Positions 1 to 64,000 of a stretch of 64,000 nucleotides of DNA are shown here, piece after piece. The DNA lies in assembly GCF_010450875.1 (NCBI RefSeq), contig NZ_CP048422.1:1109001-1173000 (forward strand), written 5' to 3'. Under the pieces are notes generated by a model, which was not told the origin of the DNA, did no database searches, and saw only the letters and a list, made by a program, of their open reading frames with translations. The DNA comes from Sphingomonas insulae (lineage in GTDB: Bacteria; Pseudomonadota; Alphaproteobacteria; Sphingomonadales; Sphingomonadaceae). The position numbers and the translations under genes are program-made. Position 1 is the stretch's first letter. Every line of letters begins with the position of its first letter.

Positions 1-706
1 GGGTGGCGGCCGGTATGTCGCTCGCCAGCCGGACCGCCGTGATCGGCGTGCGTTCGCCGACGCTGGCATACATGCCCATTGCCGCGTCGCTCCTCGGCAG
101 GGCGGACAGATATTGCATTCCATCGACGATCCGGCCGACGACGGTGTAATTGCGATCCAATCGCCGCGCGGACTGGCCGATCGGGGTGAACAACTCGGCG
201 CCCGACCCGGTGCTCGGCAGGGCATCGCGCGCGACGCCGACCATGCCATAGCAATGCGTCAGCCACGCCTGCGCACCGTTCGTCGCCACCGGCCACCCGT
301 CGGCGGTGATCCCCGACGCGGTCGAATAGCTGTCCGCCCTGCTCATCGACACGGCCGGCCGGAATGTCGGGACCTCGAATTCCGCGGCCGGGCGATCGGT
401 GATCCCGGCGGGCAGCGGCTTCTTCTCGGTCGCATCGCCCCATTGCGCGACCCAATTTTCCTGCACCCGATACACGCTGGCGTCATCCCACCAGCGGGCG
501 CGGGCCAGCGCGCGGATATTGCCGACGTGCTGCGGTGCCAGCGCAGCGGCCAGCCGGATCACGACCTGCCTGCCGTTGCCGAGCGTCACCACCAGCAGCT
601 CATCGTCGGGGATCGCGCGCCAATCGGCCTCGATCGGGTCGCTCGGCGCAGCGGGGGGAGCGGTCTGCGCGAGGAGCGCGGCGGCGAAGAACATCACGGT
701 CAGCAT
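1..706 (-). CDS. Cyclophilin-type peptidyl-prolyl cis-trans isomerase, exported (C-terminus outside window)
   Basis: Translating the minus strand from the ATG at 706 gives a signal peptide (MLTVMFFAAALLAQ) followed by a cyclophilin fold: a strand reading VVTLGNGRQVVIRL, then NIRALARARWWDDASVYRVQENWVAQWGD, and later a GMVGVARD segment and VVGRIVDGMQYLSALPR, which match the conserved order of family blocks. It should catalyse proline isomerisation and so help fold periplasmic proteins. The reading frame is still open at base 1, so the end is lost to the window edge and is not a truncation. A second in-frame ATG at 694 would remove only four residues. The gene diverges from the tRNA-Ser gene. 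Confidence 0.85.
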   Translation of the reverse strand, partial: MLTVMFFAAALLAQTAPPAAPSDPIEADWRAIPDDELLVVTLGNGRQVVIRLAAALAPQHVGNIRALARARWWDDASVYRVQENWVAQWGDATEKKPLPAGITDRPAAEFEVPTFRPAVSMSRADSYSTASGITADGWPVATNGAQAWLTHCYGMVGVARDALPSTGSGAELFTPIGQSARRLDRNYTVVGRIVDGMQYLSALPRSDAAMGMYASVGERTPITAVRLASDIPAAT

Positions 707-796
707 AGCAGCGCCAAGCTGGCCGATCCGGCCGACATGCGCAATCACTTGCGGTGCGCCCAAGGACAGGCTAGGCGCGCCACTTCCAGGACATGC

Positions 797-887
797 GGAG
801 CGGTGGCCGAGTGGTCGAAGGCGCTCGCCTGGAAAGTGAGTATACGCCAAAAGCGTATCGAGGGTTCGAATCCCTCCCGCTCCGCCA
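797..887 (+). tRNA. tRNA-Ser (anticodon GGA)
   Basis: A 91-nt class II tRNA. The acceptor stem GGAGCGG (797-803) pairs with CCGCTCC (877-883), followed by discriminator G and an encoded CCA (885-887). The anticodon loop CTGGAAA between CTCGC and GTGAG gives anticodon GGA. There is a long variable arm (TATACGCC/AAAGCGTAT-type pairing) and a T-arm GGGTTCGAATCCC. It reads UCC/UCU serine codons. No duplicated 3-prime end suggesting an integrated element is visible nearby. Confidence 0.97.
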
Positions 888-1388
888 CTTTTCAGTGATA
901 AGCCGTTGCGATAAATCGAATGTCGGTCAGCAGACAAAGCGGTCACCACAACCCTGCCACTGGCTGTCGAGCATCGACGTGGGTTGTGTGAGACGTGCGT
1001 GCGGCACGCATGGATCACCGGATGCATAGGCTTGACGTCGATTATCAGCGATCACGGTGCGCGCGGCGGTAGGTTCATCTAACCTGGAGGAGTGGCCAAT
1101 TCGGGTCCTGTTCCAAGCCTGCTGCGTCCCGCCCCGATTTCTGCAAGGCCCCGCACTGCCGTGAAGGGAGCGCAACACTTACGCGTTCCCCCGCGGCGAC
1201 GGTCTCGCCCGGGCTGCGCATGAGCATGTCATGGCCCAAGTCGGGGTGGGCGCTTGGGGAATAGGGGCAATCACTGCCGTATCAGGCACAGTCCCTGCGC
1301 CTTAGCCGAACGCGGGGTACGGCGGCCGCCGCGAGGCAGACCGCCGCACCGGCGCCGACGCCGCGCCGGCTGACGTTGTCGGCCCCGC
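888..1388. other. Intergenic stretch, nothing recognised
   Basis: Five hundred bases between tRNA-Ser and the 3-prime end of the SDR operon. The short open frames here (for example 927-1178 minus) have no recognisable protein features. I see no integrase or att-like repeat of the tRNA 3-prime end. Confidence 0.5.
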
Positions 1389-2174
1389 TTATGCCTTGGC
1401 GCTGCCCGGCTCAGCCATCTTGCGATGCTGTTCGGCGAGGATCGATCCGGGAATGACGTTGGCCAGCACCCCCTGTACCTTTGTCATGAAGCCCGAGAAC
1501 ACCGACGCCTTGCCGCTCATCAGCGCGTCCCAGCCGTCCTTGGCCACATCGGCCGGGTCGCGCTTGTTGGGATCGGTGCCGACCGAGGTGTCATTCATAT
1601 CAGCGCGGTCGAAGAATTCGGTATCTACCGGGCCGGGCATCAGCGTCGTCAGCGTGACGCCGTCCGCCTCCTTGATCTCGTTACGCAGCGCTTCGGTGAA
1701 GCTGTCGATGAACGCCTTCGATCCGTTGTATACGGCTTGGAACGCGCCGGGGATGTACCCTGCGACCGAACCCGTAACGAGCACCTTACCATCGTTGCGC
1801 GCGACCATGGCGGGCATCACCTTCTGTAAAAGGTAAAGGGTGCCGGTAATGTTCGTGTCGATCACGTTGCGCCAGTCGTCGACCGCCTGGTCAAGGAAGC
1901 CGTGGCCGAGACCGTGACCCGCATTGGCGCACAGCACGTCGACTTTTCGTCCGTTGGTCGCGGCTAATAGCGTATCAACGCCCTCGATGGTCGAAAGGTC
2001 TGCCTCAACAGCAGTCACGTCGGTACCGAATTGCTTGAAGTCGGCAGCGGCGGATTGGATCAACGCTTCGTTGGCGACGACGAGGATGTCATAGCCGTCC
2101 TTAGCGGCAAGCGTTGCGAGTTCGAAGCCGATGCCTGTCGAGGCACCGGTGATGATTGCGAATTTGTCGGCCAT
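1389..2174 (-). CDS. Short-chain dehydrogenase/reductase (SDR)
   Basis: A 261-residue classical SDR. The cofactor motif TGASTGIG is at residues 9-16, NAG at 84-86, the structural N at 108, and the catalytic S136-Y149-K153 triad lies in GSVAGYIPGAFQAVYNGSK. It should be an NAD(P)-dependent oxidoreductase; the substrate cannot be read from sequence. I chose the ATG at 2174 because AGAGGA lies about ten bases upstream; an ATG at 2192 would overlap the end of the alcohol dehydrogenase. It is the last gene of a three-gene minus-strand operon with the dehydrogenase and the SRPBCC protein. Cytoplasmic, no signal peptide. Confidence 0.9.
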   Translation of the reverse strand: MADKFAIITGASTGIGFELATLAAKDGYDILVVANEALIQSAAADFKQFGTDVTAVEADLSTIEGVDTLLAATNGRKVDVLCANAGHGLGHGFLDQAVDDWRNVIDTNITGTLYLLQKVMPAMVARNDGKVLVTGSVAGYIPGAFQAVYNGSKAFIDSFTEALRNEIKEADGVTLTTLMPGPVDTEFFDRADMNDTSVGTDPNKRDPADVAKDGWDALMSGKASVFSGFMTKVQGVLANVIPGSILAEQHRKMAEPGSAKA

Positions 2175-2188
2175 TGTCTCAGATCCTC

Positions 2189-3367
2189 TCAATTGAAGCC
2201 GGGCTTGAGCACGACCTTGGTCACTTCGTTCTGGTTGTTCTTGAACATGTCATAACCCTTGGGGGCATCCTCCAGGTCCATCCGGTGCGAGATCAGGAAG
2301 GTCGTGTCGATTTTGCCCTCCATGATCGCGTTGAGCAGCGCGGGCATGTAATGTTGGACGTGCGTCTGCCCGGTCTTGAGCGTCAGCCCCTTCTCCATCA
2401 GCGCACCGAGTGGGAATTTATCGATGAACCCGCCATAGACTGCCGGCATCGATACGCGTCCGCCTTTGCGACAGGCGATGATCGCCTGGCGGATCGCATG
2501 CGCGCGATCGGTGCCGAGAAAGGTCGACGCCTTGATCTGGTCGACCACGTTGTCCACGAAGAATCCGTGCGCCTCCAGCCCGACGCTGTCGATCACCGCA
2601 TCGGGACCGATCCCGCCGGTCATCACCATCAGCGCCTCGTAGACTGCGCTTTCCTCATAGTTGATCGTCTCCGCGCCGAACGTCTTCGCCAGCTTGAGGC
2701 GGCGCGGGAAATGGTCGATCGCGATGACGCGTTCGGCGCCCATCAGGAACGCCGACTGCACCGCAAACAATCCCACCGGGCCACAACCCCATACTGCCAC
2801 CGTATCACCGGGCTCTATCTGTGCATTCTCGGCCGCCATCCAGCCGGTCGGCAGGATATCGGAGAGGAACAGCACCTTTTCGTCATCGACGCCGTCGGGG
2901 ATCACGATCGGTCCCACGTCGCTGAACGGCACACGGACATATTCCGCCTGGCCGCCGGCATAGCCGCCGGTCATATGGCTGTAGCCGAACAGACCGCTCA
3001 TCGGCTGGCCGTACAATTCCTGTGCGATGTCCTGATTGTCGGCCGGAAGGCCATTGTCGCACGCCGAATATTGATGTTTGCCGCAGTGATAGCAGCTGCC
3101 ACACGCGATGGTGAACGGGACGACGACCTTCTGGCCTTTCGCCAGGGTCGACTTGGCACCGACCTCGACGACTTCGCCCATGAACTCGTGGCCGAGGATG
3201 TCACCTGCTTGCATCGTCGGTATATACCCGTCGTACAAATGCAGGTCGGAGCCGCAGATCGCGGTCGCGGTCACCTTGATGATGCAGTCGCGCGGATTGA
3301 TGATTTCCGGGTCGTCGACGGTATCGACGCGAACGTCGTGTTTTCCGTGCCATGCCAGAGCGCGCAT
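2189..3367 (-). CDS. Zinc-dependent alcohol dehydrogenase (medium-chain, formaldehyde-dehydrogenase-like)
   Basis: 392 residues with the MDR layout. Catalytic-zinc ligands are C38 and H60-E61 ([10 protein letters not shown]...[12 protein letters not shown]). A structural-zinc loop carries C89, C92, C95 and C103 ([15 protein letters not shown]). The Rossmann motif GCGPVGLF follows at about residue 195. The family includes glutathione-independent formaldehyde dehydrogenases and other zinc alcohol dehydrogenases; the exact substrate is not decided by sequence. Its start codon shares one base with the stop of the upstream SRPBCC gene (TGATG), so translation is probably coupled. The SDR gene follows after about 14 bases. 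Confidence 0.9.
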
Positions 3368-3945
3368 CAGGCCATCTCCTCTTCGCGTTGCTTGCGGGTC
3401 ATCGCCGCGGTCGCGATCTCGCCGGTTTCCATCAACTGCTTGAAGCGTCGCAGGTCCCGACGTGCCTGGATTGCGGGTTCGCGCTGGAACATCTTGGCGA
3501 TCAGCTTGCCAACGATGCCGGCGGGGGGATCATAGGCAATCGTCGCGGTGACGACGGTGCCGCGCAGGCCCGCGTCGCGAAACTCCACGCGACCGCTGTT
3601 GGCAACATCAGCCCCCGGTTCGGAGGTCCATGCCAGCGAGCGATTTGGCTCTTCCTCGGTGATGACCGCATCCCATTCGACGGTTTTGCCCGCCGGGGCC
3701 TTCACAACCCAGTGCGATCGCGTGGCGTCGAGCGTATCGATCCGTTCGACATTCTCCATGAAAGTCGGCAGGTTCGTGAAGTCGCGAAAATATGCGTACA
3801 CTTCGTCTACGGGCCGGTTGATCGTGACCGCGCGTGCCACGATGGAGCTTCCCTTGCCCTCGGGCGTGCCGTTCGCGCCCAGTGCATCGCCGTGTTTCCA
3901 CGTGCTGGGCGGCGCGTCGTCGCCATGGGGATCGGTGTCATTCAT
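3367..3945 (-). CDS. SRPBCC-superfamily (polyketide cyclase/dehydrase-like) protein
   Basis: 192 residues. After a hydrophilic, probably flexible N-terminus (about 30 residues, rich in Asp, Gly and Pro) comes a START/Bet v1-type domain: [21 protein letters not shown], then [35 protein letters not shown] and [15 protein letters not shown]. This block order is typical of small ligand-binding SRPBCC proteins. A basic C-terminal helix ([17 protein letters not shown]) follows, often seen in this subgroup. A good ribosome site, AGGAGA, precedes the ATG. It is the first gene of the operon with the alcohol dehydrogenase and SDR. The ligand and role are unknown. Confidence 0.85.
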
Positions 3946-4037
3946 GTCGGATCTCCTGCCGGTTAGCAGCGGCGCCAGTCTTCAGACGCCACGCGGGGCC
4001 GGCGTGCAGGTGCAGTGGCCGGCTTCAACGCATTGGT

Positions 4038-4523
4038 TCACATCGACGAAAGCTCGCCGATATGGGTCTGCACGACCGGCGCGATGGCGGCCGCGGTCGT
4101 CTTGAGCGGCGCTGCCGTTCCGGTCTGCGAATAGGCCTCGTGCAGCGTCAGCGCGCGCTGATGCGCGGCCTTCTGCTGTTCGACGTACAGTCGATCGCGC
4201 GCAGTCCCGGTGGTGGCGCGCAAGGCCGCAATGTTCTTGGCACCCATTGCATCGAGCTTGGGCGGCGCGGGGTGCAGGTCAGCGCGCATCGCCGCAGCCT
4301 TGACATCCGCGGTCGACTTGGTGTGGTCGGCGACCATCATCGCTGCGAATGAACGTAGCTTGGCGTTCTTGGTCGAGGCGAGCAGCAAACGGCTGGATTG
4401 GATTTCATACTGATCGCCCGCTCCCGCCTTCATGACATAGGTCGGCGCCGTCATGGGGGCCTGTGCGACCGCCGCGACGGCAGGCAGTGCCAACATTGCT
4501 GTGAGCGCAAGAAACTTCGTCAT
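4038..4523 (-). CDS. DUF4142 family exported protein
   Basis: 161 residues with a clear signal peptide (MTKFLALTAMLALPAVAAVAQA) and a helical domain of DUF4142 type: YVMKAGAGDQYEIQSSRLLL, then NAKLRSFAAMMVADHTKSTADVK, then a TARDRLYVEQQKAAHQRALTLHE helix. DUF4142 proteins are ferritin-like helical bundles of the periplasm with no settled biochemical role. The start is supported by AGGAGA eight bases upstream. It appears to be a single-gene unit upstream of the SRPBCC operon, on the same strand but 92 bases away. Confidence 0.88.
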   Translation of the reverse strand: MTKFLALTAMLALPAVAAVAQAPMTAPTYVMKAGAGDQYEIQSSRLLLASTKNAKLRSFAAMMVADHTKSTADVKAAAMRADLHPAPPKLDAMGAKNIAALRATTGTARDRLYVEQQKAAHQRALTLHEAYSQTGTAAPLKTTAAAIAPVVQTHIGELSSM

Positions 4524-4937
4524 GACAATCTCCTAGGTGCTGCGGCACGTACAACGCGCAACTGCAAGCCGAACCGGTGCAGGTGGGCAATGTTCCAGAC
4601 ATCCGGGTCATCACGATCTGGATCAGTTCGTTTGGTCCCTCGACAGACATGCCGCGCAGCTATCGGGACAGAGCGTGTGCCAGCCAGGCTTAGCCATTTG
4701 TGTGGCCCGAAGCTTGGATAGGGCACTCTTCCTTGCGGCAGCTGTCGCCGCGTTCCTGTTTTCCCATGAAAGGCGATGGTGGGGCATGGGCCAACAGCAC
4801 CTCTGTCGGTCAATGAGACAGTCCACCCAGTCGTCATTTCGTCGATGCCGATGATGCTGACGGCGATTAACGTGCCAACCCCGCTGGCAAAGCTCTTCAC
4901 GGATCAAAGGTATCGATACGTCCTGCCATGCGCGCGG
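4524..4937. other. Intergenic stretch, no gene recognised
   Basis: About 410 bases between the DUF4142 gene and the 3-prime end of blh. Short minus-strand frames exist (one begins VKSFASGVGTLIAVSIIGI and looks hydrophobic), but none extends into a recognisable protein. It presumably carries the DUF4142 promoter and the end of the rhodopsin transcript. Confidence 0.4.
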
Positions 4938-5786
4938 TCAGACGCTGGCGCGGAAGGATGTCGCGGTACGGGCATCGGAAAGTGACAGCGAGACTGCGGC
5001 CTGCTCGAACCAGGGCGTGACGAGCAGATGCGGGACGGCAAGCGCGGCGATGCCGGCAAACAGCGGCCGCACCCCGGATGGGTCCCAGCGGAGCAGCAGG
5101 CCACCCGCCAGCACGACGAGGAATAGCGCGGCAACGAGCACCGGTGCCGTGGCACGTAGATAGGCGGCGGTGGTGGCGCAGCCGAGCCGGGCTCGGCGCT
5201 CGACCGTCTGGGGCACCGCGTGGAGGATCAGGAATCCGACCGAGAAGCCGACCAGCGGCGGCAACACGATCAGCGCGACGGTCCCCGCCAGCAAACGCGT
5301 GTCGCGACACCGCAACCCGCAGACCAAAAGCCAGGTCGCTGCCGCACCGCCGGCGACGGCCATGGCCGCAGCCATCGCCATCGCGCTGGTCGTCCCGGCA
5401 AGGCGAAGGATGTCGGCCAGCGCCTCCATGTGCAGCGTCGCGGGGGTGGCGACGAGGCTGATGCCACGCGCAACCCTTTCCAGCGGTCTGTCCTCGGGGG
5501 CATCCTCCAGCCCGAAGTGAACCGCGGAGGCGATCAGGAAGGCCGGGAGCGCGATGGCGGGATCGGCGACCCACCACCACAGGCAGGTCGCGCCGACGAG
5601 GCCGTACAATGCGATAAACGATGCGCGTCGCGCGGGCGCCACGATCGCGAGGTCGCTGGCACCATGCGCCATGCCGACCACCCCGATTGCGACGACGGCA
5701 AAGGCGAGCTGGACGGCCAGCCCGCCAAAGGCGGCGGCCGCGGCCACCGCCAGCAACACGCCCCAGCCGATGGCCGGAGCGCGCAT
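4938..5786 (-). CDS. blh: Brp/Blh-family beta-carotene 15,15'-dioxygenase
   Basis: 282 residues, almost wholly transmembrane, with the histidines expected for the Brp/Blh family in or near membrane helices: VGMAHGASDL, SAVHFGLEDAPEDRPL, TLHMEALADI and LILHAVPQT. These enzymes cleave beta-carotene symmetrically into two retinal molecules, supplying the chromophore of rhodopsins. The gene begins two bases after the rhodopsin stop codon on the same strand, so the two form an operon. That neighbour is strong support for the call. The larger open frame that continues upstream of 5786 is an overlap with the rhodopsin gene and not a longer protein. Confidence 0.92.
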   Translation of the reverse strand: MRAPAIGWGVLLAVAAAAAFGGLAVQLAFAVVAIGVVGMAHGASDLAIVAPARRASFIALYGLVGATCLWWWVADPAIALPAFLIASAVHFGLEDAPEDRPLERVARGISLVATPATLHMEALADILRLAGTTSAMAMAAAMAVAGGAAATWLLVCGLRCRDTRLLAGTVALIVLPPLVGFSVGFLILHAVPQTVERRARLGCATTAAYLRATAPVLVAALFLVVLAGGLLLRWDPSGVRPLFAGIAALAVPHLLVTPWFEQAAVSLSLSDARTATSFRASV

Positions 5787-5788
5787 CG

Positions 5789-6502
5789 TCACGACTGCGG
5801 ACCGCGTACGTCGTCGTGCTGCGCCAGCGCCTTGTCGACGTTGGTCGCAGCATAGAAGGCATAAGCGACCTTCGCGACGACATCCATGACGAGGATCGCC
5901 CAGACCGATGTCGGATCGGTGATGACCTTCATCCCTTCCGGGCCGATCAGGAAGACGACCGGATACAGGAACCAGACGACGGTGAGGAAGGCGACGTTCT
6001 TGTTGTAGGCGGCCCCCAGCGCCGCACCACGGCTCATCGCCAGCGTGCGCAACGGACCCCACAGGAGATACAGGACGCCGAGGAACGCGGCGCACGACCA
6101 GGCATACCAGATCCACTTCGCCAGCGAGGGCGCGGCCAGCGACGAAACCAGGCCGGCGACGATCATCAACACGTCGAGGACGATGATCGCGGTGAGGTGT
6201 CCACCGACCTCGCCGGTGCGCCCACGCTCGTGGAAGGCGAGGAGGACGAGGCTGGACAGGAGGATCGGCGTCGTCACCGACCAGTCGAGATAGCGCGCGA
6301 GATAGGTGACCGAACCGTCGAGCTTGACCAGCGTCCCGATGCCGAAGGCCATGGCGAGATAGGCGGTCGCGGCGATAAACGGCACGCTGGCGTGCAGCAG
6401 CGTATGGTGGCCCGACGGGTGCGTCTTCTTGCCCGTCGCATATATCGCCAGCGAACCAAGCGACATGACGGTGAAGCCAAGGATGAAGGCAGTCTGATCC
6501 AT
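5789..6502 (-). CDS. Microbial (type I) rhodopsin, donor-less proton-pump type (D-T-S motif)
   Basis: 237 residues, seven hydrophobic helices. Aligned by eye to bacteriorhodopsin: R70 (R82), D73 (D85, proton acceptor), T77 (T89), S84 (D96, cytoplasmic donor, here serine), W177-Y180-P181 (W182, Y185, P186), E189 (E194), D207 (D212) and the retinal-binding K211 (K216) in VMDVVAKVAYAF. Helix B has H37 at the place of T46. A proteobacterial group of proton pumps that lacks the helix-C carboxylate (usually Gly) and has a helix-B histidine has been described; this protein fits it, with Ser for Gly. Y133 at the W138 position is bulky, arguing against a bound antenna carotenoid. I chose ATG 6502 because a start at 6655 would add a non-homologous, charged extension. 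Blh follows directly. Confidence 0.93.
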   Translation of the reverse strand: MDQTAFILGFTVMSLGSLAIYATGKKTHPSGHHTLLHASVPFIAATAYLAMAFGIGTLVKLDGSVTYLARYLDWSVTTPILLSSLVLLAFHERGRTGEVGGHLTAIIVLDVLMIVAGLVSSLAAPSLAKWIWYAWSCAAFLGVLYLLWGPLRTLAMSRGAALGAAYNKNVAFLTVVWFLYPVVFLIGPEGMKVITDPTSVWAILVMDVVAKVAYAFYAATNVDKALAQHDDVRGPQS

Positions 6503-7366
6503 GCGGGGATACCCCAATACGAGGGGACGACCCGGCGCCGACCCAATGGCAATAACACGGATTGTATCTTTTTGTGTCCACGACGATCGGTAGCGTGGCG
6601 AACATCGGCTGGGCGTCGTCCATTCCCTTTCCAGGGCAATGATCGCGGCACACACGCGTCACCGTCGACCAAGGTGCGCCCTCCACAACTGCCTCCGCGC
6701 CCGCGTCCCACATCCCCTTTTTGCGACGCCGGTTTCTACGATGGGGTGGGCTGGCAAGCCTTCCGGCGCGCGCCACCCGCGTCTGGCGAGGCGGTCGCCG
6801 CGCTAATAATCGGTTAGGCGCCGCCAGGCGACGATTGCGGCGGCACTGGGATGCGGCTGCGCGAAGACGGCCGATACGCCGAAGATGAGACGTTCGGCAC
6901 GGGGACATTGCACGGGGACTGCCCCGGGATCGATGACGGCGACCAGACGATCGCGGGGCACATCACAGGCATATCCAGGGATCGCCTCGCCATAGCGTGG
7001 ATGGGCGGCGCGGAGACAATGCTCACCCGATGCACAGACCCGAACATGTCGAACCGGTGAGGCCCGGCGTTCGAAGCCGGCACGAGCAGCAGCGCAACGA
7101 TCCGACGTTACGACCCCAAGGCGAGTTTCACGCCGATGGCGCGCGGTCAGGGCATTTTGTTCGTTTCCGGTCGCCCGGCGCGGGCACGGGCATCGGCTGC
7201 TCCTGGTCCGGGCGCAGGGGCAAGGTACGACGGACCGCTGCGTGGCAAATCGGCAACACCGCTACTGAATCAGCCCTATCGGAACAGGAAGGGTTTATCA
7301 CAAAACTGAAATCGGCAACATTGCTGCCACATCACCGCGCAGGTGCAGGCACACAGGGGTTGTTTC
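6503..7366. other. Divergent intergenic region between rhodopsin and TonB receptor
   Basis: About 860 bases with no convincing gene. Open frames at 6814-7083 (minus) and 6851-7060 (plus) lack any recognisable composition or motif. The stretch must contain the promoters for the rhodopsin-blh operon (minus) and the receptor (plus). A short A/T-rich patch near 6560-6575 on the rhodopsin side is the only promoter-like feature I see, and it is weak. Confidence 0.4.
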
Positions 7367-10300
7367 ATGATCAGATATTTAACGGCGACGGCGTTGGTGA
7401 GCACGCTCGGCCTGCTTTCCACTGGCGCAGTGGCGCAGAATACCGGTGCCCCTGCGCCCGGCGCACAGCAGGGCAGCAGCGTTCCCAACCCGGAAGGAAG
7501 TACGCCGATCGGCGGCGATCAGTCCTCGACGACGGATGCGGGGCCGGGTGCCAACGATGGGGATATCGTCGTCACGGGCTCCCGCATCCGGCGGCCCAAC
7601 CTCGAATCGACAGTTCCCATCGCGTCCGTACGCCCGCAGGATATCTATAGCCGCGCCGACCCCAATCTTGGCGAAACGCTCAACGACCTTCCCCAGCTGC
7701 GCAGCACGTTCTCGCAGCAGAACCCCGGATCCGGCATCGGTATTGCCGGTCTCAATCTGCTCGATCTGCGTGGATTGGGGGTGCAGCGCACACTGGTCCT
7801 GGTGAACGGTCGCCGGCATGTCGCGTCCGATATCCAGAACACGGCTGCTGCGGTCGATATCAACACGATCCCGACCGACCTGATCGAGCGGGTCGATGTC
7901 GTCACCGGGGGCAACTCCGCCGTTTACGGATCGGATGCGATCGCGGGTGTGGTCAACTTCGTTCTCAAAACGAACTTCGACGGTCTTCAGCTGCGCGCGG
8001 GCGATAGCATCCCCGAATATAAGGCCGGCGGAAACCGCTACCTTTCGGCTATCGCAGGCAAGAATTTCGCCGACGGCCGGGGCAACCTGACCGCCTCACT
8101 TGAATATTCGAAGCAGGACCGTCTGTTTGCATCGAGTATCCCCTTCCTGCGGCGGGCCGACGGATTCGTGACCAACGATACCGATGGCGCCGGATTGACC
8201 AACGGAAGCGACGGTATCTTCGATACCGTGTTCGCGCAGAACATCCGTTCGTCGACGATTGCCCGCTATGGCCTGGTTCCCGTCGTGCAGACCCGCAATG
8301 CGGCTGCGCCCTGCGGAACCGGTATTCCGAGCGGTAGTGGCACCCGGACAAACTACAATTGCAATTACATCTTCGATTCCCAGGGCAATCTGGCGCTTCA
8401 GACAGGCAACCGCATCAGCACGGGGCCGACCGGGACGTTCCTGGGCGGAAACGGCGATAACAACCGCGAAGACCGCCTGCTGTCGGTGCTGCCGAAGAAC
8501 GAGCGGTTCTCGGCGAACATCCTGGGCCATTTCAAGGCCAGCGATGCTGCCGACTTCTTCGTCGAGGCGAAGTACGCGCGGGCCCATACCGTCGGTGCCA
8601 ATTCCGGCCCGGCCTTCAACCAGGGCTTCAACCAGACGTTTGCCGACTATCGCGCCAATTACCGGCTCGATAATCCGTTCCTGAGCACGTCGGCGCGGAC
8701 CACGCTGACGAATGCCATCCTCGCGTCGGGCAGCAACACGAGCCTTACGGGTAGCGGCGGCGCGCTGACCGCTGCCGATCGGGCCGCCATTGCGAACGGT
8801 AGCTATCGCTTCACGGTCGCCCGCAACTTCACCGACCTTGGCATTCGTGATGAGGATACGGTCCGCGAGGTGTACCGCGTGGTGCTCGGCGTTCGCGGCG
8901 ACGTCACCCCGCACGTGAACTATGAGGTGTCGGGAAATTACGGTCGCGCCAACCAGCGGATCACGATCCTCGGCAACGTCAATCAGCAACGTTTGCTGCT
9001 TGCGCAGGATGCCGGAATCGACCCCAACAATCCGGGTCTCGGCATTCAATGCCGTTCGAAGTTCGATCCTGCTGCGCGAGGGATCATCGCAGACCTCGAC
9101 GGCAATCCTGCGGCTGCTGCCCGGCTTGCAAGCGATATCGCCGCCTGCGTACCCTATAACGCGTTCGGGGGGCTCGATAACAGCGCTTCCAGGGATTACA
9201 TCGTCAGCAATTCGGGCAGCCGCGGCCGTCTGGAACAATATAACGCGACCGCCTTCGTCAACGTGGACAGCGGTGGGTTCTTCAACCTCCCCGGTGGCGC
9301 AGTGGCGGTCGTGGTGGGCGGTGAATACCGGCGCGAAAAAGCTCGCTTCGTCGCGGACCAGGATGTGCAGGATGGCTTGACGTTCCTCAACGCCCTGCAG
9401 ACCTTCACGCCACCCGCTCTCGAAGTCGCGGAAGGTTTCGGCGAGCTGAATATCCCGATCCTGAAGGACATGCCGTTTTTCCAGAGCCTGAGCCTGAGCG
9501 GTGCGGCCCGCTATTCGCACTATAACTCTGCTTATGGTTCGACCGGCGGGGTGTGGGCGTGGAATTTTGGCGGAGAATGGTCGCCGATCAGGGACATCCG
9601 CTTCCGCGCCAATTACGGCAAGGCCGTGCGCGCGCCAAACTATACGGATACCGCGACTCCGTCGAACCAGGACTTTGCGCCCGGGTTCCTTGACCCGTGC
9701 AACTCCGGTCGCATCGGGGCCGGTACGCCGCAGCGCCAGGGGAATTGTCAGGCGGATCTCGGCGCGCTCCTCAACAACGCCGATTTCCAGGGTTTGACCA
9801 ACCTTGGTTATTCGCTGGAGCTGGTCAGCGGCAGCAATCCCAACCTTCGTCAGGAAACCTCCAAGTCGTTGACTGTGGGTGCCGTATTGACGCCGCGTTT
9901 CCTTCCTGGCTTCGATCTCACGGTCGATTATTTCGATATCGATGTCAGCAACGTCATCACGGCCGCGTCGGCGCAGCAGATCGTCGATCTCTGCTACGAT
10001 AATCGCCAGTTCTGCGACCTCTTCCAGCGGTATACCGGCACGGGCACTGGCCCTAACGGCGAGGTGCCCGGGCAGATTCTGCAGGGATCGCTTCTTCAGT
10101 CGAGCTTGAACTTCGCTTCTTTGAAGCGGCGTGGCATCGACGTTCAGGCAAACTACAACCATCAGATTGCGGATGATGTGCGCTTGAACCTGCGTGGATA
10201 TTACACCCATCAGCTGAGGAACAGCAACTTCACCGATCCGACCCGGCCGAACTTCGAAACCCGCCTGCTTAATCAGCTGGGGGATCCGAAGGACGAATTC

Positions 10301-10654
10301 ACGTTCAACGCGGATGTGAGCATGGGTAAATTCACCCTTGGCTATGGGATGCATTACATCGGCCCGATGCTGACCACGGCCTATGCGAACATCTACCCGA
10401 TCAACGGCAATCCTCCGCTGAACGAGGATGTGATTTCGATCCGCAATTATCCGGACGTGTTCTATCACAATGTGCGCGCTTCGGTTCAGATCGGCGCCAC
10501 GACGGAAACCAAAAAGGGGATGGAATGGTTCGTAGGTGTCGACAACGTCGGCAACCGTAAGCCGCCGCTGGGCTCGACCGGTACGGGTGCCGGCAGCGCC
10601 ATCTACGAAATCCTCGGCCGCAGCTTCTTCACCGGGGTTCGCGCAACGTTCTGA
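7367..10654 (+). CDS. TonB-dependent outer-membrane receptor
   Basis: 1095 residues. A signal peptide (MIRYLTATALVSTLGLLSTGAVAQ) is followed by a Gln/Pro/Gly-rich linker, a TonB-box-like GDIVVTGSRIRRPN, and a plug domain with LRGLGVQRTLVLVNGRRHV, IPTDLIERVDVVTGGNSAVYGSDAIAG. A long 22-strand-type barrel ends in the terminal aromatic GVRATF. The start is ATG 7367, with AGGGG upstream; an ATG at 7343 would precede the signal peptide. Such receptors in sphingomonads import glycans, peptides or siderophore-like substrates with TonB/ExbBD; the ligand is not evident. It is followed, after a strong hairpin, by a 2-oxoglutarate oxygenase gene on the same strand. Confidence 0.93.
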   Translation: MIRYLTATALVSTLGLLSTGAVAQNTGAPAPGAQQGSSVPNPEGSTPIGGDQSSTTDAGPGANDGDIVVTGSRIRRPNLESTVPIASVRPQDIYSRADPNLGETLNDLPQLRSTFSQQNPGSGIGIAGLNLLDLRGLGVQRTLVLVNGRRHVASDIQNTAAAVDINTIPTDLIERVDVVTGGNSAVYGSDAIAGVVNFVLKTNFDGLQLRAGDSIPEYKAGGNRYLSAIAGKNFADGRGNLTASLEYSKQDRLFASSIPFLRRADGFVTNDTDGAGLTNGSDGIFDTVFAQNIRSSTIARYGLVPVVQTRNAAAPCGTGIPSGSGTRTNYNCNYIFDSQGNLALQTGNRISTGPTGTFLGGNGDNNREDRLLSVLPKNERFSANILGHFKASDAADFFVEAKYARAHTVGANSGPAFNQGFNQTFADYRANYRLDNPFLSTSARTTLTNAILASGSNTSLTGSGGALTAADRAAIANGSYRFTVARNFTDLGIRDEDTVREVYRVVLGVRGDVTPHVNYEVSGNYGRANQRITILGNVNQQRLLLAQDAGIDPNNPGLGIQCRSKFDPAARGIIADLDGNPAAAARLASDIAACVPYNAFGGLDNSASRDYIVSNSGSRGRLEQYNATAFVNVDSGGFFNLPGGAVAVVVGGEYRREKARFVADQDVQDGLTFLNALQTFTPPALEVAEGFGELNIPILKDMPFFQSLSLSGAARYSHYNSAYGSTGGVWAWNFGGEWSPIRDIRFRANYGKAVRAPNYTDTATPSNQDFAPGFLDPCNSGRIGAGTPQRQGNCQADLGALLNNADFQGLTNLGYSLELVSGSNPNLRQETSKSLTVGAVLTPRFLPGFDLTVDYFDIDVSNVITAASAQQIVDLCYDNRQFCDLFQRYTGTGTGPNGEVPGQILQGSLLQSSLNFASLKRRGIDVQANYNHQIADDVRLNLRGYYTHQLRNSNFTDPTRPNFETRLLNQLGDPKDEFTFNADVSMGKFTLGYGMHYIGPMLTTAYANIYPINGNPPLNEDVISIRNYPDVFYHNVRASVQIGATTETKKGMEWFVGVDNVGNRKPPLGSTGTGAGSAIYEILGRSFFTGVRATF

Positions 10655-10663
10655 TGACCTTGT

Positions 10664-10690
10664 CGTGGATCGCCGTGACGGCGATCCACG
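10664..10690 (+). promoter_or_regulatory. Perfect 12-bp hairpin between receptor and oxygenase genes
   Basis: CGTGGATCGCCG (10664-10675), loop TGA, then its exact complement (10679-10690). It starts ten bases after the receptor stop and ends 20 bases before the oxygenase ATG. No U-run follows, so it is not a standard intrinsic terminator. It may protect the receptor mRNA 3-prime end, set the expression ratio of the two genes, or occlude the downstream ribosome site. Confidence 0.6.
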
Positions 10691-10709
10691 ATGCTATGTT
10701 GGTGCTGGC

Positions 10710-11675
10710 ATGGCTGATCCTGTTCAACACGCTCGACAGATTGCGCGTGCAGGACACGGACCTGCCGCAGTTGCGCTGCTCGAAGACGCGGGCAGGCGAG
10801 GGAACAGCACCGCTTTTGCCGAACTTGCGGCCTGGCTGCTGCGCGGTGACATCATTCCGAGAGATGTATCTCGGGCCCGATCGACACTGCGCCAGGCTGT
10901 CGAAATCGGCCACGTCGATGCCGCCCTGCTGGAGGTGGCGCTGACGGCAAATGGTACGGGGGCGCCGGCTGACTGGCGTGGGGCCTTCTCCCTCCTCGCC
11001 GTTGCTGCGCGCAACGATCCGGTTGCCGCGCAGCAACTGGCACTGGTCCGGGCTATGAAGCTGGACGACGCCGGCTACCCTTCAACCGCGTTCGACATCG
11101 AGGTGCTTTCGGCAGAGCCTTATATCGCCGTGTGCCGGGGGGCATTGTCAGCGCAGGAAAGCTTGCATCTCGCCGCCATCGCGAACCCTCTGCTTGAGCC
11201 CAGCGTAGTTGTAGATCCGGTAACGCGCAGGCCGGTTGCGCATCCCGTCAGAAGCTCGTTCAACGCAACGATCGGGCCAGCGCAGGAAACCTTGCCGATC
11301 GCTGCATTCAGCCGCCGGCTCGAGGTGCTCACGAACACACCCCTGGGCAATGGCGAGCCATTGCAGATTTTGCGCTACACCGTTGGGCAAGAGTATAAAC
11401 TGCACTCGGACGCGATCCCCGGCGAGCCCAATCAGCGGACCGTGACCGCTATAACATATATGAACGATGGCTATGACGGAGGCGAAACCTACTTCCCGTC
11501 CCAACAGATCGTCGTCACGCCCCGGGCAGGGGATATCCTGATTTTCCATAACACAACGGCAGATGGTGTCGCCGATCCCCGTAGCCGGCATGCAGGGCTA
11601 CCGGTGACCAAAGGTGTAAAGTGGATCGCAACCAAGTGGTTACGCAATTCCCGATACAATCCATGGGACAGCTAG
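10710..11675 (+). CDS. 2OG-Fe(II) oxygenase, prolyl-4-hydroxylase-like, with Sel1/TPR-like N-terminus
   Basis: 321 residues. The N-terminal 110 or so residues are Ala-rich helical repeats of Sel1/TPR flavour (QIARAGHGPAAVALLEDAG, AWLLRGDIIPRDVSRARSTLRQAVEIG). The C-terminal half is a P4Hc-type dioxygenase: YTVGQEYKLHSDA supplies H232 and D234 as iron ligands, GGETYF follows, and SRHAGLPVTKGVKW supplies H294 and a lysine for 2-oxoglutarate. It should hydroxylate a protein or small substrate with Fe(II), O2 and 2OG. I chose ATG 10710; longer in-frame starts run into the receptor gene. The same-strand position behind the receptor suggests joint expression. No signal peptide, so probably cytoplasmic. 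Confidence 0.85.
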   Translation: MADPVQHARQIARAGHGPAAVALLEDAGRRGNSTAFAELAAWLLRGDIIPRDVSRARSTLRQAVEIGHVDAALLEVALTANGTGAPADWRGAFSLLAVAARNDPVAAQQLALVRAMKLDDAGYPSTAFDIEVLSAEPYIAVCRGALSAQESLHLAAIANPLLEPSVVVDPVTRRPVAHPVRSSFNATIGPAQETLPIAAFSRRLEVLTNTPLGNGEPLQILRYTVGQEYKLHSDAIPGEPNQRTVTAITYMNDGYDGGETYFPSQQIVVTPRAGDILIFHNTTADGVADPRSRHAGLPVTKGVKWIATKWLRNSRYNPWDS

Positions 11676-11942
11676 AACCGTCACGGCATTTATAGACGTG
11701 GCGCCTGTTCATGGCAGGCTTGCTACTAAAGCCTTAAGGCATACCGATCTTTTCAAATGGTTCGTCGCCTGATCCGGATCGACGTTCTGTAGAATTTGAC
11801 CGTTCGATGGGCGGCCGACGCCTCACCAACAACAATGCTATGGGTTTTACCGTTGTGAAGAATTTTGCTTGAACGTGCCCGCGGAACAAGCCCGCACGCT
11901 TCGTCAGGGGGCTAGCGCTTTATGGAACTGCCTCGATAGCAT

Positions 11943-12179
11943 TCAGCGTCGAACGGCTGGCTGACTGGCACGGCCATTCGCGTCAGCGGCGGTGCTGGTC
12001 GCTGCGTCGATCTCAGCCCACTCCGCTTCCGTGTGACATACCCGAACTTTGAAGCGGCTGCCGGTAGGATTGGTCTGACGGCAGACCTGCTTTTGCTTTT
12101 CCGGCTTGGTATCCTGAGCGGGTGCAACGCCAGGAATCGCAATGGTAATAACTGCCGCTGCTGCAAGAATAAGATTCAT
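11943..12179 (-). CDS. Small exported protein with paired cysteines, unknown function
   Basis: 78 residues: signal peptide MNLILAAAAVITIAIPGVAPAQ, then a charged linker and a compact motif VCRQTNPTGSRFKVRVCHTEAEW, with two cysteines about fifteen residues apart that could pair in the periplasm. Small proteins with this Cys-TGSR-Cys-EW pattern recur in sphingomonads as far as I recall; no function is known to me. It stands alone between the oxygenase (plus) and the penicillin acylase (minus). Confidence 0.7.
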   Translation of the reverse strand: MNLILAAAAVITIAIPGVAPAQDTKPEKQKQVCRQTNPTGSRFKVRVCHTEAEWAEIDAATSTAADANGRASQPAVRR

Positions 12180-12758
12180 GACCTGTCCGACTCCTTACGC
12201 GAGCGACAGGATAACGGCAGGCCGTGCGATTGCAAAAGCATTCGCGGCAGGAACGCGTCCGGGTAACCTTCAAGGAAGCGCCGGCCATCCGAATGACGAA
12301 GGTGATATGCGACGGCTGTCGGGTCATTCGCCGCGATCGGCGAGCAGTGCGAATGCACCGCCCGACCCTTGTTGACCTCGATGTGCCGGGATCGCCGGAA
12401 ATCGGACGCCGGTAGGATAACCGATAGCGAACAGCCATCGGCCGTTCCGACCACGGAAGCGAGCGATGCAGCGCTGCCGGGAGAATGCGGACGCTGCACG
12501 GATGCGCTGCACTGCGTAACGGCGGCCCCGGCGTCCCCCTTTCGGGCAGGCATCACGAGATGGTTGCGGCGGGCGCTCAGATACTTCGGGAGCGCGAATG
12601 AATGCGGTTATCCATTGGATAAACCCGTGCCGACCCCATACGATCTCCTCAAGCTGCTTGGCGTCCCATCGGACCATCAATCGCCATCCGCGTTGCGTAC
12701 CCGCCGCCTGCACGAATATGTAAACGCGCGCCTGACCGCCCGCACCCCCGGCGTGGCG
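12180..12758. other. Intergenic stretch, nothing recognised
   Basis: About 580 bases between two minus-strand genes. Several overlapping short frames exist in all directions, as expected at this GC content, and none carries a domain I recognise. It should contain the promoter of the small secreted protein and the 3-prime end of the penicillin-acylase transcript. Confidence 0.4.
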
Positions 12759-14942
12759 CTAGCCGCCCGGCCGATAGCGCCGTTCGACATGACCCTTCAG
12801 GTCGTCGGGATAGAAATAGACCGGGCGAAGCCTGCCTTGCGCATAGCGCGCGGTCTGGTCGGCGAAATGGCGCGATGTCGCATCGCCGCTCTGGCCGCCG
12901 GCCATCACCGCCATCGCCTTCACCCGCGGACCGAATTCGACGATGGCGACGAAGCTGTTGCCGCTGGTGCCGTAGTAGCGTTTCGTCCCCGGCCACGGCT
13001 TTGCGCCGAACGAGGCCAGGCTGCCCCATTGCGCCGAGGTGAAGGGCACCGGCAGGGACGGCTTTGCATCGTCGAAATGCGGCGCGATCGCATCGTCGAT
13101 CCGCTGGAACCGGTTGATCGTTCCCCATGGCACGCGCCAGTCGCCGAAATCGCGGCTCAGCTGGTCGACCGCGGCGGACAGTGCGGCAAGCCTCGCGTCC
13201 GCGCCGACACGGGTGGCGATATAGTCGGGGACGTTCAGCCGTTCGGCTTGCGCGAAGCTGCCGACCTCACGCCACAGATGGTCGCCCCAGAACACGGCAA
13301 GGCTGGTCGCTGCCGAACCCTGGCTCCAGCGATAGTCCCAGCCCTTCAGCAAGGCGATCGGGGCGGCCAGCGCCGCCCGGCGCGGATCGCGGGCGGGCAG
13401 GGCATCCCATGCCCCGACCAGGCCGGGCAGCAATCGTGCGAAGGCGGGCAGATAGGGATCGAACGCGGCGGCGCGGAGCGTGTCGGGCGTCCAGCCGGTC
13501 TTGCCCGTCAGCAACAGGTCGGCATGCACGCCGCGCGCGTTGCCGCCGACCTGATCCATGTATCGCGGATAGTCCTTGGCCCGCGGACTGCCGGGGCCGG
13601 CCGCGCTCCATGGCCAATCGTTGGTATTGTGCACCCATCCGGTACGCGGGGCGGCGACGCTCGGCAGGCTGGCAAGGCTGTGCAGACCGTGCCAGTCGGT
13701 CGCCGGATCGCTGCCGTCGACGGGGCGGGTATAGTCGAACCGGTCGCTGCGCACCGGCATGAACTGCGGCATCAGGAACGCGATCTCGCCCGTGTCGTCG
13801 GCGAACAGCGTGTCGTTGGACGCATTCGCCTTGCGCTCGGCGACCGCCATATAGCTGGCAAGATCGCGCGCCTTGGTCCGCAGATAGCTCTGTTCCAGGG
13901 CGGGGACGGGCCGCCACATCAGGGCGGTCGCGATCCAGCGCCCCGCCTTCATCGCGACGATCGGGCCGTGATGCGTGCGATAGGTGGTGACGCGCCGCGC
14001 CGCCATCGCGCCGTCGGCCTTCCGATAGCGCAGCGTGAGCGTGCGCGTCGCGACCGGACGCTGCTGCGTGCCGTAGCGGTAGACATAGCCCGCGCCCCGC
14101 CGCCCGATCCGCTCGGCGAATTCATCGACATTGTCGACGGTCGACGAGGTGTGCATCCATCCGGCCCTGGGGTTGAAGCCCTGATAGATGAAGAACTGGC
14201 CCCAGGTGCTCGCGCCATAGGCGTTGAGGCCTTCGGCGCTCGTCATCTGCGCCTCGGACCGGAAATAGAAGCTGGTGTGCGGGTTGATCAGCAGCAGCGC
14301 CTTGCCGTTCGCGGTCAGGCGCGGCGCGATGGCGATGCCGTTCGATCCCGACGGCTCGCGCGGCACCATGCCCAGCTCCGCGGGCGTGGGCGGGGTGGGC
14401 GTGCCGTAGAAGATTTTCAGATCGCTGAGCGATATCCGCTCGATATCGCCGCCGATGCTGCCCTCGGTGAAGCTGAGCGCCATCCACGGTTCGAAGCGGG
14501 TCAGGACTTTGGGCCTGGTCTGCGGATGGGTCGCCAGATAGTAATTCAGCCCGTCGGCCCAGGCCTGCATCAGCGTGCGCAACCAGGCCGGGCTGGCGGC
14601 ATAGTCGGCCTGCAGCGCGGCGGGATCGACGAACAGCCGTTGGCGCAGATCGGCCCAGATCGCATCCTCGCCATAAGCCTCCGCCGTCCGGCCGAGCGCG
14701 GCGAGGTAATTGGCCTCGATCCGGGGAAAGTCGTCCTCGGCCTGCGCATACATCAGGCCGAACACCGCATCGGCATCCGTCTGCCCCTGGATATGCGGGA
14801 TGCCCCAATCGTCGCGCGTGATGGTGACGCGCGCGGCCTGCGCCTGCCAGCGTGTCGCGGGCGGCGGCGCGGACGTGGGGGCCATCGTCAGCAGGGCCAG
14901 CAGGATCACCGGATTGCGCGCGCACCGAAGGACCTTATCCAT
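12759..14942 (-). CDS. Penicillin acylase family Ntn hydrolase, exported
   Basis: 727 residues from the ATG at 14942. The signal peptide is MDKVLRCARNPVILLALLTMA. The alpha-chain has VTITRDDWGIPHIQGQTDADAVFGLMYAQAEDDFPRI. The autocatalytic cleavage site lies in REPSGSNGIAIAP, where the Ser before Asn is the expected N-terminal nucleophile of the beta-chain. Other family blocks are LLINPHTSFYFRSE and HTSSTVDNVDEF. Family members hydrolyse amide bonds of acylated substrates (penicillins, acyl-homoserine lactones, N-acyl amino acids); the true substrate is unknown. It is transcribed away from a LysR regulator 70 bases upstream, the classic arrangement for control by that regulator. A longer start at 14966 is possible. 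Confidence 0.9.
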   Translation of the reverse strand: MDKVLRCARNPVILLALLTMAPTSAPPPATRWQAQAARVTITRDDWGIPHIQGQTDADAVFGLMYAQAEDDFPRIEANYLAALGRTAEAYGEDAIWADLRQRLFVDPAALQADYAASPAWLRTLMQAWADGLNYYLATHPQTRPKVLTRFEPWMALSFTEGSIGGDIERISLSDLKIFYGTPTPPTPAELGMVPREPSGSNGIAIAPRLTANGKALLLINPHTSFYFRSEAQMTSAEGLNAYGASTWGQFFIYQGFNPRAGWMHTSSTVDNVDEFAERIGRRGAGYVYRYGTQQRPVATRTLTLRYRKADGAMAARRVTTYRTHHGPIVAMKAGRWIATALMWRPVPALEQSYLRTKARDLASYMAVAERKANASNDTLFADDTGEIAFLMPQFMPVRSDRFDYTRPVDGSDPATDWHGLHSLASLPSVAAPRTGWVHNTNDWPWSAAGPGSPRAKDYPRYMDQVGGNARGVHADLLLTGKTGWTPDTLRAAAFDPYLPAFARLLPGLVGAWDALPARDPRRAALAAPIALLKGWDYRWSQGSAATSLAVFWGDHLWREVGSFAQAERLNVPDYIATRVGADARLAALSAAVDQLSRDFGDWRVPWGTINRFQRIDDAIAPHFDDAKPSLPVPFTSAQWGSLASFGAKPWPGTKRYYGTSGNSFVAIVEFGPRVKAMAVMAGGQSGDATSRHFADQTARYAQGRLRPVYFYPDDLKGHVERRYRPGG

Positions 14943-15012
14943 GCGAGGCAGCCTAGGGCGGGACAAGGGGAAAGACCATGCATCGGCAAACGATCACCGG
15001 GCTGATGCCGGC

Positions 15013-15894
15013 ATGAACCTGCGCCATATCGAGGTGTTCCACGCGGTCTATGCCAATGGGTCGGTCAGTGCCGCGGCGCGGGCGCTCAACGTCTCGCAAC
15101 CCTCGGTCACCAAGGTGTTGCAGCATGCCGAGACGTTGCTCGGCTTCGCGCTGTTCGAACGGACGCGGGGGCGGCTGGTGCCCACCCAGGAGGCGCACGC
15201 GCTGTTCAACGACGTGGCCGACATCCAGGAACGCGTCTACCAGCTGCGCAAGGCGAGCCAGAACGTGAAGCGCGGCCGCGGCGCGATGCTGCGGATCTCG
15301 ACGTTGCCTTCGCTCGGGCTCGGCGCGCTGCCCGAGGCGGTTTCGCGGTTCCTCGCCGCGCAACCGGGCGTCGGGTTCGAGCTGCACACGGTCCACCACG
15401 ACGACATGGTCCGCAAGCTGTACGAGCGCGAGACCGATATCGTCATCAGTTACGAGGTGCCGCGCGCCGCCGCGGTGGCGAGCCGCAGGCTGGGGCGCGG
15501 CGAGATGGTCGCGATGTTCCGGACCGCCGATTTCCCCGACGCCTCCGCCCGGCTGACGCTCGACCAGCTGCGCGGCCGGCCGTTCATCACCACCGTCGAG
15601 AGCGGGCCGCAGGGGCGTGCGCTGTCGGCGGAGATGGCGCGGCTCGACGTCGTGCTCGACGAGGTCGTCGCGTCGCGCACGTTCTTCGTGGCGGCCGCCC
15701 TGGTCCGGGCGGGCGTCGGCCTGACCATCGTCGATAGCTTCACCGCACAGGCGTCGCTGACCCCGGACCTGTCGATCCGGCCGCTGGACCCGCCAATCGG
15801 GTTCGACGTCCATGCCGTATATCTGGAAAGCCGGCCGCTGGGAAAACTCGCCGACCAGTTCCTGAAACATCTCGCACAGGGGCTGCACGCATAG
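15013..15894 (+). CDS. LysR-type transcriptional regulator
   Basis: 293 residues. The N-terminal winged helix is classic: MNLRHIEVFHAVYANGSVSAAARALNVSQPSVTKVLQHAETLLGFALFERTRGRLVPT. An effector-binding domain follows, with LRISTLPSLGLGALPEAVSRF. Divergent from the penicillin-acylase gene and followed nine bases later by an open frame leading into the DUF1611 gene, so it probably controls one or both sides. LysR regulators sense a small pathway metabolite. Start ATG 15013 is fixed by the conserved N-terminus. Confidence 0.94.
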   Translation: MNLRHIEVFHAVYANGSVSAAARALNVSQPSVTKVLQHAETLLGFALFERTRGRLVPTQEAHALFNDVADIQERVYQLRKASQNVKRGRGAMLRISTLPSLGLGALPEAVSRFLAAQPGVGFELHTVHHDDMVRKLYERETDIVISYEVPRAAAVASRRLGRGEMVAMFRTADFPDASARLTLDQLRGRPFITTVESGPQGRALSAEMARLDVVLDEVVASRTFFVAAALVRAGVGLTIVDSFTAQASLTPDLSIRPLDPPIGFDVHAVYLESRPLGKLADQFLKHLAQGLHA

Positions 15895-15981
15895 CTCGAC
15901 GTTATGGGTCACGTCGCGCTCGGTATGGGACGGCCCCGCTCGCCCGCGTATGATCCCGCCGTCTGCTATGAAAGTGCGCGC

Positions 15982-16995
15982 GTGATCGTCGGCCCCTTCC
16001 TGCTGTATATCGGCCGCATCGCCAATCCGCTCGACATCAAGACCTCGCGCGGCATGGCGGTGTTCCGGCGTGAGGATTGCGTCGGCGAATTCCGCCATGA
16101 CGATGGTCCGTTGACGCTGGGCCTGCCGCGGTTCGATTTTGCGGAGGCGGTCGCGGCAGGGGCGCGAACGCTGATCCTCGGCGTCGCGGCGGCGGGCGGG
16201 CGCATGGATGCGACGATGATCGCCGACGTCGTCGCCGCCCTTGACGCGGGTCTCGACGTCGCGGCCGGACTGCACCAGCGGCTGCGCGATGCGCCTGCCA
16301 TCGCGGCCGCGGCGCAGGCGGGCGGGCGGAAGCTGTACGACGTCCGCGACCCTGCCGCGCCGCCGCAGGTCGGCACCGGCCAGCCGCGGGCAGGGCGTCG
16401 GCTGCTGACGGTCGGCACCGATTGCGCGGTCGGCAAGATGTACACCGCGCTGCACCTGACGGCGGGCCTGCGCTCGCGCGGCGTCGCGGCCGACTTCCGC
16501 GCGACCGGGCAGACGGGGATCATGATCGCCGGGGCGGGCGTGCCGATCGACGCGGTCGTCGCCGATTTCCTGTCGGGCGCGGTCGAATGGCTGTCGCCCG
16601 CGCGCCACGATAACGGCTGGGACGTGATCGAGGGGCAGGGGTCGCTGTTCCACCCGTCGTTCGCCGGCGTTTCGACCGGTCTTCTCCACGGCGCGCAGCC
16701 CGACGCGGTGGTGCTGTGCCATGATCCGCTGCGCACGCATCTGCGCGGACTGCCGCACATGCCCGTGCCCGATATTGTTATGTGCCTCGACCGCAATCTG
16801 GCGGTCGCGCGGCTGACCAACCCCATGGTGCAGGCCGTCGGCGTCTCGCTCAACACCGCACGCATGGCAGCGCCTGATGCCCTGGCATTGTGTGGCGCGA
16901 TCGCGGATCGCACCGGGCTTCCCTGCGTCGATCCCGTGACGACGGGTGTCGCGCCGATCCTCGACCGCCTGTCCGCGCGCGCCATCGCTGCCTGA
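15982..16995 (+). CDS. DUF1611 / DgcN-like family protein
   Basis: About 337 residues from GTG 15982, or 363 from ATG 15904. I prefer GTG because the conserved family N-terminus appears to begin at GPFLLYIGRIANPLDIKTSRG. A P-loop is present (LLTVGTDCAVGKMYTALHL), followed by RATGQTGIMIAGAGVPIDAVVADF, WDVIEGQGSLFHP and VGVSLNT, all DUF1611 blocks. As I recall, DgcN of this family N-acetylates D-glutamate in a D-amino-acid catabolic route whose partner is the racemase-type DgcA; no dgcA is in this window. Same strand and close behind the LysR gene. Cytoplasmic. Family call firm, reaction uncertain. Confidence 0.8.
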   Translation: MIVGPFLLYIGRIANPLDIKTSRGMAVFRREDCVGEFRHDDGPLTLGLPRFDFAEAVAAGARTLILGVAAAGGRMDATMIADVVAALDAGLDVAAGLHQRLRDAPAIAAAAQAGGRKLYDVRDPAAPPQVGTGQPRAGRRLLTVGTDCAVGKMYTALHLTAGLRSRGVAADFRATGQTGIMIAGAGVPIDAVVADFLSGAVEWLSPARHDNGWDVIEGQGSLFHPSFAGVSTGLLHGAQPDAVVLCHDPLRTHLRGLPHMPVPDIVMCLDRNLAVARLTNPMVQAVGVSLNTARMAAPDALALCGAIADRTGLPCVDPVTTGVAPILDRLSARAIAA

Positions 16996-17460
16996 GCGCG
17001 CTCGGCAAGCGGTGCGCGGCCCTTCGGCATCGTCCAAGGCGGGATGCATCGTCGCATCGTCGCCATATGTACGGCTCGCGTACCGTCGATGATCCGTCGT
17101 CACCGATACAGGTTCGGGCGGGCGGCATCGCCGTCCGGCGTCGACCGCGTCCCTGACCCATGCTGCGCACCGCCCCCAAAATCGATAGCTTTGGGTTATG
17201 GGTTGGCAAAGCATTGCGATGGCCGTGGCGGGTTTCCATGCATGCGCTTTGCCGTCATCATCTTGCAACAAGATAAGGAAAGGGCGCGGGTCCGCGATCG
17301 AAACGATCGATCGACGGATGTCTTAAGACATAACCGACGCATCATCCGGTCCCGGGAAGAACCGGCCGTTCGCGGCCCCATGGCAGCGCCCGCGCAAGGG
17401 CGCGCAATCAGGAGAGGAGCGATCATTTGCCGTCGCCGACGGCCACAAGGGGGTTCGACC
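16996..17460 (+). promoter_or_regulatory. Leader region of the second TonB receptor with two palindromes
   Basis: This 465-base stretch has no gene that I can support. It holds two inverted repeats upstream of the receptor start: ATCTTG-CAA-CAAGAT at 17260-17274 and the perfect 14-bp palindrome ATGTCTTAAGACAT at 17318-17331. The second lies 130 bases before the ATG and has the shape of a dimeric repressor operator. Which regulator would bind is unknown; the neighbouring LysR protein is a candidate, but GntR-type proteins also like GTC/GAC half sites. Confidence 0.4.
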
Positions 17461-20253
17461 ATGTTGCCTGTACCGCTTCTTCGCGCGACGCTTGCCATCG
17501 GCAGCAGCGCGCTTGCCGTCACGATCGCGCTCGCGACGCCATCCCTTGCCCAGACGGGCGACACGATGTCCCGCCCTGCCGACGCTCCGGCCACCGTCGA
17601 TCCCGCTGCTATTGCGGCGACCGGTACGACCGACATGGGCGATGCGGTCAATCCGCAGGACGAGGCGGGTCAGGACATCGTCGTTACCGGTTCGCGCATC
17701 GATCGTGCGGGCTATGATGCGCCGACCCCGACGATCCGGGTTACCGCCGCCGACCTCAGCATCGGTGCGCGCACCAATGTCGCCGCCGCGCTTAACGACC
17801 TGCCGCAATTCCGCGCGACGACATCGCCCGCCACGACGGGCACGAACACCGGGGCGGGCAACGCACCGGTCGACCTGCGCGGCCTTGGCATCAGTCGCAC
17901 GCTGGTCCTCCTCGACGGCCGGCGTTTCGCGAGCGACAACGACCTGAACACGATCCCGACGATCCTGATCAAGAGCGTCGACGTCGTCACCGGCGGCGCA
18001 TCGGCCGCCTGGGGATCGGGTGCGGTCGCTGGTGTCGTCAATGTCGGCATCGACGATAGGTTCGACGGATTGCGGCTGGGCGTCCAGGGCGGCATCTCGT
18101 CGTACAAGGACGCGGGCGAACGCCGGTTCGAGGGGGCGTACGGAACGTCGTTTGCGGGCGGCCGCGGCCATGTCCTGATCGGCGGCGAATATCTCGACAA
18201 CGACGGCGTCATTCCCAAGATCAGCCGGCCGAACATCGGTCGCTGGGCGACGGTGTCGGACGGCGCCGGGCGCTTCGTCATCGCACCCGATGTCGGCTTT
18301 GCCAACGCGGCCTATGGCGGGCTGATCCTGTCGGGCGTCCTGCGCGGTCAGGCGTTCAACCCCGATGGGACGCTGCGGACCTTCGACGGCGGCCGGGTCA
18401 GCGGCACCAACTCGATCGGCGGCGAAGGCCCCTCGAACGACGACATCAGCCCGCTCGTTACCCCGCAACGCCGCTACAACGGCCTTGCCCGCGTCAGCTA
18501 CGACGTGCTGTCCGACGTCAAGGCGACGCTCGAAGTGCGGCATTCGCGGATGTATAACGATTACACCTGGTTCGGCGATCACAACCGCGGCAACCTGACG
18601 ATCCGGTCAGACAATGCGTTCCTGCCCGCGGCGGTCCGCACCCGCCTGGCGGCGGCGGGGCAGACCAGCTTCACCTTCGGGCGGTTCAACGACGACTTCG
18701 CCTTCTCGACCATCGATTTCGAACGCAAGACGACGCAGGGTACGTTCGCGCTCGACGGCAGGATCGGCACGAAGCTGCGCTGGAGCGGCTATTACACGCA
18801 TGGCGAATTTCAGAACAACATCGACACGCCAGGCTTCATCCTGACGCAGAACTATGCGCAGGCGGTCGATTCGATCATCAGCCCGACCACGGGCCAGCCG
18901 ATCTGCCGCGTGGCGCTGACCAACCCGTCCACCACCTGCGTTCCGATCAACCTGTTCGGCCAGGGCGCCCCGTCCGCGGCGGCCGCGGCCTATGTGACCG
19001 GCACGCCCACCTCGCGCTCGACGCAGAAGCTCGACGTTACGGGCTTCAGTCTGCGCGGCGAACCGTTCGCGCTGCCGGCGGGCGACGTCTCGTTCGCGGT
19101 CGGGGTGGAGGCGCGCAAGGAACAGATCGACACGCGCGTCGGTGCGCTCGACCTTGCCAAGGCCTATACCTCGTTCAGCTTCTCGCCGCTCGCGGGCGAA
19201 TTCACCGTGAAGGAGGCGTTCGGCGAAATCCTGGTGCCGCTGGTCCACGACACGCCGCTGTTGCGCCAGCTCGACCTCAACGCCGCCGCGCGCGTCAGCG
19301 ACTATAGCACGACCGGGTCGATCTGGTCGTACAAGGTCGGTGCCACCAACGAATTCTTCCCGGGCTTCCGTGGCCGCGCGACCTATTCGCGCGACATCCG
19401 CTCGGCCAGCCTCGCCGAACTCTTCACCCAGTCGACCACCGGCTACAACACGCTGACCGATCCGCAGACCAGGCAGAGCGTCTATGTCCAGAACATCGGC
19501 GGCGGCAACGTCAACCTGCGCCCGGAAAAGGCGAACACGCTGACCGCAGGCTTCACCTATTCGCCGCCTGCGGTACCCGGCCTCAACGTCACCGCTGACT
19601 ATTACGACATCAAGATCGACGACGTGATCACCACGATCGCGCCGCAGGACCTCGTCACGCGCTGTTTTAACGGCAATACCGACCTGTGCAGCAAGATCGA
19701 TCGCGATGCGGCCGGCACGCTCGTCCGCACCCGCTCGACCTATGTGAACCTGTCCAAATACATGACCAACGGCATTGATGCAGAGGTGTCGTACCTGCTG
19801 CCGGTGAGCAGGCTCGGCATGGACGGCGACGGGCGGTTCAGGTTCCGCGTGCTCGGCACCTGGGTCGACGGGCTGAGCACCGACGACGGCGTCAGCCAGA
19901 TCGAATATGTCCGCTCGCAAGGGTATGCGTTCGGGCTGGGCGTGCCGAAATGGCGCGTCAACGGATCGGTCGGCTATGAAGACAAGGTGTATTCGGCGAC
20001 GCTGCGCGCACGGTACATCTCGCCGGGCGAATACAACATCACGCAGGACATCACCAACAACCACATCAAGGCCTACACCTATTTCGACCTGCAGCTGGCA
20101 ACGCGGATCCCGGTGACGAGCGGCCCTTCGCTCGAAGTCTATGCCAATGCGAGCAACCTGTTCGACAAGGATCCGCCCGTGGGCTCGCTCTATTCGCCGT
20201 ATTACGACGTGATCGGGCGCTACATCACCGTCGGCGCGCGCGTCCGCTTCTGA
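17461..20253 (+). CDS. TonB-dependent outer-membrane receptor
   Basis: 930 residues. Signal peptide MLPVPLLRATLAIGSSALAV..., then a linker and TonB-box-like motif QDIVVTGSRIDRAGYDAPTP. The plug has LRGLGISRTLVLLDGRRFA, IPTILIKSVDVVTGGASAAWGSGAVAG. The barrel ends GRYITVGARVRF with the terminal aromatic. ATG 17461 is preceded by AAGGGGG. It stands between the DUF1611 gene and an S9 peptidase, all on the plus strand, suggesting import of a peptide or amidated compound; that is inference. In place of the usual YGSDA, the plug has WGSGA, a minor variation. Confidence 0.93.
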   Translation: MLPVPLLRATLAIGSSALAVTIALATPSLAQTGDTMSRPADAPATVDPAAIAATGTTDMGDAVNPQDEAGQDIVVTGSRIDRAGYDAPTPTIRVTAADLSIGARTNVAAALNDLPQFRATTSPATTGTNTGAGNAPVDLRGLGISRTLVLLDGRRFASDNDLNTIPTILIKSVDVVTGGASAAWGSGAVAGVVNVGIDDRFDGLRLGVQGGISSYKDAGERRFEGAYGTSFAGGRGHVLIGGEYLDNDGVIPKISRPNIGRWATVSDGAGRFVIAPDVGFANAAYGGLILSGVLRGQAFNPDGTLRTFDGGRVSGTNSIGGEGPSNDDISPLVTPQRRYNGLARVSYDVLSDVKATLEVRHSRMYNDYTWFGDHNRGNLTIRSDNAFLPAAVRTRLAAAGQTSFTFGRFNDDFAFSTIDFERKTTQGTFALDGRIGTKLRWSGYYTHGEFQNNIDTPGFILTQNYAQAVDSIISPTTGQPICRVALTNPSTTCVPINLFGQGAPSAAAAAYVTGTPTSRSTQKLDVTGFSLRGEPFALPAGDVSFAVGVEARKEQIDTRVGALDLAKAYTSFSFSPLAGEFTVKEAFGEILVPLVHDTPLLRQLDLNAAARVSDYSTTGSIWSYKVGATNEFFPGFRGRATYSRDIRSASLAELFTQSTTGYNTLTDPQTRQSVYVQNIGGGNVNLRPEKANTLTAGFTYSPPAVPGLNVTADYYDIKIDDVITTIAPQDLVTRCFNGNTDLCSKIDRDAAGTLVRTRSTYVNLSKYMTNGIDAEVSYLLPVSRLGMDGDGRFRFRVLGTWVDGLSTDDGVSQIEYVRSQGYAFGLGVPKWRVNGSVGYEDKVYSATLRARYISPGEYNITQDITNNHIKAYTYFDLQLATRIPVTSGPSLEVYANASNLFDKDPPVGSLYSPYYDVIGRYITVGARVRF

Positions 20254-20329
20254 TCCCCTCCACGCCGGCCGGTCCGCGTGGGCCGGTCGGCGTCGTCCTC
20301 TCGTTCTTCCCAATGCCGGAGATGTCCGC

Positions 20330-22279
20330 ATGACCTTCCACCGTGCGCTGCTGCTTGCCGCCATCGCGACCCCGCTCGCCCCCGCTCTTGCCGACGTGCC
20401 GAAACCCGCGGCGATCGTCGCGGACGGCGTGCCGGCCATCCCCGATGCGCTCGCCGCCGCGACGCAGCCCTATCTCCAGACGCGCAAGGCCGCGTTCCTC
20501 GGCTGGAACGAGGCGACACGTGGCATGCTGATCAAGACGCGGTTCGGCAACACCGACCAGCTCCACACCGTCGCCGTGCCCGACGCCGCCCGCCAACAGG
20601 TCAGTTTCGAGGGCGAACCGATCCTCACCGGCTCGGTGTCGCCGGGCAAAGGCGACGTGACGCTGGTGCAGAAGGATGTCGGCGGCGGCGAATTCTACCA
20701 GCTCTATCGCCTGTCCGCGGGGCGGCTGCAGCTGCTGACCGACGGCAAGAGCCGCAACTGGTTCGGCGCGTGGAGCCGCGACGGGCGCCATGTCGGCTAT
20801 TCGTCGACGCGTCGCAACGGTGCCGACGCCGATCTCTACGTCATCGACCCGCGCGATCCCGGCAGCGAGCGCAAGGTCGCCGAGGTCAGGGGCGGGGGCT
20901 GGAACATCGCCGATTTCTCGCCCGACGGGACGAAGGCGCTGGTGCTCGACCGACAGTCGATCAACAAGGCGGACCTGTACGAGATGGATCTGGCGAGCGG
21001 CAGGATGACGCCGCTGACCGACCCCAAGGCGCAGGTCTCGTACGAGGCGCCGCATTACGCGCCTGACGGTCGGCTCTGGGTGATCTCCGATGCCGGATCG
21101 GACTTCCTGCGGCTCGGCACGCTCGATCGCGCGAGCGGCGCATTCAGGCCTGTCTCGCGTGAGGCGAAATGGGATGTCGGCGACTATGCGCTGTCGCCCG
21201 ATGGCGCCACCATCGCCTATGCCACCAACGAGGCGGGGGTCAGCCGCCTCCACGTCCTCGATACCGCGACCGGTGCGGTCCGGGCGGTGTCCGGCCTTCC
21301 TGCGGGCGTCATTCCGTGGAGCATCGGCCCCGCGATCCAGATCTCGCCCTGGGGCCAGATCGGTTTCTCGATGTCCTCGGCGCGCGTCGCGGGCGACGTG
21401 TTCTCGGTCGATGCGAAGACGCTCGCCGTCACGCGCTGGACGCACAGCGAGACGGGCGGGCTCGATCCGAACGTCAACGCCGAACCGACCCTGGTCGAGG
21501 TGAAGAGCTTCGACGGCCAGCCGGTCTCGGGCTTCCTCTATCGCCCCGACCCGGCGAAATTTCCCGGCAAGCGCCCGGTGATCGTCGACATCCACGGCGG
21601 ACCCGAAGGCCAGACGCGGCCCGACTATCTGGGCGCCACCAACTATCTGATCAACGAACTCGGCATCGCGGTGTTCTTCCCCAACGTCCGCGGATCGTCG
21701 GGCTTCGGCAAGCGGTTCGTCAATCTCGACAACGGCCCCTTCAAGCGCGAGGATTCGGTCAGGGACATCGGCGCGTTCCTTGATGCGCTGCAAAAGGATC
21801 CGATGCTCGATGCCGCCCGTTTCGCGGTGAACGGCGTCTCCTATGGCGGCTATATGTGCTATGCCACCGCCACGCATTATTCGGCGCGGCTGAAGGGCGC
21901 GAACTGCTATGTCGCGATCTCCAACTTCGTGACGTTCCTGCAGAACACGCAAAGCTATCGCCGCGATCTGCGCCGCGTCGAATATGGCGACGAACGCGAT
22001 CCGGTGCAGCGGGCGCAGCTCTTGAAGATCTCGCCGTTGACCAGCGTCGACAAGATCCGGCTGCCGCTGCTGATCGCGACCGGCGGCAACGATCCGCGCG
22101 TCCCCGCCTCGGAGGCGGAACAGATCATCGCGGCGGTGCGCGGCAACGGCGGCACCGCCTGGCATTTGCTCGCGAAAAACGAGGGCCACGTCTTCCACAA
22201 GAAGGAGAACGAAGACTACTACTTCTACACCTCCATCCTCTTCTCCAAGACTACGCTGCTTAGGGGTGGCGCCAGGTGA
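20330..22279 (+). CDS. S9-family prolyl-oligopeptidase-type peptidase, exported
   Basis: 649 residues: signal peptide MTFHRALLLAAIATPLAPALA, an N-terminal beta-propeller with repeated WSRDGRHVGYSS, FSPDGTKALVLD, YALSPDGATIAYAT units, then an alpha/beta hydrolase. The catalytic Ser lies in NGVSYGGYM, Asp in ATGGNDPRVPASE and His in NEGHVFHKKEN, while IVDIHGGPEGQ forms the oxyanion loop. Members cleave dipeptides or short peptides, often after proline. Periplasmic. It follows the receptor by 76 bases on the same strand, so peptides imported there could be degraded here. Confidence 0.92.
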   Translation: MTFHRALLLAAIATPLAPALADVPKPAAIVADGVPAIPDALAAATQPYLQTRKAAFLGWNEATRGMLIKTRFGNTDQLHTVAVPDAARQQVSFEGEPILTGSVSPGKGDVTLVQKDVGGGEFYQLYRLSAGRLQLLTDGKSRNWFGAWSRDGRHVGYSSTRRNGADADLYVIDPRDPGSERKVAEVRGGGWNIADFSPDGTKALVLDRQSINKADLYEMDLASGRMTPLTDPKAQVSYEAPHYAPDGRLWVISDAGSDFLRLGTLDRASGAFRPVSREAKWDVGDYALSPDGATIAYATNEAGVSRLHVLDTATGAVRAVSGLPAGVIPWSIGPAIQISPWGQIGFSMSSARVAGDVFSVDAKTLAVTRWTHSETGGLDPNVNAEPTLVEVKSFDGQPVSGFLYRPDPAKFPGKRPVIVDIHGGPEGQTRPDYLGATNYLINELGIAVFFPNVRGSSGFGKRFVNLDNGPFKREDSVRDIGAFLDALQKDPMLDAARFAVNGVSYGGYMCYATATHYSARLKGANCYVAISNFVTFLQNTQSYRRDLRRVEYGDERDPVQRAQLLKISPLTSVDKIRLPLLIATGGNDPRVPASEAEQIIAAVRGNGGTAWHLLAKNEGHVFHKKENEDYYFYTSILFSKTTLLRGGAR

Positions 22280-22464
22280 CCGGGCGCGGGGAGGCAAGGT
22301 GCTCGCAGCGATAATGTCGCTCGGCGGTCCCGTACGGCGAACCGCGGCCGCCGGTGCGCGTCGATCATCACGCGCGCGTACAATCGCCCGCGATCGTCGA
22401 ATTCCTGCCAAGCTATTGCAACAGTCCCGGGCGGATCGAGAAATGCGATCCCGCCTTCCCTCGA

Positions 22465-22820
22465 ACCTAACACCGCAGCATGTGCTGGGGGTTATGGACA
22501 GGGCAGGGATGGTCACGCAGCTTGTCATCGATACCCAGATAATTGCGGTCTGAGAGCGCGGAAACCGGACGTCCTGCTGCGCCACTCGAACCAAGGCAGC
22601 CCGTACACGGCAAGAATTTTAGCGTAGAATGGCCGACAATGGCGTAGCTTGCTCGATGGATCGAACGGGAACGGCCGGACAATGCGACGACGTAGCTTCT
22701 TGGGGTCCCTGAAGACCAAGTGGGTAGGCAAAAAAATCTACCGCACGCGCATACACGCAAATGCCGACGTGCTCGAATAAATTGAGCGCTTCTGTAACTA
22801 GACGGGATTTCACTCGAATT
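22465..22820 (+). pseudogene. Decayed IS3-family transposase (OrfB) C-terminal remnant
   Basis: From 22574 a single frame reads HSNQGSPYT, then RRSFLGSLKTKWVG and KKIYRTRIHANADVLE*IERF, matching the end of IS3-type integrase domains (HSDxGSxYT ... MESFFGSLKTEWV ... YIERFYN). It contains three stops (22625, 22778 and 22796 regions). The upstream part, GMVTQLVIDTQIIAV, is in another frame and resembles the usual MTAQLVTDALxMAV. The catalytic Asp of HSD is Asn, and the Glu of MESF is Arg, so it is dead. No partner OrfA and no inverted repeats were recognised. It lies between the S9 peptidase and the SGNH gene. Confidence 0.75.
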
Positions 22821-22874
22821 ACCGGCTTAGACGGCGTCGACGTTGTTGTATTGTTTAATCTAACAGGACATCCT

Positions 22875-23852
22875 TCACCGTCGCTGGGCCTGAGATGTTT
22901 CAGCTGTGATTTGATCCGCAGCAACCTTTTGAAGCTGTACCGCTTCATCGGGAGAGATGCCGATACTGTCCGCAGCGGCTTCGTCTTTGCCGAAGGATGT
23001 CGGGTCAATGCCAGTGACGCGTCCAAAGACTATCAGTGCCTCCAGATAATAGCCGTGAACGCTCGCATGATAATGGTCGTACGTCCATAAATCCATCTGC
23101 CCGTAGGTGCGGCCATCGTACGGGTTCGGATCCGCCACGCCGGCGTTCATAGCCCGGTTCCACGCTTCCCCGACCGGTAGGATGCCCGTGACCCCTGGCG
23201 TGCGCGCCTTGGCGGTATCCGCCGCGGCGCGCAGGTCGACAGCCATCGCGCTCACCGGCTTTCCGTACCAGTGCCCTGTAGCTAGGTACGTCTCGTCAGC
23301 CCGCGTCCACGTCGACATAAGCTGGATCTGGACGTCGGGATTACGCGATCTGAACAATTTCGTCAGCCTGCCGACGTCACGGATATAGTCGATCGGATCG
23401 CCGGGTTGTTCACGACTAAGCGTACTTAGTTCCTGTAACACGACCACGTCCCAAGCCCGATCGAATAGCTGGCGCCTCTGCGCGTAGTGAAAGCCCAAAG
23501 TCTTGCCACCCTGCGTTTCGAGACTGACCGCGTAGTTGAGGCCCTTCTGCTTCGCCAGGGCAGCGAACAGCGACGGGACACCCCCATAGCCTGCGCCATT
23601 CAGGTCGGTGACATACTCCGGGTGCCAGTTGCGCACGCCGGAATGCGCACCCTGGGTGAAGCTGTTTCCTACGAACAGGATCGTACGCACCGGCTGTCCA
23701 GCGGCGGGTGCGTATTGGCGGTCCGATGCCGCAGGGGGCGCCGTCAGTGCCTCCGCGCGCACGGGTCGAGCAGGGGCGGGCTTCACGGCGTCCTGTGCAG
23801 CTGCTGGAGCAGCGACCAGCAGGAGCGGGAGCATCATGAAAAGGTCGCGCAT
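22875..23852 (-). CDS. SGNH/GDSL-hydrolase-like exported protein
   Basis: 325 residues from ATG 23852. Signal peptide MRDLFMMLPLLLVAAPAAA. The first conserved block is TILFVGNSFTQGAHSG, with a GNSF in place of the common GDS; then GKTLGFHY and VVVLQELSTLSREQP. A DLWTYDHYHASVHGYYLEAL segment near the C-terminus could supply the catalytic Asp/His pair. Members act on esters or acetyl groups of carbohydrates, but the substrate here is not known. The start lies ten bases after the end of the frameshifted TonB receptor, so the two are one transcript. ATG 23879 would add nine residues before the signal peptide and overlap the receptor. Confidence 0.75.
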   Translation of the reverse strand: MRDLFMMLPLLLVAAPAAAQDAVKPAPARPVRAEALTAPPAASDRQYAPAAGQPVRTILFVGNSFTQGAHSGVRNWHPEYVTDLNGAGYGGVPSLFAALAKQKGLNYAVSLETQGGKTLGFHYAQRRQLFDRAWDVVVLQELSTLSREQPGDPIDYIRDVGRLTKLFRSRNPDVQIQLMSTWTRADETYLATGHWYGKPVSAMAVDLRAAADTAKARTPGVTGILPVGEAWNRAMNAGVADPNPYDGRTYGQMDLWTYDHYHASVHGYYLEALIVFGRVTGIDPTSFGKDEAAADSIGISPDEAVQLQKVAADQITAETSQAQRR

Positions 23853-23862
23853 GTTGTCGTCC

Positions 23863-26800
23863 TTAAAAGCGTTTGCCAATGCTCAAATACCAGTAGCGCC
23901 CGTACGGAACGTACAGCGAGCCAAGGTATCCATCAGCGGTGATCGGAGGCTGCTTGTCGAAGATGTTCCTGGCACCGACCCGGAAGCGTGTGTCATTCAC
24001 GGCACCGCCCTTCAGCCTGTATTGTGCATAGAGGTTGAAGGTCGTCGTCCCCTCGACCATGAACGGGTTGCCTTGAGTATCGAGGAAGTTGGTGTCGTTT
24101 ACGGGGCTGATGTAGTTCGCGAATGCGCCTAGCTGGAATTGCGAAAGCGACCATGTGAGCGACCCGGTGACACGCCATTTCGGCCGTCCGCGATCCTTGA
24201 TCAGGTTGGTGGCGTCGGTGAGCGGGGTGGCGGCGTTGATCTGGCCGGCCGCGCGCGCGTCGAACAGCGCCTGGACGCCGGGCGGGGTGTCGCGGCTGAA
24301 CTTGGTCAGGCGGGCGCCGTTGACGTTGAAGTCGAACTTCCCGATCGGCGTGCGCACGTTGTAGATGAGCGCAAGATCGACACCCTGCACGGTCTGCGGC
24401 AGCAGGTTCGTGAACTGGTCGTTGATCTGGGTGACAGCGCCGGCCGGGGCGAGGCCCGTCCCGGTGAACAGCGGCGTGTCATCGGCCGTCGCCGCCGCGC
24501 GCACGACATTCGGGTTGCTCGACCCCTGAAGGCGCAGGAGATAGTCCAGCACCAACGCGTTCTGCGGGCCGAACTGGCCGACGATGCCGACCTGCTTGAT
24601 CGACCAGAAGTCGGCGGTCAGCGTCAGCTTGCCGAACCTGCGCGGCAGAAACTTGGGTTCGAGCACCGTACCCAACGAATAGCTGGTGCTGTTCTCGGGC
24701 TTCAGATCTTGGTTGCCGCTGACGAAGATCGAATAGCTGATACCCCTGGCGCAGGCCGAATAGGTCGCGATGCGGCCGGCGCGCAGGTCGGCTTCGCAGC
24801 GATAATAATCGGTGTTCGAGCCGAGGCGGGAATATTGGACGGTATTGACCTGTTCGAGGTTGGGCGCGCGGAAGCCCTTGGAGTAGCTGCCGCGCAGCCG
24901 GACACCGTTCACTAGGTCCCATGCAGCCGCGATCTTCGGCTTCGCGACATCGCCGAAGTCACTGTAATGTTCGTACCTGCCGGCAAGCTGCACATCGATG
25001 CGGCGGACGAGGGGGATGCCCATTTCCGGCGACACGACCGGTATGGCGAGTTCGCCGAACGCCGAGAAGACATTGCGGCTTCCCTTGGTGCTCGGCGTCG
25101 GGCTGACCGCGGCGACGTTGGAGATGTTCCGGTCCCCGGTGACCGCATCGGTGAAGGTGATGCTGCCGTTCAGGTTGGGATCGCGGATATCCTCCTGCGA
25201 TTCATGCCGGGCCTCGACGCCCAGTGCGATGCCGAGGCCACCCGCCGGCAGCGCGATGAGGTTGGCGTTGCTGAGCTTGAAGTCGCCCAGCGTCAGCGTG
25301 GTGCGGTCCTTCCGCTTCAGCCGGAAGCGGATGGCGTCGATGGTGGACTGGCTTGCCGGCGAACAGTCGCCGATCGACGGCGTCGCGGAACAGCCACCGG
25401 AAAACGGATTATAGGCGTCGGGCGTGGAGAGCGCGAGACTGCGTTGCAGCGCCGTCATGTTGATCGCATCGGACGTGTCCGTCGCCTCCGCCACGGAATA
25501 CAGAAGGGCGGAATCGAAGTCGAAGCTGCCGATCTTGCCCTTCACCCCCCGAGGAACCGTGCCTGCGTGTTGGTGACGTTCACCCGCTGCAGCCCGGCGT
25601 CGACGAAGCGGTAGGTCGACAGCCGAACGGGCAGGCCGGCGGCGGGCACGTTGGTGAGACCCGGAATGCGGTTCGGATTGAGCGACCCATCCGCAAAGCG
25701 CGTCGGCCCGAACGGATTCCAGTAGTTGGTGGAGGGGATGACGATGGCGTTGAGGTTGATCGTCGCAGGCTGCAACCGGCGGGTTTCTGCGCGGTAATAG
25801 CCGAGTTCGGTGTAAAGGGTCAGGCGATCGGAAACGTCGTAGTGACCGGTCAGGAACGTGTTGTACCGGTTGAACGACGGCGTGACGGTCGTGCCGGTGC
25901 GCGTGTCGTAGCGTTCGCTGCGCAGCGTCGTCGCGGTCGCCCGCGTTCCCGTGCCGTAGCACACGTCCTGATTGATCGTGACGAGGCAACCCGGATTGGC
26001 CGCCGACTGGGTATGGAAGGCGCCGGCCGACGAGGTGAGCGCGGTCGTCCCGCGCCGGATGATGCCCGGGCCACCCACCACCGCCAGGTTCGCCCAGGGT
26101 GATTGAGTCGCGCGTCCGTCGGGCGCGAGGCTGGTGGAGAACGCCGGATCGTCGGCGAAGTACGACAGCAGATTGTCCGTCGCGGTGTACGGCTGGTCCG
26201 ACGCGCGCTGTGCCGTGCGGCGGGTATAGTCGAGAAAGACGGACAGGTTGCCCCGGCCTTCGGCGAAGTCGCGGCCGGCGGTGCCGGTCAGCTGCAATTC
26301 CTTGCGGCTCGTACCCTCGGCAAAACCGTAGCGGTAATCCAGCGAGGCGCCATCGAAGTTCGTCTTGGTGACGGTGTTGACCACGCCGGCAACCGCGTCC
26401 GCGCCGTAGATGGCCGCCGCACCGTCGCGCAGGATCTCCAGGCGTTCGATACCGGCGACGGGCAGCGAGTTGGCATTGTATCCCAGCACGGGGACGTTGC
26501 CGTCGCCGGCCTGGCTGGTGGGATGCTGCACCAGCCGTCGGCCGTTCAGGAGGACGAGGGTGTTGCCGACGCCGAGGTTGCGCAGGTTGATGGAGTTCAC
26601 GTCGCCGCGCGCCGCATTGCTGGTCTGCGCGTTGTTGGCTTCGTTGAACGTGACGTCGCCCGCCTGCGGAATGCTGCGGAACAGTTCGTCGCCCGAGACG
26701 GCGCCGGTAGCATCGATCTGGGCGGAGTCGATCACCGACACGGGGAGGGCGGCGGTCGCGCTCGCCCCCTTGATCTGCGAACCGACGACGACGATGTCCG

Positions 26801-27026
26801 CATCGGCCTGCGGCGCCCGATCGGCGGTGCCCGACGTCGCGTCGTCCTGCGGCGTCGCATTCCCCATTCCCGGCACGGCATCGGCAAGCGGCTGCTGCTG
26901 CGGGGCAGTCGGCGTGGCCTGCGCCGGCGAGGGCGACGACTGCTGTGCGTTGGCGGACTGCGCGGCGATGATGGCCATCGCGGCGGTACCGGCGCGCAGG
27001 ACGTGCCTGGTGCATCCCTTGATCAT
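23863..27026 (-). pseudogene. TonB-dependent receptor, split by a one-base frameshift
   Basis: Residues 1-494 are read from ATG 27026: signal peptide ending AAQSANAQQ, DADIVVVGSQIKG, and plug blocks LRNLGVGNTLVLLNGRRLV and IYGADAVAGVVNT. The frame stops at 25542 after TQARFLGG. The rest of the barrel resumes at once in another frame as VKGKIGSFDFDSALLYS and runs to the terminal aromatic SIGKRF at 23863. The break is a run of six C on the plus strand (25545-25550); a seventh restores GGVKGK exactly. Joined length is about 1053 residues. It may be a true lesion, a phase-variable homopolymer or a consensus error. It is preceded by a dctA remnant and followed by the SGNH gene. Confidence 0.85.
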
Positions 27027-27027
27027 G

Positions 27028-27582
27028 TCACTCTCCCTGTATCGTGTTTATCGGCGCGGATCCGGCAGCCGTGGCCACCGGTCCCCGCTCGTTGAAGATT
27101 GCGTTCGGCAGCGGGAGGTCGAGCTTGACCGCCATGAGGAAGCCGGTGGTCGTCGGTTCGTGCGCCCCGTTCGCATGTTCGGTGACCGCGCCCGCATCGA
27201 GCGTCGCAGGATCGACGTTCATCCCCGCGCCCGGCTGCGCCACATTCCCGACGACGCGGCCGAAGATCAGCGCGCGAGTGAAGAAGAACGCGACATAACC
27301 GAAGGCCCCGGCCGCGACCCGCCCGACCGTGCGGCGTTCGCGAAGCCCGGCGATCCCGTCCACCAGCGTGAGAACGATCACCGGTGTGATGACCGTCATA
27401 ACCAGCGTGGTGAAACCGCCGCCCGGTGGCGTCAGCGCCTCATCGGTCGCGGGCCAGACATGTCCGACAACCGCCGCCAGGACGATGGCGGCGACAACCC
27501 GCGCATCGAGATGCCGATACCAATGCCTTGGCCTACCATCGCGGTTCGCGCAGGCACCCGGAATCTGGGTTGCGACTTTCAT
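27028..27582 (-). pseudogene. dctA: Truncated DctA-type C4-dicarboxylate:cation symporter
   Basis: 184 codons. The first part matches the N-terminal third of DctA (sodium:dicarboxylate symporter family, normally about 430 residues): AAIVLAAVVGHVWPATDEAL, GGGFTTLVMTVITPVIVLTLVDGIAGL and the hallmark NVAQPGAGMNVDPATLDAGAV. After residue 130 it becomes unlike the family and stops, with none of the substrate-binding C-terminal hairpins. It cannot be a working transporter. The receptor start codon lies one base past its stop, and the receptor ribosome site sits in its last codons. It is divergent from dctB/dctD-like genes, the normal regulators of dctA, which supports the identification. Confidence 0.78.
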
Positions 27583-27779
27583 ATCCTCCCTCTCGCGCCC
27601 CTTGTGAACGAGGCTGCGTCGTGCATGCTAAGAGCGGGAGCGAGAGGTGCCAAACATCTAATCCTCTCGTATAAATCAATGAAAAATAACGACTATTTCT
27701 GGAGAGTGGTGATGCGGCGCGGCCGATGGCGCGAATTGCGAGGCAACGAAGGCGCAAAAGTGTGCAACATTCTGCCCAT

Positions 27780-29551
27780 ATGAGAATCGCCCGTCCGGCG
27801 TCGCTTTTGCTCGGCCTGGGGTGCCTGGCGGCGGCCGCAACGGCGGTCGGCGGCCGCTGGTCGGATAGCCGTGCGGATGCGGTCGCGGACCGTGCCGCGG
27901 CATCGCTGGCGCGGACGCATCTTGGCCTGTTGACCAGCGAGTTGCAGAAGTTCCGGCTGCTGCCGCTCGTGCTGACCGAATATCCGGACGTGTCGGCGGC
28001 GTTGCGAAACGACGACCCGGACGCCGCCGCCCGTCTGAACCGCGCACTCGAGCTTCTGGCGGCACGAACCGATGCTGCCGCAATCTATGCGATCGCAGCG
28101 AACGGCCGTTCGGTCGCTGCCAGCAACTGGCGGTTTCCGACCACGTTCGTCGGCCAGGATTACGGTTTCCGGCCCTATTTCCGCAACGCGATGAGACACG
28201 GCGGTGCCGAACTGTTCGCGCTGGGGACCGTCAGCGGGCGACCGGGACTGTATCTGGCCCGGCGCATCGACGACGGTTCGCGCGCGCTGGGCGTGATCGT
28301 GGTCAAGGTCGAGTTCGACAGGCTCGAATCGATATGGGCCCGCGCGCCGGGCGCGACGATCGTGACGGACCAGCGGGGCGTCATACTCATCACCAGCGTG
28401 CCGCAGTGGCGGTTCAAGCCGACGCGACGTCTGGACGAACATGCCCTGGCGGACGTGCGCCGCACCCGCCAATACCGCCTTACCGGCGCGTCGAGCGCAC
28501 CGGTGACCATCGACGGGCGCAACGCCACCCTTGCGACGGGCATGGATCCGCCATCGTTCCGCGTGGCCGCGATCGGTGCGCCGATCGCCGAGGGGCGGCT
28601 GATCCACTTCACGCCGCTGGCCCCGGCGCTCGCCGCGGCCCGCTCCGTCGCCCTCATCTGGGCGATGGCCGCGCTGATCGTCGCGGGGATCATCGGCGGT
28701 CTGGCGATCCGGATGGCGGAGCGACGCCGCTTTGCGAGGGAGGCGAGAGAGCGGCTGGAGGGGAGGTCGTGCGGCGGACGGCCGAGCTGCGCGACGCGAA
28801 TGCGCGGCTGATCGTGGAGTCGCAGGAACGCGAGGAGGCCGACCGGCGGTATCGTTCGGCGCGCGAGGAACTGGCGCAGGCGAACCGGCTGGGATCACTG
28901 GGACAGATCACCGCCGGTGTCGCGCATGAGATCAACCAGCCGCTGGCCACAATACGGATGTTCGCGGAGAGCGGAACGACGCTGATCGACCGCAATGCGC
29001 TGGATGCCGCCAGGCAGAACCTGCAGTCGATCGTCGGACTGACCGAGAGGATCGGGACGATCACCGGCGAGCTGCGCGCCTTCGCGCGGCGTCGCGTCCG
29101 GGTGAGCGGCCGGACGTCCCTCGGTTCCGTCATCGACGGCACGCTGCTGCTGATCGGCGAACGCGCGCGCGGCATCGTCGATGCAAGGCTGACCGACGAA
29201 CAGCGCGGGTGGCATGTGGCGGCCGACCGCATCCGCGTCGAACAGGTTCTCGTGAACCTTGTCCAGAACGCCCTGGATGCCGTCGCCGCGCAGGCCGATC
29301 CCACCGTCGTCATCGCCGTGGAGGCGGCGGGATCGGACCGCATCCGCCTCAGCGTCGCGGACAATGGCCCCGGCATCGATCCCGCCCTCGACGATAGTCT
29401 GTTCACGCCGTTCGCCACTGCGAAGGCGGACGGGCTCGGACTGGGACTGGCGATCGCGCGCGACATCGTCCGCGAACTCGGTGGCGACCTCATCCTCGTC
29501 CCGGACCGGGCCAGGGGCGCCGAATTCACCCTGTCGTTGGGAAGAGCATGA
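27780..29551 (+). pseudogene. dctB: DctB-like sensor histidine kinase with a one-base frameshift
   Basis: From ATG 27780: an N-terminal membrane helix, a periplasmic double-PAS-like sensor (YAIAANGRSVAASNWRFPTTFVGQDYGFRPYF, GLYLARRIDDGSRALGVIVVK), and a second helix (ALIWAMAALIVAGIIGGLAI). The frame is lost at a GGGG run (28760-28763). One extra G restores ERLEGEVVRRTAELRDANARL, the usual DctB coiled coil. The kinase core then follows in the next frame: GSLGQITAGVAHEINQPLATI (phospho-His), NLVQNALDA, ADNGPGID and GLGLGLAIARDIV. Joined length is about 590 residues, normal for DctB. It senses C4-dicarboxylates and signals to the overlapping response regulator. Lesion or sequence error: undecided. 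Confidence 0.82.
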
Positions 29552-30927
29552 TGACATCGGACACAGCCCAGACCGTCGTGTTCGTCGAGGATGACGAACC
29601 CCTGCGCAGGGCCACCACGCAGGCGCTCGAACTCGCCGGCTTCTCGGTCCGGTCCTTCGCCGGCGCCGAGCAGGCATTGGCGGTGATCTCCGCACGGCTG
29701 GACGGTGTGGTGGTTTCGGACATCCGCATGCCGCGGATGGATGGCCTGCAGCTGTTGCGAGCGATCCGCGAAATCGACGGGGACCTGCCGGTCATTTTGG
29801 TGACGGGACATGGCGACGTGCCGATGGCCGTATCCGCCCTTCACGACGGGGCCTTCGATTTCCTGACCAAGCCGTTTTCCACCGATCACCTGATCGCCGC
29901 CATCAACCGCGCGCTGGAACGGCGCGGCCTGCTGATCGAGAACCGCAGGCTGAAGGCCACGATCGCGGCGAGTGAGGGCGACGGCCCCATGATCGGGCAA
30001 TGCGATGCGATGGCCGAGGTGAAGGCCACGATCCGCCAGCTCGCACAGGCGGACGTGGACGTCCTGATCGAGGGCGAGAGCGGTACGGGCAAGGAACTCG
30101 GCGCGCTGCTGCTGCACCGTCTGGGGCCGCGACGCGCCCGTCCGTTCATCGCGGTGAACTGTGCCGCCCTCCCGCCCGACACCGCCGCCATCGAATTGTT
30201 CGGGCATGCGGCGAACGCGGTGCCGCACACGCGAACCTCCCGCACCGGGCAGATCGCCACCGCGAACGGCGGAACTCTGCTTCTCGACGATATCGACACG
30301 CTCGCACCGGCGGTGCAGACCGCGTTGCTGAGGGTGATCGAGGAGCGTGAGGTCCAACCGATCGGGGCGGAACGCGCCGACGCCGTGAACCTGCGCGTCG
30401 TCGCCACCAGCCGGATCGACCTTGCCGAGGCGGCGGCTGCGGGCCGCTTTCGCGAAGACCTCTACCACCGTCTGGCGGTTACCCGATTACGCCTGCCGCC
30501 CGTGCGCGAGCGGGATCAGGACCGTATGCTCCTGTTTGCCTTCTTCGCCGAGCAGGCGTGCGCGCAGTTCGCGCGTGCCGACTATACCATGACGGATCTG
30601 GAGCGCAGCCGCCTGCTGATGCACCATTGGCCCGGTAACGTGCGGGAACTGCGGAACTACGCGTTCGAGCGGGTGCTGGCATTCCATGGCGCGACGGGCG
30701 GCGGGGACGAGCAGGATCTCGCCAGCCGGGTGGCGGAGTTCGAGATCACCGTCATCACCGACGCCCTGCGGGCGACCCGTGGCAGCGTGACGCGGGCGAT
30801 GGACGTCCTGAAGATTCCGCGCAAGACGCTCTATTACAAGATGACGCGTTACGGGATCGATCCCGACGTATTCCGGTCGCAGGCGCGCCAGGACGGCGGG
30901 ACGTTCACCGCCGGGCCAAACCGATGA
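29548..30927 (+). CDS. dctD: DctD-like AAA+ response regulator with degenerate GAFTGA loop
   Basis: 459 residues. The receiver domain has phospho-acceptor D58 (VVSDIRMPRMDG) and K108-type FDFLTKPFS. The AAA+ domain has Walker A GESGTGKE (176-183) and GGTLLLDDID as Walker B, with DD for the usual DE. The C-terminal Fis-type helix-turn-helix is TRAMDVLKIPRKTLYYKMTRYGI. The sigma-54 contact loop, normally GAFTGA after ELFGH, reads NAVPHT at 223-228. Loss of GAFTGA is known in enhancer-binding-type proteins that no longer work with sigma-54. It overlaps the dctB stop by four bases (ATGA) and so is the partner regulator. Its own target may be the dctA/receptor side. Confidence 0.87.
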   Translation: MMTSDTAQTVVFVEDDEPLRRATTQALELAGFSVRSFAGAEQALAVISARLDGVVVSDIRMPRMDGLQLLRAIREIDGDLPVILVTGHGDVPMAVSALHDGAFDFLTKPFSTDHLIAAINRALERRGLLIENRRLKATIAASEGDGPMIGQCDAMAEVKATIRQLAQADVDVLIEGESGTGKELGALLLHRLGPRRARPFIAVNCAALPPDTAAIELFGHAANAVPHTRTSRTGQIATANGGTLLLDDIDTLAPAVQTALLRVIEEREVQPIGAERADAVNLRVVATSRIDLAEAAAAGRFREDLYHRLAVTRLRLPPVRERDQDRMLLFAFFAEQACAQFARADYTMTDLERSRLLMHHWPGNVRELRNYAFERVLAFHGATGGGDEQDLASRVAEFEITVITDALRATRGSVTRAMDVLKIPRKTLYYKMTRYGIDPDVFRSQARQDGGTFTAGPNR

Positions 30928-31084
30928 GCGCGGTGGACGGGGTGGCGAGATGCGTCCGGCTGCCCGTCTTCCGGGGTCGTCCAGCCGGGCCTTGCGACGA
31001 CCGGAACAAATTGGGGAGGCGGGGATTGACGGCTGGGTGGCCGGCGCTTCGGGGCAAGCCCTTCCTCTCTAGCGCCGGACCTTC

Positions 31085-32725
31085 ATGGCTGACCAAACTC
31101 CCGAAACGCTGAAGGGGGCGCCGCCGCCCCACCTGACCAACGGTCCTAATCACGACATGACGGACGACAGCAACAGCATCTTCTTCGCTGCTGTCAAAAC
31201 GACGCGCATGCCGATGATCGTCACCGATCCCAATCAGCCCGACAATCCCATCGTCTTCGCCAATCCGGCCTTCATGGGGATGACCGGCTACACCAGCGAG
31301 GAATTGATCGGCACCAATTGCCGCCTGTTGCAAGGCCCGGACACCGACCGCGATACGGTCGCGGAAGTCCGGCAGGCCATCGAGCAGCGTCGCGAGGTGA
31401 CGGTCGAAATCTACAATTACAAGAAGAACGGCGCCGGTTTCTGGAATGCGCTGTTCATTTCGCCGGTGTTCGATGCCGATGACAACCTCATCTACTTCTT
31501 CGCATCCCAGCTCGACGTCACCCGGCGGCGCGATGCCGAAGAGGGGCTTCGGCAGGCGCAGAAGATGGAAGCGGTCGGTCAGCTGACCGGTGGCGTCGCC
31601 CATGACTTCAACAATCTGCTGACCGTCATCCAGGGCTTTGGCGACGTGCTGAAAAGCCAGATCGAGGGTGATGGCGAGTTCGACCGGAAAAAGGCGACGC
31701 GATCGATCAACGCGGTCCTCCAGGCGGCGGAGCGGGGTGCCACGCTCACGCAGCAGCTCCTCGCGTTTTCCCGGCGGCAGAAGTTGCAGGGCCGTGTCGT
31801 CAACCTCGTCGACATGATCGACGAATTGCAGCCGCTGATCGAGCGGATCGCGGGCGGTCTGGTGAAGGTAAGAATCGCGCACCAGCAAACGACCTGTAAC
31901 GCCCGCATCGATCCGACCCAGGCCGAACTGGCGATCATCAACATCCTGCTCAACGCCCGCGATGCGATGCCGGACGGCGGCAATATCGTCATCGAGATCA
32001 GAAACCGGTCGATCGAGGCCGGCGACAAGGGCTTCGGCGAGCTGGAGGCCGGCAACTACGTCGCGGTGACGATCACCGACGAGGGCACCGGCATGTCGCC
32101 CGAAGTGCTGGCGCGCGTGACCGAGCCGTTCTTCACGACGAAGGATCAGGGCAAGGGTACCGGCTTGGGCCTGTCGATGGTCTACGGATTCATGAAGCAG
32201 TCGGGCGGATCGCTGCGGGTGTATTCCGAGGAGGGGCATGGCACGACCGTCCGGATGCTGTTCCCGTGCGAAAACGCCAAGACCGATCCGGTCGGCCCGT
32301 CGGCGGCCCGATCGCTGGCCGACAAGCGTGGCACCGAAACCGTGCTGGTGGTCGAGGACCAGATCGACGTCGGCGACTATGCCGAGACGGTGCTGTCGGA
32401 ATTCGGCTATACGGTGCTGCGCGCCGATAACGCGGGTGAAGCCCTGGCGCTGCTGGACGGCGCCGGCCATATCGATCTGCTGTTCAGCGACCTTATCATG
32501 CCGGGCGGGATGAACGGCGTCATGCTGGCGCGCGAGGTGAAGCGGCGTCGGCCGAAGATGCGCGTGTTGTTAACCACCGGCTATGCGGAATCGTCGATCG
32601 AGCGCGTGGATGCCCGCGGTGCCGAGTTCGACCTGATCCAAAAGCCGTACAAGCGCAGCGAACTGGCGACGAAGGTCCGTCAGGTGATCGAGGGGCCGAC
32701 GGGGATCGGCACGCACGGGGGGTAA
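31085..32725 (+). CDS. Blue-light LOV hybrid histidine kinase (LOV-HisKA-HATPase-REC)
   Basis: 546 residues. The LOV domain has the flavin-adduct motif GTNCRLLQG with C79, and the flavin-contacting N111, N121 and Q142 in IYNYKKNGAGFWNALFISPVF...ASQLDVT. A HisKA domain (VGQLTGGVAHDFNNLLTVIQG, H173), an HATPase (NILLNARDAM, DEGTGMSP, GTGLGLSMVYGF) and a C-terminal receiver (LLFSDLIMPGGMNG) follow. This is the layout of plant-pathogen-type LOV-HK-REC photoreceptors. It is soluble and cytoplasmic. ATG 31157 is an alternative start, 24 codons downstream. It precedes a second LOV kinase and a single-domain response regulator. Confidence 0.93.
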   Translation: MADQTPETLKGAPPPHLTNGPNHDMTDDSNSIFFAAVKTTRMPMIVTDPNQPDNPIVFANPAFMGMTGYTSEELIGTNCRLLQGPDTDRDTVAEVRQAIEQRREVTVEIYNYKKNGAGFWNALFISPVFDADDNLIYFFASQLDVTRRRDAEEGLRQAQKMEAVGQLTGGVAHDFNNLLTVIQGFGDVLKSQIEGDGEFDRKKATRSINAVLQAAERGATLTQQLLAFSRRQKLQGRVVNLVDMIDELQPLIERIAGGLVKVRIAHQQTTCNARIDPTQAELAIINILLNARDAMPDGGNIVIEIRNRSIEAGDKGFGELEAGNYVAVTITDEGTGMSPEVLARVTEPFFTTKDQGKGTGLGLSMVYGFMKQSGGSLRVYSEEGHGTTVRMLFPCENAKTDPVGPSAARSLADKRGTETVLVVEDQIDVGDYAETVLSEFGYTVLRADNAGEALALLDGAGHIDLLFSDLIMPGGMNGVMLAREVKRRRPKMRVLLTTGYAESSIERVDARGAEFDLIQKPYKRSELATKVRQVIEGPTGIGTHGG

Positions 32726-32946
32726 GCATGTACAGCTGCGACCGTTACCGGCGCGACGGTGTATGCCGGGCAGGCCGATCCGCGACGCCGCGCGAGATCG
32801 TCCCCAAGGACAGGCGAGCGGACGCGGCATGGCGGATGATCGGCGAGCAGACGGGCCGGGCGTCATGGCCCATGCGGATCAGCGGTAATGTCATGATGTC
32901 GCGGCAGATTGCGACCGCGACGAGCATCGGCTAGAGCGTTCCCGTT

Positions 32947-34437
32947 TTGGACCGGCAGCCTTTAGACCCTGTTCCGCTACCCCCCTTCGAACCGTCGCCC
33001 GAGGTTCAGGCGGCGATCGATGCCTACGCGCGCGGGCTGAATGGATGCGACCCGATGCAGGTCGGTTTCAAGATGACCCCGGTCGCGATGGTGGTCAGCG
33101 ATCCGACGCTGCCCGACTGCCCGTTGATCTACGTGAACCAGGCATTCGAGCAATTGACCGGATTTGCCGCCGGCGAAGTCCTGGGGCGCAACTGTCGCTT
33201 CATGCAGGGGCCGCTGACCGATCCTGCGGATGTCGCGCGGCTAAGGAGCGCCATCGCCCGGCGCGAGCCGATCGGACTCGACCTGTTGAACCATCGCCGC
33301 GACGGCACGCCGTTCTGGAATCGCCTGATGGTCGCGCCGGTATTCTGCGAAGGAGGATCGCTTCGCTACTTCGTCGCCTCGCAGATCGATGTCACGATCG
33401 AGCGGCATCGGGTGCTGAAGCTGGAGCAGGATCGCGAGGCACTCGCCGCAGAGATCGCGCAGCGGGACGCCGACCTGACGCAGCACAACATGCGGTTGCG
33501 GCTGGCGTTAAAGGCAGGTGCGCTGGGGACCTGGACGTTCGACCTGCCCGAGCAGGTTCTGACCGCGTCGTCGGGATGCAAGCGCATCTTCGGCCGTCCG
33601 ACCGCAGAGCCCTTTACCTATGACGAATTGCTGGCATCGGTTCATCCCGAAGATCGTCCGGCGATGCAGGCCGCGGTCCTTCGCACGATCGAGCATGGCG
33701 ACCCCTATCACATCGAATATCGCATCCTGACCCCGGCCGGCGAGCAGCGCTGGGTGTCGGTGCAGGGCGATCTCCAGCATCGTGCAGACGGCACGCCGCT
33801 GGCGATGTCCGGCTTCTCGACCGACATATCCGCCCGCAAGGTTGCCGAGGAGCATCGCGCTGTCCTGGCGCGCGAACTGACGCATCGGGTCAAGAACACG
33901 CTCGCCACGGTGAATGCGGTGGTCAGCCAGACGTTGCGCGATGCCGCGTCGCTGGAGGATGCCGCGACGGCGGTGTCCGGAAGGATCGCCAGCCTGGGTG
34001 CCGCGCACGAATTGCTGATCCAGGACGAGGTCGAGGGTGCCACGATCGGCGACATCGTCGATCGCGCGCTGCTGCCGTTCAAGGATCGGGACGGCGCGCG
34101 GTTCACTGCGCACGGCCCCTCCGTCCGGCTGTTGCCCGAAGTGACGTTGGCGCTCGCGATGGCGCTCCATGAACTGGCGACCAACGCCATCAAATATGGT
34201 GCGTTGTCCGTACCGGACGGCCGGGTCTCCATCGAATGGTCGATCAAGCGGGAGGACGGCGAGCGTCGCCTGTTCTTCTGCTGGGCCGAGCATGACGGCC
34301 CGCCGGTGTCGCCACCCGCCCGGACGGGGTTTGGCACGCGCATGATCGAGCGCGTGCTGCGCCGCCACGTGCGCGGCGGCGCAGCAATCCATTATCCCGA
34401 AAGCGGCGTCCGGTTCGAGATCGAGGCCGTCATCTAA
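32947..34437 (+). CDS. Blue-light LOV-PAS HWE-family histidine kinase
   Basis: 496 residues from TTG 32947; ATG 33055 would also keep the whole LOV core. The LOV domain has GRNCRFMQG with C83, and NHRRDGTPFWNRLMVAPVF...VASQIDVT supplying the flavin contacts. A PAS domain (ALKAGALGTWTFDLPE to PLAMSGFSTDISARK) comes next. The kinase is of the HWE/HisKA_2 type: LARELTHRVKNTLATVNAVV (phospho-His), MALHELATNAIKYGAL and FFCWAEHDGP. The order LOV-PAS-HWE differs from the first kinase. No receiver is attached, so a separate response regulator is needed; the next gene is one. HWE kinases with LOV domains are known in Erythrobacter and relatives. Confidence 0.9.
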   Translation: MDRQPLDPVPLPPFEPSPEVQAAIDAYARGLNGCDPMQVGFKMTPVAMVVSDPTLPDCPLIYVNQAFEQLTGFAAGEVLGRNCRFMQGPLTDPADVARLRSAIARREPIGLDLLNHRRDGTPFWNRLMVAPVFCEGGSLRYFVASQIDVTIERHRVLKLEQDREALAAEIAQRDADLTQHNMRLRLALKAGALGTWTFDLPEQVLTASSGCKRIFGRPTAEPFTYDELLASVHPEDRPAMQAAVLRTIEHGDPYHIEYRILTPAGEQRWVSVQGDLQHRADGTPLAMSGFSTDISARKVAEEHRAVLARELTHRVKNTLATVNAVVSQTLRDAASLEDAATAVSGRIASLGAAHELLIQDEVEGATIGDIVDRALLPFKDRDGARFTAHGPSVRLLPEVTLALAMALHELATNAIKYGALSVPDGRVSIEWSIKREDGERRLFFCWAEHDGPPVSPPARTGFGTRMIERVLRRHVRGGAAIHYPESGVRFEIEAVI

Positions 34438-34528
34438 GACGGCCTGCGTGACCGATATGTCACAACCGGTGCGAAAGCGTCCGTCCGCGCCGCACCCTTA
34501 CCTCGCGCTGAAGCATTGAAGCGCAGTC

Positions 34529-34885
34529 ATGTGTCATGTGCTCATCATCGAGGACGATTGGTTGATCGCCGATCATATCGCCCAATTGGTGGAAGCCGCG
34601 GGCGCGCGTTCGGTGGACATGGCCGATACCGAGGACGACGCCGTCACCCAGGCATTGGCCCGTCCGCCCGAAGTCATTATATCGGACGTCAATCTGCAGG
34701 CAGGCGGCAGGGGCCCCGACGCCGTCCGGCGCATCGTCGCCGCGCTTGGCGAGATGCCGGTCATGTTCGTGACCGGCGAACCCCGCACGTTCCAGCCGCA
34801 TTCGCCGGCGATGCGGGTGTTGCACAAGCCGGTCGACGACCGGACGCTGGTCGCGACATTCCGCGCCATCGCACCGCTGCCCTAG
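34529..34885 (+). CDS. Single-domain response regulator
   Basis: 118 residues, a receiver domain only: acidic pair in LIIEDDWLIADH, phospho-acceptor Asp in VIISDVNLQAGG, Thr in MFVTGEPRT and Lys in VLHKPVDD. No output domain. Position 91 bases behind the LOV-HWE kinase suggests it accepts phosphate from that kinase, as in HWE/single-receiver pairs of general stress signalling; this is inference. It converges on the small HhH gene with eight bases between stops. Confidence 0.88.
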   Translation: MCHVLIIEDDWLIADHIAQLVEAAGARSVDMADTEDDAVTQALARPPEVIISDVNLQAGGRGPDAVRRIVAALGEMPVMFVTGEPRTFQPHSPAMRVLHKPVDDRTLVATFRAIAPLP

Positions 34886-34893
34886 CGGCGGCG

Positions 34894-35121
34894 TTACGAT
34901 TCGCCGACGCGCAACGCCGCCCGGCTGCCATCGATCTTGCCGGCCAGCCCCGGCACCTCTTCGAGCTGGCGCAGATCGGTGAATTGCCCGCGCTCGCCAC
35001 GATAGCGCACGATCTCGAACCCATGGCCCTGTAGGCCGGGAATAGCGTCCAATTCCTGTGCGGTGGCACTGTTGACGTTCAGTCGCCGTGCCTGTTCGTC
35101 TTGACCGGTATCCATCATCAT
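34894..35121 (-). CDS. Small helix-hairpin-helix (ComEA-like) protein
   Basis: 75 residues. RRLNVNSATAQELDAIPGLQGHGFEIVRYR and GQFTDLRQLEEVPGLAGKI form two helix-hairpin-helix elements of the ComEA C-terminal kind, with the typical NVNSAT start and IPG hairpins. No signal peptide or membrane anchor, so unlike ComEA it is not obviously a DNA-uptake receptor. It could bind DNA nonspecifically. Convergent with the response regulator. Confidence 0.75.
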   Translation of the reverse strand: MMMDTGQDEQARRLNVNSATAQELDAIPGLQGHGFEIVRYRGERGQFTDLRQLEEVPGLAGKIDGSRAALRVGES

Positions 35122-35291
35122 CCCCTTGTCCGGGTCAAACGTATCGGCGGCGGGATCGGCTCCGCGGGCGTCTGCTGACGTTCGCAGTGGCCCGGCACGG
35201 CTGGTCTGACAGGGCGGGGCGTTGCACGGGGCGCCCGTGCCACCCCCCGCCCGAGGTCGTCAGGCCGCCGGAAATGGGGTAGGCCATTGCG

Positions 35292-37199
35292 ATGTCAGTC
35301 AAACATATAAACCCGCGGGTGTTCTGGGGATCGTCGGCCATTATCGGTGCCCTGCTGGTCAGCACGCTGGCGATGCCGGGCATCGCGGATCATGCCTTCA
35401 AGGCTGCGCAAGCCTGGGCGATCGATACGTTCGGGTGGTTCTATATCTCCTCGGTCGCCGTGTTTCTGGTCGTCGTCCTTGCCCTCGGCTTCGGCCCTGC
35501 GGGCAAGCTGAAGCTTGGTCCCGACGATGCCGAGCCCGACTTTCCGTACGTCTCCTGGCTGGCGATGCTGTTTGCGGCCGGCATGGGCATCGGGCTGATG
35601 TATTTCGCGGTTGCCGAACCGGTCCAGCACTACATTTCGCCGCCCGAGGCGAAGAGCGGCACGATCACCGCCGCGCGTGAGGCCATGGCCATCACGTTCC
35701 ATCATTACGGTGTCCATGCCTGGGCGATATATGCGCTGGTCGGCCTGAGCCTCGGCTATTTCACCTATCGCAAGGACCTGCCGCTGACCCTGCGTTCCGG
35801 CCTGTCTCCGCTTCTGGGCAAGCGCATCAACGGGCCGATCGGCGATGCGATCGACATCTTTGCGGTGTGCGGCACCGTCTTTGGCGTGTCGACGTCGCTC
35901 GGCTTTGGCGTTTCGCAAATGACGGCCGGCCTGGCGTATGAATATGGCGTGCCGGACGGCACCACGACCAAGATCGTCGTCATCGTGCTCGTCATGGGGG
36001 CCGCTACCCTGTCGGTGCTGAGTGGTGCGGACCGCGGCATACGCCGGCTGTCCGAACTCAACCTGGCGATGGCGGTGCTGTTGATGCTGTTCGTGCTGGC
36101 CCTTGGCCCAACGCTGTTCCTGCTGCGCGCCCTGATGCAGAATTTCGGTCTGTACCTCGATCATTTCGTCATGCGGACGTTCACGCTCTACGCCTACGAG
36201 CCGCGGGCGTGGATGGCGGATTGGACGCTGTTCTACTGGGCATGGTGGATTGCGTGGTCGCCTTTCGTCGGCATGTTCATCGCGCGCATTTCGCGCGGCC
36301 GGACGATACGGGAATTCGTCATCGGCGTGCTGTTCGTCCCCACCGCATTCACGTTCCTGTGGATGACCGTGTTCGGCAACACCGCCATCTCGCTCGATCT
36401 CGGCTCTGCCGCGGGTGGTATCGCGCGGGCCGTGCAGGCGGATCTTTCGACCGCGCTGTTCAAGTTCCTCGAATATCTCCCCGCCGCCAGCATCACCTCC
36501 ACCCTCGCCATCGCCCTTGTGGCGGTGTTCTTCATCACGTCGGCGGACTCCGGGGCGCTGGTGATCGACACGCTTGCATCCGGTGGTGCGGAGGATACCC
36601 CGCGCTGGCAGCGCATCTATTGGTGCGTGCTGCTCGGGGTGACCGCTACCTTGCTGCTGGTGATCGGTGGCCTCGGCGCGCTGCAGGCCGCCACCCTGCT
36701 GGCGGCATTGCCGTTCTGTTTCATCATGCTGTTGCTGGCGGTCGGCCTGGTGCGGCAGACCAACGCGGACCTTGCCGGCGTGACTCTGTCGGACACGGCG
36801 CCGGCGGTGGCGACGCGGCTGAAGCGGTTGCTCGTGCCGGCACGGCGTACCGAAATCCTGCGCGAACTGGCGCAGACCGGCGGGCCGGCACTGCGATCGG
36901 TCCATGAGGCATTGCAGAAGGAGGGGTGGGCGGAAAGCGTCGTCGAGATCGACGAGGAACGATGCGTGCTGACCCTGGGAATGGAGGCCGGACGCTCGTT
37001 CACCTATCGCCTTGCGCCCCGTTCCCGTCCGCTGGCGGCCTATACCGCGCTGGAGGCGTCCGAAGAGCGCCGCAGCAAGGCGTGGTTCCTCGCCGCCCAG
37101 ACGAACGAGGACAGCCGGATGCGCGACCTGACGGGCTTTACCGTCGAACAGATCGCAGCGGATGTCCTCACGCAGCTGGAGCGCTGGCGACCACGCTGA
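35292..37199 (+). CDS. BCCT-family betaine/choline/carnitine transporter
   Basis: 635 residues, twelve membrane helices. Family hallmarks are AAGMGIGLMYFAVAEPVQHY in the region of helix 2-3, the WTLFYWAWWIAWSPFVGMFIARISRGRTIREF signature in helices 7-8, and FFITSADSGALVIDTLASGG. The cytoplasmic C-terminus of about 130 residues is long, as in BetT-type members where it is regulatory. It should import a quaternary ammonium solute with Na+ or H+. The gene is monocistronic, and no bet catabolic genes are near, so osmoprotection is as likely as catabolism. A weak imperfect hairpin at 37270-37296 may act as its terminator. Confidence 0.92.
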   Translation: MSVKHINPRVFWGSSAIIGALLVSTLAMPGIADHAFKAAQAWAIDTFGWFYISSVAVFLVVVLALGFGPAGKLKLGPDDAEPDFPYVSWLAMLFAAGMGIGLMYFAVAEPVQHYISPPEAKSGTITAAREAMAITFHHYGVHAWAIYALVGLSLGYFTYRKDLPLTLRSGLSPLLGKRINGPIGDAIDIFAVCGTVFGVSTSLGFGVSQMTAGLAYEYGVPDGTTTKIVVIVLVMGAATLSVLSGADRGIRRLSELNLAMAVLLMLFVLALGPTLFLLRALMQNFGLYLDHFVMRTFTLYAYEPRAWMADWTLFYWAWWIAWSPFVGMFIARISRGRTIREFVIGVLFVPTAFTFLWMTVFGNTAISLDLGSAAGGIARAVQADLSTALFKFLEYLPAASITSTLAIALVAVFFITSADSGALVIDTLASGGAEDTPRWQRIYWCVLLGVTATLLLVIGGLGALQAATLLAALPFCFIMLLLAVGLVRQTNADLAGVTLSDTAPAVATRLKRLLVPARRTEILRELAQTGGPALRSVHEALQKEGWAESVVEIDEERCVLTLGMEAGRSFTYRLAPRSRPLAAYTALEASEERRSKAWFLAAQTNEDSRMRDLTGFTVEQIAADVLTQLERWRPR

Positions 37200-37514
37200 G
37201 GCCATAGAGGCCGCACGACGAAACGGCTGGCGACGGGCGGCCGAACCGCGATGGCGGTGGAACGTGCTGCTGCGGGCGTCGCTGCAGTGCCCGTAGCTAA
37301 TATTCTATAATACCTGTAAAGATAATTTTTGAATAATTTATGGTTTAGTTCCAGTACGTGAGATTATCACAGAAAAATTACAACGTAATGCACGACCTTT
37401 AGAGGCACGATAATTTTTCACCAAGAGGAGGTCGCAAAATTGCGAACCTGGTCTGCCAAATTGTCAAATCGTGTTGGCGTTGGCCGATAGTATATTTGAC
37501 GTGACCCCAGTCTT

Positions 37515-38420
37515 TCATCCAGCTGCGACCAGAGACCGACCGGTGTTGTTGCGCATGAGCGCAGTTGAAGCAATGGGCGGGGTTAACCCCGCCCATTGCT
37601 GTTCGAGCCCGGCAGCGAACGCAGCCGGGGTAGCGTAGCCTAGCGACGAGTGCGGCCGCTCGGTGTTGTAGTCGTCGACCCAGCGCGCCAGGATCGAGCG
37701 GGCCTGGCGAACCGTGAAGAATAGCGTCTCGTTGAGCAGCTCGTCGCGCATGCGACCGTTGAAGCTCTCGACGAACCCGTTCTGCGTCGGCTTGCCCGGC
37801 GCGATGTAATGCCACTCGACGCCCGCGTCGCTGGACCAGGCAAGCACCGCGTTCGACGTCAGTTCGGTCCCGTTGTCGCTGACGATCATCTTTGGCCTGC
37901 CACGTTCCGCGATCAGATCGGTCAACTCGCGCACGACCCGCCGGCCCGAAATCGACGTGTCCACCACTGCCCGAAGGCACTCGCGCGTCACGTCGTCGAC
38001 GATGTTGAGCACGCGGAACCGTCGGCCAGTGACGAGCTGGTCGTGCACGAAGTCCAGGCTCCAGCGCTGGTTGGGGAGCGCCAGCACCGGCGCAGGTGCC
38101 CGCGCGCCACCGGCGCGCCTTCGTCCCTTCCGGCGCCTGACCGTCAGCCCTTCCTCACGGTAGAGCCGCTGGGTCTTCTTGCGGTTGATCGTGATGCCGT
38201 CCCGGCGCAGCAGGATGTGCAGCCGTCGATAGCCGAACCGTCGGCGCTGCTGCGCCAGCTCGCGCAGACGCGACCGAAGGTCGCCATCATCTGCCCGGCA
38301 CGAGCGATACCGCATGCTCGTGCGGTCCGCCCCGACGACAGCACACGCCCGCCGCTCGCTCATCCCCAACGTCGCCTGGAGATGCGCAACCGCTTGTCGC
38401 TTCGCGGCGGGCGTCACCAC
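37515..38420 (-). CDS. IS3-family transposase OrfB (DDE integrase domain)
   Basis: 301 residues. An HTH_21-type block ([27 protein letters not shown]) is followed by an rve integrase core: [28 protein letters not shown] (first Asp), [11 protein letters not shown] (second Asp) and [17 protein letters not shown] (Glu), all present. Made mainly as an OrfAB fusion by -1 frameshifting: the A_AAA_AAG heptamer at 38426-38420 lies in frame at the end of orfA. Active transposase expected. Confidence 0.95.
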
Positions 38421-38680
38421 TTTTTTGACAGCAGGTCTTTCAACCCCGCGTTGTCCAGCATCGTGTCCGCAAGCAGCCGCTTGAGCCGCGCGTTCTCCTC
38501 TTCAAGCGACCTCAGACGCTTCGCGTCAGATACCTCCAGGCCGCCGAACTTCGCCTTCCATGCATAGTAGGTCGCGCTCGACATGCCGTGCTTGCGGCAC
38601 AGTTCCGTCACCACCGCACCCGCCTCGGCCTCCTTCAGGATGCCGATGATCTGCTCTTCCGAAAACTGCTTCCGCTTCAT
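38414..38680 (-). CDS. IS3-family transposase OrfA (helix-turn-helix)
   Basis: 88 residues: [21 protein letters not shown] begins an HTH_Tnp_1 domain ([24 protein letters not shown]), then a leucine-zipper-like helix ([20 protein letters not shown]). It binds the terminal repeats. The last codons, TCA AAA AAG TGG TGA, contain the slippery site for fusion to OrfB, with which it overlaps by seven bases. Confidence 0.95.
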
Positions 38681-39063
38681 TCCGTCCGTCCCTTCGAGGG
38701 GCCGGTCTCTAGGTCCAGGTGGATGAAGAAACGGGGGTCACGTCATATTCCGCATTTCACCGGAATATATGGCTTCCACCATCTTGGGCATTCGAGCGGT
38801 CGTCCCTTGCTGTCGAACACCTCGTTCAGGTCGAAGAGCAGCGGCATGACATCGTCATGAGGGCTGGAGCTTGTGGCGTCGGACGCAGGGCAGTCCCCGA
38901 TCCGGATGGCGTTAGAATACGTGATGTATCCGGCGAGCGCCTTGGTACCGCCGCGCCGATACGTCGCCGCACTACCCCTCTTGTCCAGCTCGATCATGTG
39001 ACTGCGGTAATGGCATCCCGACGAGGACGCCTCCGCTTGTCTCTTCCATAAAAGAGTGACAGT

Positions 39064-39801
39064 TCATGCCGGGTGCCAAGGGACGTCAGGACGTTGTCGT
39101 CGGATCCCCCCTGAGCATGTGAGCCGGAGAATAGCGAACTCGCTGTCCATCGCGAGGTCCATCGGTCCGCAATTCTTCATACCGGGGCGTTGCAACCGCT
39201 CGTTGGCGGCACGGTCCAGCATCTGTCGTACCGACGTATCCGGAAGGCATAGGTTGAAGTGGTAGGCGCTGGATTCCGGCATTTCACCCGCCCCGCCGCT
39301 CCGGAACACATTCGTCCGCTCGATCTGCCATAAGGCACCACGGATCGGATTGCGTTGACCCTCTACCACGATCTCGTCACCCTCCCCGGCAGTGACGGGA
39401 GCGATGGTGACGGCCTGCGGAGGGGAGGCCGCCATCTCGTCAGCCAGATCATCCGACACCGGGGCGATCCGATCGTTGCCGACGCGTCGTGCTTCCTCGA
39501 TCAGCGTATCGACCCTGCGGTTCATGCATCGCTTCGCCTTGTCGATCTTCGCATGCCCCTGCTTCACGCAGGTGCCCAATATCCTGCACATGATCCGGTC
39601 GATGTTGGCATCGCCGCTTGATGTCTCCACAAGGCAATGCTCCAGGGATCGGTCGGTCCAGCTATAGCTCAGGCGAACCTTGCGCATCTTTCGGCCGGTA
39701 ACGACGATGTCGTCGCCCGACCCGTCCTGCGCAGGCGAGGATGCCGCGACGCATATGGCCACGATCGCCGCGCTCAGGATGCTAAGGTGCGCAGCTCGCA
39801 T
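39064..39801 (-). CDS. Secreted protein with TonB-box-like DIVVTG motif, function unknown
   Basis: 245 residues: signal peptide MRAAHLSILSAAIVAICVAASSPA, then GDDIVVTGRKMRKVRL right after cleavage. This is the same motif that precedes the plug in receptors of this genome, but no plug or barrel follows. The middle holds several cysteines (HCLVET, IMCRILGTCVKQGHAK, KRCMNRR). A second copy, GDEIVVEGQRN, lies at about residue 143, and the C-terminal part has LCLPD, MKNCGPMDLAMD and LTCSGG. It lies 97 bases behind a short TonB-receptor-like gene on the same strand, so the pair may act together. I do not recognise a family. Confidence 0.7.
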   Translation of the reverse strand: MRAAHLSILSAAIVAICVAASSPAQDGSGDDIVVTGRKMRKVRLSYSWTDRSLEHCLVETSSGDANIDRIMCRILGTCVKQGHAKIDKAKRCMNRRVDTLIEEARRVGNDRIAPVSDDLADEMAASPPQAVTIAPVTAGEGDEIVVEGQRNPIRGALWQIERTNVFRSGGAGEMPESSAYHFNLCLPDTSVRQMLDRAANERLQRPGMKNCGPMDLAMDSEFAILRLTCSGGIRRQRPDVPWHPA

Positions 39802-39898
39802 GCGATATCCCCTCGACGACGGTCATGCCGGGCCGGACAGGTGAGCATCGGCGGCGATCGCGATGGCGGTACGCCGGGGCGGCTGCGCATCGGCCATG

Positions 39899-42094
39899 CT
39901 AGAAACGCGCCCTGACGGCGAGCGATACGACCCGTCCGAGTGGATCGAGATAGGCCGGGCGGAAGGCGAACGGCGTATCCCCGTTCCGATCGCGCACGAT
40001 CTGACGGCGACCGAGCACATTCCGGACGCCTGCCGTGACCTGCATCTTTTCCGCCCATGCTTGCGCCAGGAAGCGGTTGCCGGGCAGCGTGAGGTTCGCG
40101 TCGAACACGGCGAGCGATCCGAAGCGCAGGTCGGTTTCCGCGGTGGAGCCGCGAACGCGGGTGCTGCCCTGGATGCGGCCTTCGATCGCCAGCGTCGTGC
40201 CATCGCGCGACACCGATGTCTGGCCCAGCAATCCCACGCGCGGCTGGCCGCCCGCACCGCCGATGGAATCACCGGCCAGCTGATTGAGCGCCGGACCGTC
40301 GCGGCGCAGGATCAACCGGTCCGCAAGCGTGAGCGTCGGCCGCAGATTGAGCGACCATTGTGTCCCTGGTTGCTGCGGCTGTCCGTCAGGCGATGGCTGT
40401 GGCGAGATGTACAGGCCGACACCCATGCTGATTTCCCGCCTGCGCGATCGGTACAGGTTCACCGCGCGCGCATCGATCCCGACCAGCGCACCGGTTGCAT
40501 CACGCGTGAATCGTTCGGGAAACGCTGCTGCCACGACCGGCAGGGCGGCGGCGAACGACGTCAGCGGATGGTGCACGATCGTGTCGACATAGCCGATGTC
40601 GATCGTGGCATTGCCTTTCTGCCAGGGGCGGACGGACAGGGTGGCCGTGCGTCGTTCGCGCCGTTCCGCGCGAAGGTCGGGACTGCCACCGCTGGTCAGG
40701 GTGACCAGTGCGGTGTCGCCCGTCGCATAGTCGAACACCGGCACGCCGGGCGTCCGCGTCGCGATCGACAGCAAGGCAGTGGCGGGAAGCGGCTGCTGGT
40801 CGATGGATATCCCGGCCGACAGGCTGACGATCCGGACCGGGGTCCATTGCAGGCTGCCGTCGACCCGGGGGGCAGGCCCCGATCCGCTCCCTCGTGCCAT
40901 TCCGCCGGTGAGCGTGGCCGTAACGTCGCCGATCGCCGAATGCCGGCTGGCGGTCGTGGCCGCCAGGGGAACGGTCAGCGTCAGGCTGGCATCGCGATTG
41001 TCCTGTCGGACGTCCCGCGATTGGGACGCATCGGCGGATTGAAACACCGCCGTGCCGCGTTCGTACCGATAGCGGACGATGGCTGCGACCTGTAGCGGAC
41101 CCGCCGGCAGTTCGAAAGGCGATCCGTTGATCTGCGCTTCGCCATCGATGCTATGGGATCGCGAGAGACTGTCCTGGCGCGTCGCCCCGGACAGTGCACT
41201 GTCGCTCGACAGGCGGGACGCATTGGCTTGCGCGTTCCACTGCCAGCGGCCGGCCGTGCCGCCGATCATCGCGCCCGCGCGATATCCGGTCGAGCGGGAT
41301 CGCTGCCGATCCGGTTGACCATCGGGCGTGATCGGCATGGTCCCGAGCAGGCCAACGTTGGCTGATCGCCAGGCCGACAGCGACAGGGACGCCGTGCCCG
41401 AAGCGCCGACCGGCAGCGCGGCCATGCCGTTCAGGAATATGTTGTCGCCCGTCGGGATCAAGGAACGCGGCGGTTGCCGGGGGACGGCCACCGGGCCCGG
41501 TGCGGCGTCGCCCTCGATCACGCCGTTTTGCCGCGTGTAGTTTACGTTGAGGGTCAGGCGTCTGCGATCCGCCAGTTTCGCGAATATGCCGTTCGCTTGC
41601 GCATCCATTCCCCTGACGTCGGTCGGCGCGTTCAGCCGCGGTTCGACCTCCGCCGACAGGGATTGCCGCTGGAGCACCAGGTTCACCACCCGCCGGTCGG
41701 GTGCGCTGCCGAAGCGAGGCGCGCTGCGTTCCGCCAGGACCTGCAACTGCTCGATCGCTTCGGGAGGAAGCGTGGTCAGGTCCGCTTCCGACAACATCGG
41801 ACGGCCATTGATGAGGATCAACGGCTCGCGTCCGCCCGGTGCCGTCAGGAGCGGGGTGAGCCGGCGCAGCAGATCGCGGATCGACGTGGCGCCGGTGCCC
41901 TTGAGACGTTCGGCGTCCAGCAGCGCGACCACCGCATTGCTATCGTCCGCGATCGATCGATTGTCGGGTTTCTTGCCGTTGACGATGATCTCGTCATCGC
42001 GAGGAACCGGCGTTTCGGTCGGTCCGCTCGTCTGAATACCGGCAGCGTCAAAAGAGACGACCGCTGCACAAAGATGAATGCCGATAAATAACAA
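39899..42094 (-). CDS. Short TonB-dependent-receptor-like outer-membrane protein
   Basis: 731 residues. Signal-like N-terminus MLFIGIHLCAAVVSFDAAG, then DDEIIVNGKKPDNRS as the TonB-box-like motif. A reduced plug has SIRDLLRRLTPLLTAPGGREPLILINGRPML, LPPEAIEQLQVLAERSAPRFG and DRRVVNLVLQ, followed by a barrel with many alternating strands and a terminal aromatic in VSLAVRARF. The plug is less conserved than in the other receptors here. Such proteins may be atypical receptors or simple outer-membrane channels. The secreted DIVVTG protein follows. An A/T-rich upstream patch (42095-42220) probably holds its promoter. Confidence 0.82.
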   Translation of the reverse strand: MLFIGIHLCAAVVSFDAAGIQTSGPTETPVPRDDEIIVNGKKPDNRSIADDSNAVVALLDAERLKGTGATSIRDLLRRLTPLLTAPGGREPLILINGRPMLSEADLTTLPPEAIEQLQVLAERSAPRFGSAPDRRVVNLVLQRQSLSAEVEPRLNAPTDVRGMDAQANGIFAKLADRRRLTLNVNYTRQNGVIEGDAAPGPVAVPRQPPRSLIPTGDNIFLNGMAALPVGASGTASLSLSAWRSANVGLLGTMPITPDGQPDRQRSRSTGYRAGAMIGGTAGRWQWNAQANASRLSSDSALSGATRQDSLSRSHSIDGEAQINGSPFELPAGPLQVAAIVRYRYERGTAVFQSADASQSRDVRQDNRDASLTLTVPLAATTASRHSAIGDVTATLTGGMARGSGSGPAPRVDGSLQWTPVRIVSLSAGISIDQQPLPATALLSIATRTPGVPVFDYATGDTALVTLTSGGSPDLRAERRERRTATLSVRPWQKGNATIDIGYVDTIVHHPLTSFAAALPVVAAAFPERFTRDATGALVGIDARAVNLYRSRRREISMGVGLYISPQPSPDGQPQQPGTQWSLNLRPTLTLADRLILRRDGPALNQLAGDSIGGAGGQPRVGLLGQTSVSRDGTTLAIEGRIQGSTRVRGSTAETDLRFGSLAVFDANLTLPGNRFLAQAWAEKMQVTAGVRNVLGRRQIVRDRNGDTPFAFRPAYLDPLGRVVSLAVRARF

Positions 42095-42619
42095 TATCTT
42101 GCATCATTCCTATTTATACGAATCATCTTCTAGTAATCTTTGCTTAAATTTGACATCCTGTTTGGAAAGTTGGGAGACAAAATTATAATTGACTGAGCGA
42201 AATGCGACATAATACATGCGGTTAGGTATCAGGACCAACATCTGGCGGCGATCAACGACGCGAGCCGGACTGTCGCGGGTGACGCGTAGCCATCAACGGG
42301 GTCGATCATGCCTGCACCACGCAACGCGCCGGCACTGCATCACGCCGATCGAGAGATGCCAGGCTCTTTAGGCGCGTTCGATCGTTCTGACCGTCATGAA
42401 CCCGCCGCGACATGCGCGTCGCGGAACGAGCGATCCGGAGCGGGCGATGCATTGGTCTGAAAAGCGTTTAAGGGCTGCCGTCATGGAAAGCCGCGCCTGG
42501 ACCTCGCCGCGATATGCGATGCACGATCGGCCATGGCACGGGCAGGGCGGCGGCTGCGATATCGCGCCGGCTGCCGAACCGATGACGGTCGACCGCACGC
42601 TGACGAACTGCATCAGGCG
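42095..42619. other. Divergent intergenic region before crtW
   Basis: 525 bases between the receptor-like gene (minus) and crtW (plus). The first 120 bases are A/T-rich and promoter-like. A 75-codon plus-strand frame at 42396-42623 ends in an ATGA overlap with the crtW start, but its product (MNPPRHARRGTSDPERAMHW...) has no recognisable feature, so I do not call it a gene. Confidence 0.4.
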
Positions 42620-43366
42620 ATGACGCGGGAAGGGGACGGGGCGGCTATCAGTATGTTGCTCGCCGCGGTCATCGGCGTGGCCTGGACGGTCATTCATATC
42701 GGCGCGATCTTCTTCTGGGAATGGCGGCCGTCGACCGCTGCGTTCGCGGTGGTGCTCGTCCTCGTGCAGGCGTGGCTCAGCACCGGTCTGTTCATCGTCG
42801 CGCATGATTGCATGCACGGCTCGTTCGCTCCGGGGCGGCCGCGCCTGAACCGCGTGGTGGGCACGCTCTGCCTCGGTGCGTATGCCGGCCTGTCCTATCG
42901 GGCCCTGTACCCCAAGCATCACGCGCATCATGCCGCGCCCGGCACGGATACGGACCCCGATTTCAACCCGGCGGCCCCCCGCCATCTCGGGTCATGGTTC
43001 CTCCGTTTCTTCCTCGGTTATTATACGCACGCGCAGATCGTCCGGATCACGGTCGCGGCGATCCTCTATCTGCTGCTGGGTGCGTCGCTGCTCAACATCG
43101 TGGTCTTCTGGGCGGTGCCCGCGCTGCTGGCGTTGGGGCAGCTGTTCCTGTTCGGCACCTACCTGCCGCACCGGCATGGCGCGACACCATTCGCTGACGC
43201 CCACAACGCTCGCGGTAACGGCCTGTCGCCGCTGGCATCGCTTGCCACCTGCTTCCACTTCGGCACCTATCACCACGAACATCATCTCAGCCCGGCGACG
43301 CCGTGGTGGCGATTGCCGGGGATGAAGCGATCATCCGAACGCCGGGTCGATCCCGGCCGCGGCTGA
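42620..43366 (+). CDS. crtW: Beta-carotene ketolase, CrtW type
   Basis: 248 residues, a membrane di-iron fatty-acid-desaturase-like enzyme with all three histidine clusters of CrtW: FIVAHDCMHGSFAP, YPKHHAHHAAPGTDTDPDF, and YHHEHHLSPATPWWRLP. It adds 4-keto groups to beta-ionone rings (beta-carotene to canthaxanthin, zeaxanthin to astaxanthin). I chose ATG 42620; an ATG 11 codons further in (SMLLAAVIG) is also possible. No other carotenoid genes are beside it. With blh at 5 kb it shows that this cell makes beta-carotene both for retinal and for ketocarotenoid. The next gene is convergent. Confidence 0.92.
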   Translation: MTREGDGAAISMLLAAVIGVAWTVIHIGAIFFWEWRPSTAAFAVVLVLVQAWLSTGLFIVAHDCMHGSFAPGRPRLNRVVGTLCLGAYAGLSYRALYPKHHAHHAAPGTDTDPDFNPAAPRHLGSWFLRFFLGYYTHAQIVRITVAAILYLLLGASLLNIVVFWAVPALLALGQLFLFGTYLPHRHGATPFADAHNARGNGLSPLASLATCFHFGTYHHEHHLSPATPWWRLPGMKRSSERRVDPGRG

Positions 43367-43474
43367 CCACTCTGAACATAGCCGATAGCCGTGCGGTGAA
43401 GTCCCGTTCATGTTGTTCGCGTTGGGCAAGGCATTACGCCAGCCGCGCTCCGCCCGAAGCACGCCGCGGAACGC

Positions 43475-44690
43475 TCAGCCTGCTTCGCGTGCACGGGTGA
43501 GGGTGATGCGCGTGATCTCCGACGGCACGCCCAGCCTCAGGGCGAAGCCCGGCCACAATCCGGTGCCGTTGCTGACGTAGAGCGTCATGCCGCCGACGTC
43601 GTAGCGCCCGGATACGAACCCCGCGTTGCCGCGTGCGACCAGCCGGTCGAGCCCGACGATCATCCCACCATGCGTATGTCCCGACAGCTGCAGCGCGACG
43701 CCGCGCGCGGCGGCGTCGCGGGCGCGTCGGGGCTGGTGGTCGAGCAGGACGATCGGCGCGTCGGCGGGCGCGCCCCGCAGCGCCAGCGCCAGCTCGGGCG
43801 CCGCTTCGCCTACGCCCGGCGCCGACAGGTCGGTGACGCCGGCGATCACCAGTCGCGCATCATCGCGCGCGATCACCGCATGCGCATTCGGCAGCAGGCG
43901 GAACCCCATATCCGACAACGCTTGCATCCACGCGGCATAGCTGAAGAAATACTCGTGGTTGCCGGGAATGGCATACACGCCGTCCGGGGCACGCAGCCGG
44001 CGCAGCGGCGCCACGTCGTCGCGCCGCATGGCGACCGATCCGTCGATGAAGTCGCCGGTCACGACGATCAGATCGCCGCCGGCGGCGTTCGCCCGTTCGA
44101 CCACCGCCTGCGCCCACCGGGCCGTGAACAGCCGGCTGATGTGGAGGTCGGTCAGCTGGATAATGCGATACCCGTCGAGGGCGGGGGAAGGTCGCGCACG
44201 GCCACCTGCACATCGACCACGGGGGGACCCGCACCGCGTTGCCGACACCGATCGCCGCGGCGACCGCCGCCAGCGCCGCCACGGCGTAGCGAAGCGCTGC
44301 CGGTTCCTGCACCGCCGCCTGCCGGACCAGCATCGTGACGAGCGCGCCGAGATCGAGCGCCAGCTGAAGGACGGCGAGCAGGACGAGCGCACCGAACGCC
44401 CAGTTGAACAGGATGACGATCCCCCGCGGGAATTCGGGCGCGAACACCGACCCGGAGGATAGCCGGCTCCACAGGTGGAATTGCGAGGCGGCGAGCATCG
44501 CCAGCCCGGCCGGTATCTTGATCCAGAGCGGCAGTGGCAGCGGCCATAGCCAGCGGGCCAGCACCACCAGCGCTGGCACGGCAAAGACGAGGTTGAAGAT
44601 GATCGAGGCTCCGGATCGGCGTGCGGGGTCGTCGATAAACGACGCAGGGGTCGCGAATGTCCATAGCATCGCGCAGGGCATTTCCATCAT
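43475..44690 (-). pseudogene. Membrane metallophosphoesterase with two one-base frameshifts
   Basis: The N-terminal frame (from 44690, or from the internal ATG at 44669) encodes four hydrophobic helices, for example IIFNLVFAVPALVVLARWLW and LFNWAFGALVLLAVLQ. It is lost at a six-base C run (complement of 44221-44226). A middle frame then gives VVDVQVAVRDLPP and is lost at a five-base C run (complement of 44183-44187). The third frame holds the catalytic domain: IIQLTDLHISRLF, VVTGDFIDG, AIPGNHEYFFSY and LSGHTHGGMI, the complete metal-binding set. One extra C at each run restores RVPPVVDVQVAVRDLPPALDGYRIIQLTDLH. Probably a YkuE/YaeI-like phosphohydrolase. Two lesions of the same kind make consensus error likely. 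Confidence 0.82.
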
Positions 44691-44716
44691 CGCCCCCGCT
44701 CCCCATCTGATATGGC

Positions 44717-45517
44717 ATGGATGAAGACCTGAACCACCTAGGCCTGATCGATGAGGACGAGATCGCCCTCGATCACGCCGCCCTGGCGCTGGCGCTGCCG
44801 GATCATGCCGGCACCGATCTCACCCCGTATCACGACCTCCTCGACGCTATCGCGACGCGGCTCGATCTTGTCGGCGCCGATGCCGACACACCGGCCGCGC
44901 GTGCCGATGCTCTGGCGACGGTGCTGGCCGGGGAATTCGGGTTCGCCGGCGACGCCGCAACCTACGACGATCCCGCCAACGCGGACCTGATCGGCGTCCT
45001 CGATCGCCGCCGCGGCCTGCCGGTGAGCCTGTCGATCCTGTGGGTCGCGATGGCGCGGCGGCTCGGCTGGAGCGCCGATGTGCTCGACGTTCCCGGCCAC
45101 GTCCTGGTCGTCGTGGGGGAAAAGGCTGCTCCGGTGATCGTCGATCCGTTCGCGGGCGGCGTGCGCGTCGGCGCCGAACGCCTCGCCGCGCTGGTCGAGG
45201 CATCGGCCGGCGCGGGCCGCGCGGTGACACACGTCGCGGCGATGCCCAACCGGGCGGTGCTCGTCCGGCTGCTGCAGAACCAGGCCTCGCGGGCCGAACG
45301 GTCTGGCAGGGGGCGTCGCGCGCTCGACCTCTACGTGCGGATGACGGTGATTGCGCCGGCGTACCCACATGCGTGGTGGGAACGCGCCCGGCTCGAATGC
45401 GTCGACAACCGCAGATCGGCCGCCCGTGCCAGCCTGGGTGCCATGCTGGAGATCACGCGCGACCCGGATATGCGTCGGCGGGTCACCGCGATGCTCGGTG
45501 CGCTGCCAGCCGATTGA
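44717..45517 (+). CDS. SirB1-like transglutaminase-fold/TPR protein
   Basis: 266 residues. The N-terminal part is the SirB1 transglutaminase-like domain: YDDPANADLIGVLDRRRGLPVSLSILWVAMARRLGW, then VLDVPGHVLVVV and VIVDPFAGG. The usual catalytic Cys is not in the place expected of an active transglutaminase. The C-terminus is a TPR-like pair (RAVLVRLLQNQASRAERSGRGRRALDLYVRMTVIAPAYPHAWWERA). Such proteins are widespread with unclear function. Divergent from the metallophosphoesterase, 26 bases between starts. Confidence 0.85.
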   Translation: MDEDLNHLGLIDEDEIALDHAALALALPDHAGTDLTPYHDLLDAIATRLDLVGADADTPAARADALATVLAGEFGFAGDAATYDDPANADLIGVLDRRRGLPVSLSILWVAMARRLGWSADVLDVPGHVLVVVGEKAAPVIVDPFAGGVRVGAERLAALVEASAGAGRAVTHVAAMPNRAVLVRLLQNQASRAERSGRGRRALDLYVRMTVIAPAYPHAWWERARLECVDNRRSAARASLGAMLEITRDPDMRRRVTAMLGALPAD

Positions 45518-45593
45518 TGCGGGGCGTCGCCATGCGCCGGTTGTCCCCGGTCATCCCTGCAGGACTATCATCGCAGGCGGGATGCGTCACCCA

Positions 45594-46826
45594 TCACGCG
45601 GCGTTGCGCGCCTGGAACAGCTGGCGATCCTCGATCAGATATACGACCGCCAGCACCAGGACGCCGATCGCGAGATAGCCGATGGCGAGCGGATAGGTGG
45701 ATCCGTCATAAGCCTGACCGATCATGGAACCGACGATCACGGCGCCGACGCTGGTGATGAAGCCCTGGATCGACGATGCGGTGCCGGCGATATGGCCGAC
45801 CGGCTCCATCGCCATGGCGCCGAAGTTCGATCCGCACAGGCCGATGCAGGTCATGCTGAGCGCCTGGAACAGCATGTACGTCGCCAGCGTCTCCATGCCG
45901 CCGGCGATCACGGCGAGGTGGATCGACGACAGGGCGATGAGGGCGATGAGGGCGGTCTGCGAGATCAGCCGCGTGCCGAGCCGCTCGACCAGCCGGCTGT
46001 TGGCAAAGGACGCGCAGCCCATCGAAAAGGCGCAGACGGCGAAGAGGATGGTGAAGCGTTCGCCGGCGTGGAATTCATCGACGAAGATCTGCTGCGCGGA
46101 GGACACGAACGCGATGATCCCGCCGAAGGTCATCGACGCCGCCACGGCATAGCCGGCGGAGAAGCGGTTGGTCAGCGTCAGCCGATAGGCGCTGCCGAGC
46201 GCCGCGAGCGACAGCGGCGAGCGGCGCTCGACCGGCAGGGATTCGCGCAGGCGGATGCAGGACCAGGCGAGGACGAAGGCCGCAAACCCGGCGAGGGCAT
46301 AGAAGATGAAGCGCCAGGGACCGAACGCCAACAGCACCTGCCCCAGGCTGGGTGCCATGATCGGGACCAGGAAGAAGATCATCTGCGCCACCGACAGCGT
46401 GCGTGCCATCTGGCGACCGGCGTAGCGATCCCGCACGATCGCGACCGCCAGCACGCGGGTCGACGCAGACATCAGCCCCTGGAGGACGCGCGCGCCCAGC
46501 AGCGCAGGAAAGGTTTGCGAACTCGCGGCGAACACGCTGGCGGCGACGAAGCCGGCAAGGGTGACGAGCAGGATCGGCCGGCGACCATAACGGTCCGCCA
46601 GCGGACCATAGACGAGCTGTCCCGCGCCGAACCCCAGCATGTACACGGTGATGATCCACTGCCGGTGGTTCGCCGTCGTGACGGCGAGCTGATGCCCGAT
46701 ATCCGCCAGCGCGGGCAGCATCAGGTCCACGCCCAGCGCGTTGACCGCCATGAGCGCTGCGACGAACGCGACGAATTCCCCGGCGCGCATGGGCGTGCCG
46801 CTTTGCTGATCGGTCATCGCCGCCAT
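45594..46826 (-). CDS. Bcr/CflA-type MFS multidrug exporter
   Basis: 410 residues, twelve membrane helices. The N-terminal half carries VNALGVDLMLPALADIG, YMLGFGAGQLVYGPLADRYGRRPILL (MFS motif A with the Bcr-specific GQLxYGPLxDRxGRRP) and RVLQGLMSASTRVLAVAIVRDRY. These define the drug:H+ antiporter group exporting bicyclomycin, chloramphenicol or peptides. GGAGGA lies upstream of ATG 46826; ATG 46817 is also possible. Monocistronic. Confidence 0.9.
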   Translation of the reverse strand: MAAMTDQQSGTPMRAGEFVAFVAALMAVNALGVDLMLPALADIGHQLAVTTANHRQWIITVYMLGFGAGQLVYGPLADRYGRRPILLVTLAGFVAASVFAASSQTFPALLGARVLQGLMSASTRVLAVAIVRDRYAGRQMARTLSVAQMIFFLVPIMAPSLGQVLLAFGPWRFIFYALAGFAAFVLAWSCIRLRESLPVERRSPLSLAALGSAYRLTLTNRFSAGYAVAASMTFGGIIAFVSSAQQIFVDEFHAGERFTILFAVCAFSMGCASFANSRLVERLGTRLISQTALIALIALSSIHLAVIAGGMETLATYMLFQALSMTCIGLCGSNFGAMAMEPVGHIAGTASSIQGFITSVGAVIVGSMIGQAYDGSTYPLAIGYLAIGVLVLAVVYLIEDRQLFQARNAA

Positions 46827-47054
46827 CTAGTTCGGGAATCCTCCGGTGGCCATGGCGCGGCGGGATGACGATGCGGGTGACGGGCGTTGGCTCGATCGCG
46901 ATGCGACCGTCACGCGCTCGTCTGTATCCGCTCCTCCACCGCGGGTGCTAGGGCGTCGCCCGTCGATGGCGTCGCGGCGACCGGGTATCCTGTCAGCCGC
47001 GATGAACGAGGGGTGCTATGACGGCGACAGTCGAACGCGAGGCGCTGCCGGCGC

Positions 47055-48689
47055 TCAGCTGCCACCTCGCTGTGCGGCGGTGGCGGCGCGGATCGCCTTG
47101 AATTCGGATGTTGCGTTCCATTCCGGCCAGCGCGTGTCGTTGGCAAGGTCGAACCCGATGCGGCGCAACAGGTCGACATCGGCCGCCGCGCCCGCAAGGT
47201 TCCAGTCGGCCGACCATGCATCGCAGGTCTGGTGGTAACAGCGCATGTAGCCGTCCAGCCAGCGTTGTCCCGCAGCGCGACCGCCCTCCACCAGGTTGGG
47301 GGTGCCGCTGATGGCCATTAGCAATAGTGTTGGAACGCCTCGGCGGGCGAGCGAGAAATGGTCGGCGCGATAGAATAAACCGCGTTCCGGCAGCGATTCG
47401 GGCGTCACCGTGCGGCCCTGCGCCTGCGCGGCGCCGGCCAGGCGATCCTCCAGCGTGTTCTGCCCGGCACCGACGAGCAGCACGTCGCGCGCCGGCCCGG
47501 CGGTCTGGAGGATGTCGAGCGTCAGGTTCGCGACCGTCTTCGCCACCGGATAGACGGGGTGTGCGGCATAGGTTTCCGAGCCGAGCAGGCCGCGTTCCTC
47601 GCCGGTCCACAATGCGAAGACCTGGGTGCGTGCGGGACGCGGTGCCCTGGCGGCGGCACGGGCGATCGCGAGCACGCCGGCGGTGCCGAGCGCATCGTCG
47701 TTGGCACCGGGACGGATGCGCCGGCCCGCCGCATCCGGCGCCCCTTCGCCGTAGGCGTCCCAATGGGCGCCGTACATGATCGTCTCGTCCGGGCGGCTGC
47801 GACCGGTGAGCCTGGCGAGGACGTTGCGGCTTTCGGCGCGCGTCACGGTGACGGGCAGGTCGGCGGACAGGCCGGCGCCCGCCAGCGCGACGGGGCGGAA
47901 GTCCGATCGCCGTGCCGTCTTGCGCAATTGCGCCAGATCGAGCCCCGCCTGCGCGAACAGCCGGGTCGCGGCGTCGCCCGCAATCCAGCCCTGCAGGGCG
48001 ACGCGGGATGCGGCGGGGGCGGCGACGTCGTAATTCTCGCCGCCGGGCGCGGTGACCGTCGCCCAGCCGTAACCGGCGCCGGCGGTGTCGTGGACGATGA
48101 GGGCCGCCACCGCGCCGCGCCGCGCGGCCTCTTCGAACTTATAGGTCCAGCGGCCGTAATAGGTCATGCGCCGCCCGCCGAACCGGCCGACGGCATCGTC
48201 ACCCGCACCCGCTTCGAAATCGGGATCGTTGACCAGGAAGACGGCGACCTTGCCCTTGAGGTCGACGCCCTTGAAATCGTCCCACTGCCGTTCGGGCGCG
48301 CTGACGCCATAGCCGACGAACACCAGCGGCGCGTTCCGGACCACGGCGCGCGCATCCGGCCGCACCGTCGAGAGGTAGACATCGCGCCCGCCGACCCAGT
48401 CGGTTCCGTTGGCGGAGACCGTGCCGGATCCCAGCATCGTGCGGATCAACGGTACCGGCTGCGTCCAGCTGCCGCCGGGGCCGCCGGGCTCCAGTCCGGC
48501 CGCCTTGAACTGCGCGACCAGCCAGTCGACCGTCTTCGCCTCGCCCGGCGTTCCCGGCGCCCGCCCGCCGAACGCATCGGACGCGAGCGTGCGGACGTCG
48601 GCCGACAGCCGTTCGGCGGGAATCTGCACGGTAGCGGGTGCCGCGCCGATCAGCGGAAGGGCGATGATGGCGGCGGCGAAACGTGACAT
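47055..48689 (-). CDS. M28-family metallopeptidase, exported
   Basis: 544 residues from ATG 48689. Signal peptide MSRFAAAIIALPLIGAAPA. A PA-domain-like insert sits in the middle (VAALIVHDTAGAGYGWATV). The zinc peptidase core has MYGAHWDAYG (His, Asp), PGANDDALGTAGVLAI (bridging Asp), ALWTGEERGLLGSE (catalytic Glu pair), LTLDIL and YRADHFSLARRGVP (last His). It should be a secreted or periplasmic aminopeptidase. The frame is open far upstream to 50234, but that part is the mirror of other genes. An M28 start here is set by the signal peptide. Confidence 0.92.
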   Translation of the reverse strand: MSRFAAAIIALPLIGAAPATVQIPAERLSADVRTLASDAFGGRAPGTPGEAKTVDWLVAQFKAAGLEPGGPGGSWTQPVPLIRTMLGSGTVSANGTDWVGGRDVYLSTVRPDARAVVRNAPLVFVGYGVSAPERQWDDFKGVDLKGKVAVFLVNDPDFEAGAGDDAVGRFGGRRMTYYGRWTYKFEEAARRGAVAALIVHDTAGAGYGWATVTAPGGENYDVAAPAASRVALQGWIAGDAATRLFAQAGLDLAQLRKTARRSDFRPVALAGAGLSADLPVTVTRAESRNVLARLTGRSRPDETIMYGAHWDAYGEGAPDAAGRRIRPGANDDALGTAGVLAIARAAARAPRPARTQVFALWTGEERGLLGSETYAAHPVYPVAKTVANLTLDILQTAGPARDVLLVGAGQNTLEDRLAGAAQAQGRTVTPESLPERGLFYRADHFSLARRGVPTLLLMAISGTPNLVEGGRAAGQRWLDGYMRCYHQTCDAWSADWNLAGAAADVDLLRRIGFDLANDTRWPEWNATSEFKAIRAATAAQRGGS

Positions 48690-48851
48690 GCAAGGGTGCT
48701 CCGATAAGGGAACGCTTATGCTAGAGCCACCGGCGAGCGCGCGCGACCTGTTTGTCATATCGTCGGTGCGCATAGCCTGGGTGCGTCGCGTTGGCGGACT
48801 GGGACAATCCGTCCCATCGACAGCGCCGCCCCGCGCGCGCACGGTCCGTCG

Positions 48852-49334
48852 ATGCCCCAGGACCCGATGCCACAGGACCAGATGCCACAGGACCCGATGG
48901 CCGAACCGGCCGCGCCGCCACGAGACACGTTCCGCTGGATAGTGCGGTGCGGCTGGAAGGGGCTTTGCCCGCGCTGCGGCGAGGGGCGGATGTTCCGATC
49001 GTGGCTGAAGATCGTCGATCGCTGCGACCATTGCGGCCTCGACTATCGCTTCGCCGCGCCCGACGACGGCCCGGCGTTCTTTTCCCTGTGCATCATCGCG
49101 CTGCCGCTGATCTTCTTCGTGGTGTGGGTGCAGGTCGCGTTCGATCCGCCCTATTGGGTGCACTTCGTCACCTCGGTGCCGTTCATGGCGCTCGGTACGC
49201 TGCTGCCGTTGCGCCCGCTGAAGGGTTGGCTGGTCGCCTCCCAATTCGTCAATCGCGCGCAGGAGGCGGGGACGCAGGGCCTGTGGACGCAATTGCACGG
49301 CAGCGATCCGCAGGCGAACGACTTCGATCAGTAA
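48852..49334 (+). CDS. DUF983 membrane protein with zinc-ribbon-like N-terminus
   Basis: 160 residues. A CPRCGEGRMF...DRCDHCGLDY four-cysteine ribbon precedes two membrane helices (FSLCIIALPLIFFVVWVQVAF and VTSVPFMALGTLLPL), the standard DUF983 layout. Function unknown in the family. The N-terminus contains a five-codon tandem repeat (MPQDP MPQDQ MPQDP MAEP), giving four in-frame ATG starts between 48852 and 48897; the last is closest to the conserved part. Its 3-prime end overlaps the convergent glycosyltransferase by seven bases. Confidence 0.88.
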   Translation: MPQDPMPQDQMPQDPMAEPAAPPRDTFRWIVRCGWKGLCPRCGEGRMFRSWLKIVDRCDHCGLDYRFAAPDDGPAFFSLCIIALPLIFFVVWVQVAFDPPYWVHFVTSVPFMALGTLLPLRPLKGWLVASQFVNRAQEAGTQGLWTQLHGSDPQANDFDQ

Positions 49335-50431
49335 GCGGCGGGGCCGGACACCGTCTGGCGGATCGCATCCCCATACCGGCGCGCGGCGGCATCGATGGTG
49401 AACGCCTGCGCCTGTTCGCGGCCGGCATCGACCGCCACCGCCATCGTCCGTGCCGAGGCGATCCCCGCCGCGAAGGCGTCGACATCGCCCTGCGCGACGA
49501 TCAGGCCGAGCCGGCCGTGGTCCAGCACCGACCGTACGCCGGCCCCGCAATCGGTCGCCACGATGCCCAGCCCGGCGGCCAGCGCCTCGATCAGCACCGC
49601 GGGCACACCCTCGTAGCGTGACGACAGCAGCAGGACGTCCTGCGTGCGCATCACCGTCGCCGCGTCGGGAACATGACCCATGAAGACGACCTGACCGGCG
49701 ATGCCGAGGCGCTGCGCCTGCTGTTCCACCCGTGCGCGCAGCGGACCATCGCCGATGATCGTCAGCCGATCCGCGGGCAGTGCCGCCTGTGCGAAGGCGG
49801 CGACCAGCGTCGCCGGATCCTTCTGCGCGACCAGCCGCCCGACCGCGACGTAGCGGATACCCGCGCCCCGTGGCGGTCGCGCGACCGGCGGCGGCAGCGT
49901 GTCGATCGCGGGGTCCGGGATCACCGTGCGCGCGACCGGACCCAGATAGCGGTCGACATCGGGCAGGATCGCCGCATCCATCACCACCCAGCGATCGACG
50001 AAGCGCGCCTGCACGCGCAGCCACCACCGCCAGAACGGGCGCGCCGGCGCCGGCATGTCGGCGCGCGCCAGGTCGTTGCTGATCTTGACGACCACCGGCG
50101 GGCAATGCCGGCCCAGCCGCAGCTTCATCGCGCCGGCGACGATCGTATAGGTGTTGCCCGCGCAGAACAGCGCATCGGGGGCGGTGCGGCGGATTTCGGC
50201 CGGCAGGCGGGCGATCATCCACAATGTCTCCCACCAGCCGCTGCCGAGCCGCGGCTGATCGGGAACGGTATAGGCGAGGTCCGTGGCCATTTCGTCGCGC
50301 AGCGCGCCGTCGTTGCGGCCCATGAACAGCGGCGCGTCGATCCCCATCGCCCGCCAGCGCCGCACCAGTCGCAGCGCGACCCGCTCGACCCCGCCGGGTT
50401 CGAAGCTGTGGAGGAAGGTCAGGACGCGCAT
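49328..50431 (-). CDS. Glycosyltransferase family 4 protein
   Basis: 367 residues, GT-B fold. N-terminal LTFLHSFEPGGVERVALRLVRRW, with the G-G-V-E motif of GT4 acceptor domains. C-terminal donor domain with VGRLVAQKDPATLVAAFAQ, LTIIGDGPLRARVE, GHVPDAATVMRTQDVLLLSSRYEGVPAVLIEALAAG, which has the E-x7-E-type signature. It should transfer a sugar from a nucleotide donor to a cell-surface glycan. It overlaps by 13 bases with the upstream membrane glycosyltransferase-like gene. Confidence 0.92.
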   Translation of the reverse strand: MRVLTFLHSFEPGGVERVALRLVRRWRAMGIDAPLFMGRNDGALRDEMATDLAYTVPDQPRLGSGWWETLWMIARLPAEIRRTAPDALFCAGNTYTIVAGAMKLRLGRHCPPVVVKISNDLARADMPAPARPFWRWWLRVQARFVDRWVVMDAAILPDVDRYLGPVARTVIPDPAIDTLPPPVARPPRGAGIRYVAVGRLVAQKDPATLVAAFAQAALPADRLTIIGDGPLRARVEQQAQRLGIAGQVVFMGHVPDAATVMRTQDVLLLSSRYEGVPAVLIEALAAGLGIVATDCGAGVRSVLDHGRLGLIVAQGDVDAFAAGIASARTMAVAVDAGREQAQAFTIDAAARRYGDAIRQTVSGPAAY

Positions 50432-51939
50432 GCGCGGGCTCCGATGGCCGAGGGCGGCAGGGGCGGGCGCCCCTCCGCGCGTCGCCGGTAGACCAGCCGC
50501 ATCCGCGCAGGGCCGGTGCAGATGCGGGCGGCGAGGACGTAATCGCTGGCCAGCGCGCGTTCGAGGATCCGCCGCGTCACCGGGTTGCCGCCATCGAAAT
50601 GCGGCAGGTCGTCGATGATCGCGACCGGATGCGTGGCGAGAATGCGTGCGACCTCACGCGCCGGATCGACGCCCAGCGCCGCCGCGCGCGATTCCTCCTG
50701 CGTGGCGAGGTGGCCGGGGAAGGGCCAGCGGGTGGGCAGGCACGAACCGGTCAGCATGTAGAGCGCCGGATAGCCGTCATAGACATAGATGCAGCCGCCG
50801 CCGTCGACATGCGCGGCGCGGGCGACGGCGGCCGCTTCGCGCGCGCCGCCCTTGTGCAGAGCGCTGATCGCCAGCACCGCCTGCCCCCCGACCAGCCCGA
50901 CGAGCGCCAGCGCCAGCCCGGCGATGCGATGCGCGCGACCGGCATCCACCGCCTGCGCGAGCAGGCACATCAGCGCCGGCAGCATCGGCATGGCATAATG
51001 CGGGCTGGCGAAGCGCCAGTACAGCAGCACGCCGGCCGCCGATGCCGCGAGCCAGCCGAGCAGGAAGCGATCGTAGCCCGCCACGGTCCGCCCGCCATCG
51101 CGCGACCGCCCGCCGGACAGCACGAGCAGCGACGGCAATGCCAGAATGCCGAGGATCGCACCCAGCCCCGCCAGTTGCGTCGCCAGCCCGCCGCGCCCCT
51201 GCGCCAGTGCCGACAGGACATTGGCGAAGACGAACGGCGATGCCTGCCCGATCGCGGCATAGGCGGCGAAGGCGGCAAGGGTCGGCAGCATCGCGAGGCC
51301 GATCCATATTGCGATCGACCGCGCCAGCCGCGCGCCGCGCTGCCCGGCCCGCCAGGCGAGCGCGATCAGCCAGCAGCCGAAGAACAGCCCCTCCGCGACG
51401 ACGCTGTATTTGATCTGCAACGCGATACCGACGAGCAGCATCGCGCCGGCACCGTTGCGGGTGGGATCGCCGCGCACGCCGAGGATCAGTGCCGCGGCGG
51501 CGACCATCGGCAGGTTGTAGAAGACCGGCGACTGCCCGCCTTCCCCTTCCATGAAGTTCAGCCAGAGAATGTACGCTATCGCGGCGAGCGTGGCGGCGAA
51601 CGGTCCGGCGCGGCGGCGCGCGATGCCGTGGATCAGCAGCGCGGTCACGACGACGAAGACCAGCGCCACCAGCTTGTATTGCAGGAAACCGTCGCCGCCC
51701 ATCGCCCGTGCGGCCGCGAAGATCAGGAACAGGCCGATCGGCTTGCGATCGAATATGTCCACATAGGGAATCGCGCCATGCAGCATGCGGTCGCCGACCA
51801 GCAGGTAGAATTGTTCGTCGAAGCCGACCACCGGATTGCCGAAGGTTTGCGCGCGGGCGATCACCGCCACGACCAGCAGCAGGAGGGCGACCGTTCGGCG
51901 GCCGGTCCACGAATATCCACGACGGGAAAGGGGCGGCAC
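50419..51939 (-). CDS. GT39/ArnT-like membrane glycosyltransferase
   Basis: About 506 residues from GTG 51939 (AGGA seven bases upstream); ATG 52062 would add 41 residues unlike the family. Ten or more membrane helices. The first periplasmic loop is GFDEQFYLLVGDRMLHGAIPYVDIFDRKPIGLF, in which the D-E and D-R-K-P elements are those of the GT-C acidic motif. FNLMEGEGGQSPVF-type and LLYWRFASPHYAMPMLPAL loops follow. Such proteins use polyprenyl-phosphate sugars. It precedes the GT4 gene in one transcript, suggesting a small surface-glycan operon. Confidence 0.8.
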   Translation of the reverse strand: MPPLSRRGYSWTGRRTVALLLLVVAVIARAQTFGNPVVGFDEQFYLLVGDRMLHGAIPYVDIFDRKPIGLFLIFAAARAMGGDGFLQYKLVALVFVVVTALLIHGIARRRAGPFAATLAAIAYILWLNFMEGEGGQSPVFYNLPMVAAAALILGVRGDPTRNGAGAMLLVGIALQIKYSVVAEGLFFGCWLIALAWRAGQRGARLARSIAIWIGLAMLPTLAAFAAYAAIGQASPFVFANVLSALAQGRGGLATQLAGLGAILGILALPSLLVLSGGRSRDGGRTVAGYDRFLLGWLAASAAGVLLYWRFASPHYAMPMLPALMCLLAQAVDAGRAHRIAGLALALVGLVGGQAVLAISALHKGGAREAAAVARAAHVDGGGCIYVYDGYPALYMLTGSCLPTRWPFPGHLATQEESRAAALGVDPAREVARILATHPVAIIDDLPHFDGGNPVTRRILERALASDYVLAARICTGPARMRLVYRRRAEGRPPLPPSAIGARACAS

Positions 51940-52091
51940 CGCGTCATCCTGGGTTGGGCCGGATCGTGTGACGCCAATCGCGACGCAGGGCAATCGGTAA
52001 AGGGCGCAGCCGAAGGCTTCCCGGGCTTCCCAGGCGGGGCAGGCCCCGGCACAAGGCGCCATGCTTGTGTGACGGGATGGACCGCATCGTG

Positions 52092-53666
52092 ATGAAAAGC
52101 CTGTGTCATGTCGCCCTGCTGGCGTCGCTGTCGGTATCCGCGATCGCGTCGGCGCAGCAGGCGCCGGGAATGCGTTCCCCCGCGGACATCTATGGTGCCC
52201 TGTTCGACGCGGTGCAGCGCGGCCATGTGTTCGCCGACGGCAAGACCTTCGTCGATGCGGTGCCGAAGCGCGACGTCGCTGCGATCCTGCGCGATTACGG
52301 GCGCACCCGCCCGCAGGGTGCGGCGCTGAAGGCGTTCGTGCTCGCCAATTTCATCGTGCCGGGCGAGAACGACCGGGGCACCACCGACCTGCGCACCCAT
52401 GTCCGCACCCTGTGGCCGCAGCTGGTCCGCCAGCCGGTCGCGCCCGTTGCGGGCAGTTCCGCGCTGCCGCTGCCTGCCACGTACGTCGTTCCCGGCGGAC
52501 GCTTTCGCGAAATCTATTATTGGGACAGCTATTTCACGATGCTGGGGCTGAAGGTCGACGGACAGCAGCCGCTGGTCGAATCGATGCTCGACGATTTCAC
52601 CAGAATGATCGAACGGTACGGCCATATCCCCAACGGGACGCGCACCTATTACCTGTCGCGATCGCAGCCGCCCTATTTCGCGCTGATGCTCGACCTGTCG
52701 GCGAACGTGGACGCGGCGGTGGCATCGCGGCGGCTGCGCGCGCTGCGGACGGAGCACGATTACTGGATGAGGGGCGCGACCTGCGCCACCGCCCGCGCCG
52801 CTTGCCAGCGGGTCGTCCGCATGCCCGACGGCAGCCTGCTCAACCGCTATTACGACGATCGCGACACCCCGCGCGACGAATCCTATGCCGAGGACGTGGC
52901 GACCGCCGCGCAGGCCGCACCGCGCGCCGCGACCGATACGCAGCGCAACCTGCGCGCGGGTGCGGAAAGCGGCTGGGATTTCAGTTCGCGCTGGCTGCGC
53001 GACCCGCAGACGCTGGCGACCATCCACACCGTCGACATCGTGCCGGTCGACCTCAACAGCCTGCTCTACGCGATGGAGCGCGGTATCGCCGATCGCTGCG
53101 CTGCCGTGGCCGATAGGGCCTGCGCAACCCGCTATGCCGGGCTGGCGGCGCAGCGCCGGGCGGCGATCGACCGCTATCTGTGGCAGGCGAACGCCGGCCG
53201 CTACGCCGATTGGGACCTGTCGACGGGCAAGCCGACCACCAGCGTCAATGCCGCGATGCTCCATCCGCTGTTCGTCGGCATCGCCTCTCCGGCGCAGGCC
53301 AAGGCGGTCGCCGCGACGACGCGCAAGGCGTTGCTTGCGGAAGGGGGGCTTCGCACGACGACGCTGCGCACCGGATTGCAGTGGGACGAGCCGAACGGCT
53401 GGGCGCCGCTGCAATGGGTCGCGATCGCCGGGCTGGCGGGCAATGGCGAACCGGCACTCGCCAGGGAGATCGCGACGCGCTGGCTCGGCACGGTGCAGGC
53501 GGCCTATGCGGACACCGGCAAGATGCTGGAGAAATACAATATCGAACGGCGCACGCCGGGCGGCGGCGGCGAATATCCGGTGCAGGACGGCTTCGGCTGG
53601 ACCAACGGCGTGACGAGCGCGATCCTGGATCGGTATCCGGCGCTGGGGGGCAAGGCCAGGCCGTAA
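52092..53666 (+). CDS. treA: Periplasmic trehalase (GH37)
   Basis: 524 residues from ATG 52092; ATG 52077 is also possible. Signal peptide MKSLCHVALLASLSVSAIASA. Both trehalase signatures are present: PGGRFREIYYWDSYFTMLGL and QWDEPNGWAPLQW. The acid/base region is LNRYYDDRDTPRDESYAED, with RAGAESGWDFSSRW and GGGGEYPVQDGFGWTNGV. It hydrolyses trehalose to two glucoses in the periplasm. Divergent from the glycosyltransferase operon and convergent with cobU, so probably expressed alone. Confidence 0.95.
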   Translation: MKSLCHVALLASLSVSAIASAQQAPGMRSPADIYGALFDAVQRGHVFADGKTFVDAVPKRDVAAILRDYGRTRPQGAALKAFVLANFIVPGENDRGTTDLRTHVRTLWPQLVRQPVAPVAGSSALPLPATYVVPGGRFREIYYWDSYFTMLGLKVDGQQPLVESMLDDFTRMIERYGHIPNGTRTYYLSRSQPPYFALMLDLSANVDAAVASRRLRALRTEHDYWMRGATCATARAACQRVVRMPDGSLLNRYYDDRDTPRDESYAEDVATAAQAAPRAATDTQRNLRAGAESGWDFSSRWLRDPQTLATIHTVDIVPVDLNSLLYAMERGIADRCAAVADRACATRYAGLAAQRRAAIDRYLWQANAGRYADWDLSTGKPTTSVNAAMLHPLFVGIASPAQAKAVAATTRKALLAEGGLRTTTLRTGLQWDEPNGWAPLQWVAIAGLAGNGEPALAREIATRWLGTVQAAYADTGKMLEKYNIERRTPGGGGEYPVQDGFGWTNGVTSAILDRYPALGGKARP

Positions 53667-53700
53667 GGGTGGGCCTCAGGGGGGGCGTTGAAGGCGTCCG

Positions 53701-54216
53701 TCACCCGCCGGACGGAAACCGCTGCAACGGCAGCACCATGCCCGCCACGACGAAAAAGCTGGCGTCCATCGCCGCTGCGACCTGCTGGTTGAGCCGCCCC
53801 GCCGCATCGCGGAACGCCCGGCCCAGCGGGTGGACGGGGACGATGCCCAGCCCGACCTCGTTGGTGACGACGTATACGGGCAGGGGGCAGGCCGCGATGG
53901 CGCGGAGCAGCGCCGCGCCCCGCTCGCCAAGGTCGTGCTCGCCCAGCATCACGTTGCTCAGCCACAGCGTCAGGCAATCGACCAGCACGACGCCGTCGGC
54001 GCAGGCGGCGATCGCCTCGGGCAGCGCCACCGGGCATTCCACCGTCCGCCACCGCGGCCCGCGGTCGTCGCGATGGCGGGCGATGCGGTCGGTCATCTCG
54101 TCGTCGTGCGCCTGTGCGGTCGCCAGATAGTGCAGCGGGCCGTCCTGATCCTCGGCAGCGGCCTGCGCGAGGCGGCTCTTGCCGGAGCGGGCGCCCCCTA
54201 CGAACATCGTCTTCAT
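53701..54216 (-). CDS. cobU: Adenosylcobinamide kinase / adenosylcobinamide-phosphate guanylyltransferase
   Basis: 171 residues: MKTMFVGGARSGKSRLA is the P-loop start of CobU, followed by HYLATAQAHDDEMTDRIARHR (guanylylated His region), VLVDCLTLWLSN and VVTNEVGLGIVPVHPLGRAFRDAAGRLNQ. The protein phosphorylates adenosylcobinamide and then attaches GMP to form AdoCbi-GDP in nucleotide-loop assembly. It is transcribed away from the riboswitch and btuB. ATG 54216 is fixed by the P-loop; the open frame upstream is a shadow of the riboswitch. Convergent with trehalase. Confidence 0.94.
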   Translation of the reverse strand: MKTMFVGGARSGKSRLAQAAAEDQDGPLHYLATAQAHDDEMTDRIARHRDDRGPRWRTVECPVALPEAIAACADGVVLVDCLTLWLSNVMLGEHDLGERGAALLRAIAACPLPVYVVTNEVGLGIVPVHPLGRAFRDAAGRLNQQVAAAMDASFFVVAGMVLPLQRFPSGG

Positions 54217-54253
54217 CTTGCTTTCGCCTCGCCTCGGCCCTAGGGGCGCCTTC

Positions 54254-54440
54254 GCGACAGGTTCCCAGAGATGGGATGAAAAGGGAACCCGGAAGCGAGC
54301 GCTTTGGTCGCTCGCCATCCGGGGCTGCCCCCGCAACTGTGACCGGCGAGCCTTGCTCCTCCGCGTGCCACTGGATCCTCCACGATCCGGGAAGGCCGGG
54401 CCAGGCGACGACCCGGAAGCCAGGAGACCTGCCCGTCGTG
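54254..54440 (+). promoter_or_regulatory. Cobalamin (AdoCbl) riboswitch
   Basis: Conserved elements in order on the plus strand: GACAGGTTCCC (54256 region), GGGAACCCGGAAG, the B12 box GGGGCTGCCCCCGCAACTGTGAC with flanking pairs, CCGGGAAGGCCGG, and the closing GACCCGGAAGCCAGGAGACCTGCC. It lies about 145 bases before the btuB GTG start, so it should lower expression of the whole import/salvage operon when adenosylcobalamin is plentiful. The expression platform lies between 54440 and 54583. Confidence 0.95.
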
Positions 54441-54583
54441 GTTGTCCTTCGTGCGGACGGGGTGTTCCTGCGCGATCGAGGTTTTCCTCGCGTGACGACG
54501 GTGTTGGGGTCGTGCGCGGCGGAACGGCGATTTCCGTGCAAGCGCCGGCGCGTCCCCGTTGTTGAAACGAGGGGGATACCATC

Positions 54584-56500
54584 GTGAAGAATTATGCCTG
54601 TCTGATCCTGCTGCCGTGCATCGCCGCGGCCGCACCCGCCGTCGCGCAGAGCGCCCAATCCACCAGCGGCCTGACCGAAGCCGCCGATGCCGGCACCGAC
54701 ATCCTCGTCACCGCCAACCGCGAGGCGCGGCCCGCGTCCACCGTCGGCCAGGCGGTGACCGTGCTCGACACCGCGACGATCACGCAGCGCCAGGCGGTGA
54801 CGGTGTCCGACCTGCTGCGCCAGACGCCCGGCGTCACCGTGACGCGCAACGGCGGTGTCGGCACGTCGACCTCGGTCAACATCCGCGGCGCGGAAAGCGA
54901 CCAGACCGTCGCGCTGATCGACGGCATCAAGCTGAACGACCCGTCGTCGCCCGGCGGCGGCTTCAACTTCGGCAGCCTGCTGATCGGCAACATCGCGCGC
55001 ATCGAGGTGCTGCGCGGTGCGCAGTCGGTGCTGTGGGGCAGCCAGGCGATCGGCGGCGTCGTCAACCTCATCACCCGCCAGCCGACCGAGCAGCTGCGTG
55101 TCAACGCCCGCGCCGAGGGCGGCTGGCACGAGACGGGGCAGGCGTTCGCCAACGTGTCGGGCAAGAGCGGCCCGGTCTCGGCGAGCTTCGGCGGCGGTTA
55201 TTACACGACGGACGGCATCTCGGCCTATGCGCCGGGCAAGGAGCGCGACGGCTTCCGCAACTATTCCGCCAACGGCAGCGTCGGCATCGCGCTGGCGCAG
55301 AACGTGTCGGTCGACCTGCGCGGCTTCTATGCCAACGGCCGCACCGATATCGACGGTTTCGGACGCGACAGCCGCGAATATGGCGACAGCGAACAGTGGA
55401 TCGGATACGCCGGCCTCAACGCCGCGCTGTTCGATGGCCGCTTCCGCAACCGGATCGGCTATGCGCATACCGACAGCGACCGCCGCAACACCGACCCCGA
55501 CGGCACCCCGACCGAGACGTTCCGCGGCATCGGCCGCAACGACCGTCTGGAATATCAGGGGACGGTGGACGTCACCAAGGCGGTCTTCGCGACCTTCGGC
55601 GCGGAGCGGGAGGTTTCGCGCTTCTCGACGTCGAGCTACGGCGGTCCGGTGACGCGCGGCCGCGCCCGCATCTTCAGCGTCTACGGCCAGGTCGCGGTGA
55701 CGCCGATCGCCGGGCTGACCGGCACCGCGGGCGTGCGCCACGACGATCACAACATCTTTGGCGGCGCGACGACGTTTTCGGGCAGCGGCGTCTATTCGCC
55801 CAACGGCGGCGCGACCGCGTTCCGCGCGAGCTATTCGGAAGGGTTCAAGGCGCCGACTTTGTACCAGCTGCAGAGCGAATACGGGAACACCGCGCTCGAC
55901 CCCGAACGCTCGCACGGCTGGGACGCCGGCGTGACGCAAAAGGCGATGGGCGGCGCGGTCGAGGCGAGCGCGACCTATTTCAAGCGCAATTCGTTCGACC
56001 TCATCACCTTCGTGTCCTGCACCCGGCCGCTGACCGGCATCTGCACCGGCAAGCCCAACGGCACCTACGACAACATCGCACGCGCGCGGGCGCAGGGTGT
56101 CGAACTGTCGCTGCTGCTGCGCCCGGTAGAGGCGCTGACGTTCAGCGCCGCCTACACCTATCTGGATGCCAAGAACCGGTCGACCGGCACCGCCAATTTC
56201 GGTCGCGACCTTGCCCGCCGGCCCGACAACAGCATGACGGTGAACGCCGATTACCGCTGGCCGTTCGGCCTCACCACCGGTGCGACGATCACCGCGATCG
56301 GCGACAGCTTCGACAATGCGTCCAATGCGCGCCGGCTCGATGGGTACGTCGTCACCGACGTGCGCGCCTCGTTCCCGATCGGTGATCATTTCGAGGTGTA
56401 TGGTCGCGTCGAGAACGTCTTCGACGAACGCTACCAGACGATCTACCAATATGGTCAGCCCGGTCGCGGCGCGTTCGGCGGCATCCGCCTGACCTATTGA
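54584..56500 (+). CDS. btuB: TonB-dependent vitamin B12 receptor
   Basis: 638 residues from GTG 54584, with CGAGGGGG upstream. Signal peptide ending PAVAQSAQS. TonB box TDILVTANREARP. The plug has TVSDLLRQTPGVTVTRNGG, VNIRGAESDQTVALIDGIKLNDPSSPGG and IARIEVLRGAQSVLWGSQAIGGVVNLITR, typical of BtuB. The barrel ends GRGAFGGIRLTY. Position directly under a cobalamin riboswitch and at the head of the B12 operon makes the substrate call firm. Outer membrane. Confidence 0.95.
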   Translation: MKNYACLILLPCIAAAAPAVAQSAQSTSGLTEAADAGTDILVTANREARPASTVGQAVTVLDTATITQRQAVTVSDLLRQTPGVTVTRNGGVGTSTSVNIRGAESDQTVALIDGIKLNDPSSPGGGFNFGSLLIGNIARIEVLRGAQSVLWGSQAIGGVVNLITRQPTEQLRVNARAEGGWHETGQAFANVSGKSGPVSASFGGGYYTTDGISAYAPGKERDGFRNYSANGSVGIALAQNVSVDLRGFYANGRTDIDGFGRDSREYGDSEQWIGYAGLNAALFDGRFRNRIGYAHTDSDRRNTDPDGTPTETFRGIGRNDRLEYQGTVDVTKAVFATFGAEREVSRFSTSSYGGPVTRGRARIFSVYGQVAVTPIAGLTGTAGVRHDDHNIFGGATTFSGSGVYSPNGGATAFRASYSEGFKAPTLYQLQSEYGNTALDPERSHGWDAGVTQKAMGGAVEASATYFKRNSFDLITFVSCTRPLTGICTGKPNGTYDNIARARAQGVELSLLLRPVEALTFSAAYTYLDAKNRSTGTANFGRDLARRPDNSMTVNADYRWPFGLTTGATITAIGDSFDNASNARRLDGYVVTDVRASFPIGDHFEVYGRVENVFDERYQTIYQYGQPGRGAFGGIRLTY

Positions 56501-56501
56501 C

Positions 56502-57464
56502 GTGATCGACGCCCGCGTCCTCGCCACCTTCTGCGCCCATGGCGGGCGGATGGCGGCGGCGCGCGCGGCGTTCGGCGGCGGCGACTGGATCGACCTGTCG
56601 ACGGGCATTGCGCCGTGGGGCTGGCCGGTCGATGACCTGCCGCTCGGGCTGGACCACCTGCCGGAGCCGGACGCGATCACCGCGCTGGAAGCCGCCGCGG
56701 CCGGTGCGTTCGGGGTGACCGATCCCGCCGGTGTCGTCGCGGTGCCGGGAACCGACCTCGCCATGCGGCTGCTCGCCACGATGCTGCCGGCGGATCGTGC
56801 CGCGGTCCTGCAACCGGGCTATGCCGGTCACCGCGCCGCATGGCCGGACGCGCAACCGGTCGCCGCGCTGCCGGCGCCCGACGCCGACCTGTTCGTCCTT
56901 GCCAGCCCGGCCAATCCCGATGGTCGCGTCACCGACCCCGTCACCCTGCGCGCGCTGGCGGCGCGGATGACCGTCGTGGTCGACGAAGCCTATGCCGATC
57001 CCGATCCCGGCCTGTGTCCGCAGGCATCGGATCGACTGATCGTGCTGCGATCGTTCGGCAAATTCTACGGCCTGCCCGGCCTGCGCCTCGGCTTCGTCGT
57101 CGCCGGGCCGGCCATCGCCCGGCGCCTGCGGGCGATGATCGGCGACTGGCCGGTGTCCGGTCCGGCGGTCGCGATCGGCACGCTTGCCTATGCGGATGCC
57201 GACTGGCGCCGGGCGCAACGGGCACGGATCGTCGAGACGGGCGGGATGCTGGACACGGTGCTGACCGCGGCTGGCATCGCCATCGTCGGCACGGCACCGC
57301 TGTTCCGGCTGGTGGCCTGCCGCAGCGCCCTGTTCGAGACGCTTGCGCGCCACGCCATCCTGACCCGCCCGTTCGCTGACCGGCCCGATCGCCTTCGTAT
57401 CGGCCTGCCGCGCGGCAGCGCCGCCATCACTCGTCTTGCCACCGCCCTGGAGGTCCCCCGATGA
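56502..57464 (+). CDS. cobC: L-threonine-O-3-phosphate decarboxylase (aminotransferase class I fold)
   Basis: 320 residues from GTG 56502, one base after the btuB stop. FCAHGGRMAAARAAFGG and IDLSTGIAPWGWP are the usual start of alphaproteobacterial CobC. The PLP lysine is in RSFGKFYGLPGLRLGF, with VVVDEAYAD upstream. It decarboxylates threonine phosphate to the aminopropanol phosphate used by CbiB (called CobD in Salmonella). The next gene overlaps its stop (ATGA). Slightly short compared with typical 330-360 residues. Confidence 0.92.
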   Translation: MIDARVLATFCAHGGRMAAARAAFGGGDWIDLSTGIAPWGWPVDDLPLGLDHLPEPDAITALEAAAAGAFGVTDPAGVVAVPGTDLAMRLLATMLPADRAAVLQPGYAGHRAAWPDAQPVAALPAPDADLFVLASPANPDGRVTDPVTLRALAARMTVVVDEAYADPDPGLCPQASDRLIVLRSFGKFYGLPGLRLGFVVAGPAIARRLRAMIGDWPVSGPAVAIGTLAYADADWRRAQRARIVETGGMLDTVLTAAGIAIVGTAPLFRLVACRSALFETLARHAILTRPFADRPDRLRIGLPRGSAAITRLATALEVPR

Positions 57465-58078
57465 CCGAAGCCGACGATACCGGCGATTACGCCCGCCACA
57501 ACGCCCGCATGGCCCGCGTCGCCGCGGCGCGCGAGAAGATGCAGGCGCGCCGTACGCTGGAGCGCGGCCTGCTGATCGTCCACACCGGCAACGGCAAGGG
57601 CAAATCCTCCTCCGCCTTCGGCATGGCGATCCGCAGCATCGGCTGGGGCCTGAAGGTCGCGATCCTGCAATACGTCAAGGGCAAGTGGGAGACGGGCGAG
57701 CGCAACTTTTTCGAAGCGCATCCCGACCTCGCCACGTTCGAGGTGATGGGCGAGGGGTTCACCTGGGACACGCAGGACCGCGCGCTCGATATCACCGCGG
57801 CGCGCGCGGCCTGGGAGCGATCGAAGCAGATGATCCTCGACCCCACGATCGACTTCGTCATCCTCGACGAACTCAACATCGTGCTGCGCGACGACACGCT
57901 GCCGATCGCCGAGATCGTCGCGTTCCTGAAGGAGCGCCCGCTCACCAAGCACATCTGCATCACCGGCCGCACCGCCAAGCCGGAACTGCTGGAGATCGCC
58001 GACCTCATCACCGATTTCACCGAGGTACGGCATCCCTACAAGGCCGGGTTCAAGGCGCAGCGCGGGGTGGAATATTGA
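57461..58078 (+). CDS. cobO: Cob(I)yrinic acid a,c-diamide adenosyltransferase
   Basis: 205 residues. P-loop IVHTGNGKGKSSSAFGMAIR; ILQYVKGKWETGERNFF; FEVMGEGFTWDTQD; VILDELNIVLRDD; HICITGRTAKPELLEIADLITDFTEVRHPYKAGFKAQRGVEY. These are the full set of CobO/BtuR blocks. It transfers the adenosyl group of ATP to cobalt. Overlaps cobC by four bases and btuF by one (TGATG), so it is translated as part of the operon. Confidence 0.96.
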   Translation: MTEADDTGDYARHNARMARVAAAREKMQARRTLERGLLIVHTGNGKGKSSSAFGMAIRSIGWGLKVAILQYVKGKWETGERNFFEAHPDLATFEVMGEGFTWDTQDRALDITAARAAWERSKQMILDPTIDFVILDELNIVLRDDTLPIAEIVAFLKERPLTKHICITGRTAKPELLEIADLITDFTEVRHPYKAGFKAQRGVEY

Positions 58079-58881
58079 TGCGACGGCTGATCGCCCTCGC
58101 AGCCTTGCCGCTGCTCTCGGCGGCGCCGGTCCGCGCACCCCGCATCGTATCGATCAACCCGTGCATCGATGCGGTGCTCATGCACGTCGCCGATCCGTCC
58201 CAGATCGTCGGCATCAGCCATTATTCGCAGGATCCGCGGGCGACGTCGATCCCGCTGGCGCAGGCGATGCAATTCACCGCGACCTCCGGCACCGCCGAGG
58301 AAGTGGTGGCGCTCGCCCCCGACGTGGTGATGAGCGGACCGCACGTCGCCCCCGCGACGATCGCCGCGCTGAAGCGGATGCGGATCAGGCTGGTGCAATA
58401 TCCTGTGCCGGATTCGGTCACCGAGAGCGAGGAGCAGGTGCGCGACATCGCCCGCATCGCGGGGCATGCCCCGCGGGGACAAGCCCTGGCGCGGCGGATC
58501 GCGTCCGCGGCACGGCCCATGACGGAGACGCAAGTCCCTGCGCTGATCTGGCAATCGGGCGGGCTGGTGCCGGGGGCGGGCACGCTGCCCGACGAACTGC
58601 TGTCGCGCGCCGGTTTCCGCAACATGAGCGCGGTCTATGGCCTGAAGAAATGGGACGTGCTGCCGCTGGAATATCTCATCGCCCGGCCGCCGCGCGTGCT
58701 GCTGTCGGTCGGTGCGGCGGAGGTGGGCGAGGATCGGCTGACCGCGCACCCCGCGGTTCGCCGTCTGGCGCAGCGGATCGCGATCGCGCCCTATCCGTCG
58801 CGGCTGATGAACTGCGGCGGGCCGACGATCGTCGCGGCGATGGCGCGCCTGCGCCGGATACGGAAGGGGATGGGGGCATGA
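58078..58881 (+). CDS. btuF: Periplasmic corrinoid-binding protein of ABC transporter
   Basis: 267 residues. Signal peptide MRRLIALAALPLLSAAPVRA, then RIVSINPCIDAVLMHVADPSQIVGISHYSQDP and EEVVALAPDVVMSGPHV, a type III (helical-backbone) binding protein. No lipobox cysteine is evident near the cleavage site. Placed directly before btuC and btuD with an ATGA overlap. It should bind B12 or cobinamide brought in by BtuB and deliver it to BtuCD. Confidence 0.9.
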   Translation: MRRLIALAALPLLSAAPVRAPRIVSINPCIDAVLMHVADPSQIVGISHYSQDPRATSIPLAQAMQFTATSGTAEEVVALAPDVVMSGPHVAPATIAALKRMRIRLVQYPVPDSVTESEEQVRDIARIAGHAPRGQALARRIASAARPMTETQVPALIWQSGGLVPGAGTLPDELLSRAGFRNMSAVYGLKKWDVLPLEYLIARPPRVLLSVGAAEVGEDRLTAHPAVRRLAQRIAIAPYPSRLMNCGGPTIVAAMARLRRIRKGMGA

Positions 58882-59840
58882 CGCGGCTCAACATCGGTTT
58901 GCTGGCCGCCCTGCTGGTCGCCGCCGCACTGTCGGTGGCAGCGGGCAAGGTGTGGGTACCGTGGGATGCGTGGACCGCCGCCGACCCCCGATCGATCATC
59001 ATCGTCGAACTGCGCCTGCCGCGCACGATATTGGCGCTGCTGGTCGGTGCGGCGCTGGGGCTGTCGGGTGCGGTGATGCAGGGCTATCTGCGCAATCCGC
59101 TCGCCGATCCCGGCCTGTTCGGCGTGTCGTCGGGCGCGGCGTTGGGTGCGGTGCTGTCCCTCTATTTCGGCTATGCGGCGCAGGCGTGGCTGCTGCCCGG
59201 TTTCGCGCTTGCCGGTGCGGGCGCGACGATGGCGCTGCTCGCGCTGATCGCCGGCCGGTCGGGCAGCCTGATCCTGTTCACGCTGGCGGGCATGATCCTG
59301 ACGAGCATCGCCGGGTCGCTGACCGCGCTGGCGATCAGCCTCGCGCCGACGCCGTTCGTCTCGTCGCAGATCGTCACCTGGCTGATGGGTGCGCTGACCG
59401 ACCGCAGCTGGGACGACGTGACGATCGCGCTACCGCTGATCGTCGTCGGCGCCGCCGTGCTGGCGATGACCGCACGGTCGCTCGACGCGCTGACGCTGGG
59501 CGAACAGGCGGCGCGGTCGATCGGCGTCGATCCCGCACGGTTGCAGGGGCTGGTGATCGCCGGTGTCGCGCTGACCGTCGGCGCGGCGGTGGCGTCTGCC
59601 GGGGTGATCGGCTTCGTCGGGCTGATGGTGCCGCACCTCGTCCGCCCGCTCGCCGGCAATCGCCCCTCGGCGATCCTGCTGCCATCGGCATTGGGCGGTG
59701 CGCTGCTGCTGACGCTCGCCGATTGCCTCGTCCGGCTGTTGCCGACGGTCAGCGAATTGCGGCTGGGCATCGCCATGTCGATGCTCGGCGGGCCGTTCTT
59801 CCTCTACCTGCTGATCGCGATGCGCCGGAGGCTCGCATGA
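58878..59840 (+). CDS. btuC: Vitamin B12 ABC transporter permease
   Basis: 320 residues, FecCD type with about nine to ten helices. RLPRTILALLVGAALGLSGAVMQGYLRNPLADPGLFGVSSGAALGAV is the family block, and GVIGFVGLMVPHLVRPLAG holds the coupling helix contacting BtuD. Substrate is set by its neighbours. ATGA overlaps on both sides. Confidence 0.94.
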   Translation: MTRLNIGLLAALLVAAALSVAAGKVWVPWDAWTAADPRSIIIVELRLPRTILALLVGAALGLSGAVMQGYLRNPLADPGLFGVSSGAALGAVLSLYFGYAAQAWLLPGFALAGAGATMALLALIAGRSGSLILFTLAGMILTSIAGSLTALAISLAPTPFVSSQIVTWLMGALTDRSWDDVTIALPLIVVGAAVLAMTARSLDALTLGEQAARSIGVDPARLQGLVIAGVALTVGAAVASAGVIGFVGLMVPHLVRPLAGNRPSAILLPSALGGALLLTLADCLVRLLPTVSELRLGIAMSMLGGPFFLYLLIAMRRRLA

Positions 59841-60607
59841 CCCTGCTGACCGCCGAAGGCATCGGCCTGTCGATCGGCGGCAACCGCATCCTCGATGCGG
59901 TCGACGTCGCATTCCGCCGTGGCCGGGTCACCGCGTTGCTCGGCCCCAATGGCGCGGGCAAGAGCAGCCTGCTGGCGTGCCTCGCTGCGCTGCGTGTTCC
60001 GAACGAGGGCGCGGCACGGCTGGATGGTGCCGACGTCGCCGGCCTCGACCGCCGCGAACGCGGGCGGCGGATCGGTTTCCTGCCGCAGGCCGCCGACGTG
60101 CATTGGGACGTCGACGTCGCCACGCTGGTCGCCCTCGGCCGTCTGCCGCATCAGGGCCGCTGGGGCGCGACCGCGGCCGATCGTGCCGCGGTCGAGCGCG
60201 CGCTCGCCGCCACCGACATGGACGGCCTGCGCACCCGCGGCGTCGAGCGACTGTCGGGCGGCGAGCGGGGGCGGGCGTTGCTGGCCAGGGTGCTGGCGGG
60301 CGAACCCGAATGGCTGCTGGCGGACGAACCGCTCGCCAGCCTCGACCCCGCGCACCAGCTCGACGTGCTGGCACGGCTGCGCGGTGTCGCCGATGCTGGC
60401 AGCGGCGTGGTGCTGGTGCTGCACGACCTGCACCTCGCCGCGCGGATCGCCGACGATGCGGTGCTGATGCGCGGCGGCCGGGTGATCGCCGCCGGTCCCG
60501 CCGACGACGTGTTGACCGCGCCGCTGATCGCGCAGGCCTATGGCGTCGACGTCGAGATCGGGGTCACGCCCGGCGGCCAGCGGTTCATCCTGCCGATCGC
60601 GCGGTGA
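59837..60607 (+). CDS. btuD: Vitamin B12 ABC transporter ATPase
   Basis: 256 residues. Walker A LLGPNGAGKSSLLACLA; Q-loop IGFLPQAADVHWD; signature ERLSGGERGRALLARVLAG (SGGER in place of SGGQ); Walker B WLLADEPLASLDPAHQLD; and switch His in VLVLHDLHLAARIAD. Powers import through BtuC. It overlaps cbiB by four bases (GTGA). Confidence 0.95.
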   Translation: MTLLTAEGIGLSIGGNRILDAVDVAFRRGRVTALLGPNGAGKSSLLACLAALRVPNEGAARLDGADVAGLDRRERGRRIGFLPQAADVHWDVDVATLVALGRLPHQGRWGATAADRAAVERALAATDMDGLRTRGVERLSGGERGRALLARVLAGEPEWLLADEPLASLDPAHQLDVLARLRGVADAGSGVVLVLHDLHLAARIADDAVLMRGGRVIAAGPADDVLTAPLIAQAYGVDVEIGVTPGGQRFILPIAR

Positions 60608-61515
60608 CCCATGCGGCGCTTCTGCTCGCGGCGCTGATCGTGGAGGCGGCGCTGGGCTATCGGCGCCGATGGCCACATCCGGTGCAGGCGGCGGGTGCGT
60701 GGATCGCCGCATTCGAACGGCGTTGCAATCGAGGCGATCCCGCGACGCAGCGGCTGGCGGGCGTCGCACTGCTGGTGTCGCTGGTCGCGCTCGGCGCGGC
60801 GGCGGGCTGGATCCTCGGGCGTCTGGCGGGGAAGGGCTGGGGCCTGATCGTCGTCGTGCTGGTTGCCTCCACCGGCCTTGCGCAGCGCAGCCTGCACGAT
60901 CACGTCGCCGCCGTGCTAGCCCCGCTCGTCGCCGGTGATCTCCCCGCAGCGCGTCGTGCCGTCGCGATGATCGTCGGCCGCGACACCGCCACGCTGGACG
61001 AGGCGGGGATCGCCACCGCAGCGATCGAAAGCCTTGCCGAAAGCTTCTGCGACGGGGTCGTCGCCCCCGCCTTCTGGTTTCTCATCGCCGGTCTGCCCGG
61101 CCTGTTCGCGGCAAAGGCGATCAACACCGCCGATTCGATGGTCGGCCATCGTACGCCCCGCCTGATCCGGTTCGGCTGGGCCTGCGCCCGTGCCGATGAC
61201 GGCATCAACTGGCTGCCGGCGCGCCTGTCGGGCGTGTTGATCTGCCTCGCCGGCGGGGGCGGGTGGCGGACGATGCTGCGCGATGCCCGCCGCCACGCCT
61301 CGCCCAACGGCGGCTGGCCGGAGGCGGCGATGGCGGGTGCGCTCGACCGCCGGCTGGGTGGGCCGGTCACCTACGACGGCGAAGCGGCGATGCGGGCGAC
61401 GCTGGGCAGCGGCGGCGCGCCCGATGCCGCCGACCTGCGCCGTGCACTGCACCTCTATCGCATCGCCTGTCTCGGGCTATGGATCGCTACGGGGGTCGTC
61501 GCATGGGCGCTGTGA
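60604..61515 (+). CDS. cbiB: Adenosylcobinamide-phosphate synthase
   Basis: 303 residues from GTG 60604, in the btuD stop. Membrane protein with RRWPHPVQAAGAWIAAFERR near the start; GRDTATLDEAGIATAAIESLAESFCDGVVAPAFWFLIAGLPGLFAAKAINTADSMVGH is the highly conserved CbiB/CobD core. It joins aminopropanol phosphate (from CobC) to cobyric acid. Naming: CbiB in Salmonella, CobD in alphaproteobacteria. It overlaps cobQ by 13 bases. Confidence 0.94.
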   Translation: MTHAALLLAALIVEAALGYRRRWPHPVQAAGAWIAAFERRCNRGDPATQRLAGVALLVSLVALGAAAGWILGRLAGKGWGLIVVVLVASTGLAQRSLHDHVAAVLAPLVAGDLPAARRAVAMIVGRDTATLDEAGIATAAIESLAESFCDGVVAPAFWFLIAGLPGLFAAKAINTADSMVGHRTPRLIRFGWACARADDGINWLPARLSGVLICLAGGGGWRTMLRDARRHASPNGGWPEAAMAGALDRRLGGPVTYDGEAAMRATLGSGGAPDAADLRRALHLYRIACLGLWIATGVVAWAL

Positions 61516-62963
61516 TGCTGCAGGGGACCGGATCGGACGTCGGCAAGTCGGTGCTGGTCGCCGGCCTGTGCCGCGCGCTGTCCAACCGCGGCCTTACCGT
61601 CCGCCCGTTCAAGCCGCAGAACATGTCGAACAACGCCGCGGTGAGCGCCGATGGCGGCGAGATCGGCCGGGCGCAGGCGTTGCAGGCGATCGCCGCCCGC
61701 ATCGCGCCGACCACCGACATGAACCCGGTGCTGCTGAAGCCGCAGAGCGACCGCACCGCGCAACTCGTCGTCAACGGCAGGGTGCGCGGGCTGATGGGGC
61801 CGGGCGACTATCGCCGCCGCAAGACCGACCTGCTGGACGAGGTCCTCGCCGCCTATCGCCGCCTGTGCGCGCAGGCGGACATCGTCGTGGTGGAGGGTGC
61901 GGGATCGCCGGCCGAGATCAACCTGCGTGGCGGTGACATCGCCAACATGGGCTTTGCCCGGGCGGCGGGGGTGCCGGTGGTGCTGGTCGGCGACATCGAT
62001 CGCGGCGGCGTCATCGCATCGCTGGTCGGCACGCGCGCGGTGATCGATCCCGATGATGCGGCGATGATCCACGGCTTCATCGTCAACAAATTCCGCGGCG
62101 ACCTGTCGCTGTTCGACGATGGCCTGACGGCGATCGCGGACCGCACCGGCTGGCGCAGCGTCGGCGTGGTGCCGTGGCTGGCCGATGCCGCGCGCCTGCC
62201 GGCCGAGGATGCGGTGGCGCTGGGGCGTGATGGGACGCGCGGCGGGGGTGCGCTGGTCGCGGTGCCGATGCTCTCGCGGATCGCCAATTTCGACGACATG
62301 GACGCGCTGGCGCACGAACCCGGCATCCGGCTGGCGATGATCCCGCCCGGCCAGCCGATCCCGGGCGAGGCCGCCTGGGTGATATTGCCCGGTACCAAGG
62401 CGACGATCCCCGACCTCGGCTTCCTGCGCGCGCAGGGCTGGGACGTCGACATCGCCGCGCACGTCCGTCGCGGCGGACGCGTGCTCGGCATCTGCGGCGG
62501 GTACCAGATGCTCGGCCGCACCGTGTCCGATCCTGCGGGTATCGAGGGAGCGGCGGGGACGGTCGCCGGCCTCGGCCTGTTGCCGGTCGACACCGTGATC
62601 GCCGCCGACAAGCGCACGCGCGCGGTGACCGGCACCTTCGCCTCCTCGGACACGGGCTTTGCCGGGTACGAGATCCACGCCGGCGTCACCCGCGTCGATC
62701 TCGGCACGCCGCCGCTGTTGCGGATGGACGACGGCAGTGTCGATGGCGCGGTCGCGCGCGATGGCCGCATCGCTGGCTGCTACGTCCACGGCCTGTTCGA
62801 CCGCGCCGACGCGCGCGCGCACCTGATCGCGCCGCTCGGCATCGCCTCGGACGGCTTCGACCGGCGCGAGGTGATCGACGCGGCGCTGGACGGCATCGCC
62901 GCAACGCTGGAACGGGCACTCGACATCGACGCGCTGATCGCGCTGGCAAGGACCGCCGCATGA
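61503..62963 (+). CDS. cobQ: Cobyric acid synthase
   Basis: 486 residues. N-terminal synthetase domain MLQGTGSDVGKSVLVAGLCRAL with FKPQNMSNNAAVSADGGEIGRAQALQA. A class I glutamine amidotransferase-like domain follows at about residue 255 with GGRVLGICGGYQMLGR (Cys) and CYVHGLFD (His). It amidates four carboxyls of adenosylcobyrinate diamide. ATG 61503 fits the family start; ATG 61515 (TGATG) is an alternative. Confidence 0.95.
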   Translation: MGAVMLQGTGSDVGKSVLVAGLCRALSNRGLTVRPFKPQNMSNNAAVSADGGEIGRAQALQAIAARIAPTTDMNPVLLKPQSDRTAQLVVNGRVRGLMGPGDYRRRKTDLLDEVLAAYRRLCAQADIVVVEGAGSPAEINLRGGDIANMGFARAAGVPVVLVGDIDRGGVIASLVGTRAVIDPDDAAMIHGFIVNKFRGDLSLFDDGLTAIADRTGWRSVGVVPWLADAARLPAEDAVALGRDGTRGGGALVAVPMLSRIANFDDMDALAHEPGIRLAMIPPGQPIPGEAAWVILPGTKATIPDLGFLRAQGWDVDIAAHVRRGGRVLGICGGYQMLGRTVSDPAGIEGAAGTVAGLGLLPVDTVIAADKRTRAVTGTFASSDTGFAGYEIHAGVTRVDLGTPPLLRMDDGSVDGAVARDGRIAGCYVHGLFDRADARAHLIAPLGIASDGFDRREVIDAALDGIAATLERALDIDALIALARTAA

Positions 62964-63976
62964 CCGAAACCGACGTCCGCAGCTATCTCGACGCCCTCGC
63001 CAAACCGCGTGGCAGCCTCGGCCGGCTGGAGGATATCGCCGTGCGGCTCGCCGTCACGCAGCGGCGGATCGATGCGCGCACCCGCCCGCGGCGGATCGTG
63101 CTGTTCGCCGGCGATCACGGCTGCGTCTCCGACGGCGTGTCGGCATGGCCCTCGGCGGTCACCGGCATGATGGTCGCGACGATCCTGGCTGGGCAGGCGA
63201 CCAGCAGCGCGCTCGCCCGCGCGCACGACTGCCCGTTGCGGCTGGTCGATGTCGGTGTGTTCGGCCCGCGGATCGCGGCGGCGCCGTCGTTCTTTCGCGA
63301 CGCGCGGATCGGTGATGGCACCGCCAGCCTCGCGCACGGCGCGGCGATGGATGTCGCCCGCTTCGACGCGGCGTGGCAGGTCGGCGCACAGGAAGCGGAT
63401 CGCGCCGCCGACGACGGCGCGGCGCTGCTGATCGCGGGCGAGATGGGGATCGGCAACACCACTCCCGCCGCCGCGCTCACCGCGCTGCTGACCGGCGTCG
63501 CCGCCGCCGAAGCCGTGGGCCGCGGGGCCGGGGCGGACGATGCGATGCTCGCGGTGAAGTCACAGATCGTCGCCGATGCGGTGGCGCGCGCGGCACCGTT
63601 GCTATCCACCGATCCGATGCGGGCGATCGCCATGATCGGCGGGTATGAGATCGCGGCGATCGCCGGCTTCTTTGCCCGCGGTGCCGCGCGGGGGGCGACG
63701 TTGCTCCTCGACGGCTATGTCGCGACCGCGGGGGCGCTGGTCGCCGAACGCCTTGCCCCCGGCACCGTCGCGGCGATGATCGCGGGCCATCGTTCCGCCG
63801 AGCCGGGCCATGCCGCCGCGCTCGCGCATCTTGGCCTCGATCCGCTGCTCGACTGGCACATGCGGCTGGGCGAGGGCAGCGGTGCGCTGGTCGCACTGCC
63901 GCTGCTCGATGCGGCGGCGGCGGTGCTCAACGATGTCGTCCGGCTCGACGCGATCGGCGCGGAGCGAGCGGACTGA
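62960..63976 (+). CDS. cobT: Nicotinate-nucleotide:dimethylbenzimidazole phosphoribosyltransferase
   Basis: 338 residues. KPRGSLGRLEDIAVRLAVTQ, VLFAGDHGCVSDGVSAWPSAVTGMMV, LVDVGVFGP, AGEMGIGNTTPAAALTALLTG (phosphoribosyl/product loop) and LLDGYVATAGALVAERLAPG, with the catalytic Glu expected near the end (LGEGSGALVALPLLDAAAAVLND). It activates the lower-ligand base as alpha-ribazole phosphate. ATGA overlap with cobQ. Confidence 0.95.
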   Translation: MTETDVRSYLDALAKPRGSLGRLEDIAVRLAVTQRRIDARTRPRRIVLFAGDHGCVSDGVSAWPSAVTGMMVATILAGQATSSALARAHDCPLRLVDVGVFGPRIAAAPSFFRDARIGDGTASLAHGAAMDVARFDAAWQVGAQEADRAADDGAALLIAGEMGIGNTTPAAALTALLTGVAAAEAVGRGAGADDAMLAVKSQIVADAVARAAPLLSTDPMRAIAMIGGYEIAAIAGFFARGAARGATLLLDGYVATAGALVAERLAPGTVAAMIAGHRSAEPGHAAALAHLGLDPLLDWHMRLGEGSGALVALPLLDAAAAVLNDVVRLDAIGAERAD

Positions 63977-63977
63977 C

Positions 63978-64000
63978 ATGGCGACCGCGCCGCCATGGGC
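63978..64000 (+). CDS. Start of the next operon gene, cut by the window edge (possibly cobS)
   Basis: ATG at 63978, two bases after the cobT stop, reads MATAPPW and is then lost. Given that CobU and CobT are present, the missing last enzyme, AdoCbi-GDP ribazoletransferase (CobS), or an alpha-ribazole phosphatase would be expected here. Only seven codons are visible, so this is context inference. Confidence 0.3.

Follow-up and report, generated by a model that had tools for sequence, protein, structure and literature searches.

The window analysed here, a 64,000-nucleotide stretch of the Sphingomonas insulae genome, carries a microbial rhodopsin gene on its minus strand, with a gene for retinal synthesis adjoining its 3' end and a conserved block of DNA, common to Sphingomonas relatives, 18 to 80 bases upstream of its start. 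The block is laid out as a promoter-like pair, GG...(C/T)GTT, followed by a conserved candidate hairpin. The features are listed below, where BR is bacteriorhodopsin and SpaR is the rhodopsin of Sphingomonas paucimobilis, together with the evidence for each.

5789..6502, minus strand: mirror proteorhodopsin gene, 237 aa, DTS motif (translation, PF01036, match to 8anq/SpaR, tree)
6392..6394, minus strand: codon of H37, which aligns with BR T46; by analogy with SpaR, the likely internal proton donor
6284..6286, minus strand: codon of D73, proton acceptor (kept in 121 of 121 rows)
6251..6253, minus strand: codon of S84 (AGC), which aligns with BR D96 (sequence; S84 also in SpaR)
5870..5872, minus strand: codon of K211, retinal Schiff base lysine (kept in 121 of 121 rows)
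4938..5792, minus strand: blh, Brp/Blh-family beta-carotene 15,15'-dioxygenase, retinal synthesis (TIGR03753, PF15461)
6554..6579, minus strand: promoter-like pair GGACA-N18-GTT, a putative variant of the EcfG pattern (upstream alignment, motif of PMC6599016)
6524..6544, minus strand: candidate hairpin or inverted repeat, GGGTCGGC-N5-GTCGTCCC, upstream of the rhodopsin start (alignments, model R1)

The rhodopsin gene runs from an ATG at 6502..6500 to a TGA at 5791..5789. An earlier, sequence-only reading had given its coordinates exactly, leaving the strand to be added, and had placed H37, D73, T77, S84, D207 and K211 at numbers that the translation and alignment bear out. The 237-residue protein matches the Bac_rhodopsin family of Pfam (PF01036, E = 3.5e-45) and has 306 homologues at E <= 1e-3, far beyond chance. 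Of the proteins with solved structures, chain 8anq_B matches best (E = 6.3e-118, 395 bits). The second best is 7w74 (1e-73, 251 bits), which we take to be PspR of Pseudomonas putida; matches to archaeal and Anabaena proteins and to xenorhodopsin score far lower. The blh gene matches TIGR03753 at 102.4 bits, above the cut-off of 95.25, and matches PF15461 as well. Its first possible start, a GTG at 5792, overlaps the rhodopsin stop, and a second, an ATG, lies at 5786. The other neighbours recognised with Pfam are a DUF4142 protein, a polyketide-cyclase-like protein, two dehydrogenases and a divergent TonB receptor.

Which kind of rhodopsin does the gene encode? The residues at positions 73, 77 and 84 spell DTS, which fits the DTS/DTG/DTT group, although the three-letter motif alone does not predict rhodopsin function (PMC10154332). 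In an alignment of the window protein (P0002) with the best 120 of the 306 homologues, D73, T77, D207 and K211 are present in all 121 rows. In the same alignment, H37 is found in each of the 120 rows that have a residue there (one gap), H33 is likewise without exception apart from one gap, and H32 occurs in 119 of the 120 rows with a residue at that position. A quick tree of 51 rows was built from 76 gathered, after removal of exact duplicates, of the partial ORFs L037 and L041, and of L001 and L048, which are the window itself; the outgroup rows L082-L107 of a class-wide search were left out. In this tree, the window rhodopsin groups with DTS and DTG rows of Sphingomonas, including S. paucimobilis (L018), with a support of 96* for the branch shared with the rhodopsin of genome G285 and of 98* for a set of eleven rows. 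The SpaR-like clade as a whole comprises 43 rows with a support of 92, which is not starred. Outside it fall the DSA rows of Hymenobacter, one DTA row, the DTE rows and L055, and the tree program gave a long-branch warning for L055, L053, L032, L034, L109 and L110. Taken together with the best solved matches, 8anq and 7w74, the tree supports the proposal of the sequence-only reading that the protein belongs with the donor-less DTG/DTS proton pumps of proteobacteria. The sequence, the clade, the conserved residues and the gene neighbourhood are established directly here.

The closest solved relative is SpaR (8ANQ), the representative of the published "mirror proteorhodopsins", a clade of 103 DTG, DTS and DTT rhodopsins (PMC10154332). 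Identity to the window protein is 78% over 233 residues, a figure computed against the protein of the S. paucimobilis NBRC 13935 locus (L018), in which stretches of the 8anq sequence occur. The two proteins share D73, T77, S84, H37, H32, H33, E92, D207 and K211, and the SpaR locus, like the window, has a blh match 3' of the rhodopsin gene. About 22% of residues differ, including S83 of the window protein, which is alanine in SpaR; no functional difference between the two would be predicted from these sequences. PspR, a DTG rhodopsin that also belongs to the donor-less pump family, is less similar (251 bits for 7w74 vs 395 for SpaR) and has glycine at position 84, where the window protein has serine. 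In Sphingomonas aerolata, two homologues of the P. putida DTG/DTS pump each lie beside a beta-carotene dioxygenase gene (PMC9584328).

SpaR has been characterised in some depth. It pumps protons outward at pH below 6.5 and is inhibited by zinc, and its H37, at the place of BR T46 and within hydrogen-bond distance of S84, has been proposed as an internal proton donor (PMC10154332). Replacing S84 with Asp or Glu lowers pumping at pH 6.5 and speeds up M decay, with a photocycle that still takes about 1 s (PMC10154332). Seven H37 mutants have been described: pumping is blocked in F and L, incompletely blocked in A and Y, and little changed in K, R and N (PMC10154332). Because H37K, H37R and H37N still pump, the role of H37 as sole donor is not settled. 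The mutants H32A/H33A and D73N are described as well, and the string S84G does not appear in the main text of that paper (PMC10154332).

In all probability, the window protein is a light-driven outward proton pump of the SpaR-like, mirror-proteorhodopsin clade in a Sphingomonas. Pumping, its pH range, the role of H37, the cavity and zinc inhibition would carry over from SpaR by analogy. Light would isomerise the retinal on K211, and a proton would pass from the Schiff base to D73. At acidic pH, H37 on helix B would return a proton, alone or within a group, in place of a helix-C carboxylate. Above about pH 6-6.5, slow reprotonation from the cytoplasm would take place via a wide cavity with H32, H33 and E92 in its walls. 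S84, with H37 at hydrogen-bond distance, would be a small permissive residue rather than a donor, at a position where either glycine or serine is possible. The retinal itself would be made from beta-carotene by the product of the downstream blh gene.

Two other functions have to be weighed against proton pumping. DTG/DTS rhodopsins also form a second, separate clade, one member of which, MpR of Methylobacterium populi (DTG motif), is reported to pump Na+/Li+ (PMC10154332), and the window protein could in principle likewise be a light-driven pump for these ions. The three-letter motifs are indeed similar, but MpR-like rhodopsins have acidic residues at 30/31/33 (SpaR numbering), whereas the window protein has S30, G31 and H33. 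It also has all four residues of the pattern seen in the SpaR-like clade, H32, H33, S121 and S199 (pattern and acidic-residue criteria taken from PMC10154332). In the 51-row tree, where no row is a named MpR sequence, it groups with SpaR (L018), and the one row with E30 and E31, L055 from genome G261, falls outside the clade on a long branch. A Na+/Li+ pump is thus very improbable. A sensory rhodopsin or xenorhodopsin-like photoreceptor is, if anything, harder still to credit. The solved matches do include the Anabaena sensory rhodopsin (ASR) and xenorhodopsins, and ASR is also of DTS type (PMC10154332), but ASR reaches 97 bits and xenorhodopsin 106 bits, against 395 for SpaR. The sequence-only reading had named two signs of a photoreceptor, clustering with sensory rhodopsins and an adjacent transducer gene. 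In the tree, the window rhodopsin sits with the DTG/DTS pumps instead of the sensory rhodopsins, and no transducer gene is present among the neighbours checked at this locus (ORFs and Pfam).

What does serine at position 84 mean? The sequence-only reading had presented it, in place of the more usual glycine, as a variant whose reprotonation route is worth measuring. That argument loses its force here. In the alignment of P0002 with the best 120 of 306 homologues, position 84 is Gly in 69 rows, Ser in 51 and Thr in 1, so serine is no rare variant among close relatives, and its state changes several times over the tree. SpaR itself has serine, and its structure, pH dependence, S84D and S84E mutants and H37 mutants are published (PMC10154332). 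In the 51-row quick tree, the DTS label changes at least 6 times, with 4 of the changes forced by starred branches. In a tree of 156 rows built without column 84 (94 Gly, 60 Ser, 2 Thr), the state at this position changes 13 times. The codons in 42 rows from the loci are AGC or AGT for Ser (12), GGN for Gly (29) and ACC for Thr (1). Serine and glycine have thus replaced each other repeatedly in small steps. This exchange within the clade shows that the lost donor site tolerates both residues.

An adaptive role for S84, with DTS and DTG members differing in reprotonation route or pH range, is unlikely, although it has points in its favour. The same recurrent changes (6 of the DTS label among 51 rows, 13 of state among 156) could reflect selection, and S84 can hydrogen-bond H37 in SpaR (PMC10154332). 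Among the associations listed for the 156-row tree, the strongest covariation with Ser/Gly 84 is at positions 75 and 229, with threonine at position 75 in 35 of 60 Ser rows vs 3 of 94 Gly rows. However, AGC and AGT are one base from GGC and GGT in the 42 rows, and drift therefore suffices for the exchange. Moreover, the starred branches yield only 4 independent pairs, too few for covariation with position 84 to attain significance at 0.05. S84 is more plausibly just permissive. The family, the Ser84 motif and the mechanism are already known. Within its clade, which has a solved and mutated representative in SpaR, the window protein is unexceptional, and it is of value as a natural homologue of that representative.

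The pairing of rhodopsin and blh is widespread. Of the 46 loci examined in named genomes, 40 have a blh match 3' of the rhodopsin gene, and this match is partial in L032, L041 and L047. The six loci without one are L037, L038 and L043, from Parapontixanthobacter and Erythrobacter, and L044-L046, from Hymenobacter. In Sphingomonas sp. Leaf208 and H160509 (L041 and L047), a partial rhodopsin (residues 68-202 and 57-119, respectively) adjoins the partial blh, which suggests decay of the rhodopsin-blh operon. Rhodopsin matches occur in 72 of the 295 genomes of the GTDB genus and in 36 of 385 genomes drawn from the class. The window's own genome (3.74 Mb in 5 contigs) contains a single rhodopsin, a single blh and, elsewhere, one strong lycopene cyclase match at 296 bits, a family that gives matches in 10 of 14 controls. 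Dual phototrophy was considered and rejected, since a search for the reaction-centre family Photo_RC (PF00124) alone gave no match in this genome. Genome G069 has three rhodopsin matches, two of them convergent and about 1.1 kb apart; one of the convergent pair, L053, is of DTA type and groups with the DSA rows of Hymenobacter. H32, which contributes to a putative zinc site of SpaR, is replaced by Asn in L029, L030 and L039 of Rosenbergiella and by Thr, Pro or Glu in L032, L033 and L034 of Sphingomonas, with H33 and H37 kept in all six rows. These rhodopsins are natural test cases for zinc inhibition.

The conserved upstream block is the only fresh lead at this locus, and any function for it would be predicted from sequence. 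Its promoter-like pair was examined in the upstream regions of the window and 28 other Sphingomonadaceae loci, with 8 gammaproteobacterial or Erythrobacter loci set aside before counting. GG-N3-N16-18-CGTT occurs in 17 of the 29 regions, compared with 4.0 on average and at most 11 in shuffled sequences, and with 4 for the reverse strand; the window, with GGACA-N18-GTT, is not among these 17. Looser variants, from a list written after looking at the regions, occur in 12 of the 29, compared with a shuffle mean of 0.6 and a maximum of 3. In S. melonis Fr1, the EcfG motif reads GGAAC-N17-20-GTT (PMC6599016). As in such EcfG-type general-stress promoters of Sphingomonas, the window has GG on the -35 side and GTT on the -10 side, here with N18 between them. 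The likeness is inexact, however: their -35 element is GGAAC, whereas that of the window is GGACA, and exact GGAAC-N16-18-CGTT has no match in the 29 upstream regions or in the window. The word rhodopsin is absent from the main text of PMC6599016, and a literature search on EcfG with rhodopsin and the general stress response gave no paper in the library searched. Searches on rhodopsin regulation in Sphingomonas and on proteorhodopsin leaders gave nothing on an upstream element among the matches listed.

Support for the hairpin is suggestive and comes from comparison between species. In alignment A3, which has 30 rows and omits L014 (badly aligned in A2), 82.5% of cells pair vs 78.3% in shuffles, a value reached by 0 of 500 shuffles, and sliding the partner strand lowers pairing to 32-58%. 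Cells changed on both sides number 15 vs 7.3, again reached by 0 of 500 shuffles, as is the covariation score. Two other measures do not exceed the shuffles: how many pairs show a double change (reached by 232 of 500 shuffles) and how many pair types occur (269 of 500). All 30 rows have C-G as the innermost pair; at the fourth pair, 22 rows have C-G and 5 have U-A, and at the fifth, 18 of 30 are mismatched. Alignment A2, with 31 rows and one more pair, gives a weaker result (77.8%, reached by 17 of 500 shuffles), and RNAalifold retains the four inner pairs only. Among 8 leaders folded singly, only L020 is unusually stable (z -3.16), with the others between -1.70 and 0.08. The folding energy of the window leader is not unusual (z = 0.08), so that the case for the hairpin is a comparative one. 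It is absent from the minimum-energy folds of L028 and of L018, the leader of SpaR itself. Because related sequences can exceed shuffles without structure, this support is not proof. An RNA hairpin and a DNA palindrome look alike in these data.

To gauge the specificity of the element, a covariance model of it, R1, was searched in 121 of the genus's 295 genomes and gave 30 matches in 25 genomes at E 0.01. The window match (6520..6582, minus strand) scores 52.6 bits, the window row being in the training set. The 14 best matches (E 3.7e-5 or lower, window included) each lie directly before a rhodopsin match. Of the 13 that became loci, 11, including the window, contain an exact copy of a training row, the exceptions being L117 and L123. 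Hence, only two loci test the model beyond its training rows, and one of these is independent so far as was checked. In L123, from genome G245, the rhodopsin is 76% identical and duplicates no row used, and the leader has GGGTCGGC-N5-GTCGTCCC; the element thus occurs in a locus outside the training set (L123/L131). A match in genome G154 (E 2.6e-4) was taken as chance, being inside an ORF (L124) of a genome without a rhodopsin match, and weaker matches, at E 2.6e-4 and above, are accordingly treated as noise. In the window's own genome, the next-best match has E 0.0097 vs 1e-10 at the rhodopsin site. A genome-wide hairpin regulon was rejected on this runner-up and on a loose pattern that occurs 11 times vs 28 for the reversed control. 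At E 1, R1 has no match in Pantoea, Erwinia, Rosenbergiella, Erythrobacter or the divergent Sphingomonas loci L031, L032 and L034, and S. hominis (L014), a close relative, scores only 11.6 bits. These absences and the weak L014 score count against an essential role.

One tentative interpretation, which we regard as possible rather than probable, is that the block is a conserved cis element. It would combine an EcfG-like stress promoter with a short hairpin, often mismatched internally, at or just after the probable transcription start, and the hairpin would set mRNA stability or bind a regulator. If so, the element would tie the pump to the general stress response or to a light-stress response, making phototrophy part of a stress programme. 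A functional element would also offer a handle on the regulation of retinal phototrophy in Sphingomonas.

The remainder of the window holds several other features. A cobalamin riboswitch (RF00174, 114.7 bits) lies at 54242-54450 on the plus strand, followed by an ORF at 54584-56500 that by eye resembles a BtuB-type TonB receptor and then by ORFs that look cobalamin-related. A penicillin-amidase family protein (PF01804, E 3.5e-119) is encoded at 12759-14966 on the minus strand. A DUF1611 protein (PF07755/PF17396), at 15904-16995 on the plus strand, adjoins an ORF that by eye resembles a LysR-type regulator.
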